Shown here piece after piece: positions 1-64,000 of a DNA stretch of 64,000 nucleotides (its first letter is position 1; each line of letters begins with the position of its first letter). The notes under the pieces are model-generated. The model was not told where the DNA came from, searched no databases, and saw nothing but the letters and a program-made list of their open reading frames with translations. The DNA lies in contig NZ_CP166625.1 in NCBI RefSeq assembly GCF_041320595.1, positions 3,284,001 through 3,348,000 of the forward strand, read 5' to 3'. Both the position numbers and the translations under genes were made by a program. The DNA comes from Pleomorphomonas sp. PLEO (GTDB lineage: Bacteria > Pseudomonadota > Alphaproteobacteria > Rhizobiales > Pleomorphomonadaceae).

Positions 1-1453
1 AGGTGGCGCCGGACGCGGTGTTGAGCAGCGCGTTGAGCAGTGGCCAGTCGGAGACGGCATCCGAGCCGTCGCGCATGGCTTCAGTCTCGCGGTTGGGCGA
101 GGCGACCGAGCCGCTGTCGAGGTGGTCGCGGCCGATGACGATGGGAGCCTTGACGATACCCTGCCGAACCATCTCGTTGAAGGCGAGGCCGAGCCGGGCG
201 CGAGCGCCGAGACCGACCCAGCAGATGCGCGCTGGCAGCCCCTGGAAGGCGATGCGCTCGGCTGCCATGTCCAGCCAGTTGTGCAGGTGGGGATTGTCGG
301 GGATCAGTTCCTTCACCTTGGCGTCGGTGGCATGGATGTCGGCCGGGTCGCCTGACAGCGCTGCCCAGCGGAACGGGCCGATGCCGCGGCAGAACAGCGG
401 GCGAATATAGGCGGGGACGAAGCCTGGGAAGGCGAAGGCATTCTGCTCGCCGGCGTCGAAGGCGCGCTGGCGGATGTTGTTACCGTAGTCGAACACCGGC
501 ACGCCCATCGTCTGGAAGTCGAGCATGGCGCGCACGTGCTGTCGCATCGAAGCCGTGGCGGCGGCGATCACCACCTCTGGCTCGACCTTGGCGCGGGCGC
601 GATATTCGTCCCAGGTCCAGCCGGACGGCAGGTAGCCGTTGAGTGGATCGTGGGCGGATGTCTGGTCGGTGACCAGATCCGGCCGCACACCGCGCCGCAC
701 CAGCTCCGGCAATACATCGGCGGCGTTGCCAAGCAACGCGATAGAGACCGCTTCGCCCTTACTGGTGTGCTCGGCGACGAGGCGCAGCGCGTCGTCCAGG
801 TCCTTTGCCTGCTTGTCGACGTAGCGGGTGCGCAGGCGGAAGTCGATGCGCGATTGCTGACATTCGATGTTGAGCGAAGTGGCGCCGGCCATGGCGGCGG
901 CAAGCGGTTGGGCGCCGCCCATACCGCCGAGGCCGGCCGTCAATACCCAGCGTCCCTTGAGACTGCCGTCATAATGCTGCCGTCCGGCTTCCACGAAGGT
1001 CTCGTAGGTGCCCTGAACGATGCCTTGCGCGCCGATGTAGATCCACGAGCCAGCCGTCATCTGACCGTACATCATCAGCCCCTCGGCATCGAGCTTGTTG
1101 AAGTGCTCCCAAGTCGCCCAATGAGGTACCAAGTTGGAGTTGGCGATCAGCACGCGTGGCGCGTCTTTGTGCGTGCGAAATACGCCGACCGGCTTGCCCG
1201 ACTGGATCAGCAGCGTCTCGTCGTCCTCGAGGCGCTCGAGGGTGCGGACGATCGTGTCGAAGCATTCCCAATCGCGGGCGGCGCGGCCAATGCCGCCATA
1301 GACAACCAGCTCCTTGGGATTCTCGGCGACGTCGGGATCGAGGTTGTTCATCAGCATGCGGAGCGGCGCTTCGGTCAGCCAACTCTTGGCCCGAAGCGTC
1401 GTGCCCCGGGGTGCGCGGATTTCGACATCACGATATCGCGTGTTGCTCGGCAT
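1..1453 (-). CDS. hutU: Urocanate hydratase (urocanase), 3' end outside the window
   Basis: Second step of histidine degradation in the cytoplasm: hydrates urocanate to imidazolone-propionate using tightly bound NAD+. Reading leftward from the ATG at 1453, the frame stays open for 484 codons to the edge. It carries urocanase signatures such as [45 protein letters not shown] and the [20 protein letters not shown] block. Family members are about 555 residues, so roughly 70 C-terminal residues are missing. AGGGGATC lies just before the start. The gene follows hutC in the same direction, with a HutC-type palindrome at 1468-1479 directly upstream, so it probably has its own HutC-controlled promoter. 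Identification is firm; other hut genes may lie beyond the left edge. Confidence 0.97.
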
Positions 1454-1467
1454 GATGATCCCCTATC

Positions 1468-1479
1468 TTGTCTATACAA
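1468..1479. promoter_or_regulatory. Probable HutC operator before hutU
   Basis: TTGTCTATACAA lies 15 bases upstream of the hutU start, in the hutC-hutU gap. It matches the palindrome before hutF (2391-2402) at 10 of 12 positions. Both fit TTGT-N4-ACAA, close to the TGTATATACA-like operators known for HutC repressors. Assignment is from sequence and position only. Confidence 0.6.
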
Positions 1480-1577
1480 CACAGAAAGCACTGGACGAAT
1501 GACGAGTCAACGCAAAAGAGGCAGTGCCGCCAATCCATGACTCATCCTCTTCGAACGGTGATCCCCGCGCTGCTGGT

Positions 1578-2315
1578 TCAGGTTATGCTGGCGCCCTGTC
1601 GGCTCTCGATGCGGCTACGTCCACCGGGCATCAGCAGCCGGACGGAGGTGACGACGCGCTCGCCGGAAAACGTGCGGCGCCGGATCAGCAGGCAGGGATC
1701 GCTACGCGCAATGGCCAGCAGCTTGGCTTCCCAGGGCGCGGGCAGGACGGCTTCGACGGTGTGTTCCACCGTCGTCCACGGGGCCACGGCGCTAAGATAG
1801 CTGTTGGGCGTACGGGTGGAAAAATCCTGGGTGAGATAGTCCGGCGCCAGAGTCGGATTGACGTGCCGATCTTCTAGTTGGACCGGAATGTCGTTTTCGA
1901 GGTGGATCACCAGCGAGTGGAAGACGGCGGCGCCAAGCTCGATGCCTAGTTCGTCGGCGAGTTCCGGCGTCGCCTTCAATTCGTCCTTCATGACTGTTTG
2001 GGCTGCGTGGGCATGGCCGCGCTCGCGGATCTCATCGGCGATGTTGCGCACTTTGAACACCGACGTCTGGCTTTTGCCCTCGGCGACGAAGGTGCCCAGG
2101 CCCTGGATACGCAGCAGAACACCGTCTGCCGCCAGTTCGCGCAATGCCCTGTTGATGGTCATCCGGCTGAGGCCAAGCGTGGCGACCAGCTCGTTTTCTG
2201 AAGGAATTCTGTGGCGGGGCGGCCACTCGCCGTTGCCGATGCGGGCGAGGATCATCTGCTTGACCATCGCATAATGCGGGGGAGTCCCGCGGGGACGCTC
2301 ACTGACGTCGCTCAT
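1578..2315 (-). CDS. hutC: Histidine utilisation repressor HutC, GntR family
   Basis: Transcription factor of 245 residues. An N-terminal GntR winged helix (about residues 14-77, with IPSENELVATLGLSRMTINRALREL as the DNA-reading part, split here as IPSENELVATLGLSRMTIN and RALREL) is followed by a UTRA effector domain of the HutC/FarR type. In this subfamily the domain binds urocanate, which releases the repressor. The start at 2315 is the first methionine before the conserved PHYAMVKQ segment. It is divergent from hutF and followed by hutU in the same direction. Paired palindromes at 1468-1479 and 2390-2403 flank it, fitting autoregulation and control of both hut arms. Confidence 0.93.
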   Translation of the reverse strand: MSDVSERPRGTPPHYAMVKQMILARIGNGEWPPRHRIPSENELVATLGLSRMTINRALRELAADGVLLRIQGLGTFVAEGKSQTSVFKVRNIADEIRERGHAHAAQTVMKDELKATPELADELGIELGAAVFHSLVIHLENDIPVQLEDRHVNPTLAPDYLTQDFSTRTPNSYLSAVAPWTTVEHTVEAVLPAPWEAKLLAIARSDPCLLIRRRTFSGERVVTSVRLLMPGGRSRIESRQGASIT

Positions 2316-2389
2316 TTTCTAGGCACTCCCCAAAATTGGTCAGAAGCGGATGAATTCGGCTTGCGGGTTAAGAAATTTCCTCTACAGTG

Positions 2390-2403
2390 CTTGTATGTAC
2401 AAG
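2390..2403. promoter_or_regulatory. Probable HutC operator in the hutC-hutF divergent region
   Basis: CTTGTATGTACAAG is a perfect inverted repeat (CTTGTA, 2-base spacer, TACAAG). It lies 21 bases before hutF and 75 bases before hutC, where one site could control both promoters. Its core resembles the known HutC-binding consensus and the site at 1468-1479. Confidence 0.65.
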
Positions 2404-2423
2404 CGTGAGGTTTCGCGAACAAG

Positions 2424-3800
2424 ATGGTAACAGATAACCATCAATTGCTTTTCGCCGAAAGAGCCTTGCTGGCGGATGGTTGGGCCGACGATGTCGTGTT
2501 CTCCATTGGCGCCGATGGCCGGATCGACGCGATCGAGCGCGGGGTACCGGCAGCTGGCGCCAAACGCCTTGGCGGCCCCGTCGTACCGGCCGTCGCCGAC
2601 CTTCATTCCCACGCATTCCAACGCGCCATGGCCGGTCTGACGCAAGTGGCCGGGCAGGGCGACGACAGCTTCTGGACCTGGCGCGAGGAGATGTATCGGC
2701 TGGTGTCGCTGCTGACGCCCGACGATGTCGTGGCGATCGCGGCCAAGCTGCAGATCGAGCTCCTGAAGGGCGGTTTTGGCCGTGTCGCCGAGTTTCATTA
2801 TCTCCATCACGGCACGGATGGGCGCCCCTATGCCGAGCCGGCCGAGATGTCGCTGGCCGTCCTGCGGGCGGCGGAGATGTCGGGTATCGGCCTGACGTTG
2901 TTGCCGGTGTTCTATGCCCATTCGGACTTTGGAGGCGTTGCACCAACCGCCGGGCAGCGTCGATTCATCCATGATGTCGACGGCTTCTTGACGCTGCTTC
3001 ACGGCCTCGTCGTGCCTTGTCGGTCGGCGGGGGCACGGCTTGGCCTGGCCTTTCATTCGCTGAGGGCTGTGACCGGCGACGAGATTGCCGCCGTCATGAA
3101 GGCGGTGCCGGAGCATGCGCCCATCCATATCCATGTGGCCGAGCAGGAGCGCGAAGTGGCGGCGTCGATCGCCCATTCGGGCCGGCGTCCGGTCGAGAGG
3201 CTTTATGACATTGCCGATGTCGACGAGCGCTGGTGCCTTATCCATGCCACGCACGTCACCGAGGCGGAAGTGGCGATGATCGCCGGCTCGGGCGCCGTCG
3301 CCGGCCTTTGCCCGGCGACCGAGGCCGATCTCGGAGACGGCATATTCCCTGCGTCCGATTTTCTCGCCGCAGACGGGCGTTTCGGGATCGGCACCGACAG
3401 CCACGTTTCAACGTCTGTGGCAGATGAATTGCGCCTTCTGGAATTTGGCCAACGGTTACGCGATCGCCGGCGGAATCGGCTCGCCGGCCGACCGGGCGCC
3501 TCGGTTGGGCGCACGCTGTTCGACCGCGTGCTTGCCGGCGGGGCTCGCGCCGCGGGCACGAACGAATCGGCGCTTTCAGTGGGCGCGCCAGCGGATATTG
3601 TAGTGCTGGATGGCCGTTCGCCGTATCTCGCCTCCGTTGAGGGCGATGCGATTCTCGATCGCTGGATATTTGGTGGTATCGGGTCGGCCGTTCGTGACGT
3701 CATGATCGGCGGCCGCTGGCTGATCGAGGATGGCCGCCACGCCAACGACGAAGAGGTTGACCGCGCGTTTGCCGCTGCCCTTCAACGCCTCAAGGCATGA
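2424..3800 (+). CDS. hutF: Formimidoylglutamate deiminase
   Basis: Converts N-formimino-L-glutamate to N-formyl-L-glutamate and ammonia, the branch of histidine degradation completed by HutG. The 458-residue protein is an amidohydrolase-fold enzyme. Zinc-binding HSH is at residues 61-63 (LHSHAFQRAM). Further matches are the FHYLHHGTDG segment, the HVAEQ block, LIHATHVTE, and the C-terminal GLCPATEADLGDGIFP and GTDSHVS motifs typical of HutF. It is the first gene of a rightward operon that continues with a histidine-type ABC transporter and a HutH-like gene, and it follows the HutC palindrome. HutF implies the five-step pathway through formylglutamate; hutG and hutI are not in the window. Confidence 0.95.
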   Translation: MVTDNHQLLFAERALLADGWADDVVFSIGADGRIDAIERGVPAAGAKRLGGPVVPAVADLHSHAFQRAMAGLTQVAGQGDDSFWTWREEMYRLVSLLTPDDVVAIAAKLQIELLKGGFGRVAEFHYLHHGTDGRPYAEPAEMSLAVLRAAEMSGIGLTLLPVFYAHSDFGGVAPTAGQRRFIHDVDGFLTLLHGLVVPCRSAGARLGLAFHSLRAVTGDEIAAVMKAVPEHAPIHIHVAEQEREVAASIAHSGRRPVERLYDIADVDERWCLIHATHVTEAEVAMIAGSGAVAGLCPATEADLGDGIFPASDFLAADGRFGIGTDSHVSTSVADELRLLEFGQRLRDRRRNRLAGRPGASVGRTLFDRVLAGGARAAGTNESALSVGAPADIVVLDGRSPYLASVEGDAILDRWIFGGIGSAVRDVMIGGRWLIEDGRHANDEEVDRAFAAALQRLKA

Positions 3801-3883
3801 TATGTTTTTTGCTAGGCCGCTTGCCACGGCGGGAAGAAATTAAGAAGAAGCCGGAGTGCTTCGAAAAACCAGAGGAGAACACC

Positions 3884-4720
3884 ATGAACATCCGTAGTCT
3901 CGTTGCCGCGTCCGCCTTGTTCGCCGCGCTGGCTGTGCCGGCCTCGGCCAAGGAATGGAAGGAAGTCACCATTGCGCTCGAAGGTGCCTATGCGCCGTGG
4001 AACCTCACGGATGCCAGCGGCAAGATCGTCGGCTTCGAGCCGGACCTCACAGAGTATCTCTGCGCCCACGCCAAGGTGAAGTGTACGCTGATCTCCCAGG
4101 ACTGGGACGGCATGATCACGGCGCTCAACGCCGGCAAGTTCGATATCATCATGGACGCCCTGTCGATCACCCCGGAGCGCAAGGAAGTGATCGATTTCAC
4201 CGTTCCCTATGCCGCGACGCCGGCCGTCTTCGCTGCGCCGAAGGATGGCGAGCTTGCCAAGCTCGCCGGGACCGGCTCGGTGATCAAGCTCGCGACGACC
4301 AAGGATGGCGCCGATGCCATAGCCCCGCTCAAGAAGGCGCTGACCGGCAAGACCATCGGTATCCAGGCGTCGACCGTCTACGCGGGCTTCGTCTACGACA
4401 ATTTCAAGGACGTTGCCGAGATCAAGGAATACAAGACCTCGGCTGAGCGCGACCTCGATCTGTCGGCCGGTCGCATCGACGCGGGCTTTGACGATGCTAC
4501 CTATTTCCTCGGTGCCTTCGCCAGCGCCGACAATGCCGGTCTGGCCTTCACCGGTCCGGAAATCGCCGGGCAGATCTGGGGTGAAGGCGAAGGTCTCGGT
4601 GTTCGCAAGTCCGATCCGGAGCTGAAGGCGCTGTTCGACGAGGCGATCAAGGCCGCCATTGCCGATGGTACCGTGAAGAAGCTGTCGGAGAAGTGGCTCA
4701 AGGTCGACGTCACCCCTTGA
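3884..4720 (+). CDS. Periplasmic histidine / basic amino-acid binding protein of an ABC transporter
   Basis: Solute-binding protein of family 3 (SBP_bac_3), 278 residues. A signal peptide (about 1-22, ending VPASA) precedes the mature protein. The ligand-domain pattern is typical: GAYAPWNLTDASGKIVGFEP, then DWDGMITALNAGKFDIIMD and ITPERKEVIDFTVPY. I chose the ATG at 3884 because AGAGGAGAA precedes it and the signal peptide starts there; an upstream in-frame ATG at 3797 overlaps the end of hutF. Close relatives bind Lys, Arg, Orn or His. Its place between hutF and the HutH-like gene points to histidine or urocanate as ligand (inference). A strong stem-loop follows at 4733-4781. Confidence 0.9.
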   Translation: MNIRSLVAASALFAALAVPASAKEWKEVTIALEGAYAPWNLTDASGKIVGFEPDLTEYLCAHAKVKCTLISQDWDGMITALNAGKFDIIMDALSITPERKEVIDFTVPYAATPAVFAAPKDGELAKLAGTGSVIKLATTKDGADAIAPLKKALTGKTIGIQASTVYAGFVYDNFKDVAEIKEYKTSAERDLDLSAGRIDAGFDDATYFLGAFASADNAGLAFTGPEIAGQIWGEGEGLGVRKSDPELKALFDEAIKAAIADGTVKKLSEKWLKVDVTP

Positions 4721-4732
4721 TGTGTCCAGGAT

Positions 4733-4781
4733 GCTCCCGGACCTAGTCGCGTCACGTGTGATCGGCTAGACCTCCGGGAGC
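4733..4781 (+). other. Stem-loop between binding-protein and permease genes
   Basis: A perfect 9-bp stem (GCTCCCGGA / TCCGGGAGC) encloses a second CTAG/CTAG pairing and a CACGTG core. No T-tract follows. It sits between the binding-protein gene and the first permease gene. This fits a 3' mRNA stabiliser or partial terminator that raises binding-protein output relative to the membrane subunits. Confidence 0.6.
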
Positions 4782-4799
4782 GCCCGACGGAGAGCCTTG

Positions 4800-5522
4800 A
4801 TGTCCTGGATTGACCTGATCGGCTTCGGCGAGCAAGGCCGGGGCGGTATCCTGTTGTGGGCGATGTGCATGACGCTAGCCGTCACCGCCGCCTCGCTATG
4901 CATCGGGGCGGTGCTCGGCGCGATCATCGCGACGGCCAAGCTGTCGGCGTCACGGCCGGCACGCTGGCTTGGAGACGCCTACACGACGGTATTTCGCGGA
5001 GCGCCCGAGCTACTGGTCATCTATCTCGTCTATTTTGGCGGATCGCAGGCGGTGACCGCGATCGGAAAGTGGCTCAACTACGACGGCTTTCTTGGGCTGC
5101 CGTCTTTTCTGGCCGGTGCCGTCGCCGTCGGGCTCATCTCGGGAGCTTATCAGGCGGAGGTTTATCGTGGCGCCTATCAGGCCGTTGCCCGCGGCGAGAT
5201 CGACGCCGCCCGTTCGATCGGCATGGGAACGCTGTTGCGTTTCCGGCGCATCCTGGTGCCGCAGATCTTGCGCTTCTCTCTGCCGGGTCTCGGCAATGTC
5301 TGGCAGCTCAGCCTCAAGGATTCGACACTGGTGTCGGTGACGGGGCTTGCCGAGCTGATGCGGACGTCCCAGATCGCCGCCGGCTCCACCAAGCAGTATT
5401 TCCTGTTCTTCATCGTCGGAGGGGCGCTCTACCTCGTGCTGACGACGCTGTCCGATCGTATCTTCAACTTCGCTGAGCGACGCGTGGCGCGCAGCTTCCG
5501 CAACAGTCTCGGCCGGCGCTAG
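4800..5522 (+). CDS. Polar amino-acid ABC transporter permease, HisQ type
   Basis: Inner-membrane subunit of 240 residues from the ATG at 4800 (a TTG lies just before it in frame; CGGAGAG is the ribosome site). It has about five membrane segments and the His/Glu/Gln/Arg/opine permease pattern: FRGAPELLVIYLVYFG near the N-terminal third, and the cytoplasmic EAA loop EIDAARSIGMG that docks on the ATPase. It pairs with the second permease 14 bases downstream to form the heterodimeric channel. Role in histidine import is inferred from the operon. Confidence 0.88.
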   Translation: MSWIDLIGFGEQGRGGILLWAMCMTLAVTAASLCIGAVLGAIIATAKLSASRPARWLGDAYTTVFRGAPELLVIYLVYFGGSQAVTAIGKWLNYDGFLGLPSFLAGAVAVGLISGAYQAEVYRGAYQAVARGEIDAARSIGMGTLLRFRRILVPQILRFSLPGLGNVWQLSLKDSTLVSVTGLAELMRTSQIAAGSTKQYFLFFIVGGALYLVLTTLSDRIFNFAERRVARSFRNSLGRR

Positions 5523-5536
5523 AAAGGGAGGACGCC

Positions 5537-6274
5537 ATGGATTTCGATGTCGCCTTCCTTTGGTCGACCTTCGTCAAGCTGATCGCGGCCGTGCCGATGA
5601 CGCTGGCGCTGTTCGCCGCATCGGTCTGTCTCGGTGCTTTGTTTGCGCTCGGCATCACCTATTGCCGGGTGTCCGGTGGGCTGCTGCTGTCGGCCTTTGG
5701 CCGCGCCTATGTCTTTGTCTTTCGCGGATCGCCGCTGCTGATCCAGATGTTCCTGATCTACTACGGTCTCGGTCAGTTTCCGGCCGTCCGCCACAGCCTG
5801 TTCTGGCCGGTGCTGCGCGATCCCTTCTCGTGCGCGGTGCTGGCGCTCGCTTTCTGCACCGCCGGCTACCAGGCTGAGATCATGCGCGGCGGGTTGCAGG
5901 CCGTCCCCGCCCGCGAGATCGAGGCGGGCAGGGCGTCCGGCATGTCGGGACTGCTGCTGTTCCGCCGCATCATCGCACCAATCGCCATCCGGCAGGCGCT
6001 GCCGGCCTATTCGACCGAGATCATCCTGATGGTGAAATCGACGGCGCTTGCCAGCCTCGTCACCGTTTGGGAGGTGACCGGTACGGCGCAGCGTCTGATT
6101 TCGCAGACCTATCGCACCATGGAGGTGTTCCTGGTCGCGACGCTGATCTATCTTCTCATCAATTTCATCATTGTCCGCCTGATGGCGCTTGTCGAATATC
6201 GACTGTCGCCGCACCTCAGGGAGCGGCCGAACCCGGCAAGCGGCGGCGGACGCCAGGGAGAGGTTCATGGCTGA
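5537..6274 (+). CDS. Polar amino-acid ABC transporter permease, HisM type
   Basis: Second channel subunit, 245 residues. It has a membrane-embedded N-terminus, the FRGSPLLIQMFLIYYGLGQF segment and an EAA-like loop (EIEAGRASGMSGLLLFRRI). AAAGGGAGG precedes the ATG. The stop overlaps the start of the ATPase gene by 8 bases, indicating translational coupling. Together with the 4800 permease and the 6267 ATPase it completes a HisQMP-type importer. Confidence 0.88.
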   Translation: MDFDVAFLWSTFVKLIAAVPMTLALFAASVCLGALFALGITYCRVSGGLLLSAFGRAYVFVFRGSPLLIQMFLIYYGLGQFPAVRHSLFWPVLRDPFSCAVLALAFCTAGYQAEIMRGGLQAVPAREIEAGRASGMSGLLLFRRIIAPIAIRQALPAYSTEIILMVKSTALASLVTVWEVTGTAQRLISQTYRTMEVFLVATLIYLLINFIIVRLMALVEYRLSPHLRERPNPASGGGRQGEVHG

Positions 6275-7046
6275 CGCCCCGGTGCCGGCAATTTCGGTCC
6301 GCAATATCCACAAGTCCTTCGGCCAGCACGAGGTTCTGCGCGGCATCTCGCTCGATGCCCAAGACGGCGACGTGATTTCCATTCTGGGCGCCTCCGGTTC
6401 CGGCAAGAGTACTTTCCTGCGCTGCATCAACCTTTTGGAGACGCCAGACGAGGGCGAGATCACGGTGGCTGGCGAAGCCATCGCCATGAAACGGAATCGG
6501 GCGGGATCGCTGGTGCCGGCCGATCGCAAGCAGGTCGACCGGATCCGTTCCGAACTTGCGATGGTGTTCCAGAGCTTCAACCTCTGGTCCCACATGACGG
6601 TGCTGCAGAACCTGATCGAGGGGCCGGTGCATGTCCTGAAGCGCCCGAAGGCCGAGTGCATCGCCGAAGCGGAAGCGCTGCTCGAAAAGGTCGGTCTCGC
6701 CGAGCGGCGCAACTATTATCCCGCGCATTTGTCCGGCGGCCAGCAGCAGCGCGCGGCCATTGCCAGGGCGCTGGCCATGCAGCCGAAGGCGCTGTTGTTC
6801 GACGAGCCGACCTCGGCGCTTGATCCGGAACTGGTCGGCGAGGTGCTGAAGGTGATGCGGGCGCTTGCCGAGGAAGGGCGGACCATGCTGGTGGTCACCC
6901 ATGAGATGGCGTTCGCCCGCAACGTCTCTGACAGGGTGATGTTCCTGCACGAGGGCGTCGTCGAGGCCGATGGCGCGCCGGAGGACATCTTCACCAACTC
7001 CGATTCCGAGCGCTTCCGCCAGTTCATTGGTAACTTCCAGGCCTGA
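6267..7046 (+). CDS. Polar amino-acid ABC transporter ATPase, HisP type
   Basis: ATP-hydrolysing subunit of 259 residues. Walker A GASGSGKST is at residues 41-49, followed by Q-loop VFQSFNLW, signature LSGGQQQRAAIARAL, Walker B LLFDEPTSALDPE and switch VVTHEM. These match HisP/GlnQ family ATPases closely, including the short insertion after the first strands. The ATG at 6267 has GGGAGAGG before it; a longer frame from 6189 would run inside the permease gene and adds nothing conserved. It is the last transporter gene before the HutH-like gene, 7 bases downstream. Confidence 0.92.
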   Translation: MADAPVPAISVRNIHKSFGQHEVLRGISLDAQDGDVISILGASGSGKSTFLRCINLLETPDEGEITVAGEAIAMKRNRAGSLVPADRKQVDRIRSELAMVFQSFNLWSHMTVLQNLIEGPVHVLKRPKAECIAEAEALLEKVGLAERRNYYPAHLSGGQQQRAAIARALAMQPKALLFDEPTSALDPELVGEVLKVMRALAEEGRTMLVVTHEMAFARNVSDRVMFLHEGVVEADGAPEDIFTNSDSERFRQFIGNFQA

Positions 7047-7053
7047 GGGCGGC

Positions 7054-8535
7054 ATGACCGATATCGTCGTCGATACCCATCTCGGCTGGCGCGATGTCGC
7101 GGCCGTTGCCGAGGGCGCGCGTCTCCAGCTTTCCGAAACGGCCAAGCAGCGCATCAAAAACGCCCGCGCGATCGTCGAGGCGATCGTTGACCGCGGCATT
7201 CGCGCCTATGGCGTCAATACCGGCGTCGGCGCCCTCTGCGACGTGGTGGTTGATCGGCCGTTGCAGCGACAGCTGTCGCACAACATCCTGATGAGCCACG
7301 CCACCGGGATCGGAGCACCGCTTGATGTCGTCGAGACGCGCGCGATCATGGCAACGGCGGTCAGCAATTATGCGCTCGGCTATTCCGGGGTCAGGCTGGA
7401 GGTTGTCGAGGCGCTGACCGGACTGCTCAACGCCGACGTGACGCCACTGGTCCCAACCAAGGGATCGGTCGGCTATCTCAGTCACATGGCACATATAGCA
7501 TTGGTGTTGATCGGTGCCGGGCGGGCTCGGGTCGGAGATAAGGTCGTCGGCGGGGCCGAAGCACTCGCGGCGGCCGGTCAAGCCCCAATGGAACTGGGTG
7601 CAAAGGAAGGGCTGTCCCTGGTCAACGGCATTCCCTGCGCCACCGGTTTGGCGTCGCTGGCGCTTACGCGGACCGAGCGGGTGCTCGACTGGGCCGACGC
7701 AACGGCTGCGCTGACCATCGAGGCGCTGATGGGCAACCCGGCGGCCTTCGACGCAGTCGCGCTGTCGCTTCGAGCGTCGCCCTCCCTTCACGCGGTCGGT
7801 GCTGCACTGCGCAATCGACTCGCTGGCAGCGGGATCATTGCCGCCGGTGCCGGTCGCAAGACGCAGGATGCGCTGTCCTTGCGCGCCGTTCCGCATGTGC
7901 ATGGGGCGGCCCGCGATGCGTTTGCCGCCGTCGCTGATGTGGTGTCTCGCGAGCTGGCGTCGGTGTCGGACAATCCGGCCATCGTCGGTACGCCGGAGGC
8001 GCCCGGCGTTCATTCGGAAGCGCACGCGGTCGGTGCTGCCATGGGCCTCGCACTCGACCAGTTGGCAGTCGCGGTTGCCGAGGTGGCGGCAATGGCCGAG
8101 CGACGTCTCGACCGCCTGGTCAACCCGCTGATCAGTGGCTTGCCGGCCTTCCTCGCCGCCGACAGTGGCGTCAGTTCGGGCTTCATGATCGCTCAGTATG
8201 CGGCGGTGTCCCTGGTCAACGAAAATCGACGCTTGTCGCTTCCGGCCAGCCTCGACGGTGGCATCACGTCGGCGCTGCAAGAGGACCACCTCAGTCATGC
8301 GACGCCGGCGTCGCTCAAGGCGCTGTCGGTGATCGAAAACGCCGAGGCGATCCTCGGCATCGAGCTTCTGGCCGCGGCGCAAGCGCATGAGTTCCGCCAC
8401 GAGGGACGCGCTCCTGGCACGGATCGACTCTATCGGCAGGTCCGCGATGTCGTCCCAAGCTATGCCGACGATCGTCCTCTTGCCGATGATATGGCGTTGG
8501 CATCTGGCCTCATCCGCTCGACATCGCCGCTCTGA
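7054..8535 (+). CDS. HutH-family (HAL/PAL) protein lacking the MIO Ala-Ser-Gly triad
   Basis: A 493-residue member of the aromatic amino-acid ammonia-lyase family by overall alignment: YGVNTGVG (Y52), SHATG (H82), LVNGI (N191), SDNPAI, QEDH (E410). The loop that should read GSVG-ASG-DLAPLAHMA reads GSVG-YLSHMAHIA (137-148). Numbering against Pseudomonas putida HAL shifts from -1 before the loop to -4 after it, so exactly three residues, the self-cyclising ASG, are gone. The catalytic Tyr280 position is Leu274 in QDALSLR, while the Arg is kept (R277). Without MIO normal histidine deamination is not expected. It ends the histidine-import operon and has AGGGCGG before the ATG. It may be a binding, regulatory or differently reacting homologue; no frameshift or stop suggests decay. 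Confidence 0.88.
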   Translation: MTDIVVDTHLGWRDVAAVAEGARLQLSETAKQRIKNARAIVEAIVDRGIRAYGVNTGVGALCDVVVDRPLQRQLSHNILMSHATGIGAPLDVVETRAIMATAVSNYALGYSGVRLEVVEALTGLLNADVTPLVPTKGSVGYLSHMAHIALVLIGAGRARVGDKVVGGAEALAAAGQAPMELGAKEGLSLVNGIPCATGLASLALTRTERVLDWADATAALTIEALMGNPAAFDAVALSLRASPSLHAVGAALRNRLAGSGIIAAGAGRKTQDALSLRAVPHVHGAARDAFAAVADVVSRELASVSDNPAIVGTPEAPGVHSEAHAVGAAMGLALDQLAVAVAEVAAMAERRLDRLVNPLISGLPAFLAADSGVSSGFMIAQYAAVSLVNENRRLSLPASLDGGITSALQEDHLSHATPASLKALSVIENAEAILGIELLAAAQAHEFRHEGRAPGTDRLYRQVRDVVPSYADDRPLADDMALASGLIRSTSPL

Positions 8536-8842
8536 GTTGCCTGCCCAAACGATCCATGATAATTCTGTATATGAAGTTTCTTATATAAAATATTGAAATA
8601 TAACAATTTATTGTTTCCCTTAATGTGTTGAATCCATCTGGATCTGCGATCCGCTTCATGTGTTGATTCAGGTGCCTTCGGCGTAAGAACTGGATTTCTT
8701 CATGTTGTGAATCAAGCTGCGCGTGTTGCGTAGGATCTACGCATATCTGCGAATGACTCGCAAAAACACGAGCAGTGCTATTGACAGGCGCGCCCTAAAT
8801 GTTGAAAGCAATTATCATCTTATTGGTCGACAGGAGACCGGG
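8536..8842. other. Intergenic region before the efe operon
   Basis: The stretch is strikingly AT-rich between about 8555 and 8635, unlike its surroundings. It holds a palindrome TGCGTA-GGATC-TACGCA at 8727-8743 and three loosely similar TGTTGaATC-type segments. I see no convincing gene: a frame from 8723 runs into efeU but has no ribosome site and no conserved residues before 8843. It probably carries the efe promoter and an iron-responsive control site. I could not recognise a clear Fur, Irr or RirA box. Confidence 0.5.
8727..8743. promoter_or_regulatory. Palindrome upstream of efeU, possible operator
   Basis: Perfect inverted repeat TGCGTA, spacer GGATC, TACGCA, about 100 bases before the efeU start. 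Its size fits a dimeric regulator site. The regulator is unknown, and an RNA hairpin is also possible. Confidence 0.35.
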
Positions 8843-9688
8843 GTGCTGGCGCCATTTCTCATCATGCTGCGTGAGGGCATAGAAGCCGCGCTAGTGACCG
8901 GAATCATCGCGAGCTATCTCAAGCAGACGGGGCGTGGCGCGTATCTACCGGTGGTGTGGGTTGGCGTGTTGCTTGCCGTGGCGCTTTCGTTGTTTGCCGG
9001 CGCCGCCTTGCAGTTGATGGCTGCCGAGTTCCCTCAAAAAGCCCAAGAGCTGTTCGAGGCGATCATCGGCTTCGTCGCAGTGATCGTGCTGGTCAGCATG
9101 GTGTTCTGGATGCGCCGCGCCGCTCGCTCTATCAAGGGTGAGTTGCGTGGGGCAATCGACGCTGCCATGCGGGCACCGAACGGCGCTACCTGGGCGCTGA
9201 TCGGCATGACCTTCTTTGCCGTGGGGCGAGAGGGACTCGAATCCGTCTTCTTCCTGCTCGCCGTTTTCCAACAGAGCCCGGGCGCTTCCGCGCCGATTGG
9301 TGCTCTGCTTGGCCTGTTGGTCGCTGTGGCGCTGGGTTATGCGCTTTATCGTGGTGGCATCCGCCTCGATCTCAGGCGCTTTTTCCGGTGGACGGGCATT
9401 TTCATTCTTGTCGTCGCGGCCGGGCTTGCCGCAGCCAGCTTGCGCAGCTTGCATGAGGCGGGTCTGTGGAACCTCCTCCAGGCGCGCGTCTACGACCTGT
9501 CCGACACGCTGCCGGTGTCGAGCGTCCTCGGCACCATTCTGTCCGGCGTGTTCAACTATCAGGAAGCGCCGACGGTCGGCGAGGCGGGACTCTATGTCGT
9601 CTTCCTCGTTGTGACGCTGACGCTGTTTCTGAAACCCGAGCGGCCAGCCTTTTTCAGGCCGGCGGTGAACGGGACCGAGAAGGGGTAA
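8843..9688 (+). CDS. efeU: Ferrous/ferric iron permease, FTR1/EfeU family
   Basis: Integral membrane iron channel of about 281 residues with seven predicted helices. Both iron-binding REGLE-type motifs are present: REGIE at 10-14 in helix 1 and REGLE at 129-133 in helix 4. I chose the GTG at 8843 because AGGAG lies 6 bases before it and the first helix starts at once; the upstream ATG at 8723 would add 40 unconserved residues. It is the first gene of efeU-efeO-efeB-efeO2. In this system EfeO and EfeB act in the periplasm and EfeU carries iron across the inner membrane. Confidence 0.92.
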   Translation: MLAPFLIMLREGIEAALVTGIIASYLKQTGRGAYLPVVWVGVLLAVALSLFAGAALQLMAAEFPQKAQELFEAIIGFVAVIVLVSMVFWMRRAARSIKGELRGAIDAAMRAPNGATWALIGMTFFAVGREGLESVFFLLAVFQQSPGASAPIGALLGLLVAVALGYALYRGGIRLDLRRFFRWTGIFILVVAAGLAAASLRSLHEAGLWNLLQARVYDLSDTLPVSSVLGTILSGVFNYQEAPTVGEAGLYVVFLVVTLTLFLKPERPAFFRPAVNGTEKG

Positions 9689-9690
9689 GG

Positions 9691-10881
9691 ATGTCTTCGC
9701 CTGATCCGCAACGCGCCGGTGTTCCGCCGTCGCGACTGATAACTGCTGCGCTTGTCGCGGCGGGCGTGCTGGTGCTCGCCGGCGGCGGGGCCTTCTATCT
9801 GGCCTCGTTGAAGGCGTCACGGCCGGTCGAGCCGGGCGCGATTGCCATTCGCGTGGGCGACAAGACTTGCCAGCCGATGGACCTGACGGTGCCGGCCGGG
9901 CGCAGCGTGTTCGAGATCGAGAATGCCTCGAACCGGCCGATCGAGTGGGAGATCCTTGATGGCGTCATGGTGATCGAGGAGCGCGAAAACATCGCTCCCG
10001 GTTTCCGTTCGCAACTTGCCGTTCGTTTGAAGCCGGGCGTCTACGACATCACCTGCGGTCTCCTCTCCAACCCGCGCGGTAAGCTGACGGTGACCGCTTC
10101 GGCGCGCTCGGAGGCGGAAAAAGCCAAGCCTCCGCTCAAGGCATTCATCGGCCCGCTGTCCGAATACAAGGTCTATCTTGCCCTGCAATCGGGCCAGATG
10201 ATTCAGGCGACAAAGGCGCTGGCAACGGCTGTCGACATTGGAGATTCCACGGCTGCCAAGTCCGCCTATGTCGCTGCCCGGACCGCATACCGGCACGTCG
10301 AGGCGGTGAGCGGCCGCATCGCCGATCTCGAGAACGCCATCGATCCGATCGCCGCCTATCTCGCTGGTCGCGAGCAAGACCCAGCCTTCACCGGGTTCCA
10401 TCGTGTCGAGTTCGGGCTCTGGCGAGATAATTCGACCGCTGGCTTGAAACCCGTCACCGACAAGCTGGCCGCGGACGCGGTGGCATTGCGGGACCGCCTC
10501 AAGGCCGTGAAGTTCGAACCGGCCGACCTCGCGAGCAATGCGGCGCGCGAGGCACGGCGGCTTGCCGAGGGACCAGTGATCTCCGGCGACAGTCTCTACG
10601 CCGGCGACGACCTCGGCGAATTCGCAGCTGCCGTTGATGGGCTTGAGAAGCCGGTGTCGCTGTTGCAGCCGCTTGCGAACGACGCGTCGCCCGATGCGAC
10701 CAAGGCTGTGAGCGATGCCTTCGCGGCGGTGAGGGCCGAAATCGTCAAACTCGCCGGACCGGGCGCGGTGCCTGTCGCCTATTCCGAAGTGCCGCCGGAC
10801 GCCCGCAAGGCACTGTCTGCCACGTTCGTCGCGCTCGCCGACGCTATCGACCGGATCAATCCGGCGCTTGGGTTGGAGTAA
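9691..10881 (+). CDS. efeO: EfeO with N-terminal cupredoxin-like domain and M75 domain
   Basis: Periplasmic iron-handling component of the EfeUOB system, 396 residues. An uncleaved-looking membrane anchor (about 17-37) leads into a cupredoxin-like domain (about 45-130). The M75 peptidase-like helical domain (about 148-396) carries the metal motif HxxE as HRVE at 237-240 within FHRVEFGLW. GTAAGG precedes the ATG, 2 bases after efeU. The cupredoxin-M75 order matches classical E. coli EfeO. A second M75-only copy lies at 12228, so the operon carries two versions. Confidence 0.92.
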   Translation: MSSPDPQRAGVPPSRLITAALVAAGVLVLAGGGAFYLASLKASRPVEPGAIAIRVGDKTCQPMDLTVPAGRSVFEIENASNRPIEWEILDGVMVIEERENIAPGFRSQLAVRLKPGVYDITCGLLSNPRGKLTVTASARSEAEKAKPPLKAFIGPLSEYKVYLALQSGQMIQATKALATAVDIGDSTAAKSAYVAARTAYRHVEAVSGRIADLENAIDPIAAYLAGREQDPAFTGFHRVEFGLWRDNSTAGLKPVTDKLAADAVALRDRLKAVKFEPADLASNAAREARRLAEGPVISGDSLYAGDDLGEFAAAVDGLEKPVSLLQPLANDASPDATKAVSDAFAAVRAEIVKLAGPGAVPVAYSEVPPDARKALSATFVALADAIDRINPALGLE

Positions 10882-10886
10882 CAAGG

Positions 10887-12194
10887 ATGCTCGATCCGAA
10901 GGATCTCCGCCGCCCCTCGCTTTCTCTCGATCGTCGCCGGTTGCTGAAGGGGCTCGGTGCCACGGCAATCGGTAGCTCGCTCGCAGGTGTCGCCAAGGCT
11001 GAAACCGCGCATCACTCGGTCGCCGATGCCCCGGTTGCCAACGCGGCGAGCCAGATCGACAGCGTTGCCTATCTCGGCATCCATCAGGCCGGCATCGTCA
11101 ATGCCCGCCCGGCCAATGGCATGGTGGCGAGCTTCGATGTGCTGGCCAACGATGCCGGTGAGCTCGAGACGCTGTTCCGGACGCTGACGGCACGTATCGC
11201 CTTTCTCACTGTCGGCGGTCCGGTACCCGTTCTCGACCCAAAGCTGCCCCCCACCGACTCCGGTCTGCTGGGCCCAACGGTGCGGCCTGATAACCTGACG
11301 ATCACCGTGTCTCTTGGTGCCTCGTTGTTCGACGAGCGGCCGTGGCTCGCCCCCTTGAAGCCGAAGCATCTCTCGCGGATGACCCGCTTCCCCAATGACG
11401 CGCTCGATGCCGAAATCTGCCACGGCGATCTAACCATTCAGATCTGCGCCAATACGCAGGACGCCACGATCCACGCGCTCCGGGACATTATCAAGGCATC
11501 GAGCCGCCAGTTGATCCTGAAGTGGAAGCAGGAAGGCAACGTGCCGGTCATTACGCCGGGGCCGGATGGCCGCGCCGAGAGTGCCCGCAATTTCCTCGGC
11601 TTCCGCGATGGAACCGCCAATCCGGACTCTTCGGACGCCACCGAGATGGATCGCGTGGTTTGGGTGGGGCAGGAGGATGGCGAGCCGGCCTGGGCAATGG
11701 GCGGCAGCTATCAGGTGGTTCGCATCATCCGCAATTTCGTCGAACGATGGGATCGTACGCCATTCGGCGAGCAGGAGCGCATCATCGGTCGCACTAAAAT
11801 GACCGGCGCGCCACTCGATCGCCGGGATGGCCGCGAGTTCGACGTGCCTGATTTCGCGGCCGATCCCGAGGGCAAATCAACGCCCATGGATGCCCATATC
11901 CGGCTTGCCAACGCCCGCGACGAGGCTTCGAAAGCGCATACGATCCTGCGGCGGCCGTTCAACTACTCCAACGGTGTCACCCGCTCTGGTCAACTCGACC
12001 AGGGACTGCTGTTCATTTGCTATCAGGCAAACCTCGAACGGGGCTTCATAACCGTGCAGCGCAAGCTCAACGGCGAACCGCTCGAGGAATATCTCAAGCC
12101 AGTCGGCGGCGGCTATTTCTACACGCTTCCCGGAATTCGCGACGCTTCCGATTACCTCGGCAGCTCGTTGATCGCCGCTGCGCGCGGCGCCTGA
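10887..12194 (+). CDS. efeB: Deferrochelatase/peroxidase EfeB, DyP-type haem enzyme
   Basis: Periplasmic dye-decolourising-type haem peroxidase of 435 residues, thought to oxidise ferrous iron or release iron from haem. A twin-arginine signal (SLDRRRLLKGLG, residues 11-24) exports it folded. The DyP GxxDG motif appears as FRDGTANP, with the catalytic Asp. A DAHIRLAN segment supplies the expected proximal haem His. It starts 5 bases after efeO and has AAGGA before the ATG. Length and motif order are normal for EfeB. Confidence 0.94.
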   Translation: MLDPKDLRRPSLSLDRRRLLKGLGATAIGSSLAGVAKAETAHHSVADAPVANAASQIDSVAYLGIHQAGIVNARPANGMVASFDVLANDAGELETLFRTLTARIAFLTVGGPVPVLDPKLPPTDSGLLGPTVRPDNLTITVSLGASLFDERPWLAPLKPKHLSRMTRFPNDALDAEICHGDLTIQICANTQDATIHALRDIIKASSRQLILKWKQEGNVPVITPGPDGRAESARNFLGFRDGTANPDSSDATEMDRVVWVGQEDGEPAWAMGGSYQVVRIIRNFVERWDRTPFGEQERIIGRTKMTGAPLDRRDGREFDVPDFAADPEGKSTPMDAHIRLANARDEASKAHTILRRPFNYSNGVTRSGQLDQGLLFICYQANLERGFITVQRKLNGEPLEEYLKPVGGGYFYTLPGIRDASDYLGSSLIAAARGA

Positions 12195-12227
12195 TCCCAT
12201 ATCCATTTCATGAAGGGAGACCGAAAC

Positions 12228-13046
12228 ATGCGTATTTCCGGCCTTGTCGGTGCTTCGGCGCTGACGCTCATCCTCTCATCCGGCGCCTTCGCCCAAGAGG
12301 CCAGCCTCGATCTCGTCGAGCCGATTGCCGAGTACAAGATCTACGTCTCGGAGCAGGTCGCTAAGCTGGTGCAGGACACCACTGCCTTTACCGCTGCCGT
12401 CAAGGCCGGCGAGGTGGACAAGGCCAAGGCGCTGTTCGCGCCGACGCGCGTTTCTTACGAGGCGATCGAGCCGATCGCCGAACTGTTTTCCGACCTCGAC
12501 GTTTCCATCGACTCGCGCGCCGATGACTACGAGAAGGCCGAGGCGGACCCGGAATTCCCCGGCTTCCACCGCATCGAGTACGGCCTGTGGGAGAAGAACT
12601 CGACCGAGGGCCTTGCGCCGGTGGCAGACAAGCTGCTCGCCGACGTCAAGGAGCTGGAAAGCCGCATCGCCTCGCTGACTTTCCCGCCCGAGAAGGTCGT
12701 CGGTGGCGCAGCCGTGCTGATGGAAGAAGTGGCGGCCACCAAAATTTCCGGTGAGGAAGATCGCTACAGCCACACCGATCTCTGGGATTTCCGCGGCAAC
12801 TTCGACGGCTCACGCAAGATCGTGGATCTGGTCCGGCCGCTGATCGCCGCCAAGGAAGCCGACTTCTTGAAGACGGTGGACGCCAACTTCACCACCGTCG
12901 ATACAACGCTCGCCAAGTACAAGGATGGCGAGGGCTACGTCACCTATGACAAGCTGACCGAGGATGATCGCAAGGTGCTGGCGGCGGCGGTCAATACGCT
13001 GGCCGAGGATCTGTCGACTTTGCGCGGCAAGCTCGGGCTTGATTGA
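12228..13046 (+). CDS. efeO: Second EfeO-like M75 protein without cupredoxin domain
   Basis: A 272-residue secreted protein: signal peptide about 1-23 (ending GAFAQ), then only an M75 domain with FHRIEYGLW (HxxE at 114-117) and a C-terminal helical half. I chose the ATG at 12228, preceded by GAAGGGAG, over one at 12210 because the signal peptide begins there. M75-only forms are known as EfeM in other bacteria. It closes the efe operon after efeB and is followed by a hairpin terminator. Two M75 proteins may act at different steps or bind different metal loads (inference). Confidence 0.9.
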   Translation: MRISGLVGASALTLILSSGAFAQEASLDLVEPIAEYKIYVSEQVAKLVQDTTAFTAAVKAGEVDKAKALFAPTRVSYEAIEPIAELFSDLDVSIDSRADDYEKAEADPEFPGFHRIEYGLWEKNSTEGLAPVADKLLADVKELESRIASLTFPPEKVVGGAAVLMEEVAATKISGEEDRYSHTDLWDFRGNFDGSRKIVDLVRPLIAAKEADFLKTVDANFTTVDTTLAKYKDGEGYVTYDKLTEDDRKVLAAAVNTLAEDLSTLRGKLGLD

Positions 13047-13070
13047 GGTCGAATTTCCGGGATTGAGGAA

Positions 13071-13096
13071 GGCGGCGGTCCGAAAGGGCCGCCGTC
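13071..13096. terminator. Hairpin between efe operon and ribH
   Basis: An 11-bp stem with GAAA loop (GGCGGCGGTCC / GGGCCGCCGTC with G-T wobbles) lies between convergent operons and is followed by TCGTTTG. It probably stops efe transcription and perhaps rib transcription as well. Confidence 0.65.
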
Positions 13097-13112
13097 CTCG
13101 TTTGTGGGGATG

Positions 13113-13568
13113 TCAGCCCGCCTTGATTTTGTTCAGCGTTGCCAGCGTCTCGACGCAGGCCGCCGCCGCTTCGCGGCCCTTGTTGGCAGCGTCATCGCGG
13201 CTGCGGACCAAGGCTTGTTCGTCGGTGTAAGTGGTGAGAATGCCGAAGGTGATCGGCACGCCGGTGGCGAGAGTGGCCTGCATCAGTCCGGTGGCGGCAC
13301 CGAGGCTGATGAACTCGAAATGCGCCGTGTCGCCCTTGATGACGCAGCCGAGGCAGATCACGCCGGCATAGCGGCCGCTTTTGGCTAGCGTCTGGGCAAG
13401 AAGCGGAATCTCGAAGGCGCCGGGAGCCGAGAAGATATCGCCATCGAGCAAAGCTACGCCGCGTTCTTCGAGCTCACGACGCGTGCCGGCAAGAAGGCCG
13501 CCGGTTACCTCCTGATTGAACTGGCTGACGACGACCGCAAGGCGCGGTGGCGTAGGGGAAGCTGTCAT
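13113..13568 (-). CDS. ribH: 6,7-dimethyl-8-ribityllumazine synthase
   Basis: Penultimate riboflavin step: condenses 5-amino-6-ribitylamino-uracil with dihydroxybutanone phosphate. The 151-residue protein shows the RibH landmarks VVVSQFNQEVTGGLL, PGAFEIPLLAQTL, LGCVIKGDTAHFEFI and the GILTTYTDEQA segment. The ATG at 13568 has GAGGATC before it, and the gene starts 7 bases after the ribBA stop. It is the last gene of ribD-ribE-ribBA-ribH. Confidence 0.96.
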   Translation of the reverse strand: MTASPTPPRLAVVVSQFNQEVTGGLLAGTRRELEERGVALLDGDIFSAPGAFEIPLLAQTLAKSGRYAGVICLGCVIKGDTAHFEFISLGAATGLMQATLATGVPITFGILTTYTDEQALVRSRDDAANKGREAAAACVETLATLNKIKAG

Positions 13569-13575
13569 TGGATCC

Positions 13576-14784
13576 TCACGAGTCATGCTGGCAAAGGCTG
13601 TGGCCGAAGCGCTGGCCCTTGGTGGCAAGGTAGCGGCGGTTGAACGGATTGGGCGGGATGATGAGCGGCACTTGCCCGACGACATCGATGCCGTAACCGG
13701 TGAGCGCATCGGCCTTGGCAGGGTTGTTGGAGAGCAGACGCAGGCGGTCGATGCCGAGCGCCTTCAGGATCTGCGCCGCGATCCCGTAATGGCGGGCATC
13801 GGCCGGTAGGCCGAGGGCGGTGTTGGCGTCGAGCGTGTCGAGGCCGCCGTCCTGTAGCGCATAGGCGCGGATCTTGTTGGCAAGGCCGATGCCGCGTCCC
13901 TCCTGGCCGCGCAGGTAGACCACTACGCCACCCTCGGGGTCTTCGGAGATCAGCCGCTGAGCCTCATGCAGTTGCGGACCACAGTCGCAGCGGAGAGAGC
14001 CGAGCGCGTCGCCCGTCAGACATTCGGAGTGAACGCGGACGAGCGGCGTTTTGCCCAGAGGGCGACGCACGATGGCGAGATGTTCGACGCCGTCGACAAG
14101 GCTGCGGAAGGCATGGACCCGCAACACGCCATCAGCATAGGCCGTCGGAAGGTCGGCGCTCGCCACCTCCTCGACCAGGGGCTCGGTCGCCCAGCGATGT
14201 TCCACCAGCTCTGCGATGGTGAGGACCGGGATATCGTGCTCCCTCGCGAAGCGGTCGAGTTCGGGCCTTTGGGCCATGTGGCCGCTCTCGCCCATCACTT
14301 CGCAGATGACGGCGGCGGGCGACAGCCCGGCGAGACGAACAAGGTCGATCGCCCCCTCGGTGTGGCCATTGCGGGCGAGCACGCCGCCCTCGGCCGCCCG
14401 GAGCGGGAATACGTGGCCAGGCGAGACGATGGCGCCAGGCGCTACGGCCGGGTCGGCGGCGACGCGGATGGTGTGCGCCCGGTCATAGGCCGAGATGCCG
14501 GTCGTAATGCCTTCGCGCGCCTCGATGGAGACGGTGAAGGCGGTGGAGCGGCGGGCACGGTTCATCGCCACCATCGGCGAAAGACCGATCCGGTCGATCT
14601 GTTCGCCGGTGAGCGCCAGACAGATCAGACCGCAGGCCTTCTTGGCCATGAAGGCGATGGCTTCGGGCGTGGCGAACTCGGCGGCGACGACCAGGTCGCC
14701 TTCGTTTTCCCGGTCCTCGTCATCGACGAGCAGGACCATGCCGCCGGCCTTCAGCCGGTTCAGTGCGCGAGATAGGGCTTGCAT
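13576..14784 (-). CDS. ribBA: Bifunctional DHBP synthase / GTP cyclohydrolase II
   Basis: Supplies both riboflavin precursors. Residues 1 to about 200 are dihydroxybutanone-phosphate synthase (LVDDEDRENEGDLVVAAE metal/substrate loop, GHTEGAIDL). About 205-402 are GTP cyclohydrolase II. Many alphaproteobacterial fusions have a degenerate RibA half; here the zinc cysteines (SECLTGDALGSLRCDCG) and the RGQEGRGIGL loop are intact, so both activities are likely. It starts inside the end of ribE with a 25-base overlap, suggesting coupling. Confidence 0.95.
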   Translation of the reverse strand: MQALSRALNRLKAGGMVLLVDDEDRENEGDLVVAAEFATPEAIAFMAKKACGLICLALTGEQIDRIGLSPMVAMNRARRSTAFTVSIEAREGITTGISAYDRAHTIRVAADPAVAPGAIVSPGHVFPLRAAEGGVLARNGHTEGAIDLVRLAGLSPAAVICEVMGESGHMAQRPELDRFAREHDIPVLTIAELVEHRWATEPLVEEVASADLPTAYADGVLRVHAFRSLVDGVEHLAIVRRPLGKTPLVRVHSECLTGDALGSLRCDCGPQLHEAQRLISEDPEGGVVVYLRGQEGRGIGLANKIRAYALQDGGLDTLDANTALGLPADARHYGIAAQILKALGIDRLRLLSNNPAKADALTGYGIDVVGQVPLIIPPNPFNRRYLATKGQRFGHSLCQHDS

Positions 14785-15368
14785 AGTGCCTCCACGTATT
14801 TGGCGATGACGTCGACCTCGACATTGATTTCGTCGCCGAGAGCGGCAGCCGACAGGTTGGTGTTGTCCCAGGTGTGGGGAATGATGGTGATGCCGATGCG
14901 GGCACCATCCCGTGCCGGTTCGATGGTGTTGATGGTGAGGCTGATGCCGTTGAGCGAGATCGACCCCTTTTCGACGCAGTAACGGGCGATCGCGGCGGGC
15001 AGGTCAAACTCCAGGCGGCGGGCGTCGCTGTCGGGCGTTACCGAGACAAACGTTGCTTTGCCATCGACGTGGCCCTGGACCATGTGGCCGGACAGGCGAT
15101 CAGCGAGCGCTACCGAGCGCTCAAGGTTGACCACTGAACCGGTTGTGAGACGGCCAAGATTGGAGCGAGACAGTGTTTCGGGAGAGAGGAAGAAGCGGGC
15201 CGTGCCTGCCTCGTCCATCTCCGTCACGGTGAGGCAGACGCCGTTGACGGCGATGCTTTCGCCGAGTTCAAGGTCGGACCAGCCGGTTGGAATGGAGACC
15301 ACCAGCGAGCCGCCGGTGGCCTCGGCCGTCCGGACCGCGACGGTCCGGGCGATGATGCCGGAAAACAT
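14760..15368 (-). CDS. ribE: Riboflavin synthase alpha chain
   Basis: Dismutates two 6,7-dimethyl-8-ribityllumazine molecules into riboflavin. The 202-residue protein begins MFSGII and contains the duplicated lumazine-binding barrels, with ESIAVNGVCLTV in the first half and GSISLNGISLTI in the second, plus HMVQGHVDGKA. It starts 6 bases after ribD. Length is normal for the family. Confidence 0.95.
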   Translation of the reverse strand: MFSGIIARTVAVRTAEATGGSLVVSIPTGWSDLELGESIAVNGVCLTVTEMDEAGTARFFLSPETLSRSNLGRLTTGSVVNLERSVALADRLSGHMVQGHVDGKATFVSVTPDSDARRLEFDLPAAIARYCVEKGSISLNGISLTINTIEPARDGARIGITIIPHTWDNTNLSAAALGDEINVEVDVIAKYVEALCKPYLAH

Positions 15369-15374
15369 AAGGTT

Positions 15375-16382
15375 TCAGCCTTTCTTGTTGTGGTTTCGAG
15401 AAACGGTGACGCGGTCGGGAGTGCCGTCCCCGATCTTTCTGATGGTGACGTGCTCGTCCCAGATGTCGGTAGCGAGGATGGCGGAAGTCAGTATCGGCCC
15501 GGCCTCGACCAGGACCTCATGGACGCTCTCCGTGCCGAGACGGGTGAGTGCTTCGCCAATGTCGGAGAACAGTATCGGCCGCAGGCCGCGCCGTGCCGCT
15601 TCGGTGAGATAGTCGGCCGGCACACGGCTGCCGCGGTCGAGAATGGCGAGGATTCGGCGCTTGTCCGGATGGTCCGGGAGCCGGCGGACGGTGAATTCCG
15701 GGTTGTCGGCCAGGATCGTACCGCTGCCGGTGAGGATGGCATCGGCGCGGCGACGCATGCGGTGGGCAAGCGTCAGAGAAGTTTCCGACGTGAAGGTGCG
15801 GTGGCCCACCGGCGGGATCATCGATCCTGTGTCATCAAGTGCCTGCTTGACCGTGACGAAGGGGAGGCCGGTGGTCACCCATTTGACGAAGGGGGCGATG
15901 AGGCGCTCGGTGTCGGCGGCGAGGCGACTGGCGTCGGGATGGTCGAATTCAGAGAGGAAGCGAACGGAGAGGCCGGCCGCGGCAAGACGCGCCGCGCCGC
16001 CGCCGTCGACGCGCGGATTGGGATCGGTCTCGGCGATCCATACCTCTCGGGCAGGCGTTGCCAGGATCGCCTCGGCGCAGGGCGGTGTGCGGCCATGGTG
16101 GTTGCAAGGCTCCAGCGTGACCACCACGGTGTGAATGCGGTCGATCGTGCCAGCCGCGTTGCAGGCGGCAATGGCGCGAGCCTCGGCATGCAGATCGCCG
16201 GCCTTGCGATGCGCCTCGACGGCGAGACTATTGCCGACCGCGTCAAGCAGCACGCAGCCGACCGGCGGATTGGGGGATGTGGCGCCAGCATAATCGGCCG
16301 CGACGGCGATCGCGCGTGCAAAGGCATCGGCAATGACGCCGGCAGGCAGAGAAGAACTGGTCAGGTCGTTTAAAGCGCCCAT
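15375..16382 (-). CDS. ribD: Bifunctional riboflavin deaminase/reductase RibD
   Basis: Second and third steps of riboflavin synthesis. The deaminase half has zinc motif HAE at residues 65-67 and PCNHHGRTPPC with Cys93 and Cys102. The reductase half follows (about 155-335), with VTVKQALDDTGSM and an NADPH-binding GSGTILADNPEFT region. At 335 residues it is a little shorter than E. coli RibD (367). GAGGAC precedes the ATG at 16382, next to a small hairpin (16391-16404). The FMN riboswitch upstream makes it the flavin-controlled first gene. Confidence 0.94.
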   Translation of the reverse strand: MGALNDLTSSSLPAGVIADAFARAIAVAADYAGATSPNPPVGCVLLDAVGNSLAVEAHRKAGDLHAEARAIAACNAAGTIDRIHTVVVTLEPCNHHGRTPPCAEAILATPAREVWIAETDPNPRVDGGGAARLAAAGLSVRFLSEFDHPDASRLAADTERLIAPFVKWVTTGLPFVTVKQALDDTGSMIPPVGHRTFTSETSLTLAHRMRRRADAILTGSGTILADNPEFTVRRLPDHPDKRRILAILDRGSRVPADYLTEAARRGLRPILFSDIGEALTRLGTESVHEVLVEAGPILTSAILATDIWDEHVTIRKIGDGTPDRVTVSRNHNKKG

Positions 16383-16390
16383 GCGGTCCT

Positions 16391-16404
16391 CGATCCAATG
16401 ATCG
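16391..16404 (-). promoter_or_regulatory. Small hairpin abutting the ribD ribosome-binding site
   Basis: On the mRNA strand CGATC-ATTG-GATCG folds back on itself and its last base is the first base of the GAGGAC ribosome site. It lies between the riboswitch and the start codon and could be part of a translation-level switch. A CCTCC/GGAGG pairing lies further upstream (about 16451-16465). Confidence 0.35.
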
Positions 16405-16477
16405 AACGCACTGGGGGCGCAAGCAAACGCGCAAGCACGCGCGCCTCCGCACAGGAGGACACACGTGTGGCGTCAGC

Positions 16478-16623
<146 letters not shown>

Positions 16624-16740
16624 TTCACCGCCATGAAAGGCGGCATCCAAAAGCATAGGCATGACGATCCAGACGCGCAAGATCGGATCGATTACGAAGC
16701 GCGCCGTGCACGCGATCGTGTTCGGCGCGCCTCCCCGGCG

Positions 16741-17703
16741 TTATTTTACGGCGTAGGCGATGGGAGATACGAGATCCTTGCGGATGTCTATTACCCGGTC
16801 CTTCGGGAGCATAGCATTGTCCACCATGAAGGCCTGATCGCCCTCGAGATTGGTGATGTCAGCGTCGGTCAGCGTTGGCGTGAAGTCATAGAGCGGCAGC
16901 TGCGCCTTTGCATCCTCGACCGAGATCTTCTGCTCGTCCGCGGCGATCTTCAGCGCTTCGTCAGGCTTGGCCGCCAGGAAGTCGAGCGACTTGCGATGGG
17001 CAGCGAGATATGCCTCGACGAGGTCAGGGTGCGCGTCGATGAATTTGCCCGATGCGGCGATCACCGTGGTCGGTTGGATGAGACCCTCGCCTGTGGCGAG
17101 CGTCTTGCCACCAGCCTTCTCGACGGCGATGGCGTTGTTGCCGGCCAGCGTCGCGACGTCGATCTGACCTGAGAGCAGGGCGGCGCGGGCCGTCGGCAGG
17201 TCCATGTTGATGTAGTCGACGTCATTGATGGTGAGGCCGGCGGAGGCGAGGGCCGCGGCCAGGAGCTGATGCAGGGTCGTTCCCTTGGGGCCGGCAATCT
17301 TCTTGCCCTTGAGATCGGCGAGGGTGAGCGGACCATCATTGCGGGTCATCAGCGCGAAGGCCTTGGGCGAACGCGAATAGACGGCGATGATGCGGACATC
17401 GACGCCGTTGGCCTTGGCGAGGATGGCCGAGGCGCCGCCCAACACCGAGGCGACGTCGATGGCATCGGCGGCGATGGCCTCGGTCTGCTTGGCGCCCGAG
17501 GTGATCTCGGGACGCTCGATCTTGATACCCTTGGCACCAAAATCGGCTTCGAGGATACCTTCGTGCTTCTCGACGATCGACGGCACATTGAACGGCGCGG
17601 TGACGTAGGTGACGCGCAGGGCCTCAAGATCGGCCGCGAGCACGGGGGATAGTGCACTGGCGAAGAACGCGACGGCGAGGGTAAGGCGGGTAATCGGCTT
17701 CAT
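16741..17703 (-). CDS. ABC transporter substrate-binding protein, SsuA/NMT1 type
   Basis: Periplasmic binding protein of 320 residues in the sulfonate/nitrate/taurine (NMT1-like) class. A signal peptide (about 1-23, ending VLAA) precedes LRVTYVTAPFNVPSIVEK. Further landmarks are VLGGASAILAKANGVDVRI, the ADLKGKKIAGPKGTTLHQLL ligand loop, GQIDVATLAGNNA and FIDAHPDLVEAYLAAHRKS. It is the last gene of a permease-ATPase-binding-protein operon. No desulfonating monooxygenase lies nearby, so the ligand (sulfonate, taurine, pyrimidine precursor or other) cannot be named. Confidence 0.85.
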   Translation of the reverse strand: MKPITRLTLAVAFFASALSPVLAADLEALRVTYVTAPFNVPSIVEKHEGILEADFGAKGIKIERPEITSGAKQTEAIAADAIDVASVLGGASAILAKANGVDVRIIAVYSRSPKAFALMTRNDGPLTLADLKGKKIAGPKGTTLHQLLAAALASAGLTINDVDYINMDLPTARAALLSGQIDVATLAGNNAIAVEKAGGKTLATGEGLIQPTTVIAASGKFIDAHPDLVEAYLAAHRKSLDFLAAKPDEALKIAADEQKISVEDAKAQLPLYDFTPTLTDADITNLEGDQAFMVDNAMLPKDRVIDIRKDLVSPIAYAVK

Positions 17704-18455
17704 GGATTCCTCCTGGATTTGATCTCGGAATTGAACGGATCGGCGCCGCCGACGAGGCGTGCAAGAATTTGGCGGCGGAGGTCGACGACCGCTGGGTCGG
17801 TTGCCTCGCGCGGAAACGGCAGATCGATGGCGACGCGATCGACAACGCGGCCGGTCGTCATTTCGATGACGCTTTCGCCGAGCAATACGGCTTCTTCGAC
17901 GTCATGGGTGACCAGCACCACGGTGGGGCGGCGCTCGCGCCAGACGTCGACGAGGACACGCTGCAGGCTGCGACGGGTAAATGCGTCGAGCGCCGAGAAG
18001 GGTTCGTCGAGAAGGAGAATGTCGGGTTGCTGTGCCAGGGCGCGGGCGATGGCGACGCGTTGCGCCATGCCGCCGGAAAGTTGCGCGGGCAGGGCGCGCC
18101 TCGCCTCCGTGAGGTCGACCAGCGTTAGGGCCTCATCGACGCGGGCTGCGATGTCGGTATTGATTAGTCGGCTTTTTAATGGGAAGGCGACGTTGGCTGC
18201 AACGTCCAGCCAAGGCATCAGCCGCGCCTCCTGAAAGACCACGCCGATGCTATGGGCAGGGTCGCGTCGGACCTTGCCCGAACTGGGCTCGGCGAGACCG
18301 GCGAGCAACCGGAGGAGAGTGGTCTTGCCGCAGCCGGAGCGACCGACGACGGTGGTGATCGAGCCTGTCGGAAAAAGCTCGCTCACCTCGTCGAGGGCGC
18401 GGACGTTGCGGCCGGCGGCGTCGTAATGACGGCTCGCGTCGATCAGTTCAAGCAC
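17700..18455 (-). CDS. ABC transporter ATPase, SsuB/TauB type
   Basis: ATP-binding subunit of 251 residues with Walker A GRSGCGKTT, Q-loop FQEARLMPW, signature LSGGMAQRVAIARALA and Walker B ILLLDEPFSALDAF, plus VLVTHDVEEAVLL. The AxxQ-less LMPW loop is typical of the nitrate/sulfonate/taurine class. I place the start at GTG 18455: GGAGG precedes it, and the frame upstream is only the permease gene read out of frame. The start overlaps the permease end by 8 bases and the stop overlaps the binding-protein start. Confidence 0.9.
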   Translation of the reverse strand: MLELIDASRHYDAAGRNVRALDEVSELFPTGSITTVVGRSGCGKTTLLRLLAGLAEPSSGKVRRDPAHSIGVVFQEARLMPWLDVAANVAFPLKSRLINTDIAARVDEALTLVDLTEARRALPAQLSGGMAQRVAIARALAQQPDILLLDEPFSALDAFTRRSLQRVLVDVWRERRPTVVLVTHDVEEAVLLGESVIEMTTGRVVDRVAIDLPFPREATDPAVVDLRRQILARLVGGADPFNSEIKSRRNP

Positions 18456-19221
18456 GGGCGGCCTCCAGGTCGGCGGATAGCCAAGGGAAGGCACGACCGA
18501 CGGCGAGGCGGAGCACGAGGTCGGACAGGAGGCCGATGGCGCCGATGACCAGGATGCCGGCCAGTACGATGTCGGTGCGGGCAAGGTTTTCGGCGTCGAT
18601 GATCATGTAGCCGAGGCCGGCCGAAGAGGCGATCAGCTCGGCACCGACCAGCGCCCTCCAGCTATAGCCGAGGCTGATACGCAGCCCCACGACAAGTTCC
18701 GGCAGTGCCGATGGCAGGACGATGCGCATCAGGATTTCGCGGCGGGTGAGACCGGCGACACGGCCGACCTCGATCAGCTTTGGGTCGACGCCGGCGATCC
18801 CGCCACGAAAGCCGAGGAACACCGGAAAAAACGAGGCGAGGACGATGATGCCGAGCTTCTGGGCCTCGCCGATGCCGAGCCAGAGGATCAGCAGCGGTAT
18901 GAGGGCGAGCGGCGGTACCTGACGGATGAACTCCAGAAGCGGGTCGAGCACGGCGCGAGCCAGCCGGATCGCCGATAGCAGCACGGCAAGTGGCAATGCC
19001 AGCGCCACCGACAGCGCAAAGCCGAGGAGCACGCGCTGAAGGCTGACCAGCGTGTGTTTCAGAAGAGCGCCCGAAGCGACGAGATCGGACAGAGCGCTGA
19101 CCACGGCCGAAGGTGCCGGCAACAGATAGGCGTTGGTCCACCCCTCTCGGCCGGCCAGCCACCAGATCATGGCGATGGAGGCGAAGACGGCGGTGGAGGC
19201 GAGGAAGCGTCTGGCTGGCAT
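18448..19221 (-). CDS. ABC transporter permease, SsuC/TauC type
   Basis: Inner-membrane subunit, 257 residues, six predicted helices. The PSAVVSALSDL segment and the EFIRQVPPLALIPLLILWLG segment of this class are present, as is an EAA-type loop (VDPKLIEVGRVAGLTRREILMRI, split around G). I chose ATG 19221 because it starts just before the first helix; an upstream ATG at 19284 would add unconserved residues. First gene of the operon, divergent from pabB across 137 bases. Confidence 0.9.
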   Translation of the reverse strand: MPARRFLASTAVFASIAMIWWLAGREGWTNAYLLPAPSAVVSALSDLVASGALLKHTLVSLQRVLLGFALSVALALPLAVLLSAIRLARAVLDPLLEFIRQVPPLALIPLLILWLGIGEAQKLGIIVLASFFPVFLGFRGGIAGVDPKLIEVGRVAGLTRREILMRIVLPSALPELVVGLRISLGYSWRALVGAELIASSAGLGYMIIDAENLARTDIVLAGILVIGAIGLLSDLVLRLAVGRAFPWLSADLEAARA

Positions 19222-19358
19222 GGCGGCTGTTATACGTCCAAAGTCTACGCTGTCGAGCGTTATGAGGAAATGTTGAGAATGCAAATCATAAATGGTTTCA
19301 GACGTTTGCGATACGCGTTATACCGGACAAACCCTTTGCCTTTGGGCGCGGATGCAAG

Positions 19359-20774
19359 ATGATCGTCACCGCCTTCGACTGTTCCGATCCGATGACTTTG
19401 GCGGCGCGATTTCGCCCGCTGCGGCATTTTGCCTTTCTCGATAGCGCGCTCGCCGGTTCGTCTTTCAGCCGTCACGCCTTTCTTGCCGCCGACCCTTTCG
19501 CGACGTTTCGCGTTGTCGACGGGCGGATGTTGTGGAATGGCGAGGCGATTTCGCCGCAACCGGATGATCCTCCATCGCCTGGCCGTCGGGCGCTGGCCGA
19601 GCTTGCGCGCCGTCTGGCGCTTTATCGGCAAGAGCCGGCGGCTGGCATGCCACCGTTTCAGGGTGGCGCGATCGGCCATGTCGCTTACGAGTTTGGCCGC
19701 CTGCTCGAACGCTTGCCGTTCGTACCGGCGCCAACCGAGGGCATCGCCGAACTGGAGATGCATTTCTACGATGTAGTCGTTGCCTGCGATCTGATCGACG
19801 GCCGCGCTCACCTCGTCTCCACGGGCTGGCCTGAAACGGAGCCGGACAAACGAGAGAGGAGGGCGCGGCAACGGTCGGAGCAGTTCATGGGCTTGCTCGA
19901 AGCAGCGGCGCCGACCGAAGCGCCGTTTGCCGGCCTCGATCACCCGGTGTTCAGGGCCAACCTCGACCGGGCCGGCTACGAGGCGGCCGTGGCTACGACC
20001 CGAGACTACATTCTCGCCGGCGACATCTTTCAGGCCAACATTGCTCGACGTATCGAAGTCGACCTGCCGGCCGGCTTTGATGCGTGGGGCTACTACCGGA
20101 CGCTGCGGGCTGCCAATCCGGCTCCGTTTGCTGCTTTTCTTGATCATGGCAACGTGCGGATTGCCTCGTCTTCGCCAGAGCGGCTGATCGAGGTCCGTGG
20201 CCGGCATGTTCAAACGCGTCCGATCAAGGGAACGGCGCCGCGCGCCGCAGATCCGGTCGAGGATGCCGCCCGCGCAATGGCGCTCGCCGCCTCGGATAAG
20301 GACCGGGCAGAAAATGTGATGATCGTCGATCTCCTGCGCTCTGACCTTTCCGCGGTTTGCAAGCCGCATACGGTGAAGTTGCCCAGCCTCTGCGCGGTCG
20401 AGACCTATGCTTCGCTACATCATCTCGTGTCGACCGTGACGGGTGAGCTTGCCGATGGCAGGACGGCGGTGGACGCGCTTGGGGCCATCTTCCCCGGAGG
20501 GTCGATTACCGGCGCGCCGAAGATACGGGCTATGGAAATCATTGCCGAGCTGGAGAAAATGCCGCGCGACGTCTACTGCGGGGCGATCGGCTATCTCGGC
20601 TTCGATGGTTCGGCCGATTTCAACATCGCCATCCGTACGGCGACATTCGCCGGTAACAGGGCATCGCTTGGCGCCGGTTGCGGCATCACGCTTTTGTCCG
20701 ATCCGGCGACCGAATTCGACGAAGCCGAGCTGAAGGCGCGGCGGTTGCTCGAAGCTTTCCGGAGGCCGGCATGA
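19359..20774 (+). CDS. pabB: Aminodeoxychorismate synthase component I
   Basis: Converts chorismate to 4-amino-4-deoxychorismate with ammonia from PabA, for p-aminobenzoate and folate. The 471-residue protein has an N-terminal TrpE/PabB-like domain and a chorismate-binding domain (about 195-468) with DIFQANIARR, PERLIEVRG and GSITGAPKIRAMEI. The decisive motif is PIKGT: a Lys here marks PabB, whereas TrpE has PIAGT. It overlaps pabA by ATGA. Partner assignment is supported by that coupling. Confidence 0.93.
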   Translation: MIVTAFDCSDPMTLAARFRPLRHFAFLDSALAGSSFSRHAFLAADPFATFRVVDGRMLWNGEAISPQPDDPPSPGRRALAELARRLALYRQEPAAGMPPFQGGAIGHVAYEFGRLLERLPFVPAPTEGIAELEMHFYDVVVACDLIDGRAHLVSTGWPETEPDKRERRARQRSEQFMGLLEAAAPTEAPFAGLDHPVFRANLDRAGYEAAVATTRDYILAGDIFQANIARRIEVDLPAGFDAWGYYRTLRAANPAPFAAFLDHGNVRIASSSPERLIEVRGRHVQTRPIKGTAPRAADPVEDAARAMALAASDKDRAENVMIVDLLRSDLSAVCKPHTVKLPSLCAVETYASLHHLVSTVTGELADGRTAVDALGAIFPGGSITGAPKIRAMEIIAELEKMPRDVYCGAIGYLGFDGSADFNIAIRTATFAGNRASLGAGCGITLLSDPATEFDEAELKARRLLEAFRRPA

Positions 20775-21379
20775 TCGTCGTCCTCGACAATTATGACAGC
20801 TTCGTCGGCAACGTGGCGCGCTATTTCGTCGAACTCGGCGAGGAGGTTAGGGTGTTGCGCAACGACGCGGTCGAGGTGTCGGGCCTTGCAGCGCTCGGTG
20901 CTGAAGCTCTGGTCATCAGCCCTGGTCCTTGTGGGCCTGGCGAGGCGGGCGTTTCCACCGAAGCGGTGCGAATACTGTCAGGCCATCTGCCAATCCTCGG
21001 CATCTGTCTTGGCCACCAATGCATCGGCGCCGCTTTTGGCGCGCGTATCGCTCAGGCGCGGGAGCCGATGCATGGGCGATCATCCACGATTGTTCATGAA
21101 GGAGATGGCCTATTTGCCGGGCTGCCAAATCCGCTACAGGTTGGGCGCTATCATTCGCTCGCCGTTGAGGTGCCGAAAGGCACGCCGCTTCGTGTCACCG
21201 CGCGCGCGGAGGGCGGCGACATCATGGCCATCGAGCATATGGCACATCCGACGTTCGGCGTGCAGTTTCATCCCGAAAGCGTGCTGACCGAAGGCGGCTA
21301 TTGGCTGTTCGCCAACTTTCTCGCCCGACTACCGGGCAGGGAAGGGCGGCTCGCCGCCGCCCCGCTCAGCCCCTTCTGA
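20771..21379 (+). CDS. pabA: Aminodeoxychorismate synthase component II (glutamine amidotransferase)
   Basis: Class I glutamine amidotransferase, 202 residues, that feeds ammonia to PabB. It shows VLDNYDSFVGNVARY at the start, oxyanion-hole SPGPCGPGEAG, nucleophile Cys in LGICLGHQCIG and the catalytic His-Glu in VQFHPES. It begins within the pabB stop (ATGA). It could in principle also serve TrpE, but its neighbour is PabB. Its stop directly abuts the convergent mmsA stop with no spacer. Confidence 0.93.
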   Translation: MIVVLDNYDSFVGNVARYFVELGEEVRVLRNDAVEVSGLAALGAEALVISPGPCGPGEAGVSTEAVRILSGHLPILGICLGHQCIGAAFGARIAQAREPMHGRSSTIVHEGDGLFAGLPNPLQVGRYHSLAVEVPKGTPLRVTARAEGGDIMAIEHMAHPTFGVQFHPESVLTEGGYWLFANFLARLPGREGRLAAAPLSPF

Positions 21380-22879
<1,500 letters not shown>

Positions 22880-22998
22880 TTCACTTATATCCCTCTGGTT
22901 GAGGCTGCGTGCGATACGCGCTTGAGGTGATGAAACACCAACGTCCGTTGCGCGGCAATATGCTGGCATGGAAAACCATTGTGCATTAATGTGCAGAC

Positions 22999-23943
22999 AT
23001 GGACTGGGATCACTTCCGTGTATTTCTCGCTGTGGCGCGTGGCGGACAGCTTTCCGCCGCCGCCCGTCGGCTGGGCGTCAATCACACGACGGTGGCGCGC
23101 CGTCTCGACGCCCTGGAAGCCGAATTCGGCGCCGCGCTGTTCGAGCGGCGGCCGTCCGGCTGCGTGCTGACCGAAGCGGGCGAACGGTTGATCCCGCTGG
23201 CTGAACGCATGGAGATGGAGACGCGCGCGGCGTTGGCCGCGGTCTCCGCGGGCGAAACGGAGATATCCGGCACCGTCCGTGTTGGCGCACCCGATGGTCT
23301 CGGCAACAGCTTTCTCGCCCGCGAATTGGGGCTATTTGCGGAACAACATCCGGGGATCACGGTGGAGCTGGTGCCGCTGCCGGTGAAATTCTCGGTGTCG
23401 CGGCGTGAAGCCGATCTCGTCGTCGAGCTGTCGCGGCCGACGACCGGCCGCCTCGTTGCCACCCGGCTCGTCGACTACACGCTCGGTGTCTATGCGGCGG
23501 AGGGCTATGTCGCCAAACACGGACAACCCGCGGGTCTCGACGACCTCGCCGGCCACCGTCTTGTCACCAGCATTGACGACTATACCTACTCGTCGGCGCT
23601 CGATTATGCGGCGACGTTGCAGGTCTACTCGAAACGGCTATACCGCTGCGCCGGCGCGACGAGCCAATTCGAGGCGATCTGCGCCGGAGCCGGTATTGGC
23701 GTGCTGCACGACTTCATGGCGCTCGACGCGGCGGGGCTCGTTCGCATCCTGCCGGAGCTGAGCTTTTCGCGCACCTACTGGCTGGTCGGCCATCCAGGCG
23801 CGACCTCGATCGCAGCTATCGCCGCCTGCCGCCGCTTCCTTGTGGAGACGTTCCGTCGGCAAAGGCGGCATTTCCAGCCGCTTGGCACGGCCAAGGCATC
23901 GTCGTCTCCCAAAAACGCCGAGGCCGGAAGAGATTTCCAATAA
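22999..23943 (+). CDS. LysR-family regulator, probably of mmsA
   Basis: A 314-residue transcription factor: helix-turn-helix at about 3-60 ([20 protein letters not shown]), then a co-inducer-binding domain starting near [17 protein letters not shown]. It is divergent from mmsA with 119 bases between them, the usual arrangement for a LysR activator and its target. A palindromic CATTAATG lies 8 bases before its start (22984-22991) and may be part of an autoregulatory site. The effector is unknown; a valine or inositol breakdown intermediate would fit the neighbour. Confidence 0.85.
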
Positions 23944-24069
23944 ATTCGGAAATATCAGAACAAACTTCCATTCCTAACGTTCAAGCCACAAGCCCATGCT
24001 TTGGCGAAGCTGCGACTTTCGTATAAAATTGCGTTGGCCGATCAAGTTAGCTGCGTGCGAGTGACGACG

Positions 24070-24930
24070 ATGGACAGAGCGCCGAGACTGCGGACGGGAG
24101 AAGTCGCAAATGGCCGTTCGGCGGCCATCGATCTTTACTGGCATCGTCTCAAGAGCGAGGCGGAAGCTGCCATGGCCCGCGAGCCGGCGCTCACCTCTCT
24201 TCTTGTTTCCACCATCCTGGAACAGCCTGACCTGGCGACGGCGCTTGCCAGTCGTCTCGGCCAGCGTCTCGCCGGTGACGAGCTTCCCCCTGAAATGATT
24301 GCCCGGACGGTGCTGAAGGTGATCGACGCCGAGCCGACCATTCTCGACGCCGTGCACGCCGATCTGAAGGCGGTGGTCGAGCGCGATCCGGCGTCGGGCC
24401 GGCTGATCGAGCCTTTCCTGTTCTTCAAGGGCTTCTCAGCCATCGAGACGCATCGCATTGCCCATCATCTTTGGCGGGCGGGCCGACGCGACATGGCACT
24501 GGTGCTCCAGAGCCGTTCGTCATCAGTGTTCCAGACCGATATTCACCCCGGTGCCACCATCGGGCAGGGCATCTTTATCGATCACGCCACTGGTGTGGTG
24601 ATCGGCGAAACGGCCGAGATCGAGGACGAAGTATCGATCTTGCAGGACGTGACGCTCGGCGGCACCGGTACCCATACCGGCAAGCGCCATCCGACCATCC
24701 GCACCGGTGTGATGATTGGTGCCGGCGCGCAGATCTTCGGGCCCGTCGAGATCGGGGCTTATTCCAAGATCGCCGCCGGCTCGCTGGTGACGACAACGGT
24801 GCCCGCCCACTCAACGGCGGTCGGTACGCCGGCCCGCATCATTTTCGGCGACGCACCCGGTAACCCGGCCCGCAACATGGACCAGATGCTCACCGAGCGC
24901 GATTATTCGGCCTTCACCTGGGTGATCTGA
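24070..24930 (+). CDS. cysE: Serine O-acetyltransferase
   Basis: First step of cysteine synthesis: acetylates L-serine with acetyl-CoA. The 286-residue protein has the helical N-terminal SATase domain (DLYWHRLKSEAEAA, then FLFFKGFSAIETHRIAHHLW) and a left-handed beta-helix with catalytic His in DIHPGATIGQG and IDHATGVVIGETA, then LGGTGTHTGKRHP. I chose ATG 24070; a frame from 24001 adds residues not seen in the family. Its ribosome site is weak (GAGTGACG). Monocistronic, with a terminator at 24955-24988. Confidence 0.94.
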   Translation: MDRAPRLRTGEVANGRSAAIDLYWHRLKSEAEAAMAREPALTSLLVSTILEQPDLATALASRLGQRLAGDELPPEMIARTVLKVIDAEPTILDAVHADLKAVVERDPASGRLIEPFLFFKGFSAIETHRIAHHLWRAGRRDMALVLQSRSSSVFQTDIHPGATIGQGIFIDHATGVVIGETAEIEDEVSILQDVTLGGTGTHTGKRHPTIRTGVMIGAGAQIFGPVEIGAYSKIAAGSLVTTTVPAHSTAVGTPARIIFGDAPGNPARNMDQMLTERDYSAFTWVI

Positions 24931-24954
24931 GATATTCAATCGCCGTGAATTCCA

Positions 24955-24988
24955 AAAAGGGCGGCCCGAATTGACGGACCGCCCTTTT
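24955..24988. terminator. Bidirectional terminator between cysE and TRAP operon
   Basis: AAAAGGGCGG pairs perfectly with CCGCCCTTTT, with two more pairs inside. The stem gives a T-run on either strand, as expected for convergent genes. Confidence 0.85.
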
Positions 24989-25004
24989 CTCGACGGTGCC
25001 ACGC

Positions 25005-26285
25005 TCAGCGGAAGAGGTGCGGCAGCCACAGGGAAGCGGCGGGCACGTAGGTCACGATCATCAGCACCACGAAGGCGGCAAAATAGAACGGCCAGATGGT
25101 GCGGACTGCCTGCAGGATAGGGATCTTGGCGATGGCGCAGGTGACGAACAGCACCGAGCCCACCGGCGGCGTGCATAGGCCGATACCGAGGTTGAGGATC
25201 AGGATGGCGCCGAACTGCACCGGGTCCATGCCAAAGGCAGTGACCACCGGCAGGAAGATCGGCGTGGTGATGATGATCAGCGGCGCCATATCCATAAAGC
25301 AGCCGAGCACCAGCAGGATCAGGTTCAGCAGCAGGAAGATGACAATCGGATTGTCGGACACCGCATGCATCGCCGCGACCATCGCCGCCGGCACTTGCAT
25401 CAGCGCCAGCAGCCAGGCAAACGACGCGGCCGAGCCGATCACCATCAACACCATGGCGGTGGTGCGCACGGCGCCCAGCGTTGCCTCCCGGAAATCGTCC
25501 CAGCTCATTGAGCGATAGACCAGCAGCGTGACGAGCAGCGCGTAGATCAGCGCAATGCAGGAACTTTCCGTCGCCGTGAAAATGCCCGAGCGGACGCCGC
25601 CGAAAATGATGGCAATCAGCAGTATGCCGGGAATGGCGTTGAAGACGATTGGGCCGATGGCTCGCCAGCCGGGAAAAGTCTCCGCCGGATAGCCGCGACG
25701 CCGGGCCACCCAGTAGGCGGCGACCATCAGCGACGCGGCAAGCATCAGGCCGGGAATGACGCCGGCGGTGAACAGGTCGGCGATGGAAATGGTGCCACCG
25801 GCCGAGATCGAATAAATGATCATGTTGTGCGATGGTGGGATCAGCAGCGCGATGATGGCGCCGACCGAGGTGATGTTCACCGCATAGTCAACGTCATAGC
25901 CGCGTTTCCTCATCTGCGGGATCATCAGGCCGCCGACGGCCGATGCATCGGCGACAGCCGAGCCGGAGACGCCGCCGAACATGGTCGAGGCGACGATGTT
26001 GACCTGTCCGAGGCCGCCGCGCATGTGCCCGACCATTGAGGCGGCCAGCCGTACCAGCTTTTCGGCGATGCCACCGCGTACCATGATGTCGCCGGCGTAG
26101 ATGAAGAAGGGGATGGCCAGGAGCGCGAAGGCGCTGATGCCGGAATTGAGCCGTTGCACGACGATGACTGGCGGCATGCCCATATAGAGAATGGTGAACA
26201 GCGACGAGATCGCCAAGCAGAAAGCGATCGGGGTGCCGAGTACCAAGAGGCCCACGAAGGAGCCGAACAGGATCCAGAGTTCCAT
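25005..26285 (-). CDS. TRAP transporter large permease (DctM/SiaM type)
   Basis: Large membrane subunit of a tripartite sodium-dependent importer, 426 residues, about 12 helices. It carries DctM family signatures such as VNIVASTMFGGVSGSAVADA, the helical MIPPSHNMI-like loop (LLIPPSHNMIIYS) and GIGLCTPPVGSVLFVTCA. ATG 26285 follows an overlap (TGATG) with the small-subunit stop, so the longer frame to 26462 is rejected. Works with the 26285-26821 and 26916-27890 products. Confidence 0.93.
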   Translation of the reverse strand: MELWILFGSFVGLLVLGTPIAFCLAISSLFTILYMGMPPVIVVQRLNSGISAFALLAIPFFIYAGDIMVRGGIAEKLVRLAASMVGHMRGGLGQVNIVASTMFGGVSGSAVADASAVGGLMIPQMRKRGYDVDYAVNITSVGAIIALLIPPSHNMIIYSISAGGTISIADLFTAGVIPGLMLAASLMVAAYWVARRRGYPAETFPGWRAIGPIVFNAIPGILLIAIIFGGVRSGIFTATESSCIALIYALLVTLLVYRSMSWDDFREATLGAVRTTAMVLMVIGSAASFAWLLALMQVPAAMVAAMHAVSDNPIVIFLLLNLILLVLGCFMDMAPLIIITTPIFLPVVTAFGMDPVQFGAILILNLGIGLCTPPVGSVLFVTCAIAKIPILQAVRTIWPFYFAAFVVLMIVTYVPAASLWLPHLFR

Positions 26286-26821
26286 CAGGCGGCGTCCTTC
26301 GGCAGCGAGGCTTCCAAAACGTCGGCTCCGGGAGCACCGGACCCGCAGTGCATGTTGATGATCCGCTCGATGGCGAACAGCGTGAACAGCAGTCCCGAAC
26401 AGGTCAGTGGCAGGAAATCGGTGGCGCCGGTGATGCCGAGGCCGGGGATCAATGTGTCCCATGTCCTGGCCGCGAGTTCGAAGCCGTACCAGGAAATGAA
26501 CAGGCCAAAGATGGCGATGAGCGCCAGCGAAATGGTGTCGAGCAGGCGATTGACCGACGGTGGCGCCACATAGCGCAACAGATCAAGCCCGAGATGAAAG
26601 TTTTCTCGAACGCCGACGGCTGCGCCCAGGAAGATGAACCAACCCATCAGTTGGATGGCCATCGGCTCGGCGAAGGTCAGAGAGAAATTGAGAACATAGC
26701 GACTGAATACCTGGGCACCGACGATCGCCGTCATCAGCACCAGGGCGGTGCCGGCTGCCGCCAGAGCCAGTTTGGCCAGCCTGTCGACCAGACGGGAAAG
26801 GAGAATATGCTGGGTTGTCAT
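26285..26821 (-). CDS. TRAP transporter small permease (DctQ type)
   Basis: A 178-residue membrane protein with four predicted helices and DctQ features (VFSRYVLNFSLTFAEPMAIQ, GAAVGVRENFHLGLDLL). Its stop shares a base with the start of the DctM gene. Two stem-loops separate it from the binding-protein gene upstream. The C-terminus runs about 30 residues past the last helix, which is common. Confidence 0.9.
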   Translation of the reverse strand: MTTQHILLSRLVDRLAKLALAAAGTALVLMTAIVGAQVFSRYVLNFSLTFAEPMAIQLMGWFIFLGAAVGVRENFHLGLDLLRYVAPPSVNRLLDTISLALIAIFGLFISWYGFELAARTWDTLIPGLGITGATDFLPLTCSGLLFTLFAIERIINMHCGSGAPGADVLEASLPKDAA

Positions 26822-26851
26822 GGCATCACCGCGATCCTGACGAGCCGGGTA

Positions 26852-26873
26852 CCGCCCGGCCGTGACCGGGCGG
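26852..26873 (-). other. Stem-loop downstream of the TRAP binding-protein gene (distal)
   Basis: CCGCCCGG and CCGGGCGG pair perfectly over 8 bp with a 6-base loop. With the hairpin at 26887-26905 it lies between dctP-like and dctQ-like genes. Probably an mRNA stabiliser or attenuator that favours binding-protein expression. Confidence 0.55.
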
Positions 26874-26886
26874 CGGATGGATGTTC

Positions 26887-26905
26887 GGGCCGGACTCGCC
26901 GGCCC
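26887..26905 (-). other. Stem-loop downstream of the TRAP binding-protein gene (proximal)
   Basis: GGGCCGG and CCGGCCC pair perfectly over 7 bp with loop ACTCG, 11 bases after the binding-protein stop. No T-tract follows. Same reading as its neighbour. Confidence 0.55.
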
Positions 26906-26915
26906 GTGGTCCCGG

Positions 26916-27890
26916 TTATTCAGTTGCCTGGATGCGAGAGACGAGGTCCTTGAGTTTCGGATCGGTGATGAATTTGTCGTAGACGGGCTTCATCGCATCA
27001 ATGAACGGCCCCTTGTCGATCGGGGAGATGATCGAACCGGCTTCGCGCACCTTAGCTTCCGACGCCTTCTCGCGGGCTGCCCACAGCTCGCGCATCTTGG
27101 GAACGCTGTCCTTGGCCGCCTGGCGGATGACCGCCTGATCCTCGGCCGAGAGCTTGTCATAGCTGGTCTTGGCCATGACCAGCACTTCCGGCTGCAGCGA
27201 ATGCTCGGTCAGTGTGTAGTACTTGGCGACCTCGAAGTGGCGTGAGGACTCGTAGGAGGGCCAGTTGTTTTCGGCCCCGTCGATGACGCCGGTCTGAAGA
27301 CCTGAGTAGACTTCGCCGAACGGCATCGGCGTCGGATTGGTGCCCATGGCCTGAGCGGTCGCCACCCACATGTCGGACTGCTGCACGCGCAGCTTCAGGC
27401 CCTTGAGGTCGGCGATGGAGGCGATCGGCTTCTTGGTGTAGATCGAGCGGGCACCGGAGTCGTAATAGGCGAGGGCGATCAGACCCTTGGCCTCGAACGC
27501 CTTCAGGATTTCCTCGCCGATCGGCCCGTCGACGACGTGGTGCATGTGGTCGACCGACTTGAAGACAAAGGGCAGACCGAGCACCGAGGTCTCGGGCACG
27601 ACGTTGTTGAACTGGGCGGTGGAGACGCGGTTGAAGTCGATGACGCCGAACTGCGTCTGCTCGATGGTGTCCTTTTCCGAACCGAGAACGCCGTTATTGA
27701 ATTCCTGGATCTTGATGCGCCCGCTGGTCCTCTCCTCGACCAGCTTGCCCATGTAGATCACCGCCTCGACGGTGGGATAGCCATCCGGATGAATGTCGGC
27801 GGCCTTGAGGGTGACCGTGTCGGCCATGGCGGTGCCGGCGAACCCGAAGGCTCCAATGACACCGAGAATGCAGGTGAGCTCCCTTTTCAT
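26916..27890 (-). CDS. TRAP transporter substrate-binding protein (DctP family)
   Basis: Periplasmic receptor of 324 residues. Signal peptide about 1-23 (ending GTAMA), then [19 protein letters not shown]. The carboxylate-binding Arg region of DctP proteins is present as [20 protein letters not shown], followed by [26 protein letters not shown] receptors of this group usually bind organic or sugar acids. The adjoining FAH-family enzyme and GntR regulator suggest a sugar acid or keto acid, but the ligand is not determined. First gene of the TRAP operon, with GGAGGAA before its ATG. Confidence 0.92.
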
Positions 27891-28022
27891 GTGTTCCTCC
27901 CTTTAGCGGCTATGGTTAGTCGCTTCGCCCGCGGTCGTGGCTGGCGGGCACAGCCCCCTCGGATCTTCGCCATGGCTCCTCAACCAGGACGGCAGCTCCG
28001 TTTCCCCAAAGCAGACGGTCGG

Positions 28023-28838
28023 TCAAAGACCGGCCGGTGTCGCGGCGACAACTTCGATGTCGCAGGCGGTAGCGCCGGAAAACTCGATGCGCCCTTTGTC
28101 GCCGGGCATGACCTGATGAATGCCGGTGGTCATGCCGGTCAAAACGATGTCGCCGGCCCGTAGATGTCTGTTACGGGTCAACAGGTGCTCGGCCAGGAAC
28201 TGAAGGGCAGCGAACGGCCCCCCCATGACATTGGCGGCCGAGCCTTCGCCGGCAACGTTACCATTGATAAGCATGCGCGAGGTGAGCGCCGACAGGTCGG
28301 CGTCACGCCAGCCGGTGACTTCCGGCCCGACAACGGCGCCGGCGTTGTTGCCGTGATCGGATGCGATGGCGGTTGGTCCTAGATCGTTCAGAGTCGCCAG
28401 CGGGCTGGACGCGATTTCCGAACCGGCATGCAGGCCTGACAGCGCTTGCTTGATGGCGTCAGCGGTGAAGGTACCGTCGACCGGTAAAAGATCGCGGCCA
28501 AAGACCGCGACGAATTCGGCTTCCAGCGCCGCGAAGCCACCGACAAACACTGGTGCACGCGCTGCGCCGCCGGTCGGCAGGTAATGGACGTTACCAGCCA
28601 TAATGGGGCCGGCGAGACGGTTGGCACCGAGGCCTTCACGCAGATCGGGGCGAATACCGGCAATTTTCCAACCGGCGATTGCGCGGCCATCAAGGGCAAT
28701 GGCACGCTCTTGCACGCGATAGGCGTCGGCTAACGTGTTGGGCTGGACGCGGGGAAAGGCACCGAGCGCGATGGCGGCACGGCGCGCCTCGACGAAACGC
28801 GAGGCGATAAAGTCGACGTCTTCTTCTTGCAAATGCAT
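28023..28838 (-). CDS. 2-keto-4-pentenoate hydratase / FAH-superfamily enzyme
   Basis: Cytoplasmic metal-dependent enzyme of 271 residues related to MhpD and 2-oxo-hepta-3-ene-1,7-dioate hydratase. Visible features are GWKIAGIRPD, the metal-ligand pair in ALEAEFVAVFG, DHGNNAGAVVGP and the C-terminal GDIVLTGMTTGIHQVMPGD block. I chose ATG 28838 (GGGAGAG before it) rather than one at 28892. It lies upstream of the TRAP genes in the same direction and is divergent from a GntR regulator. It probably works on the imported acid or a product of it; the exact reaction is open. Confidence 0.82.
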   Translation of the reverse strand: MHLQEEDVDFIASRFVEARRAAIALGAFPRVQPNTLADAYRVQERAIALDGRAIAGWKIAGIRPDLREGLGANRLAGPIMAGNVHYLPTGGAARAPVFVGGFAALEAEFVAVFGRDLLPVDGTFTADAIKQALSGLHAGSEIASSPLATLNDLGPTAIASDHGNNAGAVVGPEVTGWRDADLSALTSRMLINGNVAGEGSAANVMGGPFAALQFLAEHLLTRNRHLRAGDIVLTGMTTGIHQVMPGDKGRIEFSGATACDIEVVAATPAGL

Positions 28839-28935
28839 GCCTGCCACTCTCCCTGGCTGTCGGCACACCAGCATTTCGTCGGCCCGAGGCAATCTCGTCT
28901 TCCACTTGGTGCCTGACGAAGGATGGCGTTTCCAC

Positions 28936-28956
28936 TACCATACTGATGTGGTATGG
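28936..28956. promoter_or_regulatory. Possible GntR operator in the divergent region
   Basis: TACCATAC and GTATGG/TGGTATGG half-sites face each other across 6-7 bases, midway between the hydratase-type gene and the GntR gene. FCD-type GntR regulators of sugar-acid genes often bind TGGTATACCA-like palindromes. No experimental match is implied. Confidence 0.4.
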
Positions 28957-29023
28957 CAGCTGTCGAGTAAGAAAAGCGGCATGCAGACTATTTGCCTGCC
29001 GCCGCAAAGGCGGGTGTCAGAAG

Positions 29024-29704
29024 ATGACGGTCGTTCTCCCGGACAGTTCCGAGGATTCGGCGGCGAGGCGTGTCGAGCGCGAGCTGCGCAAGGCAATCAT
29101 AACCCTCGAGATCCAACCCGGTGCGTCGCTGTCCGAGAAGGAACTCGCCGATCGCTACGGCGTGTCGCGTCAGCCGGTACGTGAAGCGCTGATCAACCTG
29201 GGCAATGCCGGTCTGGTCGGGATTTTGCCAAGGCGCGGCACCTTTGTGGTCAAGATATCACTCGACCTGATGCGGCAGGCCCGCTTTGTCCGCGAGTCGG
29301 TCGAGGTGGCGGTGGTGCGCCGCGCCTGCGCGTCGTTTGATCCGGAGGTGCGTCAACGGATAGACGGCATTCTTGCCCGGCAGACCGATCTTGCCGCCGA
29401 GCGGTCGCATTACGCGTTCCAACGAGAGGACGAAGCCTTTCATGCGGCTCTCGCCGAGGGGGCCGGCTTTCCAGCAGCCTGGGCAACGCTTGAGACCATA
29501 AAGGCGCATATGGACCGAGTCTGTCACCTGACCTTGCCGCTCCCCGAGACGCTACCCAAGGTGGTGGATGAACATCGGCGAATTGTTGATGCCATCGACG
29601 ATCGCGACGCGGATCGGGCGGAGGTGGCACTGAAGGTTCATCTCGACGGGATTCTTAAAGCCCTGCCCAGGGTGCGCGAGCAATTCGGGTTTCTCTTCGC
29701 CTGA
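29024..29704 (+). CDS. GntR-family regulator, FCD (FadR) type
   Basis: A 226-residue transcription factor. Winged helix at about 14-75 (GASLSEKELADRYGVSRQPV) is followed by an all-helical FCD domain. Acidic/His positions that bind a metal in this class are visible in EDEAFHAAL and DEHRRIVDAI. I chose ATG 29024; its ribosome site is modest (AGAAG). It is divergent from the hydratase-TRAP operon, which it most likely controls in response to the imported acid. Confidence 0.85.
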   Translation: MTVVLPDSSEDSAARRVERELRKAIITLEIQPGASLSEKELADRYGVSRQPVREALINLGNAGLVGILPRRGTFVVKISLDLMRQARFVRESVEVAVVRRACASFDPEVRQRIDGILARQTDLAAERSHYAFQREDEAFHAALAEGAGFPAAWATLETIKAHMDRVCHLTLPLPETLPKVVDEHRRIVDAIDDRDADRAEVALKVHLDGILKALPRVREQFGFLFA

Positions 29705-29855
29705 CGCGGTTGTACTGACATTTGAAACATGAGGCCGCGTGTTCGGAATGATTTTTTCTGCGAAAAATTGATACCTTCTGCTAAAAGTCGACGACTTCAT
29801 TGACGGCGCGGGTCTCCCGAAACTAGGTTTGCCGCGGTGAGGGCGGAGGACAGTC

Positions 29856-31334
29856 ATGTCGCGGGGGAAGCAGCCGACGCATGTCGCGGCGGTCGATGTC
29901 GGCGCCGGTAGCGGCCGTGTCATGTTGGCGACGTTCGACGGCGACCGTATCGAACTCGCAGAGGCCCATCGGTTCGAGGCTCGGCTCGGGAACGACCCGG
30001 TCACCGGATATGACTGCTGGGACAGCGAGACGATCGTCCGGGAAATCCGTCTTGGGATCGACAAAGCCGAGGCCATGGCGCCGATCGACAGCGTTGGTTG
30101 CGACACCTGGGGTGTCGATTACGTGCTTCTCGACGAGAAACTACGTCAGGTCGGCCTTTCCGTTGCCTATCGTGATGACAGAACCGCCGGGCTGATCGAC
30201 GAGGTGACCGCGATCATGCCAGCGGCTGAGATCTATCGGCGCACCGGCATTCATTTCCAGCCCTACAATACGCTTTATCAGCTGCGCGCTACCGCCAAGG
30301 AGCATCCCGACTGGCTGGCTGCCGCCCGACATCTTTTATTCACGCCCGACTATCTCCATTTCCGCCTGTCCGGCGTGATTGCCAACGAGTATTCGATTTC
30401 CACCACCTCGCAGCTTCTGTCGCTTGCGACGCGCGATTGGGATCCGGATCTGCTGGCGTTGGCCGGCGTTCGGCCGGGCCTCATGAAGACGCCGGTCGAA
30501 CCGGGGACCACGCTCGGACCGATGACCGGCCGCGATGGACGACGGCCGGTTCTGGTTATCGCCCCGGGTGGCCACGACACCGCGTCGGCCGTTGCAGTGG
30601 CACCGCTCGGCGGTCCAGACGAAGCCTTTCTGTCGTCGGGTACCTGGTCGCTGATGGGGATCGAGAGTCCCGTTCCCTACGTTGGCGATCTGGCGCGCGG
30701 TTTTAATATCGGCAACGAGGGCGGGGTTTGTGGCCGCTACCGCGTGTTGAAGAATCTTATGGGCCTTTGGCTGATACAGCGGGTGCGCAAGGAATTCGGT
30801 CAGCCAGCCTTCAGCGATCTCGTTGCCGCCGCCGCGGCGGCGCCTGCCTGGGCAAGCCTGATCAACCCAGACGATCCGCGCTTTCTTAACCCAGCCTCAA
30901 TGACGGGTACGATCCGAGCGCTCGCCGCCGAACACGGCGAACCGGTGCCGGATGGTCTGGGCGCGGTTGCCCGGACAGTATTCGACAGCCTCGCTCTCGA
31001 TTACGCCCGGGTGAAGGATGAACTCGAAGCGCTGACCGGGCGACTGCTTACCCACGTCCGCATCATCGGCGGCGGATCGCAGAATGGTCTTCTCAATCAA
31101 CTAACGGCCGATGCCTGTGGCATCCCCGTCAGCGCCGGTCCCGTTGAAACCTCGGCCCTCGGCAATGCCGCGCTTCAGATGATGGGGCTGGGCGTGATCG
31201 GATCGCTTGAGGAAGCGAGGAGCATCGTGCACCGGTCGTTCGGCGTGACCGAAATCGCGCCGGCAGCTATCGTGCCGTCTAGCGTTCGCGATCGCTTCCG
31301 GGTGATTGTTGAGGCAACGCCCGTCGTTCACTGA
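29856..31334 (+). CDS. rhaB: FGGY carbohydrate kinase, rhamnulokinase type
   Basis: ATP-dependent sugar kinase of 492 residues. The N-terminal FGGY half opens AAVDVGAGSGRVML and has CDTWGVDYVLLD and the YRDDRT substrate segment. The C-terminal half has APGGHDTASA, FLSSGTWSLMG and IIGGGSQNGLLNQLTAD. These are closest to L-rhamnulokinase (RhaB), which also acts on L-fuculose and L-xylulose in some bacteria. No rhamnose isomerase or aldolase adjoins it. The L-fucose genes at 45.0-47.5 kb lack a kinase, so it could serve them. GGGCGGAGGACAG precedes the ATG. Monocistronic. Confidence 0.85.
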   Translation: MSRGKQPTHVAAVDVGAGSGRVMLATFDGDRIELAEAHRFEARLGNDPVTGYDCWDSETIVREIRLGIDKAEAMAPIDSVGCDTWGVDYVLLDEKLRQVGLSVAYRDDRTAGLIDEVTAIMPAAEIYRRTGIHFQPYNTLYQLRATAKEHPDWLAAARHLLFTPDYLHFRLSGVIANEYSISTTSQLLSLATRDWDPDLLALAGVRPGLMKTPVEPGTTLGPMTGRDGRRPVLVIAPGGHDTASAVAVAPLGGPDEAFLSSGTWSLMGIESPVPYVGDLARGFNIGNEGGVCGRYRVLKNLMGLWLIQRVRKEFGQPAFSDLVAAAAAAPAWASLINPDDPRFLNPASMTGTIRALAAEHGEPVPDGLGAVARTVFDSLALDYARVKDELEALTGRLLTHVRIIGGGSQNGLLNQLTADACGIPVSAGPVETSALGNAALQMMGLGVIGSLEEARSIVHRSFGVTEIAPAAIVPSSVRDRFRVIVEATPVVH

Positions 31335-31692
31335 GGCGACTAACCGCCGTTTATCTTGTCTGAAATCGGCAAAGACTCCGTATTGGTCATCCTATTTGCT
31401 AAGGGAAACCGCTCGCGTTAACCGTTTCTTCACCTTGTCGTGAAGGTTGGGATACAATAATCCAATCGAGTTCGCATCGTTACAGTGAAGCGGAAGGCTG
31501 CCTTGGGAGTGGGAGCCGTCCTTGTTCGTTGGTTCGGAATCCTGGGGAGGAGGAGGAACGAGCGGGAAGGCGGCGAACTTGGTGGGGTTCAAAGCGAAAT
31601 CGATCTTTTAACGCCCGGCATACCGTGCCGTGCAATGGTTTGGCTTGCCCGCCACGCCGTCTCCCTCGACGAGTCTTCGTCGGGAGGAAAAG
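31335..31692. other. Leader region before cstA
   Basis: No convincing coding frame: one from 31485 and one from 31630 lack family-like sequence. The region is purine-rich around 31535-31580 (a GGGGAGGAGGAGGAACG-like run). At 31661-31687 it forms a hairpin that covers the cstA ribosome site. The promoter for cstA is presumably in the 5' half, where the sequence is AT-richer (31350-31460). Confidence 0.45.
31661..31687 (+). promoter_or_regulatory. Hairpin overlapping the cstA ribosome-binding site
   Basis: CGACGA (31667-31672) pairs with TCGTCG (31677-31682) around a 4-base loop, and CTCCCT can partly pair on into GGGAGG, the Shine-Dalgarno of cstA. The outer part has a wobble and a mismatch. 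It could lower translation unless opened. Confidence 0.35.
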
Positions 31693-33789
31693 ATGTCAAC
31701 AGTCGCCAAGATGCCCCGGTCTCCGGGCGAGTGGCTTGTCTGGATACTGATCGCTGTCGTCGGCGCCATCGCCCTCGGCGTCTTGGCGCTGAGCCGCGGC
31801 GAGACGATCAACGCGCTGTGGCTGGTGGTCGCGGCCGTTGCCTGCTATCTCGTCGCGTTCCGCTTCTATGCGCTGTTCATCGTCAGCCGCGTTCTCGGTG
31901 CGGATCCCGCTCGGCGGACGCCGGCCGTACGCCATAACGATGGCCTCGACTACGTCCCGACCGACAAATACGTGCTGTTTGGGCACCATTTCGCCGCCAT
32001 CGCCGGCGCCGGTCCGCTAGTCGGTCCCGTGCTCGCAGCTCAAATGGGGTATCTGCCGGGCACCATGTGGCTGATCGCCGGGGTGATCTTCGCCGGTGCG
32101 GTGCAGGATCTCCTGATCCTGTTCGCGTCGACCCGTCGCGATGGACGCTCGCTTGGCGACATGATCAAGACTGAACTCGGTCCGGTGCCGGGCATCGTTG
32201 CTTCGATCGGCATCCTGATGATCATGATCATCCTGCTTGCCGTGCTGGCCCTCATCGTCGTCAAGGCGCTGGCCGGCAGTCCGTGGGGCACTTTCACGGT
32301 GTTTGCCACCATCCCGATCGCCGTCCTGATGGGGCTTTACAGCCGCTTCTTCAGGCCCGGACGCATCGGTGAAATGAGCGCCATCGGCGTCGTGTTGCTG
32401 CTGCTCGCCATCATCTTCGGCCGTACGGTGGCCGAGAGCGAGACGCTGGCGCCGCTGTTCACTTACAAAGGTGAAGCGCTGGCCCTCATCCTGATCGGCT
32501 ACGGCTTCGTTGCCTCGGTTCTACCAGTGTGGTTCCTGCTGGCGCCGCGCGATTATTTGTCGACCTTCCTGAAGATCGGCACCATCCTGGCGCTGGCCAT
32601 CGGCATCGTCTTCGTGATGCCGGAGATGAAAATGCCGGCGGTGACGAAGTTCATTGATGGTACGGGGCCGGTGTTCTCCGGCAACCTGTTCCCGTTCCTG
32701 TTCATCACCATCGCCTGCGGCGCCATCTCGGGCTTCCACTCGCTGATCGCCTCGGGCACCACGCCCAAGATGATCGAGAGCGAGAGTCAGTTCCGCTTCA
32801 TTGGCTATGGCGCGATGCTGATGGAGAGCTTCGTCGGCATCATGGCACTGATTGCCGCCTCGGTGATCGAGCCGGGTGTCTACTTCGCCATGAACACCGC
32901 GCCCGGCGTCATCGGCACCACCGCCGATCAGGCGGCACAGGTGATCTCGGCCTGGGATCCGCTCTTCACCGTCACGCCGGACATGCTGACGGAGATGGCA
33001 AAGAACGTTGGCGAAGCGACCATACTTTCGCGCGCTGGTGGCGCGCCGACGCTGGCTGTCGGTATGGCGCACATCCTGTCGGGCGCGCTCGGCGGCGTGG
33101 CGCTGATGCCGTTCTGGTATCATTTCGCCATTCTGTTCGAGGCGTTGTTCATCCTGACGACGGTCGACGCCGGTACGCGCGTCGCCCGCTTCATGATCCA
33201 GGATCTGCTCGGCACGGCTGTCCCCGCCTTCCGCCAAACCCACAGCTGGCCGGCCAATCTTATTGCCACGGCAATCGCTGTCGCGGCTTGGGGTTACTTC
33301 CTCTACCAAGGCGTGGTCGATCCACTCGGCGGCATCAATACGCTGTGGCCGTTGTTCGGCATTGCCAACCAGATGCTGGCGGCCATCGCGCTGGCCTTCG
33401 GCACGGTGATGCTGTTCAAGATGAAGCGGCAGGCCTACGCCTGGGTGGCGTTGGTGCCGCTTGCCTGGCTTTCCGTCTGTACGCTGACCGCCGGCTGGCA
33501 GAAGCTGTTCGATGGTCGCCCGGCGGTGGGTTTCATCGCCCAGGCCAATCGCTTCTCCAAGGCGATTGCCGACGGCACCGTCCTGGCCCCGGCCAAGACC
33601 GTGGAGGACATGCAACGCGTAGTCTTCAACCAATGGGTCGATGCGGCGCTGACCGCCGTGTTCATGATCATCGTCGTCGGCATGCTGGTGTTCGGCGTTC
33701 AGGCGATGCTGAAGGCGCTGCGCCAGCAGAAGCCAACCGCGAGCGAGGTGGGTGATGACCTGTCAGGTGTGCGGCCTCAAGCTACCTGA
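31693..33789 (+). CDS. cstA: Carbon starvation protein A family pyruvate/peptide transporter
   Basis: Large inner-membrane transporter of 698 residues with about 17 helices. CstA landmarks are VLGADPARRTPA, NDGLDYVPTDKYVLFGHHFA, AGAGPLVGPVLAAQMGYLPG, SGFHSLIASGTTPKMI and the FGIANQMLAAIALA segment near the C-terminus. Family members import pyruvate or peptides when carbon is short. I chose ATG 31693 after GGGAGGA. The end overlaps the YbdD gene by 35 bases, the usual CstA-YbdD pairing. Confidence 0.95.
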   Translation: MSTVAKMPRSPGEWLVWILIAVVGAIALGVLALSRGETINALWLVVAAVACYLVAFRFYALFIVSRVLGADPARRTPAVRHNDGLDYVPTDKYVLFGHHFAAIAGAGPLVGPVLAAQMGYLPGTMWLIAGVIFAGAVQDLLILFASTRRDGRSLGDMIKTELGPVPGIVASIGILMIMIILLAVLALIVVKALAGSPWGTFTVFATIPIAVLMGLYSRFFRPGRIGEMSAIGVVLLLLAIIFGRTVAESETLAPLFTYKGEALALILIGYGFVASVLPVWFLLAPRDYLSTFLKIGTILALAIGIVFVMPEMKMPAVTKFIDGTGPVFSGNLFPFLFITIACGAISGFHSLIASGTTPKMIESESQFRFIGYGAMLMESFVGIMALIAASVIEPGVYFAMNTAPGVIGTTADQAAQVISAWDPLFTVTPDMLTEMAKNVGEATILSRAGGAPTLAVGMAHILSGALGGVALMPFWYHFAILFEALFILTTVDAGTRVARFMIQDLLGTAVPAFRQTHSWPANLIATAIAVAAWGYFLYQGVVDPLGGINTLWPLFGIANQMLAAIALAFGTVMLFKMKRQAYAWVALVPLAWLSVCTLTAGWQKLFDGRPAVGFIAQANRFSKAIADGTVLAPAKTVEDMQRVVFNQWVDAALTAVFMIIVVGMLVFGVQAMLKALRQQKPTASEVGDDLSGVRPQAT

Positions 33790-33985
33790 TCCGCGTGAGG
33801 TGGGTCTCAAACTTGTCCAGACGGCGCGTCTGATGGTCGGCGTTCCCGATTACGACACCTATGTCGCCCATCGGGCTGCCAACCATCCGGATGATCCGGT
33901 GATGACGCGGGAAGAGTTCTTCCGCAACAGCCAGGAACGCCGCTACGGCGGTGGCTCCACCGGCGGTGTGTTCCGCTGCTGCTGA
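33755..33985 (+). CDS. ybdD: YbdD/YjiX-family small protein paired with CstA
   Basis: A 76-residue cytoplasmic protein with the YbdD core LVQTARLMVGVPDYDTYVAH, NHPDDPVMTREEFF, RRYGGG and a terminal Cys-Cys. In E. coli the homologue is needed with CstA-type transporters for pyruvate uptake. A GTG at 33752 is an alternative start one codon earlier. An unusual N-terminal CxxC (TCQVCGLK) comes from the part that overlaps cstA. Confidence 0.9.
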   Translation: MTCQVCGLKLPDPREVGLKLVQTARLMVGVPDYDTYVAHRAANHPDDPVMTREEFFRNSQERRYGGGSTGGVFRCC

Positions 33986-34002
33986 CCGAGGGCATCTCGA
34001 CT

Positions 34003-34047
34003 ACGGCGCCGGCTTCTTCCTTCCGGGAAAAGCCGGCGCCGTTATTT
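34003..34047 (+). terminator. Terminator of cstA-ybdD
   Basis: ACGGCGCCGGCTT and AAGCCGGCGCCGT form a perfect 13-bp stem around a 14-base loop, followed by TATTTTG. Confidence 0.9.
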
Positions 34048-34119
34048 TGCCGACGGCACTTGCGACTGTGACTTGATGGTCCCCATGTTTCCGCAGGGGC
34101 AAGGCAAGAGGAGTGAACG

Positions 34120-34500
34120 ATGCGTCTCGCAGCTCTGGTGTTTCTCGGCGGTCTCGCATCGATGTTTGCTGGGCCAGTTCTCGCCGGCGAGGTCTTCAGC
34201 TTCGATCAGGTGCGGGCAGGGCTCAATTCCAATCGGATTCATCTCGTCGACGTTCGCGAGGTCGATGAGTTCGCGGTCGGCCATGTGCCGGGCGCGGCCA
34301 ACCTGCCGCTTTCCACGTTCAAAGCCGAACAGCTACCGCCGCCATCGGAAATCCCGGTGGTGCTGATGTGTCGGTCCGGTCGCCGGGCAGGCGAAGCGTT
34401 GGCCATCGCCGAAGCTGCGGGGCGCGCCGACGTCGGAATCTATCCCGGCAGTATGATCGAGTGGACGGAGAAGAACGGCCCGGTTGTCGCCGGGCCGTAA
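34120..34500 (+). CDS. Periplasmic rhodanese-domain protein
   Basis: A 126-residue exported single-domain rhodanese. Signal peptide about 1-22 (ending VLAG), then VHLVDVRE-like HLVDVREVDEFAVGHVPGA and the active loop MCRSGRRAGEAL with Cys84, which carries persulfide sulfur in this family. GGCAAGAGGAG precedes the ATG. It is flanked by a terminator on the left and the convergent alpha-glucosidase on the right (12-base gap). Sulfur donor and acceptor are unknown. Confidence 0.88.
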   Translation: MRLAALVFLGGLASMFAGPVLAGEVFSFDQVRAGLNSNRIHLVDVREVDEFAVGHVPGAANLPLSTFKAEQLPPPSEIPVVLMCRSGRRAGEALAIAEAAGRADVGIYPGSMIEWTEKNGPVVAGP

Positions 34501-34512
34501 GCCGGCATTTCC

Positions 34513-36189
34513 TCAGCGGCTGTAGCGGTGGACGCGCGCCTCCCAACCTGCAAGGCGGTTGCTCTCCGACGACTTGGCGAGATTACCGAGCAACTGTTCG
34601 CCGACCTCGATGCCCGCTGGCAACTCGACGTCGATCGTCTCGCGCGAAAAGTTGAGAAGAACGAGCAAGGCTTCGTCGCCGAGCGCCCGCGTGTAGGCGA
34701 ACAGATGCGGATGCGCCGGCGCGAGATCGACGAAGTCGCCGTAGACGAGGGCAGGATGCGCTCGGCGCAAGTCGGCGAGCTTGGCATAGTGGTGATAGAC
34801 CGAGCTAGGGTCGGCGAGCGCGGTCTCGGCGTTGATCTCGGAATAGTTGGGATTGACGGCGAGCCAAGCCTTGCCGGCGGTGGTGAAGCCACCGTTCGGC
34901 GCGGCGCTCCATTGCATTGGCGTGCGGGCGTGGTCGCGGCTGGTGCGTGCCATGCCCTGGAGGAAGTCGGCGGCCGGTACCCGCCCGGTCAACACTTCAG
35001 CCTTCCAGGCATTTCTGACGGCGATGTCGTCATATTGCTCGACGGAGGTGAAGGGGTAGTTGGTCATGGCGAGTTCGTCGCCCTGGTAGATGAAGGGCGT
35101 CCCATGCAGGGTCATCAGCATGGTGGCCAGAAGCTTGGCCGACGGTACGCGCCAAGGCTCGGCCTCATCGCCGAAGCTGCTGACGAGGCGGGCGTTGTCG
35201 TGGTTGGACAAGAAGATGGTGTTCCAGCAATGGGGGCCGGTACTTTCCTTAAGGCGGCTGTAGACCGCCTTCAGTTCCGGCAAAGTCCATGGTCTGTAAC
35301 GAAAACCATCGTGACAGAGACGTACGGCATCGAAGTTGAAGATCATGTTCAGCTCGCCGCGCCGCTCGTCGACCAGATCGGGCGTCTGCTCGGGCGTGAC
35401 GCCGAAAGCCTCACCCACCGTCATCACGTCATATTCCGATAGAACCTCGCGGTTCATCTCCTGCAGGAATTCATGCAGGCGCGGGCCGACGGCATGGTAA
35501 TACTCGGTATGCTCGCGATGCTCCGGCGGATAGTCGGGGAAGGTCTGTTCCTTGGAAATCATCGGGATGACGTCCATGCGGAAGCCATCTACGCCCTTGT
35601 CGAGCCAGAAGCGCATGAGGTCGTAGACCTCGGCGCGTAGCTTGTCGTTTTCCCAGTTTAGGTCGGGCTGCTTATCGGCGAAGAGGTGGAGATAATATTC
35701 GCCGGTCGTCGGATCGAGCGTCCAGGCCGAACCAGAGAAATAGGAGCGCCAGTCATTGGGCGGGCCTTCACCGCGACCCGGGCGCCAGATGTAATAGTCG
35801 CGATAGAGATTGTCCTTCGACTTGCGGCTTTCGACGAACCAGACGTGTTCATCCGATGAGTGGTTGACGACAAGGTCGACGATAAGACGCATGCCGCGCG
35901 CTTTGAGGCCAGCGAGCAAGGCGTCGAAGTCTGCCATGGTGCCGAACTCGGCCATGACCTTGCGATAGTCGCGAATATCGTAGCCGTTGTCGGCGTTCGG
36001 CGAATCGTAATGCGGACTTAGCCAGACGACGTCGATGCCGAGGCCTTTGAGATAGTCGAGGCGCGAGATGATGCCCGGAATATCGCCGATGCCGTCGCCG
36101 TTCGAATCCTGAAAGGAGCGCGGGTAGATCTGGTAGACGACCGCCTCCTTCCACCAACGGCGGCTGATAGTCTCTTCGTTTTCCGACAT
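34513..36189 (-). CDS. GH13 alpha-glucosidase (oligo-1,6-glucosidase type)
   Basis: Cytoplasmic alpha-glucosidase of 558 residues. The catalytic barrel has VVYQIYPRSFQDSNGDGIGD, DLVVNHSS, nucleophile Asp206 in GFRMDVIP, acid/base Glu260 in VGEAF and the transition-state Asp331 in SNHDNAR. Val207 next to the nucleophile is associated with alpha-1,6 (isomaltose-type) preference in this family; alpha-1,4 enzymes usually have Ala or Thr. A small beta-domain ends the protein. No transporter adjoins it. TreC or sucrose-active relatives are alternatives. Confidence 0.88.
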   Translation of the reverse strand: MSENEETISRRWWKEAVVYQIYPRSFQDSNGDGIGDIPGIISRLDYLKGLGIDVVWLSPHYDSPNADNGYDIRDYRKVMAEFGTMADFDALLAGLKARGMRLIVDLVVNHSSDEHVWFVESRKSKDNLYRDYYIWRPGRGEGPPNDWRSYFSGSAWTLDPTTGEYYLHLFADKQPDLNWENDKLRAEVYDLMRFWLDKGVDGFRMDVIPMISKEQTFPDYPPEHREHTEYYHAVGPRLHEFLQEMNREVLSEYDVMTVGEAFGVTPEQTPDLVDERRGELNMIFNFDAVRLCHDGFRYRPWTLPELKAVYSRLKESTGPHCWNTIFLSNHDNARLVSSFGDEAEPWRVPSAKLLATMLMTLHGTPFIYQGDELAMTNYPFTSVEQYDDIAVRNAWKAEVLTGRVPAADFLQGMARTSRDHARTPMQWSAAPNGGFTTAGKAWLAVNPNYSEINAETALADPSSVYHHYAKLADLRRAHPALVYGDFVDLAPAHPHLFAYTRALGDEALLVLLNFSRETIDVELPAGIEVGEQLLGNLAKSSESNRLAGWEARVHRYSR

Positions 36190-36472
36190 GGCTTTCTCCC
36201 TTGGCGCGTCTATCTGGGGCCTTCCTTTATAAGGTGCAACCTAGCAAAAACGATTCATTATCCCGAGGCGGAATTGGGTACGGCTGGTGCTTCGGGTGAC
36301 ATAAAAGCCGCGAACGTGACATCCAAAGCGCATTGGGTGGTGTTTTGTTTCAATCGGCTTGATCAATCTTATCTCGATAATCCATTTGACGGATCAAAGC
36401 GGTGACGATTGATTGTCTGCTCGAAAAGAGAGACATCGGGCGTTGCCGATGGTCGCCAGGGAGGAAATCGCC

Positions 36473-37447
36473 ATGCAATACGCCCGATTCGGAAAGTCTG
36501 GCCTTGAGGTCAGCCGCATTTGCTTCGGTTGCATGTCCTTCGGCAGGGTGATGGAGGAGCGTCCCTGGGTGCTGGGTCTGGATGAGGCGCGGCCGCTGTT
36601 CCGCAAGGCCTGGGACGCTGGCATCAACTTCTTCGATACCGCCAATGTCTACGCGGCTGGCTCCAGCGAAGAGATCACCGGCGCCGTCCTCAAGGAATTG
36701 GCGCCACGCGAGGAATATGTGCTGGCTACCAAGGTGTTCTTCCCTATGCGGGAGGGGCCGAACGGTCGGGGCCTATCGCGCAAGGCTATCCTCGGCGAGA
36801 TCGACAATAGCCTGAAGCGGCTCGGCACCGATTACGTCGATCTCTACCAGATCCACCGCTTCGACCCCTTCACGCCGGTCGAGGAGACCATGGAGGCTCT
36901 CCACGACGTGGTGAAGGCCGGCAAAGCGCTGTACATCGGCGCCTCCTCGATGTTCGCCTGGCAGTTCGCCAAGATGCAGCATGCAGCCGAACTCAACGGC
37001 TGGACGAAGTTCTCGTCGATGCAGAACCAAGTGAGCCTCGTCTATCGCGAGGAAGAGCGGGAGATGCTGCCGCTTTGCCGCGATCAGGGCGTCGCCGTCA
37101 TTCCGTGGAGCCCGCTCGGTGGTGGCAAGCTCACTCGCCCTTGGGGCACCGAGACCAAGCGCAACACCACCGACCGTCATAACAAGGGCATGTACGATCA
37201 TACCGAGGGCAACGCGCCTGAGGTCGTAGCCGCCGTGGAAAAGGTTGCGAAAGCGCGGGGGCGGTCAATGGCCGAGGTGGCGCTCGCCTGGGTACTGCAG
37301 ATCAATGGCGTGACGTCACCGATCATCGGCGTCAGCAAGATGGGCCACCTCGACGACGCCATTGCCGCCGTCGATCTCGAGTTGAGTCCGGAGGAAGTCG
37401 CCGCCCTCGAGGCGCCCTATCAGACCTTCATGGTCAGGTCTGTTTGA
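36473..37447 (+). CDS. Aldo/keto reductase
   Basis: NAD(P)H-dependent oxidoreductase of 324 residues with the AKR tetrad: Asp and Tyr in FFDTANVYAAGSSEE, Lys in VLATKVFF and His in YQIHRFD. The C-terminal cofactor region SPIIGVSKMGHLDDAI is present. The pattern is that of the YajO/Tas-like AKR group that reduces sugars or aldehydes. GGGAGGAAA precedes the ATG at 36473. It leads a rightward row with an SDR and an epimerase-like protein, spaced 110 and 45 bases. Substrate unknown. Confidence 0.87.
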   Translation: MQYARFGKSGLEVSRICFGCMSFGRVMEERPWVLGLDEARPLFRKAWDAGINFFDTANVYAAGSSEEITGAVLKELAPREEYVLATKVFFPMREGPNGRGLSRKAILGEIDNSLKRLGTDYVDLYQIHRFDPFTPVEETMEALHDVVKAGKALYIGASSMFAWQFAKMQHAAELNGWTKFSSMQNQVSLVYREEEREMLPLCRDQGVAVIPWSPLGGGKLTRPWGTETKRNTTDRHNKGMYDHTEGNAPEVVAAVEKVAKARGRSMAEVALAWVLQINGVTSPIIGVSKMGHLDDAIAAVDLELSPEEVAALEAPYQTFMVRSV

Positions 37448-37557
37448 AGCGGTATAGCCGGCTTGCCCATGGACAGCGGTGACCAGACGGGCTTTGCTTG
37501 TTCGGCTCGGCCCAATGGGCGAGGCCCATAAGGCGATCTGCTTTCACGGAGGCTCTG

Positions 37558-38334
37558 ATGACCAAGCCACTCAGCATTCCCGATCTCACCGGTAAGGCCG
37601 TGCTCATCACCGGTGCGTCCTCCGGCATTGGCGCGGCGTTGGCGCGTGCTTTTGCCGAACAGGGCGCATCGGTGGGCGTCCATTACAATTCGTCCGCCGC
37701 CGCGGCCGAAGCGCTCTGCGCCGACATCCGCGCGGCCGGGGGCAAGGCAACGCCGGTACACGGCGACGTCACGAAATCGGCCGAGATAACCCGGGTCGTC
37801 GAGGAGACGGCCATGGCATTCGGCCGGCTCGACGGCCTCGTCAACAATGCCGGTGGCATGGTGGCGCGTATGCCCTACGCCGCTTTCGACGAGGCAGCAT
37901 TCGAGGAGATCATTGGCCTCAATGTCCGCTCGGTGCTGGTGGCCTCGCATGCCGCGTTGCCCTTCCTCAAGGCGCAGCAGGGGTTCGTCATCAACACCAC
38001 GTCGATCGCCGCTCGCACCGGCGCCAGCCTAGGGGCCGGTCCCTATGGTTCGGCCAAGGCCTTCATCGAAAATGTGACGCGCGGCATGGCCAAGGAATTT
38101 GCGCCCTTCGGCGTCCGCGTCAATGCGGTGGCGCCCGGCATCGTCGAGACGCCGTTCCACGAGCGCTATTCCGACCAAGCCTATCTCGAAGCCATGCGCG
38201 CGACCATTCCACTGCAACGTCTGGCCAAGCCAGAAGACATGGCTGGGCCATACCTGTTCCTCGCCTCGGCGGCGCTGTCCGGGTACATGATCGGTCAGGT
38301 GCTCGAGGTGAACGGCGGACAACTGATGACCTGA
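37558..38334 (+). CDS. Short-chain dehydrogenase/reductase
   Basis: A 258-residue Rossmann-fold oxidoreductase: cofactor loop TGASSGIG, NNAGG, catalytic Ser in INTTSIAARTG and YGSAK (Tyr-x3-Lys), and a C-terminal VNGGQLMT end. Classical SDR length. An HYNSS segment after the second strand suggests NADP(H) (inference). CGGAGG precedes the ATG at 37558. It probably acts with the neighbouring AKR and epimerase-like genes; substrate not known. Confidence 0.88.
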   Translation: MTKPLSIPDLTGKAVLITGASSGIGAALARAFAEQGASVGVHYNSSAAAAEALCADIRAAGGKATPVHGDVTKSAEITRVVEETAMAFGRLDGLVNNAGGMVARMPYAAFDEAAFEEIIGLNVRSVLVASHAALPFLKAQQGFVINTTSIAARTGASLGAGPYGSAKAFIENVTRGMAKEFAPFGVRVNAVAPGIVETPFHERYSDQAYLEAMRATIPLQRLAKPEDMAGPYLFLASAALSGYMIGQVLEVNGGQLMT

Positions 38335-38379
38335 CGCGCCGCGGCATGAGCCGGCGGTGGACAGTTTGCGGAGAGAAAA

Positions 38380-39270
38380 ATGGGTAGCAAGATCGTCTTC
38401 ACTGGCGGCTCGGGCAAGGCCGGCAGTCATGTCGTACCTTATCTCAAGGGCAAGGGGCACGACGTCTTCAACCTCGATCTCAAACCGCTTGACTGCCCCG
38501 GAGTGACGACGCTTGCCTGCGATCTGACCGACAGCGGGCAGGTCTACAGCGCGCTCTCCATGCATTTCGATTTCGACAGCCTCGCAAGCGGCTCGCGGCC
38601 GGTGCTGCCGGATGCCGTAGTGCATTTCGCAGCCATACCGCGCATTCTGCTGACGCCGGATAATCACACCTTCGAAACCAACGTGATGTCGACCTACAAT
38701 GTGATCGAAGCGGCGATGAAGCTCGGCGTCCGCAAGGTCATCATCGCGTCGAGCGAGACCACCTACGGTGTGTGCTTTGCCGAGGGTGACAAGGACTTCC
38801 ATGAGTTTCCCTTGACCGAGGCCTACGACACCGACCCGATGGACAGCTATGGTCTCTCCAAGGTGGTGAACGAGAAGACGGCCCGTGCCTTTGCCATGCG
38901 TTATGGCGCTGACATCTACGCGCTCAGGATCGGCAACGTCATCGAGCCAGACGAGTACGCCAATTTTCCCGGCTTCATGCAAGATCCGCTGACGCGCAAG
39001 CGCAATGCCTGGAGCTATATCGATGCCAGGGATCTCGGCGAGATCGTCCATCTCGCTGTTGGCAAGGATGGGCTCGGCTTCCAAGTGTTCAATGCCGTCA
39101 ACGACACGATCACGGCGCACGAGCCGACCGGCGTGTTCCTCAAGAAAGTCTGCCCGAACACGCCGCACAGCCGCCCGCTCGTTGGATACGAGGCGCCAAT
39201 CTCCAACGAAAAGATCCGGACCGTGTTGGGCTTCAAGGAGCAGCACGACTGGCGGAAGTACGCGAGCTGA
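38380..39270 (+). CDS. NAD-dependent epimerase/dehydratase-family protein
   Basis: Extended SDR of 296 residues: nucleotide motif GGSGKAGSH (9-17), Asp in NLDLKP binding ribose, SSETTYG, and catalytic Tyr157/Lys161 in DSYGLSK. A WSYIDARDLGEIVHLA segment is typical of sugar-nucleotide epimerases and uronate dehydrogenases. The compact size and missing long substrate loop make a small sugar or uronate substrate plausible, but this is inference. Last gene of the AKR-SDR-epimerase row; convergent with the LysR gene. Confidence 0.85.
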   Translation: MGSKIVFTGGSGKAGSHVVPYLKGKGHDVFNLDLKPLDCPGVTTLACDLTDSGQVYSALSMHFDFDSLASGSRPVLPDAVVHFAAIPRILLTPDNHTFETNVMSTYNVIEAAMKLGVRKVIIASSETTYGVCFAEGDKDFHEFPLTEAYDTDPMDSYGLSKVVNEKTARAFAMRYGADIYALRIGNVIEPDEYANFPGFMQDPLTRKRNAWSYIDARDLGEIVHLAVGKDGLGFQVFNAVNDTITAHEPTGVFLKKVCPNTPHSRPLVGYEAPISNEKIRTVLGFKEQHDWRKYAS

Positions 39271-39285
39271 AGAATGACTGTGGAA

Positions 39286-39317
39286 GGAAGAGGTAGCCTC
39301 AGGCGGCTTTCTCTTCC
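39286..39317. terminator. Hairpin at the convergent epimerase/LysR junction
   Basis: GGAAGAG pairs with CTCTTCC, with AGCC/GGCT pairing inside. It covers the end of the LysR frame and the 28-base gap, and could work for both strands. Confidence 0.5.
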
Positions 39318-40219
39318 TCCGTCTCGACGCTACGGGCGGCGATCAGCAGGTCCATGAAGGCCTTCGGTGCGCCGTCGAGAATAATCTCGTCGCCACCACC
39401 TGACAGCGTGGCCACAGCCAGTTCCCAGCACATCTGCGGCTCGGTGAGACGGATGACGCCGAGCGTTTGAGCCGCTGCCTCGGCAATTGCCTCGGGCACC
39501 AGTGCGATGCCAAGGCCGCGCGACACCAGTTCGATCAGCGTGCCGAGGTCGTTGACCTCGAAGGCAACGCGGCGCTCGACGCCGGCATGCCGGAATCCGG
39601 TGTCGACGAGTTGACGCGTGCCCCAGGCCTGTTCGAAGTCGACAAAGGGCTCGTCGCGGAAAGCCGACAGCGGCACATCGGTGCGGCCGGCCAGTGCATG
39701 GTCCTTGGCCGAAATGGCAACCAGATACTCGCAGGCAATCATCTTGGTGGCGATACCGCGCGGCGCTTCGATCAGCGGCACTATGGCAAGGTCGATAGTG
39801 CCGGACCGGATCTTGTCGATGAGGTGATCGGCGTTGCCCTGGCAGAGGCGAACCTCGATGCCTGGATAAAGTTCGTGAAACGAGGCAAGCAGGGCTGGTA
39901 GGTCAACGAAGGCCGGCAGGCTCTGCACGGTGCCAATGGCAAGCCGCCCCCGTGTCAGGCCCTGCACGGCGGCAACGGCGTCGCGTGCCTCGCGCACCGC
40001 TTCGATGGCGAGGCGCGCCTTGTCGAGAAAGACACGACCGGCTGTGGTCAGCTGTACCTGGCGGGTGTTGCGCGTGAACAGCTTGGTAGCCAGTTCTTCC
40101 TCAAGTGCGCGGATCGAGGTGGAGAGTGCCGACTGCACGATGTTGACGCGACGGGCGGCGCGGGTGAAGTGCATTTCCTCGGCGACGGCCACGAAATGCT
40201 GAAGTTGGCGAAGTTCCAT
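39299..40219 (-). CDS. LysR-family transcriptional regulator
   Basis: A 306-residue regulator with helix-turn-helix at about 1-60 (MELRQLQHFVAVAEEMHFTR, then ARRVNIVQSALSTSI) and a two-lobed effector domain beginning near RGRLAIGTVQSLPAFVDL. It is convergent with the epimerase-like gene and divergent from the HAD gene, so its targets could be either side or itself. The helix-turn-helix is typical of alphaproteobacterial LysR proteins acting on dehydrogenase operons. Effector unknown. Confidence 0.85.
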   Translation of the reverse strand: MELRQLQHFVAVAEEMHFTRAARRVNIVQSALSTSIRALEEELATKLFTRNTRQVQLTTAGRVFLDKARLAIEAVREARDAVAAVQGLTRGRLAIGTVQSLPAFVDLPALLASFHELYPGIEVRLCQGNADHLIDKIRSGTIDLAIVPLIEAPRGIATKMIACEYLVAISAKDHALAGRTDVPLSAFRDEPFVDFEQAWGTRQLVDTGFRHAGVERRVAFEVNDLGTLIELVSRGLGIALVPEAIAEAAAQTLGVIRLTEPQMCWELAVATLSGGGDEIILDGAPKAFMDLLIAARSVETEEEKAA

Positions 40220-40396
40220 TTAGATCCGCTTTATTGTGCTTTTGGCGAGATCAATACAGCCCGCCCGTTCTGGGTGGAAGATTAAAAGTCAGGCAGTTCG
40301 GTCTGTCAAATGCGCGTCGCGCCGCTGGACCCGCCAGGATGTGCGGTGTATGCAAAACCGCTTCAAAATCGATGTTGTGCCCGGAGTCTTTCATTC

Positions 40397-41059
40397 ATGT
40401 TTTCACATGCCCTGCTGTTCGACATGGATGGAACGCTGACCGACAGCGACCGCTTCCACCACGAGGCCTTCGTGGAATTCGGCAAGGCCTACGGCGTTAA
40501 CATCGATGAGCCGACCTTTCTCAAATATGTGTCCGGACAGGCCAATTCGCTGATTTTCAAAAACCTTTTCCCACATGTCGCGGTGGAAGAACATCCGCGC
40601 CTTGCTGACGAAAAGGAAGCGCTGTTCCGCCGGCTGATCGTCGGCCGGCTCCAGCCGATCGATGGATTGGTCGACGTGCTCAACTGGGCGGTGGAGCACA
40701 AGGTGGGATTGGCCGTGGTCTCCAACGCGCCGCGTCCCAATGTCAGCGACATGTTGGCGCAGCTCGACGTTGCCGAATACTTCCATACCACCGTCATCGG
40801 GACCGAGCTGGAACGCGGCAAGCCGGATCCGCTGCCTTACCTCACTGGTTTGCAGCGCCTCGGTGTCTCGGCCGACCGGGCGATCGCCTTCGAAGATGCC
40901 CCCCCGGGGATCAGGGCGGCGCATGCCGCGAAGATATTCACGGTGGGGCTGACCACCACACTCGACGAGGCGACGGTGAAGACCAATGGCGCTGACATCG
41001 CCGTTCCGAATTATCGGGCGCCGGCGTTGTGGGAGGCGATCGAAAGGGTGATCGGGTAG
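40397..41059 (+). CDS. HAD-superfamily sugar-phosphatase/phosphoglucomutase-like protein
   Basis: A 220-residue HAD hydrolase with motif I FDMDGTLTD (Asp9, Asp11), motif II VVSNAPR, motif III Lys in RGKPDP and motif IV FEDAPPGIRAA. The cap placement fits subclass I, like beta-phosphoglucomutase and small sugar-phosphate phosphatases. ATG 40397 starts directly at the fold; the longer frame from 40310 adds unconserved residues. Substrate unknown. Confidence 0.83.
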   Translation: MFSHALLFDMDGTLTDSDRFHHEAFVEFGKAYGVNIDEPTFLKYVSGQANSLIFKNLFPHVAVEEHPRLADEKEALFRRLIVGRLQPIDGLVDVLNWAVEHKVGLAVVSNAPRPNVSDMLAQLDVAEYFHTTVIGTELERGKPDPLPYLTGLQRLGVSADRAIAFEDAPPGIRAAHAAKIFTVGLTTTLDEATVKTNGADIAVPNYRAPALWEAIERVIG

Positions 41060-41061
41060 AA

Positions 41062-41083
41062 GAGGGCGGGCAAAGCCACCCTC
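41062..41083. terminator. Weak hairpin between convergent HAD and ABC genes
   Basis: GAGGG/CCCTC plus two inner GG/CC pairs, one mismatch, loop of 6 bases, no T-tract. It fills the 27-base convergent gap, so it is a plausible but weak terminator. Confidence 0.3.
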
Positions 41084-41086
41084 GGA

Positions 41087-41884
41087 TCATTCGGCGATCA
41101 GCAGTTCATCGTCGTCCAGTGTTTGGCCACGGACGCGGCGGAACATGTCGATGAGGTCTTCGACCTCCAGGTTGCGGCGGTTGTTGCCCTCGACATCGAG
41201 TACGATCTCGCCGCCATGCAACATGATGGTTCGGTCGCCATAGTCGAGCGCCTGTCGCATTGAATGCGTCACCATCAGCGTTGTCAGCTTCTTGGCGCCG
41301 ACGATCTTCTCGGTGAGCTTCATGACGAACTCGGCCATGCCTGGGTCGAGGGCGGCGGTGTGCTCGTCGAGCAGCAAGACGTTGCAACCGGCCATCATTG
41401 CCATGACCAGCGATACGGCTTGCCGCTGACCACCCGACAGCATGGCCATACGGTCGGTCATGCGATTTTCGAGGCCAAGGTCGAGTTCGGCGATCCGCTC
41501 GCGGAATAGTTTGCGGCGGCTATGGCCGAGTGCCAGCTTGAGACCCCGCCGCTGACCGCGTTTGTGGGCGAGCGCCAGGTTCTCTTCGATCGAGAGCGCG
41601 CCGCAGGAGCCGGCCAGCGGGTCCTGAAAAACGCGAGCGACTCGGCCAGCGCGAGCGGCGGTCGGTAGTTTCGTGACGTCGGCATCGCCGATGCGCACGC
41701 TTCCCTCGGTGGGGATAACGTCGCCGGCCAGTACGCCGAGCAAGGTCGATTTTCCGGCGCCGTTGGAGCCGATGACGGTGGTGAAGGCGCCTTCCTTGAT
41801 GGTGAGCGAGACGCCCGACAGCGCTTTCTTTTCGAGCGGAGTCCCGCGGCCGAACACGACGTGGATGTTGTTGAGCGCGATCAT
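41087..41884 (-). CDS. ABC transporter ATPase partnering a PF04392-type binding protein
   Basis: ATPase of 265 residues with Walker A GSNGAGKST, Q-loop FQDPLAGSCG, signature LSGGQRQAVSLVMA and Walker B VLLLDEHTAALDPG, where His replaces the usual Pro after Asp-Glu. This combination is typical of the ATPases that accompany ABC_sub_bind proteins (TrpXYZ-like systems). Its start overlaps the permease stop by 4 bases. Third gene of the operon. Confidence 0.88.
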   Translation of the reverse strand: MIALNNIHVVFGRGTPLEKKALSGVSLTIKEGAFTTVIGSNGAGKSTLLGVLAGDVIPTEGSVRIGDADVTKLPTAARAGRVARVFQDPLAGSCGALSIEENLALAHKRGQRRGLKLALGHSRRKLFRERIAELDLGLENRMTDRMAMLSGGQRQAVSLVMAMMAGCNVLLLDEHTAALDPGMAEFVMKLTEKIVGAKKLTTLMVTHSMRQALDYGDRTIMLHGGEIVLDVEGNNRRNLEVEDLIDMFRRVRGQTLDDDELLIAE

Positions 41885-42771
41885 GACGAGAGCACTCCTC
41901 GCTTGAGGCGTGGCAGCACCAGCGCGAAGGTAACGAGTACGGCGGTGACGAGGTTGAGGTCCGACGCCTGAAGGCCGAGCGAGTCGCTGGACAGTGCCAG
42001 TTGAATGGCGATGCGGTAGAGAATGGAACCGACGACGCAGCCGATCAGCGCGATCAGTATGCGGCGCGTGCCGAACAGCGTTTCCCCGATGATCACCGCC
42101 GCGAGTCCGACAACGATGGTGCCGACACCGGCGGTAACATCGGCAAATCCGTTGGTCTGGGCGAACAGTCCACCGCCAAGCGCCACCAGCGCGTTGGACA
42201 GGGCGATGCCGAGATAGATCTGGCGGTCGGTGTTGATACCCTGGGCGCGGGCCATGCGGGGGTTGGCGCCTGTGGCGCGCATGGCGAGTCCGGCATCGCT
42301 TTCGAGATAGCGCCAGACGACGATGAGCGCCACGATGGCCAGTACCAGAAGGAACATCGGCCGGACCATGAAGTCCCGGAAACCATGTCCGTAGAAGGGG
42401 GTCAGCATGGTGTCGACGGAGAGCAGCGCTACGTTCGGCCGACCCATCACTCTGAGGTTGACCGAGAACAGGGCAATCATGGTCAGGATCGACGCCAGCA
42501 GGTTCAAGATCTTGAAGCGGACGTTGAGCGTCGCCGTGACAAGACCGGCTGCTGCTCCGGCAATCATCGCCACTAAGGCGGCTAGCCAGGGATTGATGCC
42601 CGCCATGATCAGCACCGCCGTTACGGCCGCGCCAAGCGGGAAGGTGCCGTCGACGGTAAGGTCGGGGAAATCGAGAATGCGGAAGGCGAGATAGACGCCG
42701 AGCGCGACGAAGGCGTAGACGAGGCCGAGTTCGACGGCCCCCCAGAGGGCGATTTGGCTCACGCGCAACAA
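41881..42771 (-). CDS. ABC transporter permease of the TrpY-like / branched-chain-like type
   Basis: A 296-residue membrane protein with about eight helices in the BPD_transp_2 fold. It shows ALGVYLAFRILDFPDLTVDG near the N-terminus and MRATGANPRMARAQGINTDR, the cytoplasmic coupling region. The FPDLTVDGTFPLGA segment is a hallmark of permeases in PF04392-linked importers. It lies between the binding-protein gene (141 bases upstream, with two stem-loops) and the ATPase gene. Confidence 0.87.
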   Translation of the reverse strand: MLRVSQIALWGAVELGLVYAFVALGVYLAFRILDFPDLTVDGTFPLGAAVTAVLIMAGINPWLAALVAMIAGAAAGLVTATLNVRFKILNLLASILTMIALFSVNLRVMGRPNVALLSVDTMLTPFYGHGFRDFMVRPMFLLVLAIVALIVVWRYLESDAGLAMRATGANPRMARAQGINTDRQIYLGIALSNALVALGGGLFAQTNGFADVTAGVGTIVVGLAAVIIGETLFGTRRILIALIGCVVGSILYRIAIQLALSSDSLGLQASDLNLVTAVLVTFALVLPRLKRGVLSS

Positions 42772-42843
42772 TCCTTGTGCTGGATATTCCGAACTAATGT
42801 TGCCAGTTGGCGGAGCTGCACAGGCGGTGGAACGGGATATCCC

Positions 42844-42861
42844 GGCCGGTGTCGACCGGCC
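42844..42861 (-). other. Stem-loop after the PF04392-type binding-protein gene (distal)
   Basis: GGCCGGT and ACCGGCC pair perfectly over 7 bp with loop GTCG. It lies between the binding-protein and permease genes, as in the other importer operons of this window. Confidence 0.55.
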
Positions 42862-42873
42862 TTTTCTCGGAGA

Positions 42874-42903
42874 CGCGCCCCTCCGTGATCGCAGCGGGGC
42901 GCG
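42874..42903 (-). other. Stem-loop after the PF04392-type binding-protein gene (proximal)
   Basis: CGCGCCCC and GGGGCGCG pair perfectly over 8 bp with a 14-base loop, 9 bases after the binding-protein stop. No T-tract. Confidence 0.55.
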
Positions 42904-42912
42904 ACGCCCTGA

Positions 42913-43866
42913 TTATTCGATGACCTTGGTGGCACGGGCGACCAGAGCCTCGGGCAGCGTCACGCCCATCTTGGCGGCGGCCTTCTTGTTGACCACGAGG
43001 TCGGTGCCCTTGGCGACGGTGGCCGGAATGTCGCCGACCGTCTCGCCCTTCAACACGCGGACCACGATGGCGCCCGTCTGCTTGCCGACGTCATAATAGT
43101 TGAAGCCAAGGGCGGCGACTGCGCCGCGCGACACGCTGTCGGTATCGGCGGTGAACAGCGGCAACTTGGACTCCTCGGCAACGCCGACGGCCGATTCCAG
43201 CGCGGATATGATCGTGTTGTCGGTCGGGACATAGATGGCGTCGACCTTGCCGACCAGGGCACGCGTTGCGCCTTGTACCTCGGCGGTTTTGGTGGCGGCG
43301 GATTCGACGATCTCGATGCCGGCCTTGTCGGTTTCAGCCTTGAGGGCAGCCAGCAACGACACGGAGTTGGCCTCACCGGAATTGTAGAGGAAGCCAAGCT
43401 TCTTCACATTCGGCAAGATTTCCTTGATGAGGGCCACATGCTCCGCCACCGGCGACATGTCGGAGAGGCCGGTGATGTTGCCGCCCGGCTTGTCCATACT
43501 CTTCACGAGCTGGGCGCCAACCGGGTCGGACACTGCCGAGAAAACGATCGGAATATCGCGCGTGGCGGCCGCGACGGTCTGAGCCGACGGGGTCGAAATC
43601 GGCACGATCACGGTCGGGCCTTCGCCAGCGAACTGGCGGGCGATCTGGGCGGCTGTGGCCGCGTTACCCTGCGCCGACTTGTAGACGAAGGTAAGGTTTT
43701 CGCCTTCCTTATATCCCGCGGCGGCCAAGGCGTCCTTGACGCCGTCGCGAACGGCGTCAAGCGCCGGATGCTCGACGATGGCGGTCACATCGACCGTTAC
43801 GTTCTCGGCATGAACCGGCAGGACCGCCGCGACGCTGGCGGCGAGAGCAAACAACAAGGCACGCAT
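42913..43866 (-). CDS. ABC_sub_bind-family (PF04392) substrate-binding protein
   Basis: Periplasmic receptor of 317 residues with a signal peptide (about 1-20, ending VHA). Family features are VTAIVEHPALDAVRDGVKDA, GPTVIVPISTPSAQTVAAAT, PIVFSAVSDPVGA and the late FNYYDVGKQTGAI segment. Characterised relatives (TrpX and similar) bind tryptophan or other amino acids. GGAGGAAG precedes the ATG at 43866. It is divergent from deoR-fucA-fucI, which leaves open an amino-acid or a sugar-related ligand. Confidence 0.87.
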   Translation of the reverse strand: MRALLFALAASVAAVLPVHAENVTVDVTAIVEHPALDAVRDGVKDALAAAGYKEGENLTFVYKSAQGNAATAAQIARQFAGEGPTVIVPISTPSAQTVAAATRDIPIVFSAVSDPVGAQLVKSMDKPGGNITGLSDMSPVAEHVALIKEILPNVKKLGFLYNSGEANSVSLLAALKAETDKAGIEIVESAATKTAEVQGATRALVGKVDAIYVPTDNTIISALESAVGVAEESKLPLFTADTDSVSRGAVAALGFNYYDVGKQTGAIVVRVLKGETVGDIPATVAKGTDLVVNKKAAAKMGVTLPEALVARATKVIE

Positions 43867-44159
43867 CAAACTTCCTCCGTCACGGTCTTCGGCCGGATTT
43901 TTGGCCGGGGTTTTGGACGGTCTTAGGTAATCCCGGTGAGTGAATCAAGCACGGGGAATGCCGAGTGTGCACGAATTGATCGTCTTGCCTGGTCTTTGCG
44001 ACGAAAAGCGCCGTGCAATGCCCTTTGGATGGGCTCAATGCCGAGGCTTTTGGCATAATTCCACTCCCCTGATAAATATTGCGCATGGATGAAATGTTTT
44101 GACCAAAACTGCGACGCATCGGATTGACGCTTTTGGGGGTCTCGACATATGGTCTCGAC

Positions 44160-45005
44160 ATGCTGAAGGAAGAGCGTTTCAACCTGATCCTGAAGGCCGT
44201 CGAAGGGCGCGATGCCGTGTCCTACGAGGAGCTTTTGACAATGGTCGACGCCTCGGGTGCCACGCTGCGCCGCGACGTCGACCAGCTCTGCGACGCCGGG
44301 CGCATTCGTAAGGTCCGTGGCGGCGTGGCGCCGCTGATGGCGGCTGGCCGGCCGCTCGCTTCCTATTTTTTCGGCGTGCAGGCGCAGCGCGCCGCCGCGG
44401 CCAAGGAGGCCATTGCCAGCCGAGCCGCCGCGCTTGTGTCGACGCCCGACACACTGATCCTTTATGGCGGCTCCACTGTGGCCCGTTTTGCGGAAATGCT
44501 GCCGGCCGTCGGTCTGACGGTGTTGACGGACTCGCTGCCGGTGGCCAACCATCTCGCCTTCAAGACCGACAATCGGGTCTTCCTCACCGGGGGCGAGGTA
44601 CTGGCCCAGCAGGGCATCGTGCTCAGCCCCTTCGATGATCCGCCGGCCTTCCATGTTGCCGCCAGCACCTTTTTCATCGGCTGCCACGCCGTTGGCCCGG
44701 CGGGCATCATGGAGGACGATCCGTTGCCGCTTCGGGCGGCGCGGGCGTTGCGCCGCCAAGCGGCGCGGTTAGTTGTGCTGGCCGACAGCACCAAATTCGG
44801 CGAGGCGCGCAGCCTAGTGGTGTTTCCACTTGCCGAGGTCGACGTGTTCGTGACCGACGAGGGAATTTCCGACGGCGACCGGCGCATGCTGGAGGACGCC
44901 GGTGTGGAGGTGCTGATCGCACCGCTCGATCGGGAAAACCGGGAAGTATCTCCGGCGGAAGGGGCGGCCGATCCGTCCGCGCCTCAGGAGGCGACCAGCA
45001 AATGA
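44160..45005 (+). CDS. DeoR-family sugar-operon regulator
   Basis: A 281-residue repressor: N-terminal DeoR winged helix (about 1-57, RFNLILKAVEGRDAVSYEEL and ATLRRDVDQL) and a DeoR sensor domain related to ribose-5-phosphate isomerase (ILYGGSTVARFAEML, LTGGEVLAQQGIV, VLADSTKFG). DeoR regulators usually sense a sugar phosphate. It overlaps fucA by ATGA, so it is co-transcribed with the genes it presumably controls; L-fuculose-1-phosphate would be a natural effector (inference). Confidence 0.88.
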   Translation: MLKEERFNLILKAVEGRDAVSYEELLTMVDASGATLRRDVDQLCDAGRIRKVRGGVAPLMAAGRPLASYFFGVQAQRAAAAKEAIASRAAALVSTPDTLILYGGSTVARFAEMLPAVGLTVLTDSLPVANHLAFKTDNRVFLTGGEVLAQQGIVLSPFDDPPAFHVAASTFFIGCHAVGPAGIMEDDPLPLRAARALRRQAARLVVLADSTKFGEARSLVVFPLAEVDVFVTDEGISDGDRRMLEDAGVEVLIAPLDRENREVSPAEGAADPSAPQEATSK

Positions 45006-45709
45006 CATCCAATCTTGATCTCCGGCAGGAGATGATCGCGACCTGTCTTAGAATGAATGCCGTCGGGCTGAACATTGGCGCGGCGGGCAATCTCAGCGTC
45101 CGGGTCAACGGTGGATTGCTAATCACCCCCTCCGGCATCGCCTATGATCGAATGCAGCCCGAACAGATCGTCGAGATGGATTGGGACGGGCGCTACTACG
45201 GCGATTATGTGCCGTCGTCGGAATGGCGTTTCCACTTTGACATCCTGAAGGCACGGCCAGATGTCGATACCGTCCTACACAGTCACGCCACCAATTGTTC
45301 AATCCTTGCCTGCTGTCGCCTCGATATTCCGCCGATCCACTACATGATCGGCGTTTCGGGCGGCGACGTGGTGAAGTGTTCGGGCTACGCGCCCTTCGGA
45401 ACGGCGGAATTGTCGGTGGAGGCGCTGGCAGCACTTGAGGACCGGACGGCTTGCCTTCTTGGCAATCACGGTGTCATCGCCCTGGGCAAGACGCCGGCAA
45501 AGGCTTTTTCGGTTCTCGAGGAAGTCGAGAATCTGGCGCGGATCTACATCGGTACGCGCATGCTGGGTGGTGGTGTGATCCTCGGCAAGGATGAGATGAC
45601 GGTCGTGCTGGAACGCTTCAAGAGTTATGGCAAGCAAGCCGGCGAGGTCGATCCTACACTCAAGAATAAAGTGGAGCCGCCGCCGCATGGCGGACCGAAG
45701 CGCCTCTGA
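45002..45709 (+). CDS. fucA: L-fuculose-phosphate aldolase (class II aldolase)
   Basis: Splits L-fuculose 1-phosphate into L-lactaldehyde and dihydroxyacetone phosphate, using zinc. The 235-residue protein keeps the class II aldolase residues: Glu in SSEWRFHFD, His pair in VLHSHATN and the third His in [20 protein letters not shown] is the phosphate-binding N-terminal segment. It lies between deoR and fucI. Substrate is inferred from fucI; rhamnulose- or ribulose-phosphate aldolases are the alternatives. Confidence 0.87.
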
Positions 45710-45770
45710 AGCCGGACCGGGGAGGTCGGTGCGGGGACTGGGGAGAGCACGGGTTGTAAGGGAGAGAGAC

Positions 45771-47543
45771 ATGAACGGCGTTTTCAAGAATCTGCCGAAG
45801 CTCGGCATCCGCCCGACCATCGACGGTCGGCGCAATGGCGTGCGCGAGAGCCTCGAGGAGCAGACGATGGGCATGGCGAAGGCCGTGGCCGAGCTGATCA
45901 CCTCGACACTGCGCCATCCGACCGGTGAGCCGGTGGAATGCGTGATTGCCGACACCACCATTGGCGGCGTTTCGGAGGCGGCGGCCACGGCCGAAAAGTT
46001 CGCCCGCGAGAACGTTGGTGTTTCACTGACGGTGACGCCGTGCTGGTGCTACGGCTCCGAGACCATGGACATGGATCCGCTGATGCCCAAAGCGGTGTGG
46101 GGCTTCAACGGTACCGAACGCCCGGGCGCCGTCTATCTTGCCGCAGTGCTGGCCGCCCATAACCAGAAGGGTTTGCCGGCCTTCGGCATTTACGGCTCGG
46201 AAGTGCAGGACGGCTCGGACCGGACGATTCCCGGCGACGTGCGCGACAAGATCCTGCGTTTCGTTCGCGCCGGTATCGCGGTCGCCACCATGCGCGGTCG
46301 CAGCTATCTCTCCATGGGCGCCGTGTCGATGGGCATTGCCGGCTCGATCGTCGACGCCGATTTCTTCCAGCGCTATCTCGGTATGCGCACCGAATATATC
46401 GACATGAGCGAGTTCCAGCGCCGCCTGCAGCTCAACATCTACGATCCCGTCGAATATGAGAAGGCGCTCGCCTGGACGCTTGAACATTGCAAAGAGGGTT
46501 TCGACCCCAACGGCGACAAAGCGTCCGACGCGGCACGCAAGCGCTCAGAGTGGGAAACGTCGGTCAAGATGTGCCTGATCGCCCACGACCTGATGGTGGG
46601 CAATCCGCGCCTTGCCGAACTCGGATATGTCGAAGAATCCTGCGGCCATCATGCCATTGCGGCCGGCTTCCAGGGCCAGCGGCAGTGGACCGATTTCATG
46701 CCCAACGGTGACTTCATGGAGACCATGCTGAACACGTCGTTCGACTGGAACGGGCCGCGTCAGCCTTTGATCCTGGCCACCGAGAACGACTGCCTCAATG
46801 GCGTCGGCATGCTGTTCGGCAATCTTCTGACGGCGCGAGCGCAGATCTTTTCGGACGTGCGCACCTACTGGAGCCCGGAGGCCATCAAGCGCGTCTCGGG
46901 CCATACGGTTGAAGGGTCGGCGGCGGGTGGCCTTATCCACCTCATCAACTCGGGTGCCACCTGCCTCGACGGCGCCGGCGAGATGACGGTCGACAACAAG
47001 CCCGGTATCAAGCCGTTCTGGGAAGTGACAGAGGCCGACCAGCAGCGCACTCTCGAGGCGACGCACTTCTGCCAGGCTAACCACGGCTATTTCCGGGGCG
47101 GCGGTTGGTCGACCGACTTCGCAACGCGCGGCGGCATGCCCGTCACCATGACGCGGCTCAGCCTCGTCGCCGGTATCGGCCCGGTGCTGCAGATCGCCGA
47201 GGGCGAGACGGTGGCGTTGCCCGAGCGGGTGCACGACATTCTGGACAAGCGGACCGACCCGACGTGGCCGACCACCTGGTTTGCGCCGCGCCTGACGGGG
47301 GAGGGGCCGTTCAAGTCGGTCTATAAGGTGATGGCAGCCTGGGGCGCCAACCATGGTGCCATTTCCTATGGCCATATCGGCGCCGATCTGATCGCGCTTG
47401 CCGCCATGCTGCGCATTCCCGTTGCCATGCATAACGTCGATGAGGAGACGATCTTCCGGCCTAGCGCTTGGGCGATGTTCGGCATGGATCCGGAGGGCGC
47501 TGATTTCCGCGCTTGCGGGACGCTCGGGCCGCTCTACGGCTGA
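45771..47543 (+). CDS. fucI: L-fucose isomerase
   Basis: Interconverts L-fucose and L-fuculose; many homologues also act on D-arabinose. At 590 residues it matches E. coli FucI (591) in length. Landmarks are [47 protein letters not shown], the metal-site Glu in [10 protein letters not shown] and Asp in [14 protein letters not shown], and [15 protein letters not shown] near the end. AAGGGAGAGAG precedes ATG 45771. A terminator-like hairpin follows at 47569. Confidence 0.95.
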
Positions 47544-47568
47544 AAGAATAATGGAGCGGACAAGTGAG

Positions 47569-47595
47569 CCATGGCGGGTGTGCTCGCCATGGTTT
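47569..47595 (+). terminator. Terminator-like hairpin after fucI
   Basis: CCATGGCG and CGCCATGG form a perfect 8-bp stem with an 8-base loop, followed by TTTC. Confidence 0.6.
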
Positions 47596-47747
47596 CTCGC
47601 TCGCGTCTGGTGCGCAGACACACGAAAAAGACGCGACTCGTAGAGCATCGTGCACTGGATTTCTTTGCTTATGCGTCAACTTACCCAGCCGAACGGGCTC
47701 TCGCGGGCCATTCGATTGGGGCGATGCACTAGGGAGCCATCTCGACC

Positions 47748-48746
47748 ATGACACTTCCGTTCGACGACAAGCCTGCCTATCGCTTCGGGTTCGGCGCATC
47801 CGGCCTTGGCACGCTGACCTGGGACGTGCCGGATGACGTTTCGGACGCTCTTCTGGCTGAGGCTTGGACAGAGGGCTTCCGTTACTATGATACCTCGCCG
47901 CTTTATGGCTTCGGCCTCAGCGAACTCAGGGTTGGCCGCTTCCTTCGCAACCGGCCGCGCGGCGAGTATCTCCTGTCGACCAAGGTCGGTCGCTATTTCG
48001 TGCCCTACAAGAGCGGTGAAACGCCTGACCGGGGAGGCTGGGTACGGCCGCAGCCGCTGAAGCCGGTGCTCGACTTCACCTACGACGGCTTCATGCGTTC
48101 GCTGGAGCAATCCTATAATCGGCTGGGAGCCCAGACGATCGATATCGTCTATATCCACGACCTCGATCGGCGGAATCTAAAAGACGACTTCGATAGGCAC
48201 TATCGCGACACGCTCGACAGCGGTTTTCGGGCGCTGGACGAATTGCGACGCAGTGGCGACCTCAGAGCAATCGGCGCCGGCATCAACGAAGCCGACGTGG
48301 CGACCGATCTCATCTCCAAGCTCGATCTTGACGTGGTGATGCTAGCCGGCCGCTATACGCTGCTCGAACAGCCGGGGCTCGCCGATTTCCTGCCACTTGC
48401 CGAGCAGAGGGGCGTTGGCGTGGTGGCGGTTGCTATTTTCAACTCCGGAATCCTGGTGAAGCCGCCGGAGGCCGGAGGCAATTATGATTACGGCGCTGCT
48501 CCCGTCGAGATCATAGAGAAAGCGCGACGAATCGCCGCCGTGTGTGCTGAGGTCGGCACCGAAATGCCAGCGGCGGCCGTTCATTTCCCGCTCGCCCACC
48601 CCGCGGTCAAAGCAGTTGTTGTCGGCATGAGCCGGCTCGGTGCCGCCAAACAGAACTTCGGCTGGTACCGGACAGCGGTTCCCGCTGGCCTTTGGGATCG
48701 GCTCAGAGCAGAAGGGCTGCTACCGGCTGAGGCGCCGACCCCCTGA
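47748..48746 (+). CDS. Aldo/keto reductase, L-fucose dehydrogenase-like
   Basis: A 332-residue AKR with the tetrad Asp/Tyr in YYDTSPLYGFGLSE, Lys in LLSTKVGR and His in VYIHDLDR. The layout (FGASGLGTL at the start, DTSPLYGFG, YTLLEQPGLADFLPLA) is that of the D-threo-aldose 1-dehydrogenase / L-fucose dehydrogenase / pyridoxal 4-dehydrogenase group. Sitting just after fucI, oxidation of L-fucose or a related aldose is the best guess. It follows a hairpin and a 204-base gap, so it probably has its own promoter. GGGAG lies before the ATG. Confidence 0.83.
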   Translation: MTLPFDDKPAYRFGFGASGLGTLTWDVPDDVSDALLAEAWTEGFRYYDTSPLYGFGLSELRVGRFLRNRPRGEYLLSTKVGRYFVPYKSGETPDRGGWVRPQPLKPVLDFTYDGFMRSLEQSYNRLGAQTIDIVYIHDLDRRNLKDDFDRHYRDTLDSGFRALDELRRSGDLRAIGAGINEADVATDLISKLDLDVVMLAGRYTLLEQPGLADFLPLAEQRGVGVVAVAIFNSGILVKPPEAGGNYDYGAAPVEIIEKARRIAAVCAEVGTEMPAAAVHFPLAHPAVKAVVVGMSRLGAAKQNFGWYRTAVPAGLWDRLRAEGLLPAEAPTP

Positions 48747-48776
48747 TCCATTTTTCTTGCCGTTCAGTCTTCGATG

Positions 48777-48808
48777 CCCCGCGCGGCCGCATGCCGCCGC
48801 GGGGCTTT
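48777..48808 (+). terminator. Terminator after the aldo/keto reductase gene
   Basis: CCCCGCGCGGC pairs with GCCGCCGCGGGG (one bulge) around a 5-base loop, followed by CTTTG. Confidence 0.65.
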
Positions 48809-49227
48809 GCGCATTGGCCCCGGACTGTCCATTCGTCGATGTGGGCAGCATTGTCTCTTGCCAAAATGGCATGTTGAGTATAATTTGAGGGTCGAAATTT
48901 ACCGGCGGTACGGAGGATGCCGGGAAACGTTTGTCAGGGACCGGAGGAAACGTCCTTGATGTAATCACATCATATTTGGCGGCTATCCGACAGGAGAGGC
49001 GCGCCTGGGATTTGCTGTGCCTATGTGAGAATTGGCACGGTTATAGCCATATCTGGGGGAACCTCATGACGGAGATAGGAAATTTCTTCGTCAAATGGAT
49101 GATGGTCACAACGCAACTACGCACTCAAAATGAGTTGCATCCATCATCGCTTTGAGGCATCTATCCTCGCGTGAGGTATATCCCGAGCCAACGACGATGC
49201 CTATGATGGGCGTTGCCGGGGGAAGTG

Positions 49228-49249
49228 ACCGGAGGATCAATCATCCGGT
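49228..49249. promoter_or_regulatory. Near-palindrome upstream of xylF, possible operator
   Basis: ACCGGA-GGATCAATCA-TCCGGT is symmetric apart from two bases, about 70 bases before xylF. It could be a regulator site or an RNA hairpin. No xylR-type gene lies nearby. Confidence 0.4.
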
Positions 49250-49270
49250 CGTGGTTCGGGGTGCAAGAAG

Positions 49271-49303
49271 GCCGCCGGGGAGGCGGCTGGGCCCGTAAGG
49301 GCC
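49271..49303 (+). other. Tandem hairpins in the xylF 5' untranslated region
   Basis: GCCGCC-GGGGA-GGCGGC (49271-49287) is followed by GGCCC-GTAA-GGGCC (49290-49303), 4 bases before the AGGAGG ribosome site at 49307-49312. They may stabilise the mRNA or tune translation. Confidence 0.5.
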
Positions 49304-49319
49304 TTCAGGAGGAGCGATA

Positions 49320-50327
49320 ATGAAACTTTCTACCATTCTGTCGAGCACGATTCTGGCCGCTTCCGTCGCGCTGCCGATGGCAGCCCATGCGTCGGCCGAT
49401 AAGCCGGTCATCGGCTTCTCGATTGACGACCTGCGTGTTGAACGCTGGGCTCGCGACCGCGATTACTTCATCGCCGCCGCCAAGGATCTGGGCGCCGAAG
49501 TGGTGGTGACCTCGGCCGATGCCAACGAGCAGAAGCAGGTCAACCAGGTCGAGACCCTGATCGCCAAGAAGGTCGACGCCATCGCCATCGTGCCGATGAA
49601 CTCACAGGTATTCGGCGAAGTTATCGACGAGGCCCACAAGGCCGGCATCAAGATCGTGTCCTATGACCGCCTGATCCTGAACGCCGATGAAGACGCCTAC
49701 ATCTCCTTCGACAACGAGCGCGTCGGCTTCCTGCAGGGCGAGGCTGTCCTCAAGGCCGCCCCCCAGGGCAACTACTACCTGCTGGGTGGCGCGCCGACCG
49801 ACAACAACGCCAAATTGCTTCGCGCCGGTCAGGAGAAGGCCATCCAGGCTGCTGTCGACGCCGGCAAAGTGAAGGTGATCGGCTCGCAGTGGGTCAAGGA
49901 GTGGAGCGCCACCGAAGCCATGTCGATCATGGAGAACGCGCTGACCGCCGCCGATAACAAGATCGACGCGGTTATCGCCTCGAACGACGGCACGGCCGGT
50001 GGTGCCATTCAGGCTCTCGCCGCCCAGGGCCTCGCTGGCAAGGTTGCCATCTCCGGTCAGGACGCCGACCTCGCTGCGATCAAGCGCGTGATCGACGGCA
50101 CGCAGACGGTTACCGTCTACAAGCCGCTGAAGCTGATTGCCTCTGAAGCCGCCAAGCTGTCCTACAAGCTGGTCAAGGGCGAAAAGGTTGAGTTCACCGC
50201 CAAGCTGGACAACGGCAAGAAGCAGGTCGACTCGGTTCTGCTGACGCCGATCCCGCTGACCAAGGAAAACGTGATGAAGGTCGTCGAGGACGGCTTCTAC
50301 ACGAAGGAACAGGTCGGAGCCAAGTAA
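49320..50327 (+). CDS. xylF: D-xylose ABC transporter binding protein
   Basis: Periplasmic sugar-binding protein of 335 residues with a signal peptide (about 1-25, ending AHASA). The XylF pattern is clear: KPVIGFSIDDLRVERWARDR, ADANEQKQVNQVETLI, SYDRLILNADEDAYISFDN, VIASNDGTAGGAIQAL and SGQDADLAAIKRVIDGTQTV. Strong AGGAGG ribosome site. First gene of xylFGH. No xylA or xylB is in the window, so xylose catabolism must be encoded elsewhere. Confidence 0.96.
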   Translation: MKLSTILSSTILAASVALPMAAHASADKPVIGFSIDDLRVERWARDRDYFIAAAKDLGAEVVVTSADANEQKQVNQVETLIAKKVDAIAIVPMNSQVFGEVIDEAHKAGIKIVSYDRLILNADEDAYISFDNERVGFLQGEAVLKAAPQGNYYLLGGAPTDNNAKLLRAGQEKAIQAAVDAGKVKVIGSQWVKEWSATEAMSIMENALTAADNKIDAVIASNDGTAGGAIQALAAQGLAGKVAISGQDADLAAIKRVIDGTQTVTVYKPLKLIASEAAKLSYKLVKGEKVEFTAKLDNGKKQVDSVLLTPIPLTKENVMKVVEDGFYTKEQVGAK

Positions 50328-50728
50328 TTCTCTGACACAAGAAACCGGGGCGGGTCTATACCCGCCCCGGGTGCTATTTGCCGATTGGGTCCGAAAGGTC
50401 CGTCGGACGAGTTTGCTTCATGGCGACTAGCCTATCTGGTCTTTTCGGTGCGTGACCGGGTCAGCGCATTAGGGCATCGCCCGTGCGGAGCGGCGAAATG
50501 GCTGCCGGCTGAGGCCGACAGTTCAGTCTTCACGTAAATACTATCGGAATGTTGCGGCCCTTACGAAGGCGCCGTGCCGGTTTGGCAAGCTGCGGGGGCG
50601 GCGCCTGACCGATTTGGCGAAAGCCTTTTTGGGAAGCAGTGGCCTTTATCGGCCTTTGATCCGATCGAAGAAGGATGGCGTGCAAGGCTGGCCCGAGGCC
50701 ATTCGCGCCGTCAAAGGGAGTGCGGTCC
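50328..50728. other. xylF-xylG intergenic region
   Basis: A perfect stem-loop lies 17 bases after xylF (50345-50370). The remaining roughly 350 bases hold no supported gene; short frames here lack ribosome sites or conserved sequence. The unusual length suggests an internal promoter or processing site. Confidence 0.5.
50345..50370 (+). other. Stem-loop after xylF
   Basis: CCGGGGCGGG and CCCGCCCCGG form a perfect 10-bp stem with loop TCTATA. No long T-tract follows, so partial termination or 3' stabilisation of xylF mRNA is likely. Confidence 0.7.
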
Positions 50729-52267
50729 ATGTCAGACTATCTCTTGGAGATGCACAACATCACCAAGGACTTTAATGGCGTCAAGGCGATCGATGGAATT
50801 CATCTCCAGGTTCGTCGGGGCGAATGCGTTGGTCTTTGCGGCGAGAACGGCGCCGGCAAGTCGACACTGATGAAGGTTCTCTCGGCGGTCTATCCTTATG
50901 GGACCTGGTCGGGAGAAATCCTGTGGGAGGGCAAGGAACTCAAGGCGCGCAACATTCGCGAGACCGAGGAAGCGGGAATCGTCATCATCCATCAGGAACT
51001 GATGATGGTGCCGCATCTGACAGTGGCCGAGAATATCTTTCTCGGTACCGAGCCGCGGACCAAGGCTGGCTTCATCGATTACGACCGGATGAATGCCGAA
51101 GCCGCGAAGTTGATGGCCCGCCTCAAGATGAGCGACATCAACGTGGCGCTGCCGGTGTATAATTATTCGGGCGGCAAGCAACAGCTCGTGGAGATCGCCA
51201 AGGCGCTCAACAAGAATGCCAAGCTTTTGATCCTTGACGAACCGACATCGGCTCTGACGACCTCGGAAACCAGGACGCTTCTCGATCTCATCAAAGAATT
51301 CAAGGCCCATGGAATGGCCTGTGTCTACATCTCGCACAAACTCGACGAGGTGGCCGAGATTGCCGACACAGTTACCGTCATCCGCGATGGCACCCATATC
51401 GGCACGCTGCCTATGGCCGAACTCGATACCAACAAGATCATCACCATGATGGTCGGTCGCGAGATGAAGAACTTGTTCCCCCGCGAAGCGCACACCATCG
51501 GCGAAGTGATCTTCGAGGCGAAGGATATCACCTGCTGGGACGTCACCAACCGCGAACGCAAGGTGGTGGACGGCGTCTCATTCGAGATCCGGAAGGGCGA
51601 GATTCTCGGGATGGCCGGACTGGTCGGTGCCGGGCGGACGGAACTTGCCTGCAAGCTATTCGGCTGCTGGCCTGGCGACAATGACGGCAAGGTGTTCCTC
51701 GAAGGTAAGGAAATCAACGTCCGCGAGCCACGCGATGCCGTGAAGCTCGGTATCTGCATGGTTCCGGAGGACCGCAAGCGGCACGGCATCATTCCGCTGA
51801 TGGGCGTGGGCTACAACATAACTATGTCGGTGCTGAAGCGCTACACCAGCGGCGGCTTTATCCAGTCCGAGGTCGAACTGGCCGAGATTCAGAACCAGAT
51901 CATCCGCATGAAGGTCAAGACGGCGGAACCTCTTCTGCCGATCTCCTCGCTGTCAGGTGGTAATCAGCAGAAGGCGGTTGTCGCCAAGATGCTGTTGCCG
52001 GAGCCGAAGGTGCTGATCCTCGACGAACCGACGCGCGGTATCGATGTCGGCGCCAAATACGAGATCTACAAGCTGATCTTCGAACTCGCCAAACAGGGCG
52101 TCGCGGTGTTGATGATTTCCTCGGAAATGCCCGAGGTTCTCGGAATTAGCGACCGCGTTCTGGTTATGTGCGAGGGCAAACTGCGGGGCAACTTCATCAA
52201 TGAAGGCCTGACGCAGGAGAAGGTTCTCGCCGCCGCCATTGGACAACCGATCACGGAAGCCGCCTAA
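50729..52267 (+). CDS. xylG: D-xylose ABC transporter ATPase (tandem domains)
   Basis: Sugar-type ATPase of 512 residues with two nucleotide-binding domains. The first has Walker [10 protein letters not shown] at 38-46, signature [15 protein letters not shown] and [10 protein letters not shown]. The second has the usual degenerate P-loop GLVGAGRTE, signature [15 protein letters not shown] and [13 protein letters not shown] chose ATG 50729 (AAAGGGAG before it). Partner of XylF and XylH. Confidence 0.95.
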
Positions 52268-52301
52268 GGCTTATCTTTCATAAGAATACCGGTGTACGAC
52301 C

Positions 52302-53471
52302 ATGACACTTACCAAGAAAGACGTCAGGAAGTTCCTGTCCGAGTACAAGATCGTAGCCCTTCTGATCATTATCGTGATCATTTGGGCCTTCTTCGGCTAC
52401 CTCAGCTATGATTCAGAGTTGGGCGGCTCGCAGTTTCTGACACCGCGTAACTTCTCCAACCTGCTGCGCCAGATGGCGATTACAGGCATGTTGGCATCGG
52501 CGATGGTGTTCGTGATCGTCGCCGGCGAGATCGACCTGTCGGTCGGCTCCTTGCTTGGCCTCCTCGGCGGTATCGCCGCCGTGATGGACGTAACCTACTC
52601 GCTGCCATTGTGGATGACCATTCCGGTGGTCATCGTCATCGGCCTGTTCTTTGGCCTGATGGTCGGCTGGCTCACGGCCTATCTCGGTATTCCCTCGTTC
52701 ATCGTCACGCTGGGTGGCCAGCTCGCCTTCCGTGGCATGGTATTGGGCCTGACCGGCGGTATCACCATCGCTCCTGTGAATGAACCTCTCAAGTTCATTG
52801 GCCAAGGCTATCTGCCGGAATTGGCTGGCAATGTCGGCGGCGTGCTGCTGTTCCTGGTTCTGGTGTTTCTCGCCTTCCGCACCCGTGTCAATCGTCAGAA
52901 GCACAGCCTCACCGTGCCGACGATGCCGGCCGAGGTTGGTCGTCTGTTGTTCGCTGGCGCCATCATCCTTGGCTTCGTGCTGACGCTCAATGATTACCAG
53001 GGCGTTCCGGTGCCGGTTCTGTTCCTTCTGATCATCCTCGCCGTGTTCACCGTCATCGGCAACAAGACCACCTTCGGTCGCCACATCTACGCCGTTGGCT
53101 CTAACATGGAAGCGACGCGGCTTTCCGGCGTCAACGTCGCCTACGTGAAGATGATGGTGTTCGCCCTGATGGGCCTGATGTGCGCCTTCGCGGGCCTTAC
53201 CACCACAGCTCGTCTCGCTGCCGGTACGCCGTCGGCAGGTTTCGGCAACGAGCTCGACGCCATCGCCTCCTGCTTCATCGGCGGCACGTCGATGCGCGGC
53301 GGCGTTGGCTCGGTGTCGGGAGCGCTCGTCGGCGCGGTTATCATGGCCAGCCTCGACAACGGCATGTCCATGCAGGGTATCGACACCTTCTGGCAACAGA
53401 TCGTCAAAGGCGTGATTCTGGTCGCCGCCGTTTACATGGACATCGTGTCGTCCGGTAACCAGCGCAATTGA
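52302..53471 (+). CDS. xylH: D-xylose ABC transporter permease
   Basis: Inner-membrane channel subunit, 389 residues, about ten helices. BPD_transp_2 landmarks are VFVIVAGEIDLSVGSLLGL, YLGIPSFIVTLGGQLAFRG, TTFGRHIYAVGSNMEATRLS and FIGGTSMRGGVGSVSGALVG. It is longer than most ribose-type permeases, as XylH is. It starts 34 bases after xylG and is followed by two hairpins, the second a strong terminator. Confidence 0.95.
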   Translation: MTLTKKDVRKFLSEYKIVALLIIIVIIWAFFGYLSYDSELGGSQFLTPRNFSNLLRQMAITGMLASAMVFVIVAGEIDLSVGSLLGLLGGIAAVMDVTYSLPLWMTIPVVIVIGLFFGLMVGWLTAYLGIPSFIVTLGGQLAFRGMVLGLTGGITIAPVNEPLKFIGQGYLPELAGNVGGVLLFLVLVFLAFRTRVNRQKHSLTVPTMPAEVGRLLFAGAIILGFVLTLNDYQGVPVPVLFLLIILAVFTVIGNKTTFGRHIYAVGSNMEATRLSGVNVAYVKMMVFALMGLMCAFAGLTTTARLAAGTPSAGFGNELDAIASCFIGGTSMRGGVGSVSGALVGAVIMASLDNGMSMQGIDTFWQQIVKGVILVAAVYMDIVSSGNQRN

Positions 53472-53480
53472 TAAAGCTGC

Positions 53481-53500
53481 CCGGCGCCTGAGGGCGCCGG
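53481..53500 (+). other. Stem-loop after xylH
   Basis: CCGGCGCC and GGCGCCGG form a perfect 8-bp stem with loop TGAG, 9 bases after the xylH stop. It precedes the main terminator. Confidence 0.6.
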
Positions 53501-53518
53501 CTCGTCTCCGCGTTAAAG

Positions 53519-53553
53519 CACCCCCGGTCGTTGAACGGCCGGGGGTGTTTGTT
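53519..53553 (+). terminator. Rho-independent terminator of xylFGH
   Basis: CACCCCCGG pairs with CCGGGGGTG, with CGTT/AACG pairing inside, followed by TTTGTT. Confidence 0.9.
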
Positions 53554-53695
53554 CATGAAAACCGTCGCTTTGAACTGCCCGCCGAACGTTGTCTCCGACT
53601 TTCGGTGGGCAAATTCAGACCGGGTGGCCTTTGCTTTTATGGAGATCGAACCAATTCAGGGCAGCGCATCTCGTGCCGGGAGACTCGTTCGCCCG

Positions 53696-54748
53696 TTACA
53701 GTTGTTCTTTCCAAGTCTGTGCCAGAACACGCAGCCAGTTGTCGCGGCAGAGCTTGATGAGGTCCGACTCGCCATAACCGGCTTGGCGCAATGCGCCGAC
53801 GAGTGCCTGCTGGCCCGCAGCGTCGCCGATTTCGGCTGGAATGGTGGCGCCGTCGTAGTCCGAGCCGAGGCCGACTCCATCAACGCCGAGATGCTCCACC
53901 AGATGGTCGATGTGACGCACCATGTCGGTGAGGGGCGTCGCGGCGTTCTCCTGTCCGTCAGGCCGTAGGAAAGAAGTCGCGTAGTTGAGACCGACCATGC
54001 CGCCCGTCTCGCGAATGGCAGCCAACTGGCGGTCCGTGAGGTTGCGCGTCACCGGCGTGATGGCATGAACGTTGGAATGGGTGGCGACAAGCGGCATTTC
54101 CGACACTCTGGCGACATCCCAGAAGCCTTGCTCGGTGATGTGCGACAGGTCGACCATGACGCCCAGCCGGTTGCAGGCCTTCACCAGGCGAACGCCGGCC
54201 TCCGTCAGGCCGGGACCGGTGTCGGGGGAACTTGGATAGGCGAAGGGCACGCCATGGCCGAAGACGTTGGTGCGGCTCCACACAGGTCCAAGCGACCTGA
54301 GGCCGGCGGCATAGAAGGTCTCAAGCCCGTAGAGGTCGGAATCGATTGGTTCACAGCCTTCCATATGCAGCACGGCGGCGAACAGGCCATCGTCGATGGC
54401 GCGGCGAATCTCCGCCGTCGACGTACAGAGGCGCCAGATGCCTTCCCGGTCGAGCCGACGGGCAATGCCAGCCATGGTAACAGCCGCCGCCAGCGCTGCC
54501 GGCTGTTCGATCGGCTCGGCGAGTGGTGAGGCATAAGTGCCTCGTTCGAAGGTCGGCCGGGCTCCCTGCCTGGAAGGTACGAAAATCGCACAGAGGCCTC
54601 CGGCAAGACCGCCGGCACCGGCGCGAGGACCATCGATGTGGCCGGTGGAAATACCGTCTCTAAACTCGGCAATCGGGTCGCCACCCTTGCCAGCGGTTTC
54701 CCAGAGACGCATCAGAACGTCGTTATGTCCGTCGAATACAGACTGCAT
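53696..54748 (-). CDS. Membrane-dipeptidase-type peptidase (M19)
   Basis: Zinc dipeptidase of 350 residues. M19 metal residues are visible: HxD at His8/Asp10 in FDGHNDVLMR, Glu in LHMEGCEPID, His in THSNVHAI and Asp in GSDYDGATIP. VDLSHITEQGFWDVA is another family block. No signal peptide is evident, so it is probably cytoplasmic and may act on L,D- or D-containing dipeptides. Its ribosome site is weak. Stands alone. Confidence 0.9.
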   Translation of the reverse strand: MQSVFDGHNDVLMRLWETAGKGGDPIAEFRDGISTGHIDGPRAGAGGLAGGLCAIFVPSRQGARPTFERGTYASPLAEPIEQPAALAAAVTMAGIARRLDREGIWRLCTSTAEIRRAIDDGLFAAVLHMEGCEPIDSDLYGLETFYAAGLRSLGPVWSRTNVFGHGVPFAYPSSPDTGPGLTEAGVRLVKACNRLGVMVDLSHITEQGFWDVARVSEMPLVATHSNVHAITPVTRNLTDRQLAAIRETGGMVGLNYATSFLRPDGQENAATPLTDMVRHIDHLVEHLGVDGVGLGSDYDGATIPAEIGDAAGQQALVGALRQAGYGESDLIKLCRDNWLRVLAQTWKEQL

Positions 54749-55011
54749 CGCACCATCGCTCGGTCAGAAGGAAGGATCGCCCGGAGAGGGCTGCGCTTCG
54801 GGTGGGCGCGAAACCGACGATCGCACCGGTCAACTTCGCATCCGTGGAGATACCAAGTCGTAGGAGGCTCGTAGAGAGAGGTCAACCACTCTTGGGAGAG
54901 ACCCCGCCAAGCCAGGGGATAGGAGAGAAATTTTCTCCGGTTTGCGCAGGAGCAAAGTCCGGAAGCCTTGGTGTCCCTATGGTCTCAGCACTGACGAAGC
55001 GGAGAAAAAGC

Positions 55012-55326
55012 ATGACCGACATAGCCACCCGGGATCTCGAACTCGACGTACGCGGGCTTCCCTGCGTCAATCGTCGTGCCATCATCTTCGGCAACTTTGA
55101 CCAACTGGCCGACGGCGAGTCGCTCGTCGTGATCAATGACCACGAACCGGTTGGGCTGCGTGGCCATTTTGAAGATATCGTGCCGGGTCGCTATCGTTGG
55201 GAGGCGTTGCCGCGCACCGACGAGGCGTTTCGCGTGCGGATCACCCGCTCCGCCTTTGATGCGGAATTGGCCCGCGAAGGCGCCGCTGCGCTCGCTGTTC
55301 TGGCGCGTCATAGCTGCGATCACTGA
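55012..55326 (+). CDS. DUF2249-family protein
   Basis: A 104-residue cytoplasmic protein with the DUF2249 core DVRGLPCVNRRAIIFGNFDQL, DGESLVVINDHEPVGLRGHF and PGRYRWEAL. The domain is often found near nitric-oxide or respiratory genes in other bacteria; none adjoin it here. GCGGAGAAAAAGC precedes ATG 55012; an upstream frame from 54802 is not conserved. Function unknown. Confidence 0.8.
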   Translation: MTDIATRDLELDVRGLPCVNRRAIIFGNFDQLADGESLVVINDHEPVGLRGHFEDIVPGRYRWEALPRTDEAFRVRITRSAFDAELAREGAAALAVLARHSCDH

Positions 55327-55411
55327 CAGGCGTTCCGCGCTTAGGGCGGAAAACGGAACGGGCGGCAAGGCCGAAAGCCTGCCGCCCGTTTTGCTACTGA
55401 AACGTCTAGGA

Positions 55412-57868
55412 TCAGAAGCTCGGCTCGACGCCCCAGACATCCTTGGAATAACCACGGATGGTGCGGTCGGAGGAGAACCAACCCACCTTGGTGGTGTTGA
55501 GGATCGAACGTTCCGTCCAGCGAGCCCTATCGCGGTAGTCGACATCGACGGTGCGCTGGGTCTGGAAGTACGACTGGAAGTCGGCCGTCACCAGGAACCA
55601 GTCGGTGTGCCAGAGGCGATCGGCTACTTCGTTGAAGCGGCCGTGATCGTCGGGCGAGAAGGTGCCGTTGACCATGGCGTCAATGGCGCCCTTCAGCGTC
55701 GGATCGCTGTCGATGGTAGCGTTGGGGTTGTAGCCGCGCTGGCGCAGACCGGCGACATCGTCGGATGTGAGGCCGAAGATGTAGATATTGTCCGGGCCGA
55801 CCCGTTCGGCGATCTCGACGTTGGCGCCGTCCAGCGTGCCGATGGTCAGCGCGCCGTTGAGCGCCAGCTTCATGTTGCCGGTACCCGAGGCTTCCATGCC
55901 AGCCGTCGAGATCTGCTCGGAAAGGTCAGCCGCCGGAATGATGATCTCGGCCAGCGAGACGTTGTAGTTCGGCAGAACCGCCACCTTCAGACGATCGCCG
56001 ATGATCGGGTCGTTGTTGACGACCCGGGCGACGTCGTTGGCCAGTTTGATGATCCGTTTGGCGATCTGATAGCCAGGCGCCGCTTTGCCGCCGAAGATCT
56101 TGACGCGGGGCGTCCACTCGGCGCCTGGGCCGCGACGGATGGCCTGATAGAGCGCAATCGTCTCCAGGATGTTGAGAAGCTGGCGCTTATATTCGTGCAT
56201 GCGCTTGATCTGCACGTCGAACAGCGCCGTGGGATCGACACGCAGGCCGATGCGCCGCTCGATTTCGGCGGCGAGACGCACCTTGTTGGCCTGCTTGGCA
56301 GCGGCGAATCTCTCTTGGAAGCTGGAGTCGGTGGCAAACTTTGCCGCTTCCTCAATCTTGTCGAGATTGTCGACCCAGCCATCGCCGATCGCCTCGAGCA
56401 GCAGGGCGCGCAGGCCCGGGTTGCACTCGTAAAGCCAGCGGCGCGGCGTGATGCCGTTTGTTTCATTGACGATTCGATCGGGGTAGAGGACGTGGTAGTC
56501 CTTGAACACCGTCTTCTTCATCAGATCGGTATGCAGGGCCGACACACCGTTGACCCGGTGCGAGCCGACGAAGGCGAGGTTGCCCATCTTGATCTCGCTA
56601 CCCCACTCGATGATGCGGATGGCATCGAGTGAAACCGGCAGGTTGCGTCCCTGCACTTCGGCGAGGTGATGGTAGTCGATCCATTCGATGATCTGCATAT
56701 GGCGCGGCAGAACCTTACGGAACAGATTGGTGTTCCATCGTTCCAACGCCTCGGGCATCAGCGTATGGTTGGTATAGCTGAGGCACTGCCGGGTGATCTC
56801 GAACGCTTCCGGGAATGTCAGCCGATAGTCGTCGGCGAGGATGCGCATCAGTTCGGCGACGGCGATCGACGGATGCGTATCGTTCATCTGAATCGCTACC
56901 TGATCGGGCAGCTTGCGAATGTCATCGTTGTCTTCGAGGTACCGACGAAGGATGTCCTGCAGCGAAGCGGAGGTGAAGAAATACTCCTGCTTGAGGCGCA
57001 GCTCTTTGCCTTCGGCTGTTGTGTCATCGGGATAGAGTACGCGTGAAATGGTCTCGGCGCGGATGGTCTTCTCGGCAGCCGACATGTAGTCGCCGTGATT
57101 GAAGCGGCCGAGATCGAGCACCTCGACGGGGCGCGAAGCCCACAGACGCAACGTGTTGACGTGGCGTCCCTTCCAACCGGCGATCGGCGTGTCGTAGGCG
57201 ACGGCCTTAACGGTCTCTTCGGCGCGCCAGTAGGTCGCTCCATGGCCGTCGAAGGAAATCTGGCCACCAAACTTGACGAGATAGGCCATTTCGGCGCGCT
57301 CGAATTCCCAGGCGCGGCCGGACACAAGCCAGTCCTCAGGCTCTTCCACCTGCCAGCCGTCATGGAAGCGCTGGCGGAACAGGCCGTGGTCGTAGCGGAT
57401 ACCGTAGCCGTGGGCGGGAATCCCAAGCGTCGACATGGAATCTAGGAAGCAGGCCGCGAGACGGCCGAGGCCACCGTTGCCTAGGGCGGCATCGCTCTCC
57501 TGCTCGAGCTGGGCCTGATAGTCGATACCGAGCTCGGCGCAGGCGGCGCGAACCTGGGCCTCAATGCCAAGGTTGCAAACGGCGTCGTTGAGCAGACGGC
57601 CGATCAAGAATTCCATGGAAAGATAGTAGACGTGCTTCTTCTGGCCGGCGTGCGATGCCTTGGTGGATTCGAACCACCGCTCCACCACTTTGTCGCGCAC
57701 GGCAAGCGATAGCGCCATGCTCCAGTCTTTGGCCGTTGCCCTGGCTGGGTCCTTGCCGACGGAATACGCCAGCTTGGCGCGGACGGCTTCCCTAAAGTCG
57801 GCTGCCGTGAGTGTACGCGCCTGACCGGCGGAGCCGGCGGCCTCATCGATCCTGGAAGTGTCGTTCAT
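55412..57868 (-). CDS. glgP: Glycogen/maltodextrin phosphorylase
   Basis: Phosphorolyses alpha-1,4-glucan to glucose 1-phosphate. The 818-residue protein has VYYLSMEFLIGRLL, ALGNGGLGRLAACFLDSM, PIAGWKGRHVNTLRLW, IQMNDTHPSIAVAELMRIL and the pyridoxal-phosphate lysine in EASGTGNMKLALNGA. All are canonical GT35 features. It stands alone, without glgA, B, C or X in the window. A 284-base gap with a 12-bp hairpin separates it from prmB upstream. Confidence 0.96.
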   Translation of the reverse strand: MNDTSRIDEAAGSAGQARTLTAADFREAVRAKLAYSVGKDPARATAKDWSMALSLAVRDKVVERWFESTKASHAGQKKHVYYLSMEFLIGRLLNDAVCNLGIEAQVRAACAELGIDYQAQLEQESDAALGNGGLGRLAACFLDSMSTLGIPAHGYGIRYDHGLFRQRFHDGWQVEEPEDWLVSGRAWEFERAEMAYLVKFGGQISFDGHGATYWRAEETVKAVAYDTPIAGWKGRHVNTLRLWASRPVEVLDLGRFNHGDYMSAAEKTIRAETISRVLYPDDTTAEGKELRLKQEYFFTSASLQDILRRYLEDNDDIRKLPDQVAIQMNDTHPSIAVAELMRILADDYRLTFPEAFEITRQCLSYTNHTLMPEALERWNTNLFRKVLPRHMQIIEWIDYHHLAEVQGRNLPVSLDAIRIIEWGSEIKMGNLAFVGSHRVNGVSALHTDLMKKTVFKDYHVLYPDRIVNETNGITPRRWLYECNPGLRALLLEAIGDGWVDNLDKIEEAAKFATDSSFQERFAAAKQANKVRLAAEIERRIGLRVDPTALFDVQIKRMHEYKRQLLNILETIALYQAIRRGPGAEWTPRVKIFGGKAAPGYQIAKRIIKLANDVARVVNNDPIIGDRLKVAVLPNYNVSLAEIIIPAADLSEQISTAGMEASGTGNMKLALNGALTIGTLDGANVEIAERVGPDNIYIFGLTSDDVAGLRQRGYNPNATIDSDPTLKGAIDAMVNGTFSPDDHGRFNEVADRLWHTDWFLVTADFQSYFQTQRTVDVDYRDRARWTERSILNTTKVGWFSSDRTIRGYSKDVWGVEPSF

Positions 57869-58104
57869 CGGTGATCCCTGCGGTTTCGACCAATTATCGC
57901 CGATGATGGTTACGAGGACGTGACCGAATTCTTCGGCAACTCCGTAACGCCAAGTACCGTCACCACATAATCGTCGCCAAGGCTGCGCGGCACGGGGCCG
58001 CGGTCCCTTGGTCGGACACTGGCGACCACCGTTGCGGCTGTCTAGGTCTTCGAGACCACATTCAGGAAAAAACGCCTTAAAACTGCAGCTATCTAGTTAA
58101 TTTT

Positions 58105-58140
58105 TGCATATCTCGACACTTTGTTTGTTCGAGATATGCA
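58105..58140. other. Long inverted repeat between prmB and glgP
   Basis: TGCATATCTCGA and TCGAGATATGCA form a perfect 12-bp repeat with a 12-base loop, 13 bases after the prmB stop. It is AT-rich and flanked by T5 on the left and A4 on the right, so an RNA from either strand could fold it. On the prmB strand A-runs, not T-runs, follow, so a classical terminator is doubtful. Confidence 0.6.
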
Positions 58141-58152
58141 TAAAACGCATCC

Positions 58153-59073
58153 CTATATATCTTCGGTTACGCCGAGATCGCCAGCGGACAGCCAGAAAAC
58201 CTCGCCTTGGGACTCGGCCGTGTCGAGCCAGACGAAGGGCAGATCGGGATAGGTCATTTCAAGAATCTCCCGGTCACTACCGACTTCGCACAGGAGACCG
58301 CCGCCAGGGTTCAGGTGGTCCGGGGCCGCTTCGATAATGCGACGGACGATGTCGAGCCCGTCTAGGCCGCCAGCAAGCGCCATCTCAGGTTCCTGCCGAT
58401 ATTCATCCGGCAGCTCAGCCATGGCCTCGTCGTCAACGTAGGGAGGGTTGGTGATGATAAGGTCGTAGCGCCGCCCTTCCAGTGGGGCGAACAGGTCACC
58501 ATGATAGAGGCCGACGCGACCATCACCCAGGCGGTCGACGTTGATCGCCGCGACGTCGAGCGCATCTTCGGAGAGATCGACGGCGTCAACCGCTGCATTG
58601 GGGAAGACCATCGCGGCGAGAATGGCGAGGCAACCCGAACCGGTACAGATATCGGCGACCGACAGAACGTCTTCTGGATCACGGATCAGCGACGCCTCGT
58701 CTTCGCCGGAAAAGGCTTCCGAGAATAGTAGTTCGCCGATGAACGAGCGCGGCACGATGACACGCGGGTCGACGACGAAAGGCACGCCCTGAATGTAGGC
58801 CTTGCCTACCAGATAGGGTGTCGGGATCCGCTCATCGATCCGCCTGTCAATCCGCTCGACGATCAAGTGGCGCTCGGCGCGCGTCAGGCGCGCATCGAGC
58901 CAGGGATTGATGTCGTCGATCGGCAGGTGCAGCGATTCGAGGATCAGGAAAACGGCATCGTCGATCGCGTCGCTTGTGCCATGGCCAATGCCGATTTCGG
59001 CGGCGCCGTAGCGGCTCATGGCATAGCGCAGAAGGTCTCGAACGGTGAGAAGGTCGTCGGCAATATCGGTCAC
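58153..59073 (-). CDS. prmB: Ribosomal protein L3 glutamine N5-methyltransferase
   Basis: S-adenosylmethionine-dependent enzyme that methylates a glutamine in L3 (PrmB group of the HemK family). The N-terminal segment DDLLTVRDLLRYAMSRYGAA and GHGTSDAIDDAVFLI are specific for PrmB. The Rossmann domain has VADICTGSGCLAILAAM and the NPPY motif in LIITNPPYVDDEAM. I prefer GTG 59073, which gives 306 residues like E. coli PrmB (310). ATG 59124 is an alternative, and neither has a good ribosome site. Confidence 0.88.
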   Translation of the reverse strand: MTDIADDLLTVRDLLRYAMSRYGAAEIGIGHGTSDAIDDAVFLILESLHLPIDDINPWLDARLTRAERHLIVERIDRRIDERIPTPYLVGKAYIQGVPFVVDPRVIVPRSFIGELLFSEAFSGEDEASLIRDPEDVLSVADICTGSGCLAILAAMVFPNAAVDAVDLSEDALDVAAINVDRLGDGRVGLYHGDLFAPLEGRRYDLIITNPPYVDDEAMAELPDEYRQEPEMALAGGLDGLDIVRRIIEAAPDHLNPGGGLLCEVGSDREILEMTYPDLPFVWLDTAESQGEVFWLSAGDLGVTEDI

Positions 59074-59371
59074 GGCGGTTTTCCGGAAAACGAGGGCGGG
59101 GCTGCTATGGCATGGCGTAAGCATCGCCGCAATCAGGCATGTGGGGGCGGCATGGGACCTTCCCGAAAACATCACTTGATTTCGCCCCGATCGGAAGGCA
59201 TTCCGATTGTCGACGCCACCGGCGTCCCTCGTCACTGAACCCCCGAGGGGTCATGCCCAGCAACGATCACAGTCGATTGACCGTGCCGCCCAAGGCCGTT
59301 GCGCTGGACTGATCCTTGGATCTGCTCACCCGCGATCGCCCTTCGGCGGCCGGTCGACAGAAAGGTGAGCC

Positions 59372-59854
59372 ATGAACACCACCATTCGTTTTTTCGCCGA
59401 GCAGCTTCGCCGGGTGACCGCTCCGCGTGATCCCAATGAGCTTTTTGCCGAGCGCCTGACCTTTGGCGAGCGCCTGGCCGACCGTGTGGCCACCATCGGT
59501 GGCTCCTGGTCGTTCATTATGGGCTTTGGGGCCTTCCTGGCCGTCTGGGCTGTCCTGAACACCGTCGTGCTGGCGGCGCGGGCCTTCGACCCGTTTCCGT
59601 TCATCTTTCTCAATCTGATGCTGTCGATGCTCGCCGCGTTGCAGGCCCCGATCATTATGATGAGCCAGAACCGCCAAGCAGCAAAAGATCGCTTTGAAGC
59701 CCGCCTCGACTACGAGACCAACCTGCGTTCGGAGGCGGAGATCGCTGGCCTGCATGCCAAGATTGACGCGCTCGGCGCCGATATCGAGCGACTCGTCGCA
59801 TTGCAGCTCGGCACGGGGGAAGGGCGAGGCAACCTCGTCGAAGAAAGCGCCTGA
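59372..59854 (+). CDS. DUF1003-family membrane protein
   Basis: A 160-residue protein with the DUF1003 pattern: FGERLADRVATIGGSWSFI, helix 1 (about 48-68), a short FDPFPFIFLNLMLS turn and helix 2 (about 78-98), followed by SQNRQAAKDR and a coiled-coil-like cytoplasmic tail (about 105-150). Function of the family is unknown. AAAGGTGAG precedes the ATG. Flanked by prmB (divergent) and the HAD gene (convergent). Confidence 0.85.
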   Translation: MNTTIRFFAEQLRRVTAPRDPNELFAERLTFGERLADRVATIGGSWSFIMGFGAFLAVWAVLNTVVLAARAFDPFPFIFLNLMLSMLAALQAPIIMMSQNRQAAKDRFEARLDYETNLRSEAEIAGLHAKIDALGADIERLVALQLGTGEGRGNLVEESA

Positions 59855-59928
59855 GACGCCGCGGGAAACGGAAACCCGCCGCGTTTTAGTCAATACTGGC
59901 CGCCGTTCGCAGAGGGTCCGACGGGCAT

Positions 59929-60624
59929 TCATTCAGCGACGAACAAAGACGAGAATTGCGGCGCGGCATAATCTGAAAAGCTCGACCATCCAACGAGTGG
60001 TTTGCCAGAGCGGATCAAGGCGGCAACTCCCGCCCGGCGAGCTGCTTCTCCATCCCGATCGGCGCGATCGCCAATCATGATCGTTTCCTGTGGACCGACA
60101 CACGCGGCCGCCATGATAACTTCCAGTCCGCGCGGGTTCGGTTTGAGTATTCCGACCCCAGCATCCGTGGCCGAGACGATGAAATCCGCCTTCAGGCCCA
60201 TGGCGCGAAGTTTGTCTTCAGCCGGGTAATCGGAAAAGACACCGATGAGTTTGTCGCGCCTTTTCAAGGCAACGAAAAGGTCTTCGATATGCGGGCAGAG
60301 GCAGGCACCTATATGCGCAAGGGGACGGCGTTCCATCCACTCGTGTACGAGCGCCGCTATCTTCGCTTTGTCGATGCGCGCTTTTTGTGACGTACGATCG
60401 AGCAGGATATCGTCAAAGTCCTGAACTTCCTCATCGCCGATCTTTTCGCGCAATTGGCGATAAGCGCGAAGGACGCGCAACGTCGTCAGAGATCGCGAAG
60501 CCAGCGTATGGCTGACGAGATCCGTCAGCATGCGCAAGCGTAACGATTTTTGATCGTAGAGCGTTCCGTCCACGTCGAAAACAACAAGGCGAATGCTGTC
60601 CCAGTTCATCGTCATTCCCGTCAT
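59929..60624 (-). CDS. HAD-family phosphatase coupled to a UbiA gene
   Basis: A 231-residue HAD hydrolase: motif I VVFDVDGTLYD (Asp17, Asp19), motif II FSDYP, motif III Lys in ILKPNPRG and motif IV MIGDRADRDGEAA. ATG 60624 overlaps the stop of the UbiA-type gene (ATGA), so translation is coupled. Other ATGs follow at 60615 and 60609. In polyprenyl-phosphate pentose pathways a phosphatase removes the 5-phosphate after the UbiA-type step, and the coupling fits this; direct evidence is lacking. Confidence 0.85.
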   Translation of the reverse strand: MTGMTMNWDSIRLVVFDVDGTLYDQKSLRLRMLTDLVSHTLASRSLTTLRVLRAYRQLREKIGDEEVQDFDDILLDRTSQKARIDKAKIAALVHEWMERRPLAHIGACLCPHIEDLFVALKRRDKLIGVFSDYPAEDKLRAMGLKADFIVSATDAGVGILKPNPRGLEVIMAAACVGPQETIMIGDRADRDGEAARRAGVAALIRSGKPLVGWSSFSDYAAPQFSSLFVAE

Positions 60625-61607
60625 TTGAGGACGATGAAATGCTGAGAGGCGAGCCCTGCCAGAACTGGCATGTCGACAAAGCTGGCCAGCGTGAATACCG
60701 CCACTAGCGCCACGACGATCATGATCAGCCTGGTTTCTCGAAAAAGTGTCTCGGGCTTTTGAGCGGACGACCCAGCGAGTGTCGACATCGAAAAATAGAC
60801 CGTGAACAGCGCCACGACAAACGGCATCGCGAGAATGTATTCGATGCGGTACTTAACTATAAAAACAGAGAGAAACACAACTGAGCATAAGGAATATGTA
60901 ATGCACGAAGAGGTCAGGGATACTTCAGAGTAACTTGAAAAGCTGGCGCGATAGCGTGCGAGTAAATCTACGCCATATGCCGCGACTATCTCACGGTATT
61001 CAGAAAGCCGCTTTGCCGCCATTAGAAAAGCCCCGCCAAACCAATACGACAGAATTAAAGAACTGGGTGGCAGCGACGTTGGGTCGATGATTGACCAGCC
61101 GATAATAAGACGAATTGGATTGTTGATCGATTCAGAGATTACGTCGACATAAGCCTTGTCCTTGCTGCGCAATGGATAGACGTTGTAGACGATTCCTTGG
61201 AGCGCAAAGAGACAGGCAGTGGCAAATAGCAGCTTGCTCGACATGATCGCACAGGTAAGGCCGACGCTCACGAACAGCGCCCATTCAGCGGCAACGATGC
61301 CGCCGTTCATTTGTCGTTGAACCGCCGCGCGCTGGGATTTGGTCGGATGATGCCGGTCAAAATCGCGATCAAGGAATTCATTGATCACGTAATTTGCAGA
61401 AGCAATACAAACGGCCGTCAGGAAGCCGAGAATGAGCGATTGGCCCAAATGTTCGGTCCGAACACCGCGAAGCAAGAAGGCGAGGATGATGCCCGGGACT
61501 ATAAAGACATGCTTAGTGCTGTGATCAAGCCTCGCGATTGCGATGTAGTCTTTGAGTACGGCAGCTCTCGATTTTTGGCTCGGCGTTTCATGGCGCTCTG
61601 AAAACAT
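60621..61607 (-). CDS. UbiA-family prenyltransferase, polyprenyl-phosphate phosphoribosyltransferase-like
   Basis: An integral membrane protein of 328 residues with about eight or nine helices. The first Asp-rich motif is NEFLDRDFDRHHPTKSQR (76-93). The DRxHPTKxxR ending is characteristic of decaprenyl-phosphate 5-phosphoribosyltransferases, which join PRPP to polyprenyl phosphate, and not of quinone or haem prenyltransferases. A second SESINNPIRL loop replaces the usual acidic motif. It lies between a GT-C membrane protein and a HAD phosphatase. Base composition is visibly lower in GC than the rest. Function in pentofuranose donor synthesis is inference. Confidence 0.82.
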   Translation of the reverse strand: MFSERHETPSQKSRAAVLKDYIAIARLDHSTKHVFIVPGIILAFLLRGVRTEHLGQSLILGFLTAVCIASANYVINEFLDRDFDRHHPTKSQRAAVQRQMNGGIVAAEWALFVSVGLTCAIMSSKLLFATACLFALQGIVYNVYPLRSKDKAYVDVISESINNPIRLIIGWSIIDPTSLPPSSLILSYWFGGAFLMAAKRLSEYREIVAAYGVDLLARYRASFSSYSEVSLTSSCITYSLCSVVFLSVFIVKYRIEYILAMPFVVALFTVYFSMSTLAGSSAQKPETLFRETRLIMIVVALVAVFTLASFVDMPVLAGLASQHFIVLK

Positions 61608-61649
61608 GCTTCCTCTATGTGTCTTGTAGGAATCGTCCGGCAGACAAGA

Positions 61650-63182
61650 TCAATCTAGCAAATACACGTCATAGCTTTCATCCGATACCGCGGGGGCAAA
61701 CTGCGCGAGCCGCTGCGTCGCCCCCATGAATTCCTTTATCTCTTCAGTGCTGGCTTTAAATGACCAATTATAGCCTTCGTGATAAAGTTTATCCGGGACC
61801 ATCTCATCCAGCCTGTGCGATAAAAGGATGATGACCGGGGCGTTTGTCGTCTTTTTCAGTTCGCGGCTCTCATCAAGAATCTCGCCGAGCGTGGTTGTAA
61901 GCTCGCCGGTTCGGCTGAAAATGACGAAGCGGCCCAAACCGTGCTTGCGGATCAGGTAGGTTGGATTGGGAACATAATACGGCAGTGCTTCAACCAGATA
62001 ATCGGGGTCGGCGATGATGGTGGCGTTGGCCAGATCGCTTCGTGACAGAATTAATTTCCCGAGATCAGCACTACGACTCTCGACGGGGGCTAGGTGTGCG
62101 ATCCTCAGGAAGCCCAAATATATTCCCTTGGCAGTCTGCTGGGTAATCAGGACCATAAATCCAAACATTCCGGCTATGACAAGTTTCTTGGACCATGATG
62201 GCTCCGCCGTGGCCATTGTTGCTTTTTCGATGTCCCTCCAGGAGATCCAGTATAACATCACGCAGTAAAAAAACCATACACCGGCATGTCTCTGATCGCC
62301 GGAGCCAATTACGCTGAAGAATACGGCGCAAATGAACAGCGAAAATAAGGCAGAAAAGAAGGCTGGCCGGCGCGAAAGTAGTCCAAATGGCAATATTATA
62401 AAGAAAATTGATTTGATTATGGATGGATAGTCTCCAAACAAGATGGTAGAAATGGCGGTCCTGCCAGGATTTAGAAGAGCCCTGATCACTATCTGTACAA
62501 GCGAAACCCCTTGCAGGTCGCGCGTCGCGGCATCGTTGAAGGTTGGTAGAATGGTCAGGGCGCAAATTGCGACGCCCGCAGTGGCAAGGCCGGCGTTGAG
62601 AGCAAAAGTGCCCAATTTGGCGCTCCAACGTAAACCTGTCTCCTCCAAGACGTCGAGAAACCAAAAAAGCAGGAAGGCGCCGACCATCATTGCGCCAATA
62701 ATATTGGTGTTGGCCAGAATAAAAAGCAGAAGACCGACGACAAAACCTCGATCGCGTTGCCTTTCGTAGGCGATGGCTATCAGAAACATTACGAGTACCG
62801 AAATACCGTAGTTCCGCGCCATCACTGAATATTCAAACGATAAAAGGCTGCCGAATGTAAGCGCCACGACGATGAGGCGCGGAAATGGTGATCGGAAAAT
62901 CAATAGCGCAACTGCGCCAGCTGCTATGAGTAATGCCGTAGCAGGTAAAATCTCTACTCGACCGAACAGAAAATAGAAGGCGCGAATCATTAAATACCAG
63001 GCGGACGGATGACCTTCTCCGTGCAGAACTTTGAGCATGTCAAATGTATTATTTCCGCTCAAAGCGATGGAAAGTGCGCGAACTTCGTCACGCCACATAG
63101 CGTGGTCATAAACCTGAAATGCTACAACGATGAACCAGGCCAAGAACAAAATAATACCAACCGCACTATCCCTCCTCGACAT
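61650..63182 (-). CDS. GT-C-fold polytopic membrane glycosyltransferase-like protein
   Basis: A 510-residue membrane protein with about ten helices and a C-terminal soluble domain (about 375-510). The first periplasmic loop carries Asp32-Glu33 in YDHAMWRDEVRALSIAL, matching the acidic metal/donor motif of GT-C enzymes that use lipid-phosphate sugars. GHPSAWYLMIR is a further typical segment. It is the first gene of the cassette with the UbiA and HAD genes, 42 bases apart. Donor and acceptor are unknown; a polyprenyl-phosphate pentose made next door is the natural guess. Low-GC codon use, with many AT-ending codons. Confidence 0.78.
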   Translation of the reverse strand: MSRRDSAVGIILFLAWFIVVAFQVYDHAMWRDEVRALSIALSGNNTFDMLKVLHGEGHPSAWYLMIRAFYFLFGRVEILPATALLIAAGAVALLIFRSPFPRLIVVALTFGSLLSFEYSVMARNYGISVLVMFLIAIAYERQRDRGFVVGLLLFILANTNIIGAMMVGAFLLFWFLDVLEETGLRWSAKLGTFALNAGLATAGVAICALTILPTFNDAATRDLQGVSLVQIVIRALLNPGRTAISTILFGDYPSIIKSIFFIILPFGLLSRRPAFFSALFSLFICAVFFSVIGSGDQRHAGVWFFYCVMLYWISWRDIEKATMATAEPSWSKKLVIAGMFGFMVLITQQTAKGIYLGFLRIAHLAPVESRSADLGKLILSRSDLANATIIADPDYLVEALPYYVPNPTYLIRKHGLGRFVIFSRTGELTTTLGEILDESRELKKTTNAPVIILLSHRLDEMVPDKLYHEGYNWSFKASTEEIKEFMGATQRLAQFAPAVSDESYDVYLLD

Positions 63183-63420
63183 TCTCTTGCTCCAAAAGCG
63201 ATGAAATCGCGACCTGTTTCAGTTTTGCGCGCCGGCTCTCTATGGAGAGAACAGGACTACGCCATGACCATTGACCTGGGCATCCGGGGCAGGGGCAGAA
63301 GGACCACGGAATCTACCGAGATGGTCATCGGACGAGAAGGTTAACGAATCGTTTGGCAATGATGCGCATCGCGCCTTGCGTAGCGTTTCAATTGCAATGA
63401 ATTCAAGGGGGGTGTTGGGG

Positions 63421-63495
63421 TGGTACGGCCTACGGGAATCGAACCCGTCTCTCCAGCGTGAAAGGCTAGTGTCCTAACCGATAGACGAAGGCCGC
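63421..63495 (-). tRNA. tRNA-Glu (anticodon TTC)
   Basis: Minus-strand cloverleaf: acceptor GCGGCCT/AGGCCGT, D-stem GTCT/GGAC, anticodon stem CTAGC/GCTGG around CTTTCAC, T-arm ACGGG-TTCGATT-CCCGT, discriminator A and encoded CCA. The anticodon TTC reads Glu codons. The first pair is a G-U wobble. It lies between the glycan cassette and the DUF882 gene. Confidence 0.95.
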
Positions 63496-63599
63496 CCAAC
63501 GAGGGGGGCTTATAGAGAGCTTCGAGCGGTTGGGCAAGAGCCTATCGGCATTTGCTGCGGCTTTTTTGCAGCTTCACCTAGTTGCTTGATCGGCAAGCA

Positions 63600-64000
63600 T
63601 TATCCACGGCCGCGACAAGACCAACGCCATTCGCGCCGGCGCCCGGTATCCACATGGATCGACTTTGTGTGACAATAGAGGCCGAGACCGCCGCGCGAGG
63701 GGTGGCCATAGAAGTAACGGGCCAGTTCATCGCGGGCGATGCCGGGCATATAGAGGTCGAGGGCGTTGCAGTAGAGGTGCTGCGAGTGCAGTGCGCCGCG
63801 GACGAGCCGATTATGCGAAGGTGAGCGATAGCCCGATGTGATCACCACCCTACGGCTGAAATGCCTCTCAGCATCGCGAATCATGCCAAGCAGTGTCGGC
63901 TTCACGCAGGAAACGTTGATTTCCGAATGGGCGAGCAGGAGCCCGTTGGCGGCCTGCACCACGTCGCGCGGCAAGCCGGGCACGTAGTGGGCGTAGGGCT
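63600..64000 (-). CDS. M15/DUF882-family peptidase-like protein, 5' end outside the window
   Basis: The frame is open from the right edge to the stop at 63600, giving at least 133 residues. The zinc-peptidase pattern is present: SGYRSPSHNRLVRG, SQHLYCNALDLYMPG (His and Asp ligands), GGLGLYCHTKSIHVDTG and a final RxW. This matches YcbK-like proteins of peptidoglycan metabolism (DUF882, peptidase M15_3). The N-terminus with any signal peptide is missing. A GTG at 63983 is in frame but need not be the start. Confidence 0.85.
   Translation of the reverse strand, partial: PYAHYVPGLPRDVVQAANGLLLAHSEINVSCVKPTLLGMIRDAERHFSRRVVITSGYRSPSHNRLVRGALHSQHLYCNALDLYMPGIARDELARYFYGHPSRGGLGLYCHTKSIHVDTGRRREWRWSCRGRG

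Follow-up and report, generated by a model that had tools for sequence, protein, structure and literature searches.

Three minus-strand orfs in the analysed window (the whole stretch of 64,000 nucleotides from Pleomorphomonas sp. PLEO) probably constitute a horizontally moved cassette for extracytoplasmic ribofuranosylation. Computation gave the predicted folds, the clade, the conservation of the active sites, the association of the genes, the absence of DprE1 from loci of the clade and the swappable slot, and from them we infer four steps and the identity of the sugar. A UbiA-superfamily protein would use PRPP as donor to place 5-phosphoribose on a polyprenyl phosphate, presumably undecaprenyl phosphate; a HAD phosphatase would strip the 5′-phosphate to leave polyprenyl-phosphate-ribofuranose; a flippase encoded outside the cassette, for which GtrA homologues are candidates, would export the lipid-linked ribofuranose; and a GT-C enzyme would pass the ribofuranose to a surface glycan or glycoprotein. 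The sequence-only reading had proposed reaction of PRPP with lipid phosphate, dephosphorylation and sugar transfer, and the computations support it with a DPPRS-like UbiA protein, intact HAD motifs and a GT-C model. If the proposal is right, Hyphomicrobium, Rhizobium, Bradyrhizobium, Acetobacter, Duganella, Sphingomonas, Paracoccus and gut Lachnospiraceae are predicted to carry ribofuranose on their surface glycans.

The three orfs, confirmed at 59929-63182, encode the HAD phosphatase (59929..60624, 231 aa), the UbiA protein (60621..61607, 328 aa) and a membrane protein (61650..63182, 510 aa). The first two share four bases, in agreement with the ATGA overlap reported earlier, and a gap of 42 bases separates the UbiA and membrane protein orfs. 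The cassette is the cargo of a swappable slot (59853..63412) that extends from a DUF1003 gene to a tRNA-Glu gene and contains exactly these three genes. The flanks align with those of another genome (G010, locus L107) up to 59852 and again from 63413, with different DNA between, and the left-flank alignments of two further genomes (G001 and G005) also stop at the same slot edge. ARAGORN places a single tRNA-Glu (ttc) at 63421..63495 on the minus strand, and the GC content is 0.519 in the slot versus 0.624 in positions 1-59852 of the window, so that the block adjoins a tRNA-Glu gene and is richer in AT than the rest, as had been noted. None of ten short direct-repeat families examined as attachment repeats pairs both slot edges. 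A promoter scan gave one weak site, below the mean of 3.0 in shuffled sequences, and the sole PADLOC match to defence genes was the HAD orf, weakly (E 0.0021).

Among 80 loci encoding relatives of the window UbiA protein, the exact triplet recurs at two (L025 and L028); Rhizobium sp. BK650 is an example of a relative that carries it. The conservation check that the sequence-only reading had asked for thus has a mixed outcome. Strict conservation of all three genes as a unit was not found; what is widely kept is the UbiA-HAD pair, with a HAD gene within 4 kb of UbiA at 62 of the 80 loci, and the GT-C gene is exchangeable. The HADs near UbiA are of three types, never two in one locus, with the window type at 45/80 loci; the 18 loci that have none within 4 kb include some cut by contig ends. 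A second type, found at 14 loci up to 2.8 kb from UbiA and on the opposite strand in four, has 41-46% sequence identity to the phosphatase part of a HAD-UbiA fusion encoded elsewhere in the Pleomorphomonas genome in nine Bradyrhizobium loci and 32-36% in the five others. Eight Bradyrhizobium genomes have a GT-C-UbiA pair with no HAD nearby, and seven of them encode a HAD of the second type elsewhere. The presence of at most one HAD per locus, of varying type, one type resembling the fused phosphatase, suggests that HADs of different families substitute for each other.

The cassette HAD (type A; Pfam PF00702, E 2.9e-19) is the putative 5′-phosphatase of polyprenyl-phospho-ribose-5-phosphate. 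Residues D17, D19, G20, T21, S131, K161, G185, D186 and D191, which we take to be HAD motifs I-IV, are kept in all 46 family members, the window protein included; the first four lie in the motif I sequence DVDGT (residues 17-21; 60562..60576, minus strand).

The membrane protein has no Pfam match, and a search of the PDB by sequence with the GT-C family gave one match, at chance level. It models as a GT-C glycosyltransferase with an additional C-terminal alpha/beta part and is a putative pentofuranosyltransferase: in the AlphaFold2 model (pLDDT 76.2, moderate confidence), VIA rows 1-21 are GT-C enzymes or their complexes, read with the caution that Z scores near 13 can occur among helical proteins in such a fold search. 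Foldseek alone is weak, with a single match that reaches E 0.001 (8.8e-4). After the first helix of the model comes D32-E33 (63084..63089, minus strand), a putative catalytic acidic pair that is invariant in 12/12 aligned homologues. The Asp-Glu motif claimed before is thus present, and the model supports the GT-C assignment. An iterated profile search from the window-type GT-C gathered that type alone and no other GT-C families, and at full length this type adjoins UbiA in 11/80 loci. UbiA has a multi-TM neighbour at 51/80 loci by curated types, one of them (L044) on the opposite strand, or at 56/80 under crude rules that take in opposite-strand genes and some transporter-like types and miss overlapped T2 genes. 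On the UbiA tree, the GT-C type switches at least 11 times over 34 rows with curated types (23 of 57 rows dropped for want of a GT-C type) or 17 times over 41 rows with crude types (16 of 57 dropped), and the HAD type four times over 47 rows (10 of 57 dropped for want of a HAD type). Frequent switching of the GT-C and less of the HAD is what one would expect if the GT-C sets acceptor specificity and is joined to a donor module that changes less.

The UbiA protein belongs to Pfam PF01040 (E 1.9e-15). It scores 60.1 bits against the NCBIfam model of decaprenyl-phosphate phosphoribosyltransferase (NF008977), far under the cut-off of 234, which the fused HAD-UbiA protein of the same genome likewise fails to reach (141.7 bits). 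The top PDB match by sequence is 8j8j (E 5.5e-16, profile A1) together with its mutant 8j8k, followed by 4tq3 and, as a weak match, 4od4. By fold, 8j8j_A again comes first (Z 27.5, rmsd 2.5 over 284 aligned residues, with 19% identity in the structural alignment), and Foldseek also ranks it first (E 2.0e-7). Other UbiA-superfamily folds score Z 23.8 or below, the second being the archaeal prenyltransferase 4tq4 (Z 23.8); at Z 23.7 the mutant 8j8k, a structure with bound acceptor, does not outscore 4tq4.

The putative Mg/PRPP site is NEFLDRDFDRHHPTKSQR (residues 76-93; 61329..61382, minus strand), in which N76, D80, K90 and R93 align with N73, D77, K87 and R90 of Rv3806c. The motif had been described as having the DPPRS form; it is present, but the DPPRS form is N-D, found in Rv3806c and in 14/14 rows of the other clade, and the window clade has N-E (N-E-x2-D-x3-D) in 80/80 rows, which are the window plus 79 loci, L086 being excluded for its broken frame. 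The N-E/N-D split has support of 77 with CyoE in the tree (CyoE branch length 10) and 100 without it, both being quick trees with long-branch warnings. Because their motif is not N-D, the N-E proteins are filed as a sister clade and not as DPPRS members, although they are expected to work like DPPRS. They are separate from the phosphatase, paired with exchangeable GT-C proteins and often accompanied by GtrA.

Within up to 6 kb on each side of UbiA, DprE1 occurs in 0/80 loci of the N-E clade. In the other clade it occurs in 8/14 loci, these 14 all being from the taxonomic order of the window and three of them from one genome. The absence of DprE1 from the loci of the N-E clade favours unepimerised ribofuranose, as had been guessed. 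The earlier statement that epimerase genes are lacking holds locally, but not for the genome: near 2.145 Mb of contig C1, 1.2 Mb from the cassette, the gene for the HAD-UbiA fusion is followed by a DprE1-like gene (PF01565) and a DprE2-like gene (an SDR in the DprE2 position). With these genes the exported sugar could be arabinofuranose, if polyprenyl-phosphate-ribofuranose from the cassette were epimerised in trans before use by the GT-C enzyme. Such cross-feeding seems unlikely, as the 2.145-Mb cluster has its own HAD-UbiA protein and an 11-TM protein, the absence of DprE1 from all 80 loci argues against it, and the slot cargo includes no DprE1. If the proposal is right, this genome has both branches of the pathway, which makes donor and epimer flow addressable in one cell. 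Among phages, one partial match to the fused type was found (MT837543.1).

Agreement of the active site with the preferred reading, in which PRPP is the donor, is partial. Passages of the Rv3806c study name 13 residues in contact with PRPP or lipid phosphate (PMC10994848). Ten of these (R22, K28, Y70, N73, D77, K87, R90, Y138, K143 and K191 in Rv3806c numbering) are identical in the window protein, in 57/57 rows of the N-E clade, which comprise the window and 56 of its 80 related loci, and in 14/14 rows of the other clade. Three differ: Q135, which contacts ribose O3, is G138 in the window protein; Y157, which contacts the 5′-phosphate and lipid phosphate, is N163; and K208 is A221. D74 of Rv3806c corresponds to E77. 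Around the ribose pocket, E77, G138, E159, N162, N163 and W171 are clade-wide, each in 56 or 57 of 57 rows. These residues might indicate that the enzyme keeps the fold and is an active transferase but takes another phosphosugar diphosphate as donor, or another lipid as acceptor, such that the final sugar is not ribose; this is quite improbable given that the clade keeps R22, K87, R90 and K143, which bind pyrophosphate, as well as the Mg ligands N73 and D77, and retains the association with a phosphatase. A more speculative and rather unlikely possibility is that the N-E proteins make up a class of their own among synthases of lipid-linked sugars, disseminated over several phyla by gene transfer, and that their altered ribose pocket is selective for a donor or stereochemistry unlike that of DPPRS. 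Together with GtrA and with phosphatases and GT-C heads that can be swapped, such synthases would serve as a general platform for modifying glycans with a pentofuranose that has yet to be recognised in these bacteria. It is highly improbable that the UbiA protein is an ordinary prenyltransferase of the quinone, haem or chlorophyll type and that the phosphatase and membrane protein next to it are unrelated. In favour of that reading are the shared Pfam family, a TIGR01473 (heme o synthase) score of 31.6 bits, far short of the 210.3 cut-off, and the second-best fold. It was rejected on active-site letters (equivalents of K28, Y70 and K87, present in the window protein, are absent from the CyoE of the same genome and from the N-terminal part of the quinone UbiA encoded there), on the conserved UbiA-HAD pairing and on best matches. 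These are to decaprenyl-phosphate phosphoribosyltransferases (NF008977 and 8j8j) and not to the quinone, chlorophyll or haem O synthases that would have spoken against the sequence-only reading.

The ribofuranosylation cassette looks like a distinct variant of the three-component pentofuranose pathway of Kelly et al. (2024), in which the chemistry was demonstrated with a GT-C enzyme and a protein that joins HAD and UbiA in one chain (PMC11127046). In Citrobacter youngae O1/O2, the components are the HAD-UbiA PPPRS ORF15, the MATE flippase ORF14 and the GT-C enzyme ORF12 of family GT136 (PMC11127046). Both gene sets combine a UbiA-type polyprenyl-phosphate phosphoribose synthase, a HAD phosphatase and a GT-C protein, and both would yield ribofuranose when no epimerase acts. 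The Citrobacter HAD and UbiA are fused, whereas those of the cassette are encoded by separate genes; its motif is N247-D248 (PMC11127046) in place of N-E; and the cassette HAD is of the PF00702 type, the fused type being represented in this comparison by the fusion of the Pleomorphomonas genome, which is of the PF12710 type. In contrast to the MATE flippase of Citrobacter, no flippase (MATE or GtrA/SMR) was found among the cassette orfs, but GtrA is near UbiA in 26/80 relatives and three GtrA homologues are encoded elsewhere in the same genome. Since the locus has no flippase, the cassette is said to work like the three-component system, as a variant.

With the mycobacterial decaprenyl-phosphate arabinose pathway (Rv3806c, Rv3807c, DprE1/DprE2, Rv3789, Emb/Aft), the cassette shares the fold of the first enzyme, most PRPP-contact residues and the predicted GT-C fold of the last enzyme. 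It differs in its N-E motif, in the low identity of the structural alignment and in the lack of DprE1 from the loci of its clade; moreover, the cassette phosphatase is a HAD, whereas Rv3807c is reported to have no relation to that family (PMC11127046). An analogy to arabinan synthesis and to noe genes was drawn earlier; the nearest precedent is the three-component system (PMC11127046), not noe. The authors of the Azorhizobium noeCHOP study liken these Nod-factor arabinosylation genes to mycobacterial arabinosylation genes, and by their description the noe genes differ from the cassette in lying in a nod operon and being thought to make a D-arabinose precursor (PMC2443382).

The gtr O-antigen glucosylation modules make their donor through GtrB from a nucleotide sugar, whereas the cassette is predicted to make its donor through UbiA and HAD proteins from PRPP. 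Like the cassette, gtr modules have a mobile setting next to a tRNA gene. A steadier donor module, an exchangeable GT-C head and a GtrA-type flippase are further shared features (PMC11127046). If the proposal is right, the polyprenyl-phosphate ribose pathway has a second branch, free-standing and mobile, with the architecture of the gtr modules, and the cassette represents it.

The cassette consists of three minus-strand genes, encoding a GT-C-like protein (61650-63182), a UbiA-family protein (60621-61607) and a HAD protein (59929-60624, overlapping the UbiA gene by four bases), which fill 59929-63182 between a DUF1003 gene and a tRNA-Glu gene. The GC content of this slot is 0.519, versus 0.624 for the window DNA to its left. 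The source genome containing the window is a single contig of 5.48 Mb. In a genome of the same genus (G010), both flanks align at 81-86%, up to window position 59852 and from 63413 on, and the interior is approximately 7.6 kb of different DNA with no blastn match to the cassette; in G001 and G005, for which only the left flank was compared, it breaks off at most about 45 bases from the same point. Because the flanks stop there, the cassette is the exact cargo of a variable slot with its edge at tRNA-Glu. Read by eye, the slot of G010 (L107:2089-9225) and that of a further genome in the genus (L109:1-6315) carry genes resembling those for zinc-ribbon, SPFH-like and spermidine-synthase-like proteins and for small membrane proteins.

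The best NCBIfam model for the UbiA protein is decaprenyl-phosphate phosphoribosyltransferase, at a score far below the model cut-off. A PDB search with the single sequence matched solely 8j8j, the structure of this enzyme from Mycobacterium (Rv3806c; E 2.8e-7), and the family profile matched 8j8j (5.5e-16), its mutant 8j8k (1.7e-8), 4tq3 (4.8e-8) and, weakly, 4od4. The AlphaFold2 model (pLDDT 90.8) has 8j8j_A as its top fold (Z 27.5, 284 residues, rmsd 2.5), followed by 4tq4_A (Z 23.8) and 8j8k_A (Z 23.7). Of the substrate contacts of Rv3806c given in passages of PMC10994848 (R22, K28, Y70, N73, D77, K87, R90, Q135, Y138, K143, Y157, K191 and K208), 10 of 13 are identical in the window protein and in all 57 compared rows of its clade (the window and 56 relative loci); Q135 is changed to G138, Y157 to N163 and K208 to A221 in the window protein, as the profile alignment also shows. 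The window protein keeps the equivalents of K28, Y70 and K87, which neither the CyoE of the genome nor the first matched piece of its quinone-type UbiA has. That quinone-type ubiA (G000:C1:4890461-4891197 of the source contig; L117, L119) was matched as two pieces with a TGA within the first match, either an assembly error or a real break. One branch splits the 57 clade rows, which have N-E where Rv3806c has N-D, from 15 others with SH-aLRT 100, or 77 when CyoE is included, both being quick trees that carry long-branch warnings. The clade is marked by E77, G138, E159, N162, N163 and W171, each present in 56 or 57 of the 57 rows.

No close relative of this UbiA was found in any of 13 other genomes of the genus, which gave one weak match (E 4.5e-5) of the fused HAD-UbiA type; at E 1e-30, matches were found in 6 of 385 genomes sampled from the class, counting the source genome. 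One pattern-based scan of genome contigs confirmed 97 relatives, of which the best 80 were kept (42-72% identity). By record title these belong to Pseudomonadota, Bacteroidota, Bacillota, Nitrospirota, Verrucomicrobiota, Elusimicrobiota, Myxococcota and Synergistota; many are metagenome bins, some possibly misbinned (a Myxococcales bin clusters with Paracoccus in the tree), and those without a MAG title are from the first three phyla only.

Among these best 80 of 97, a HAD gene lies within 4 kb of UbiA at 62 loci (45 of the window type, 14 of the type that HAD-UbiA fusions contain and 3 of yet another), and none has two together. Nine of the 18 loci with no HAD in that range are Bradyrhizobium with a GT-C-UbiA pair; seven of their eight searchable genomes have a fused-type HAD elsewhere, with no UbiA relative beside it at two sites (12-13 kb examined). 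GtrA is near UbiA at 26 of the best 80 loci. Two Chitinophagaceae loci (L069 and L071) have the UbiA-HAD pair flanked by sulfatase and GH20 genes (families scanned in L069), unusual surroundings for a glycan-building module. A methyltransferase gene near UbiA in 5 of the best 80 (L082, L083, L087, L089, L093; PF13489 in L082 and L087, where scanned) hints at a methylated sugar.

In 11 of the best 80 loci, from Bradyrhizobium and Rhizobium, a full-length GT-C of the window type with 47-52% identity adjoins UbiA; at other loci different multi-TM families, including T0, T2, PMT_2-type and GT87-type, occupy that place. On the UbiA tree, GT-C type changes at least 11 times (34 rows, curated to same-strand, GT-C-like families; 17 changes over 41 rows before curation), HAD type 4 times (47 rows) and GtrA presence 8 times (57 rows). 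In three Rhizobium loci (L032-L034) the window-type GT-C beside UbiA is reduced to fragments, and a GT-C 35-38% identical is found elsewhere in R. johnstonii 3841 and R. aethiopicum HBR26. These loci, on pRL10 of R. johnstonii 3841 and in relatives, have an intact UbiA-HAD pair with GtrA; the L034 genome has its distant GT-C copy at another place (L137). The window GT-C model (pLDDT 76.2) resembles Pmt1-Pmt2 (Z 14.5), ALG6 (14.1), ArnT (12.9), AftA (10.9) and EmbB (10.8); Foldseek by itself was weak (best E 8.8e-4). Its D32-E33 is unchanged in 12 of 12 sequences.

DprE1 is near UbiA at none of the best 80 loci, and in a control of 14 other-clade loci, with flanks of only about 1.5 kb, it adjoins UbiA in 8 (all 14 from the window's order, three from one genome, one having supplied the query). 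Weak DprE2-like SDR matches occur in three Duganella loci (29-33% across 92-113 residues). The sequence-only reading saw no epimerase genes, which holds within the window but not genome-wide, because a second lipid-linked pentose cluster (G000:C1:2142953-2150993, at 2.143-2.151 Mb; L105:5954-13994) has a DprE1-like gene and an SDR at the DprE2 position. It also encodes a 510-aa HAD-UbiA fusion of the N-D type and a 532-aa protein that has 11 hydrophobic segments and matches no Pfam family, with GtrA farther along. Adjoining genes resemble sugar-nucleotide genes by eye.

The comparison with noe genes is based on passages of PMC2443382. No other paper visibly describing the window UbiA clade was found in the literature searched; one may still exist. 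In Citrobacter youngae, according to PMC11127046, a HAD-UbiA fusion demonstrably converts PRPP into farnesyl-P-ribofuranose and the GT-C ORF12 (GT136) transfers the sugar, with a MATE flippase as the proposed exporter; the authors call this type of system widespread, and their main text contains no word that starts with Rhizobium or Azorhizobium. Measured against that account, the cassette belongs to this recently described class of systems and is, credibly and with good computational support, a new predicted variant of it: its UbiA is from a different clade, its phosphatases are free-standing and exchangeable, GtrA is near many of its relatives, and DprE1 is missing.
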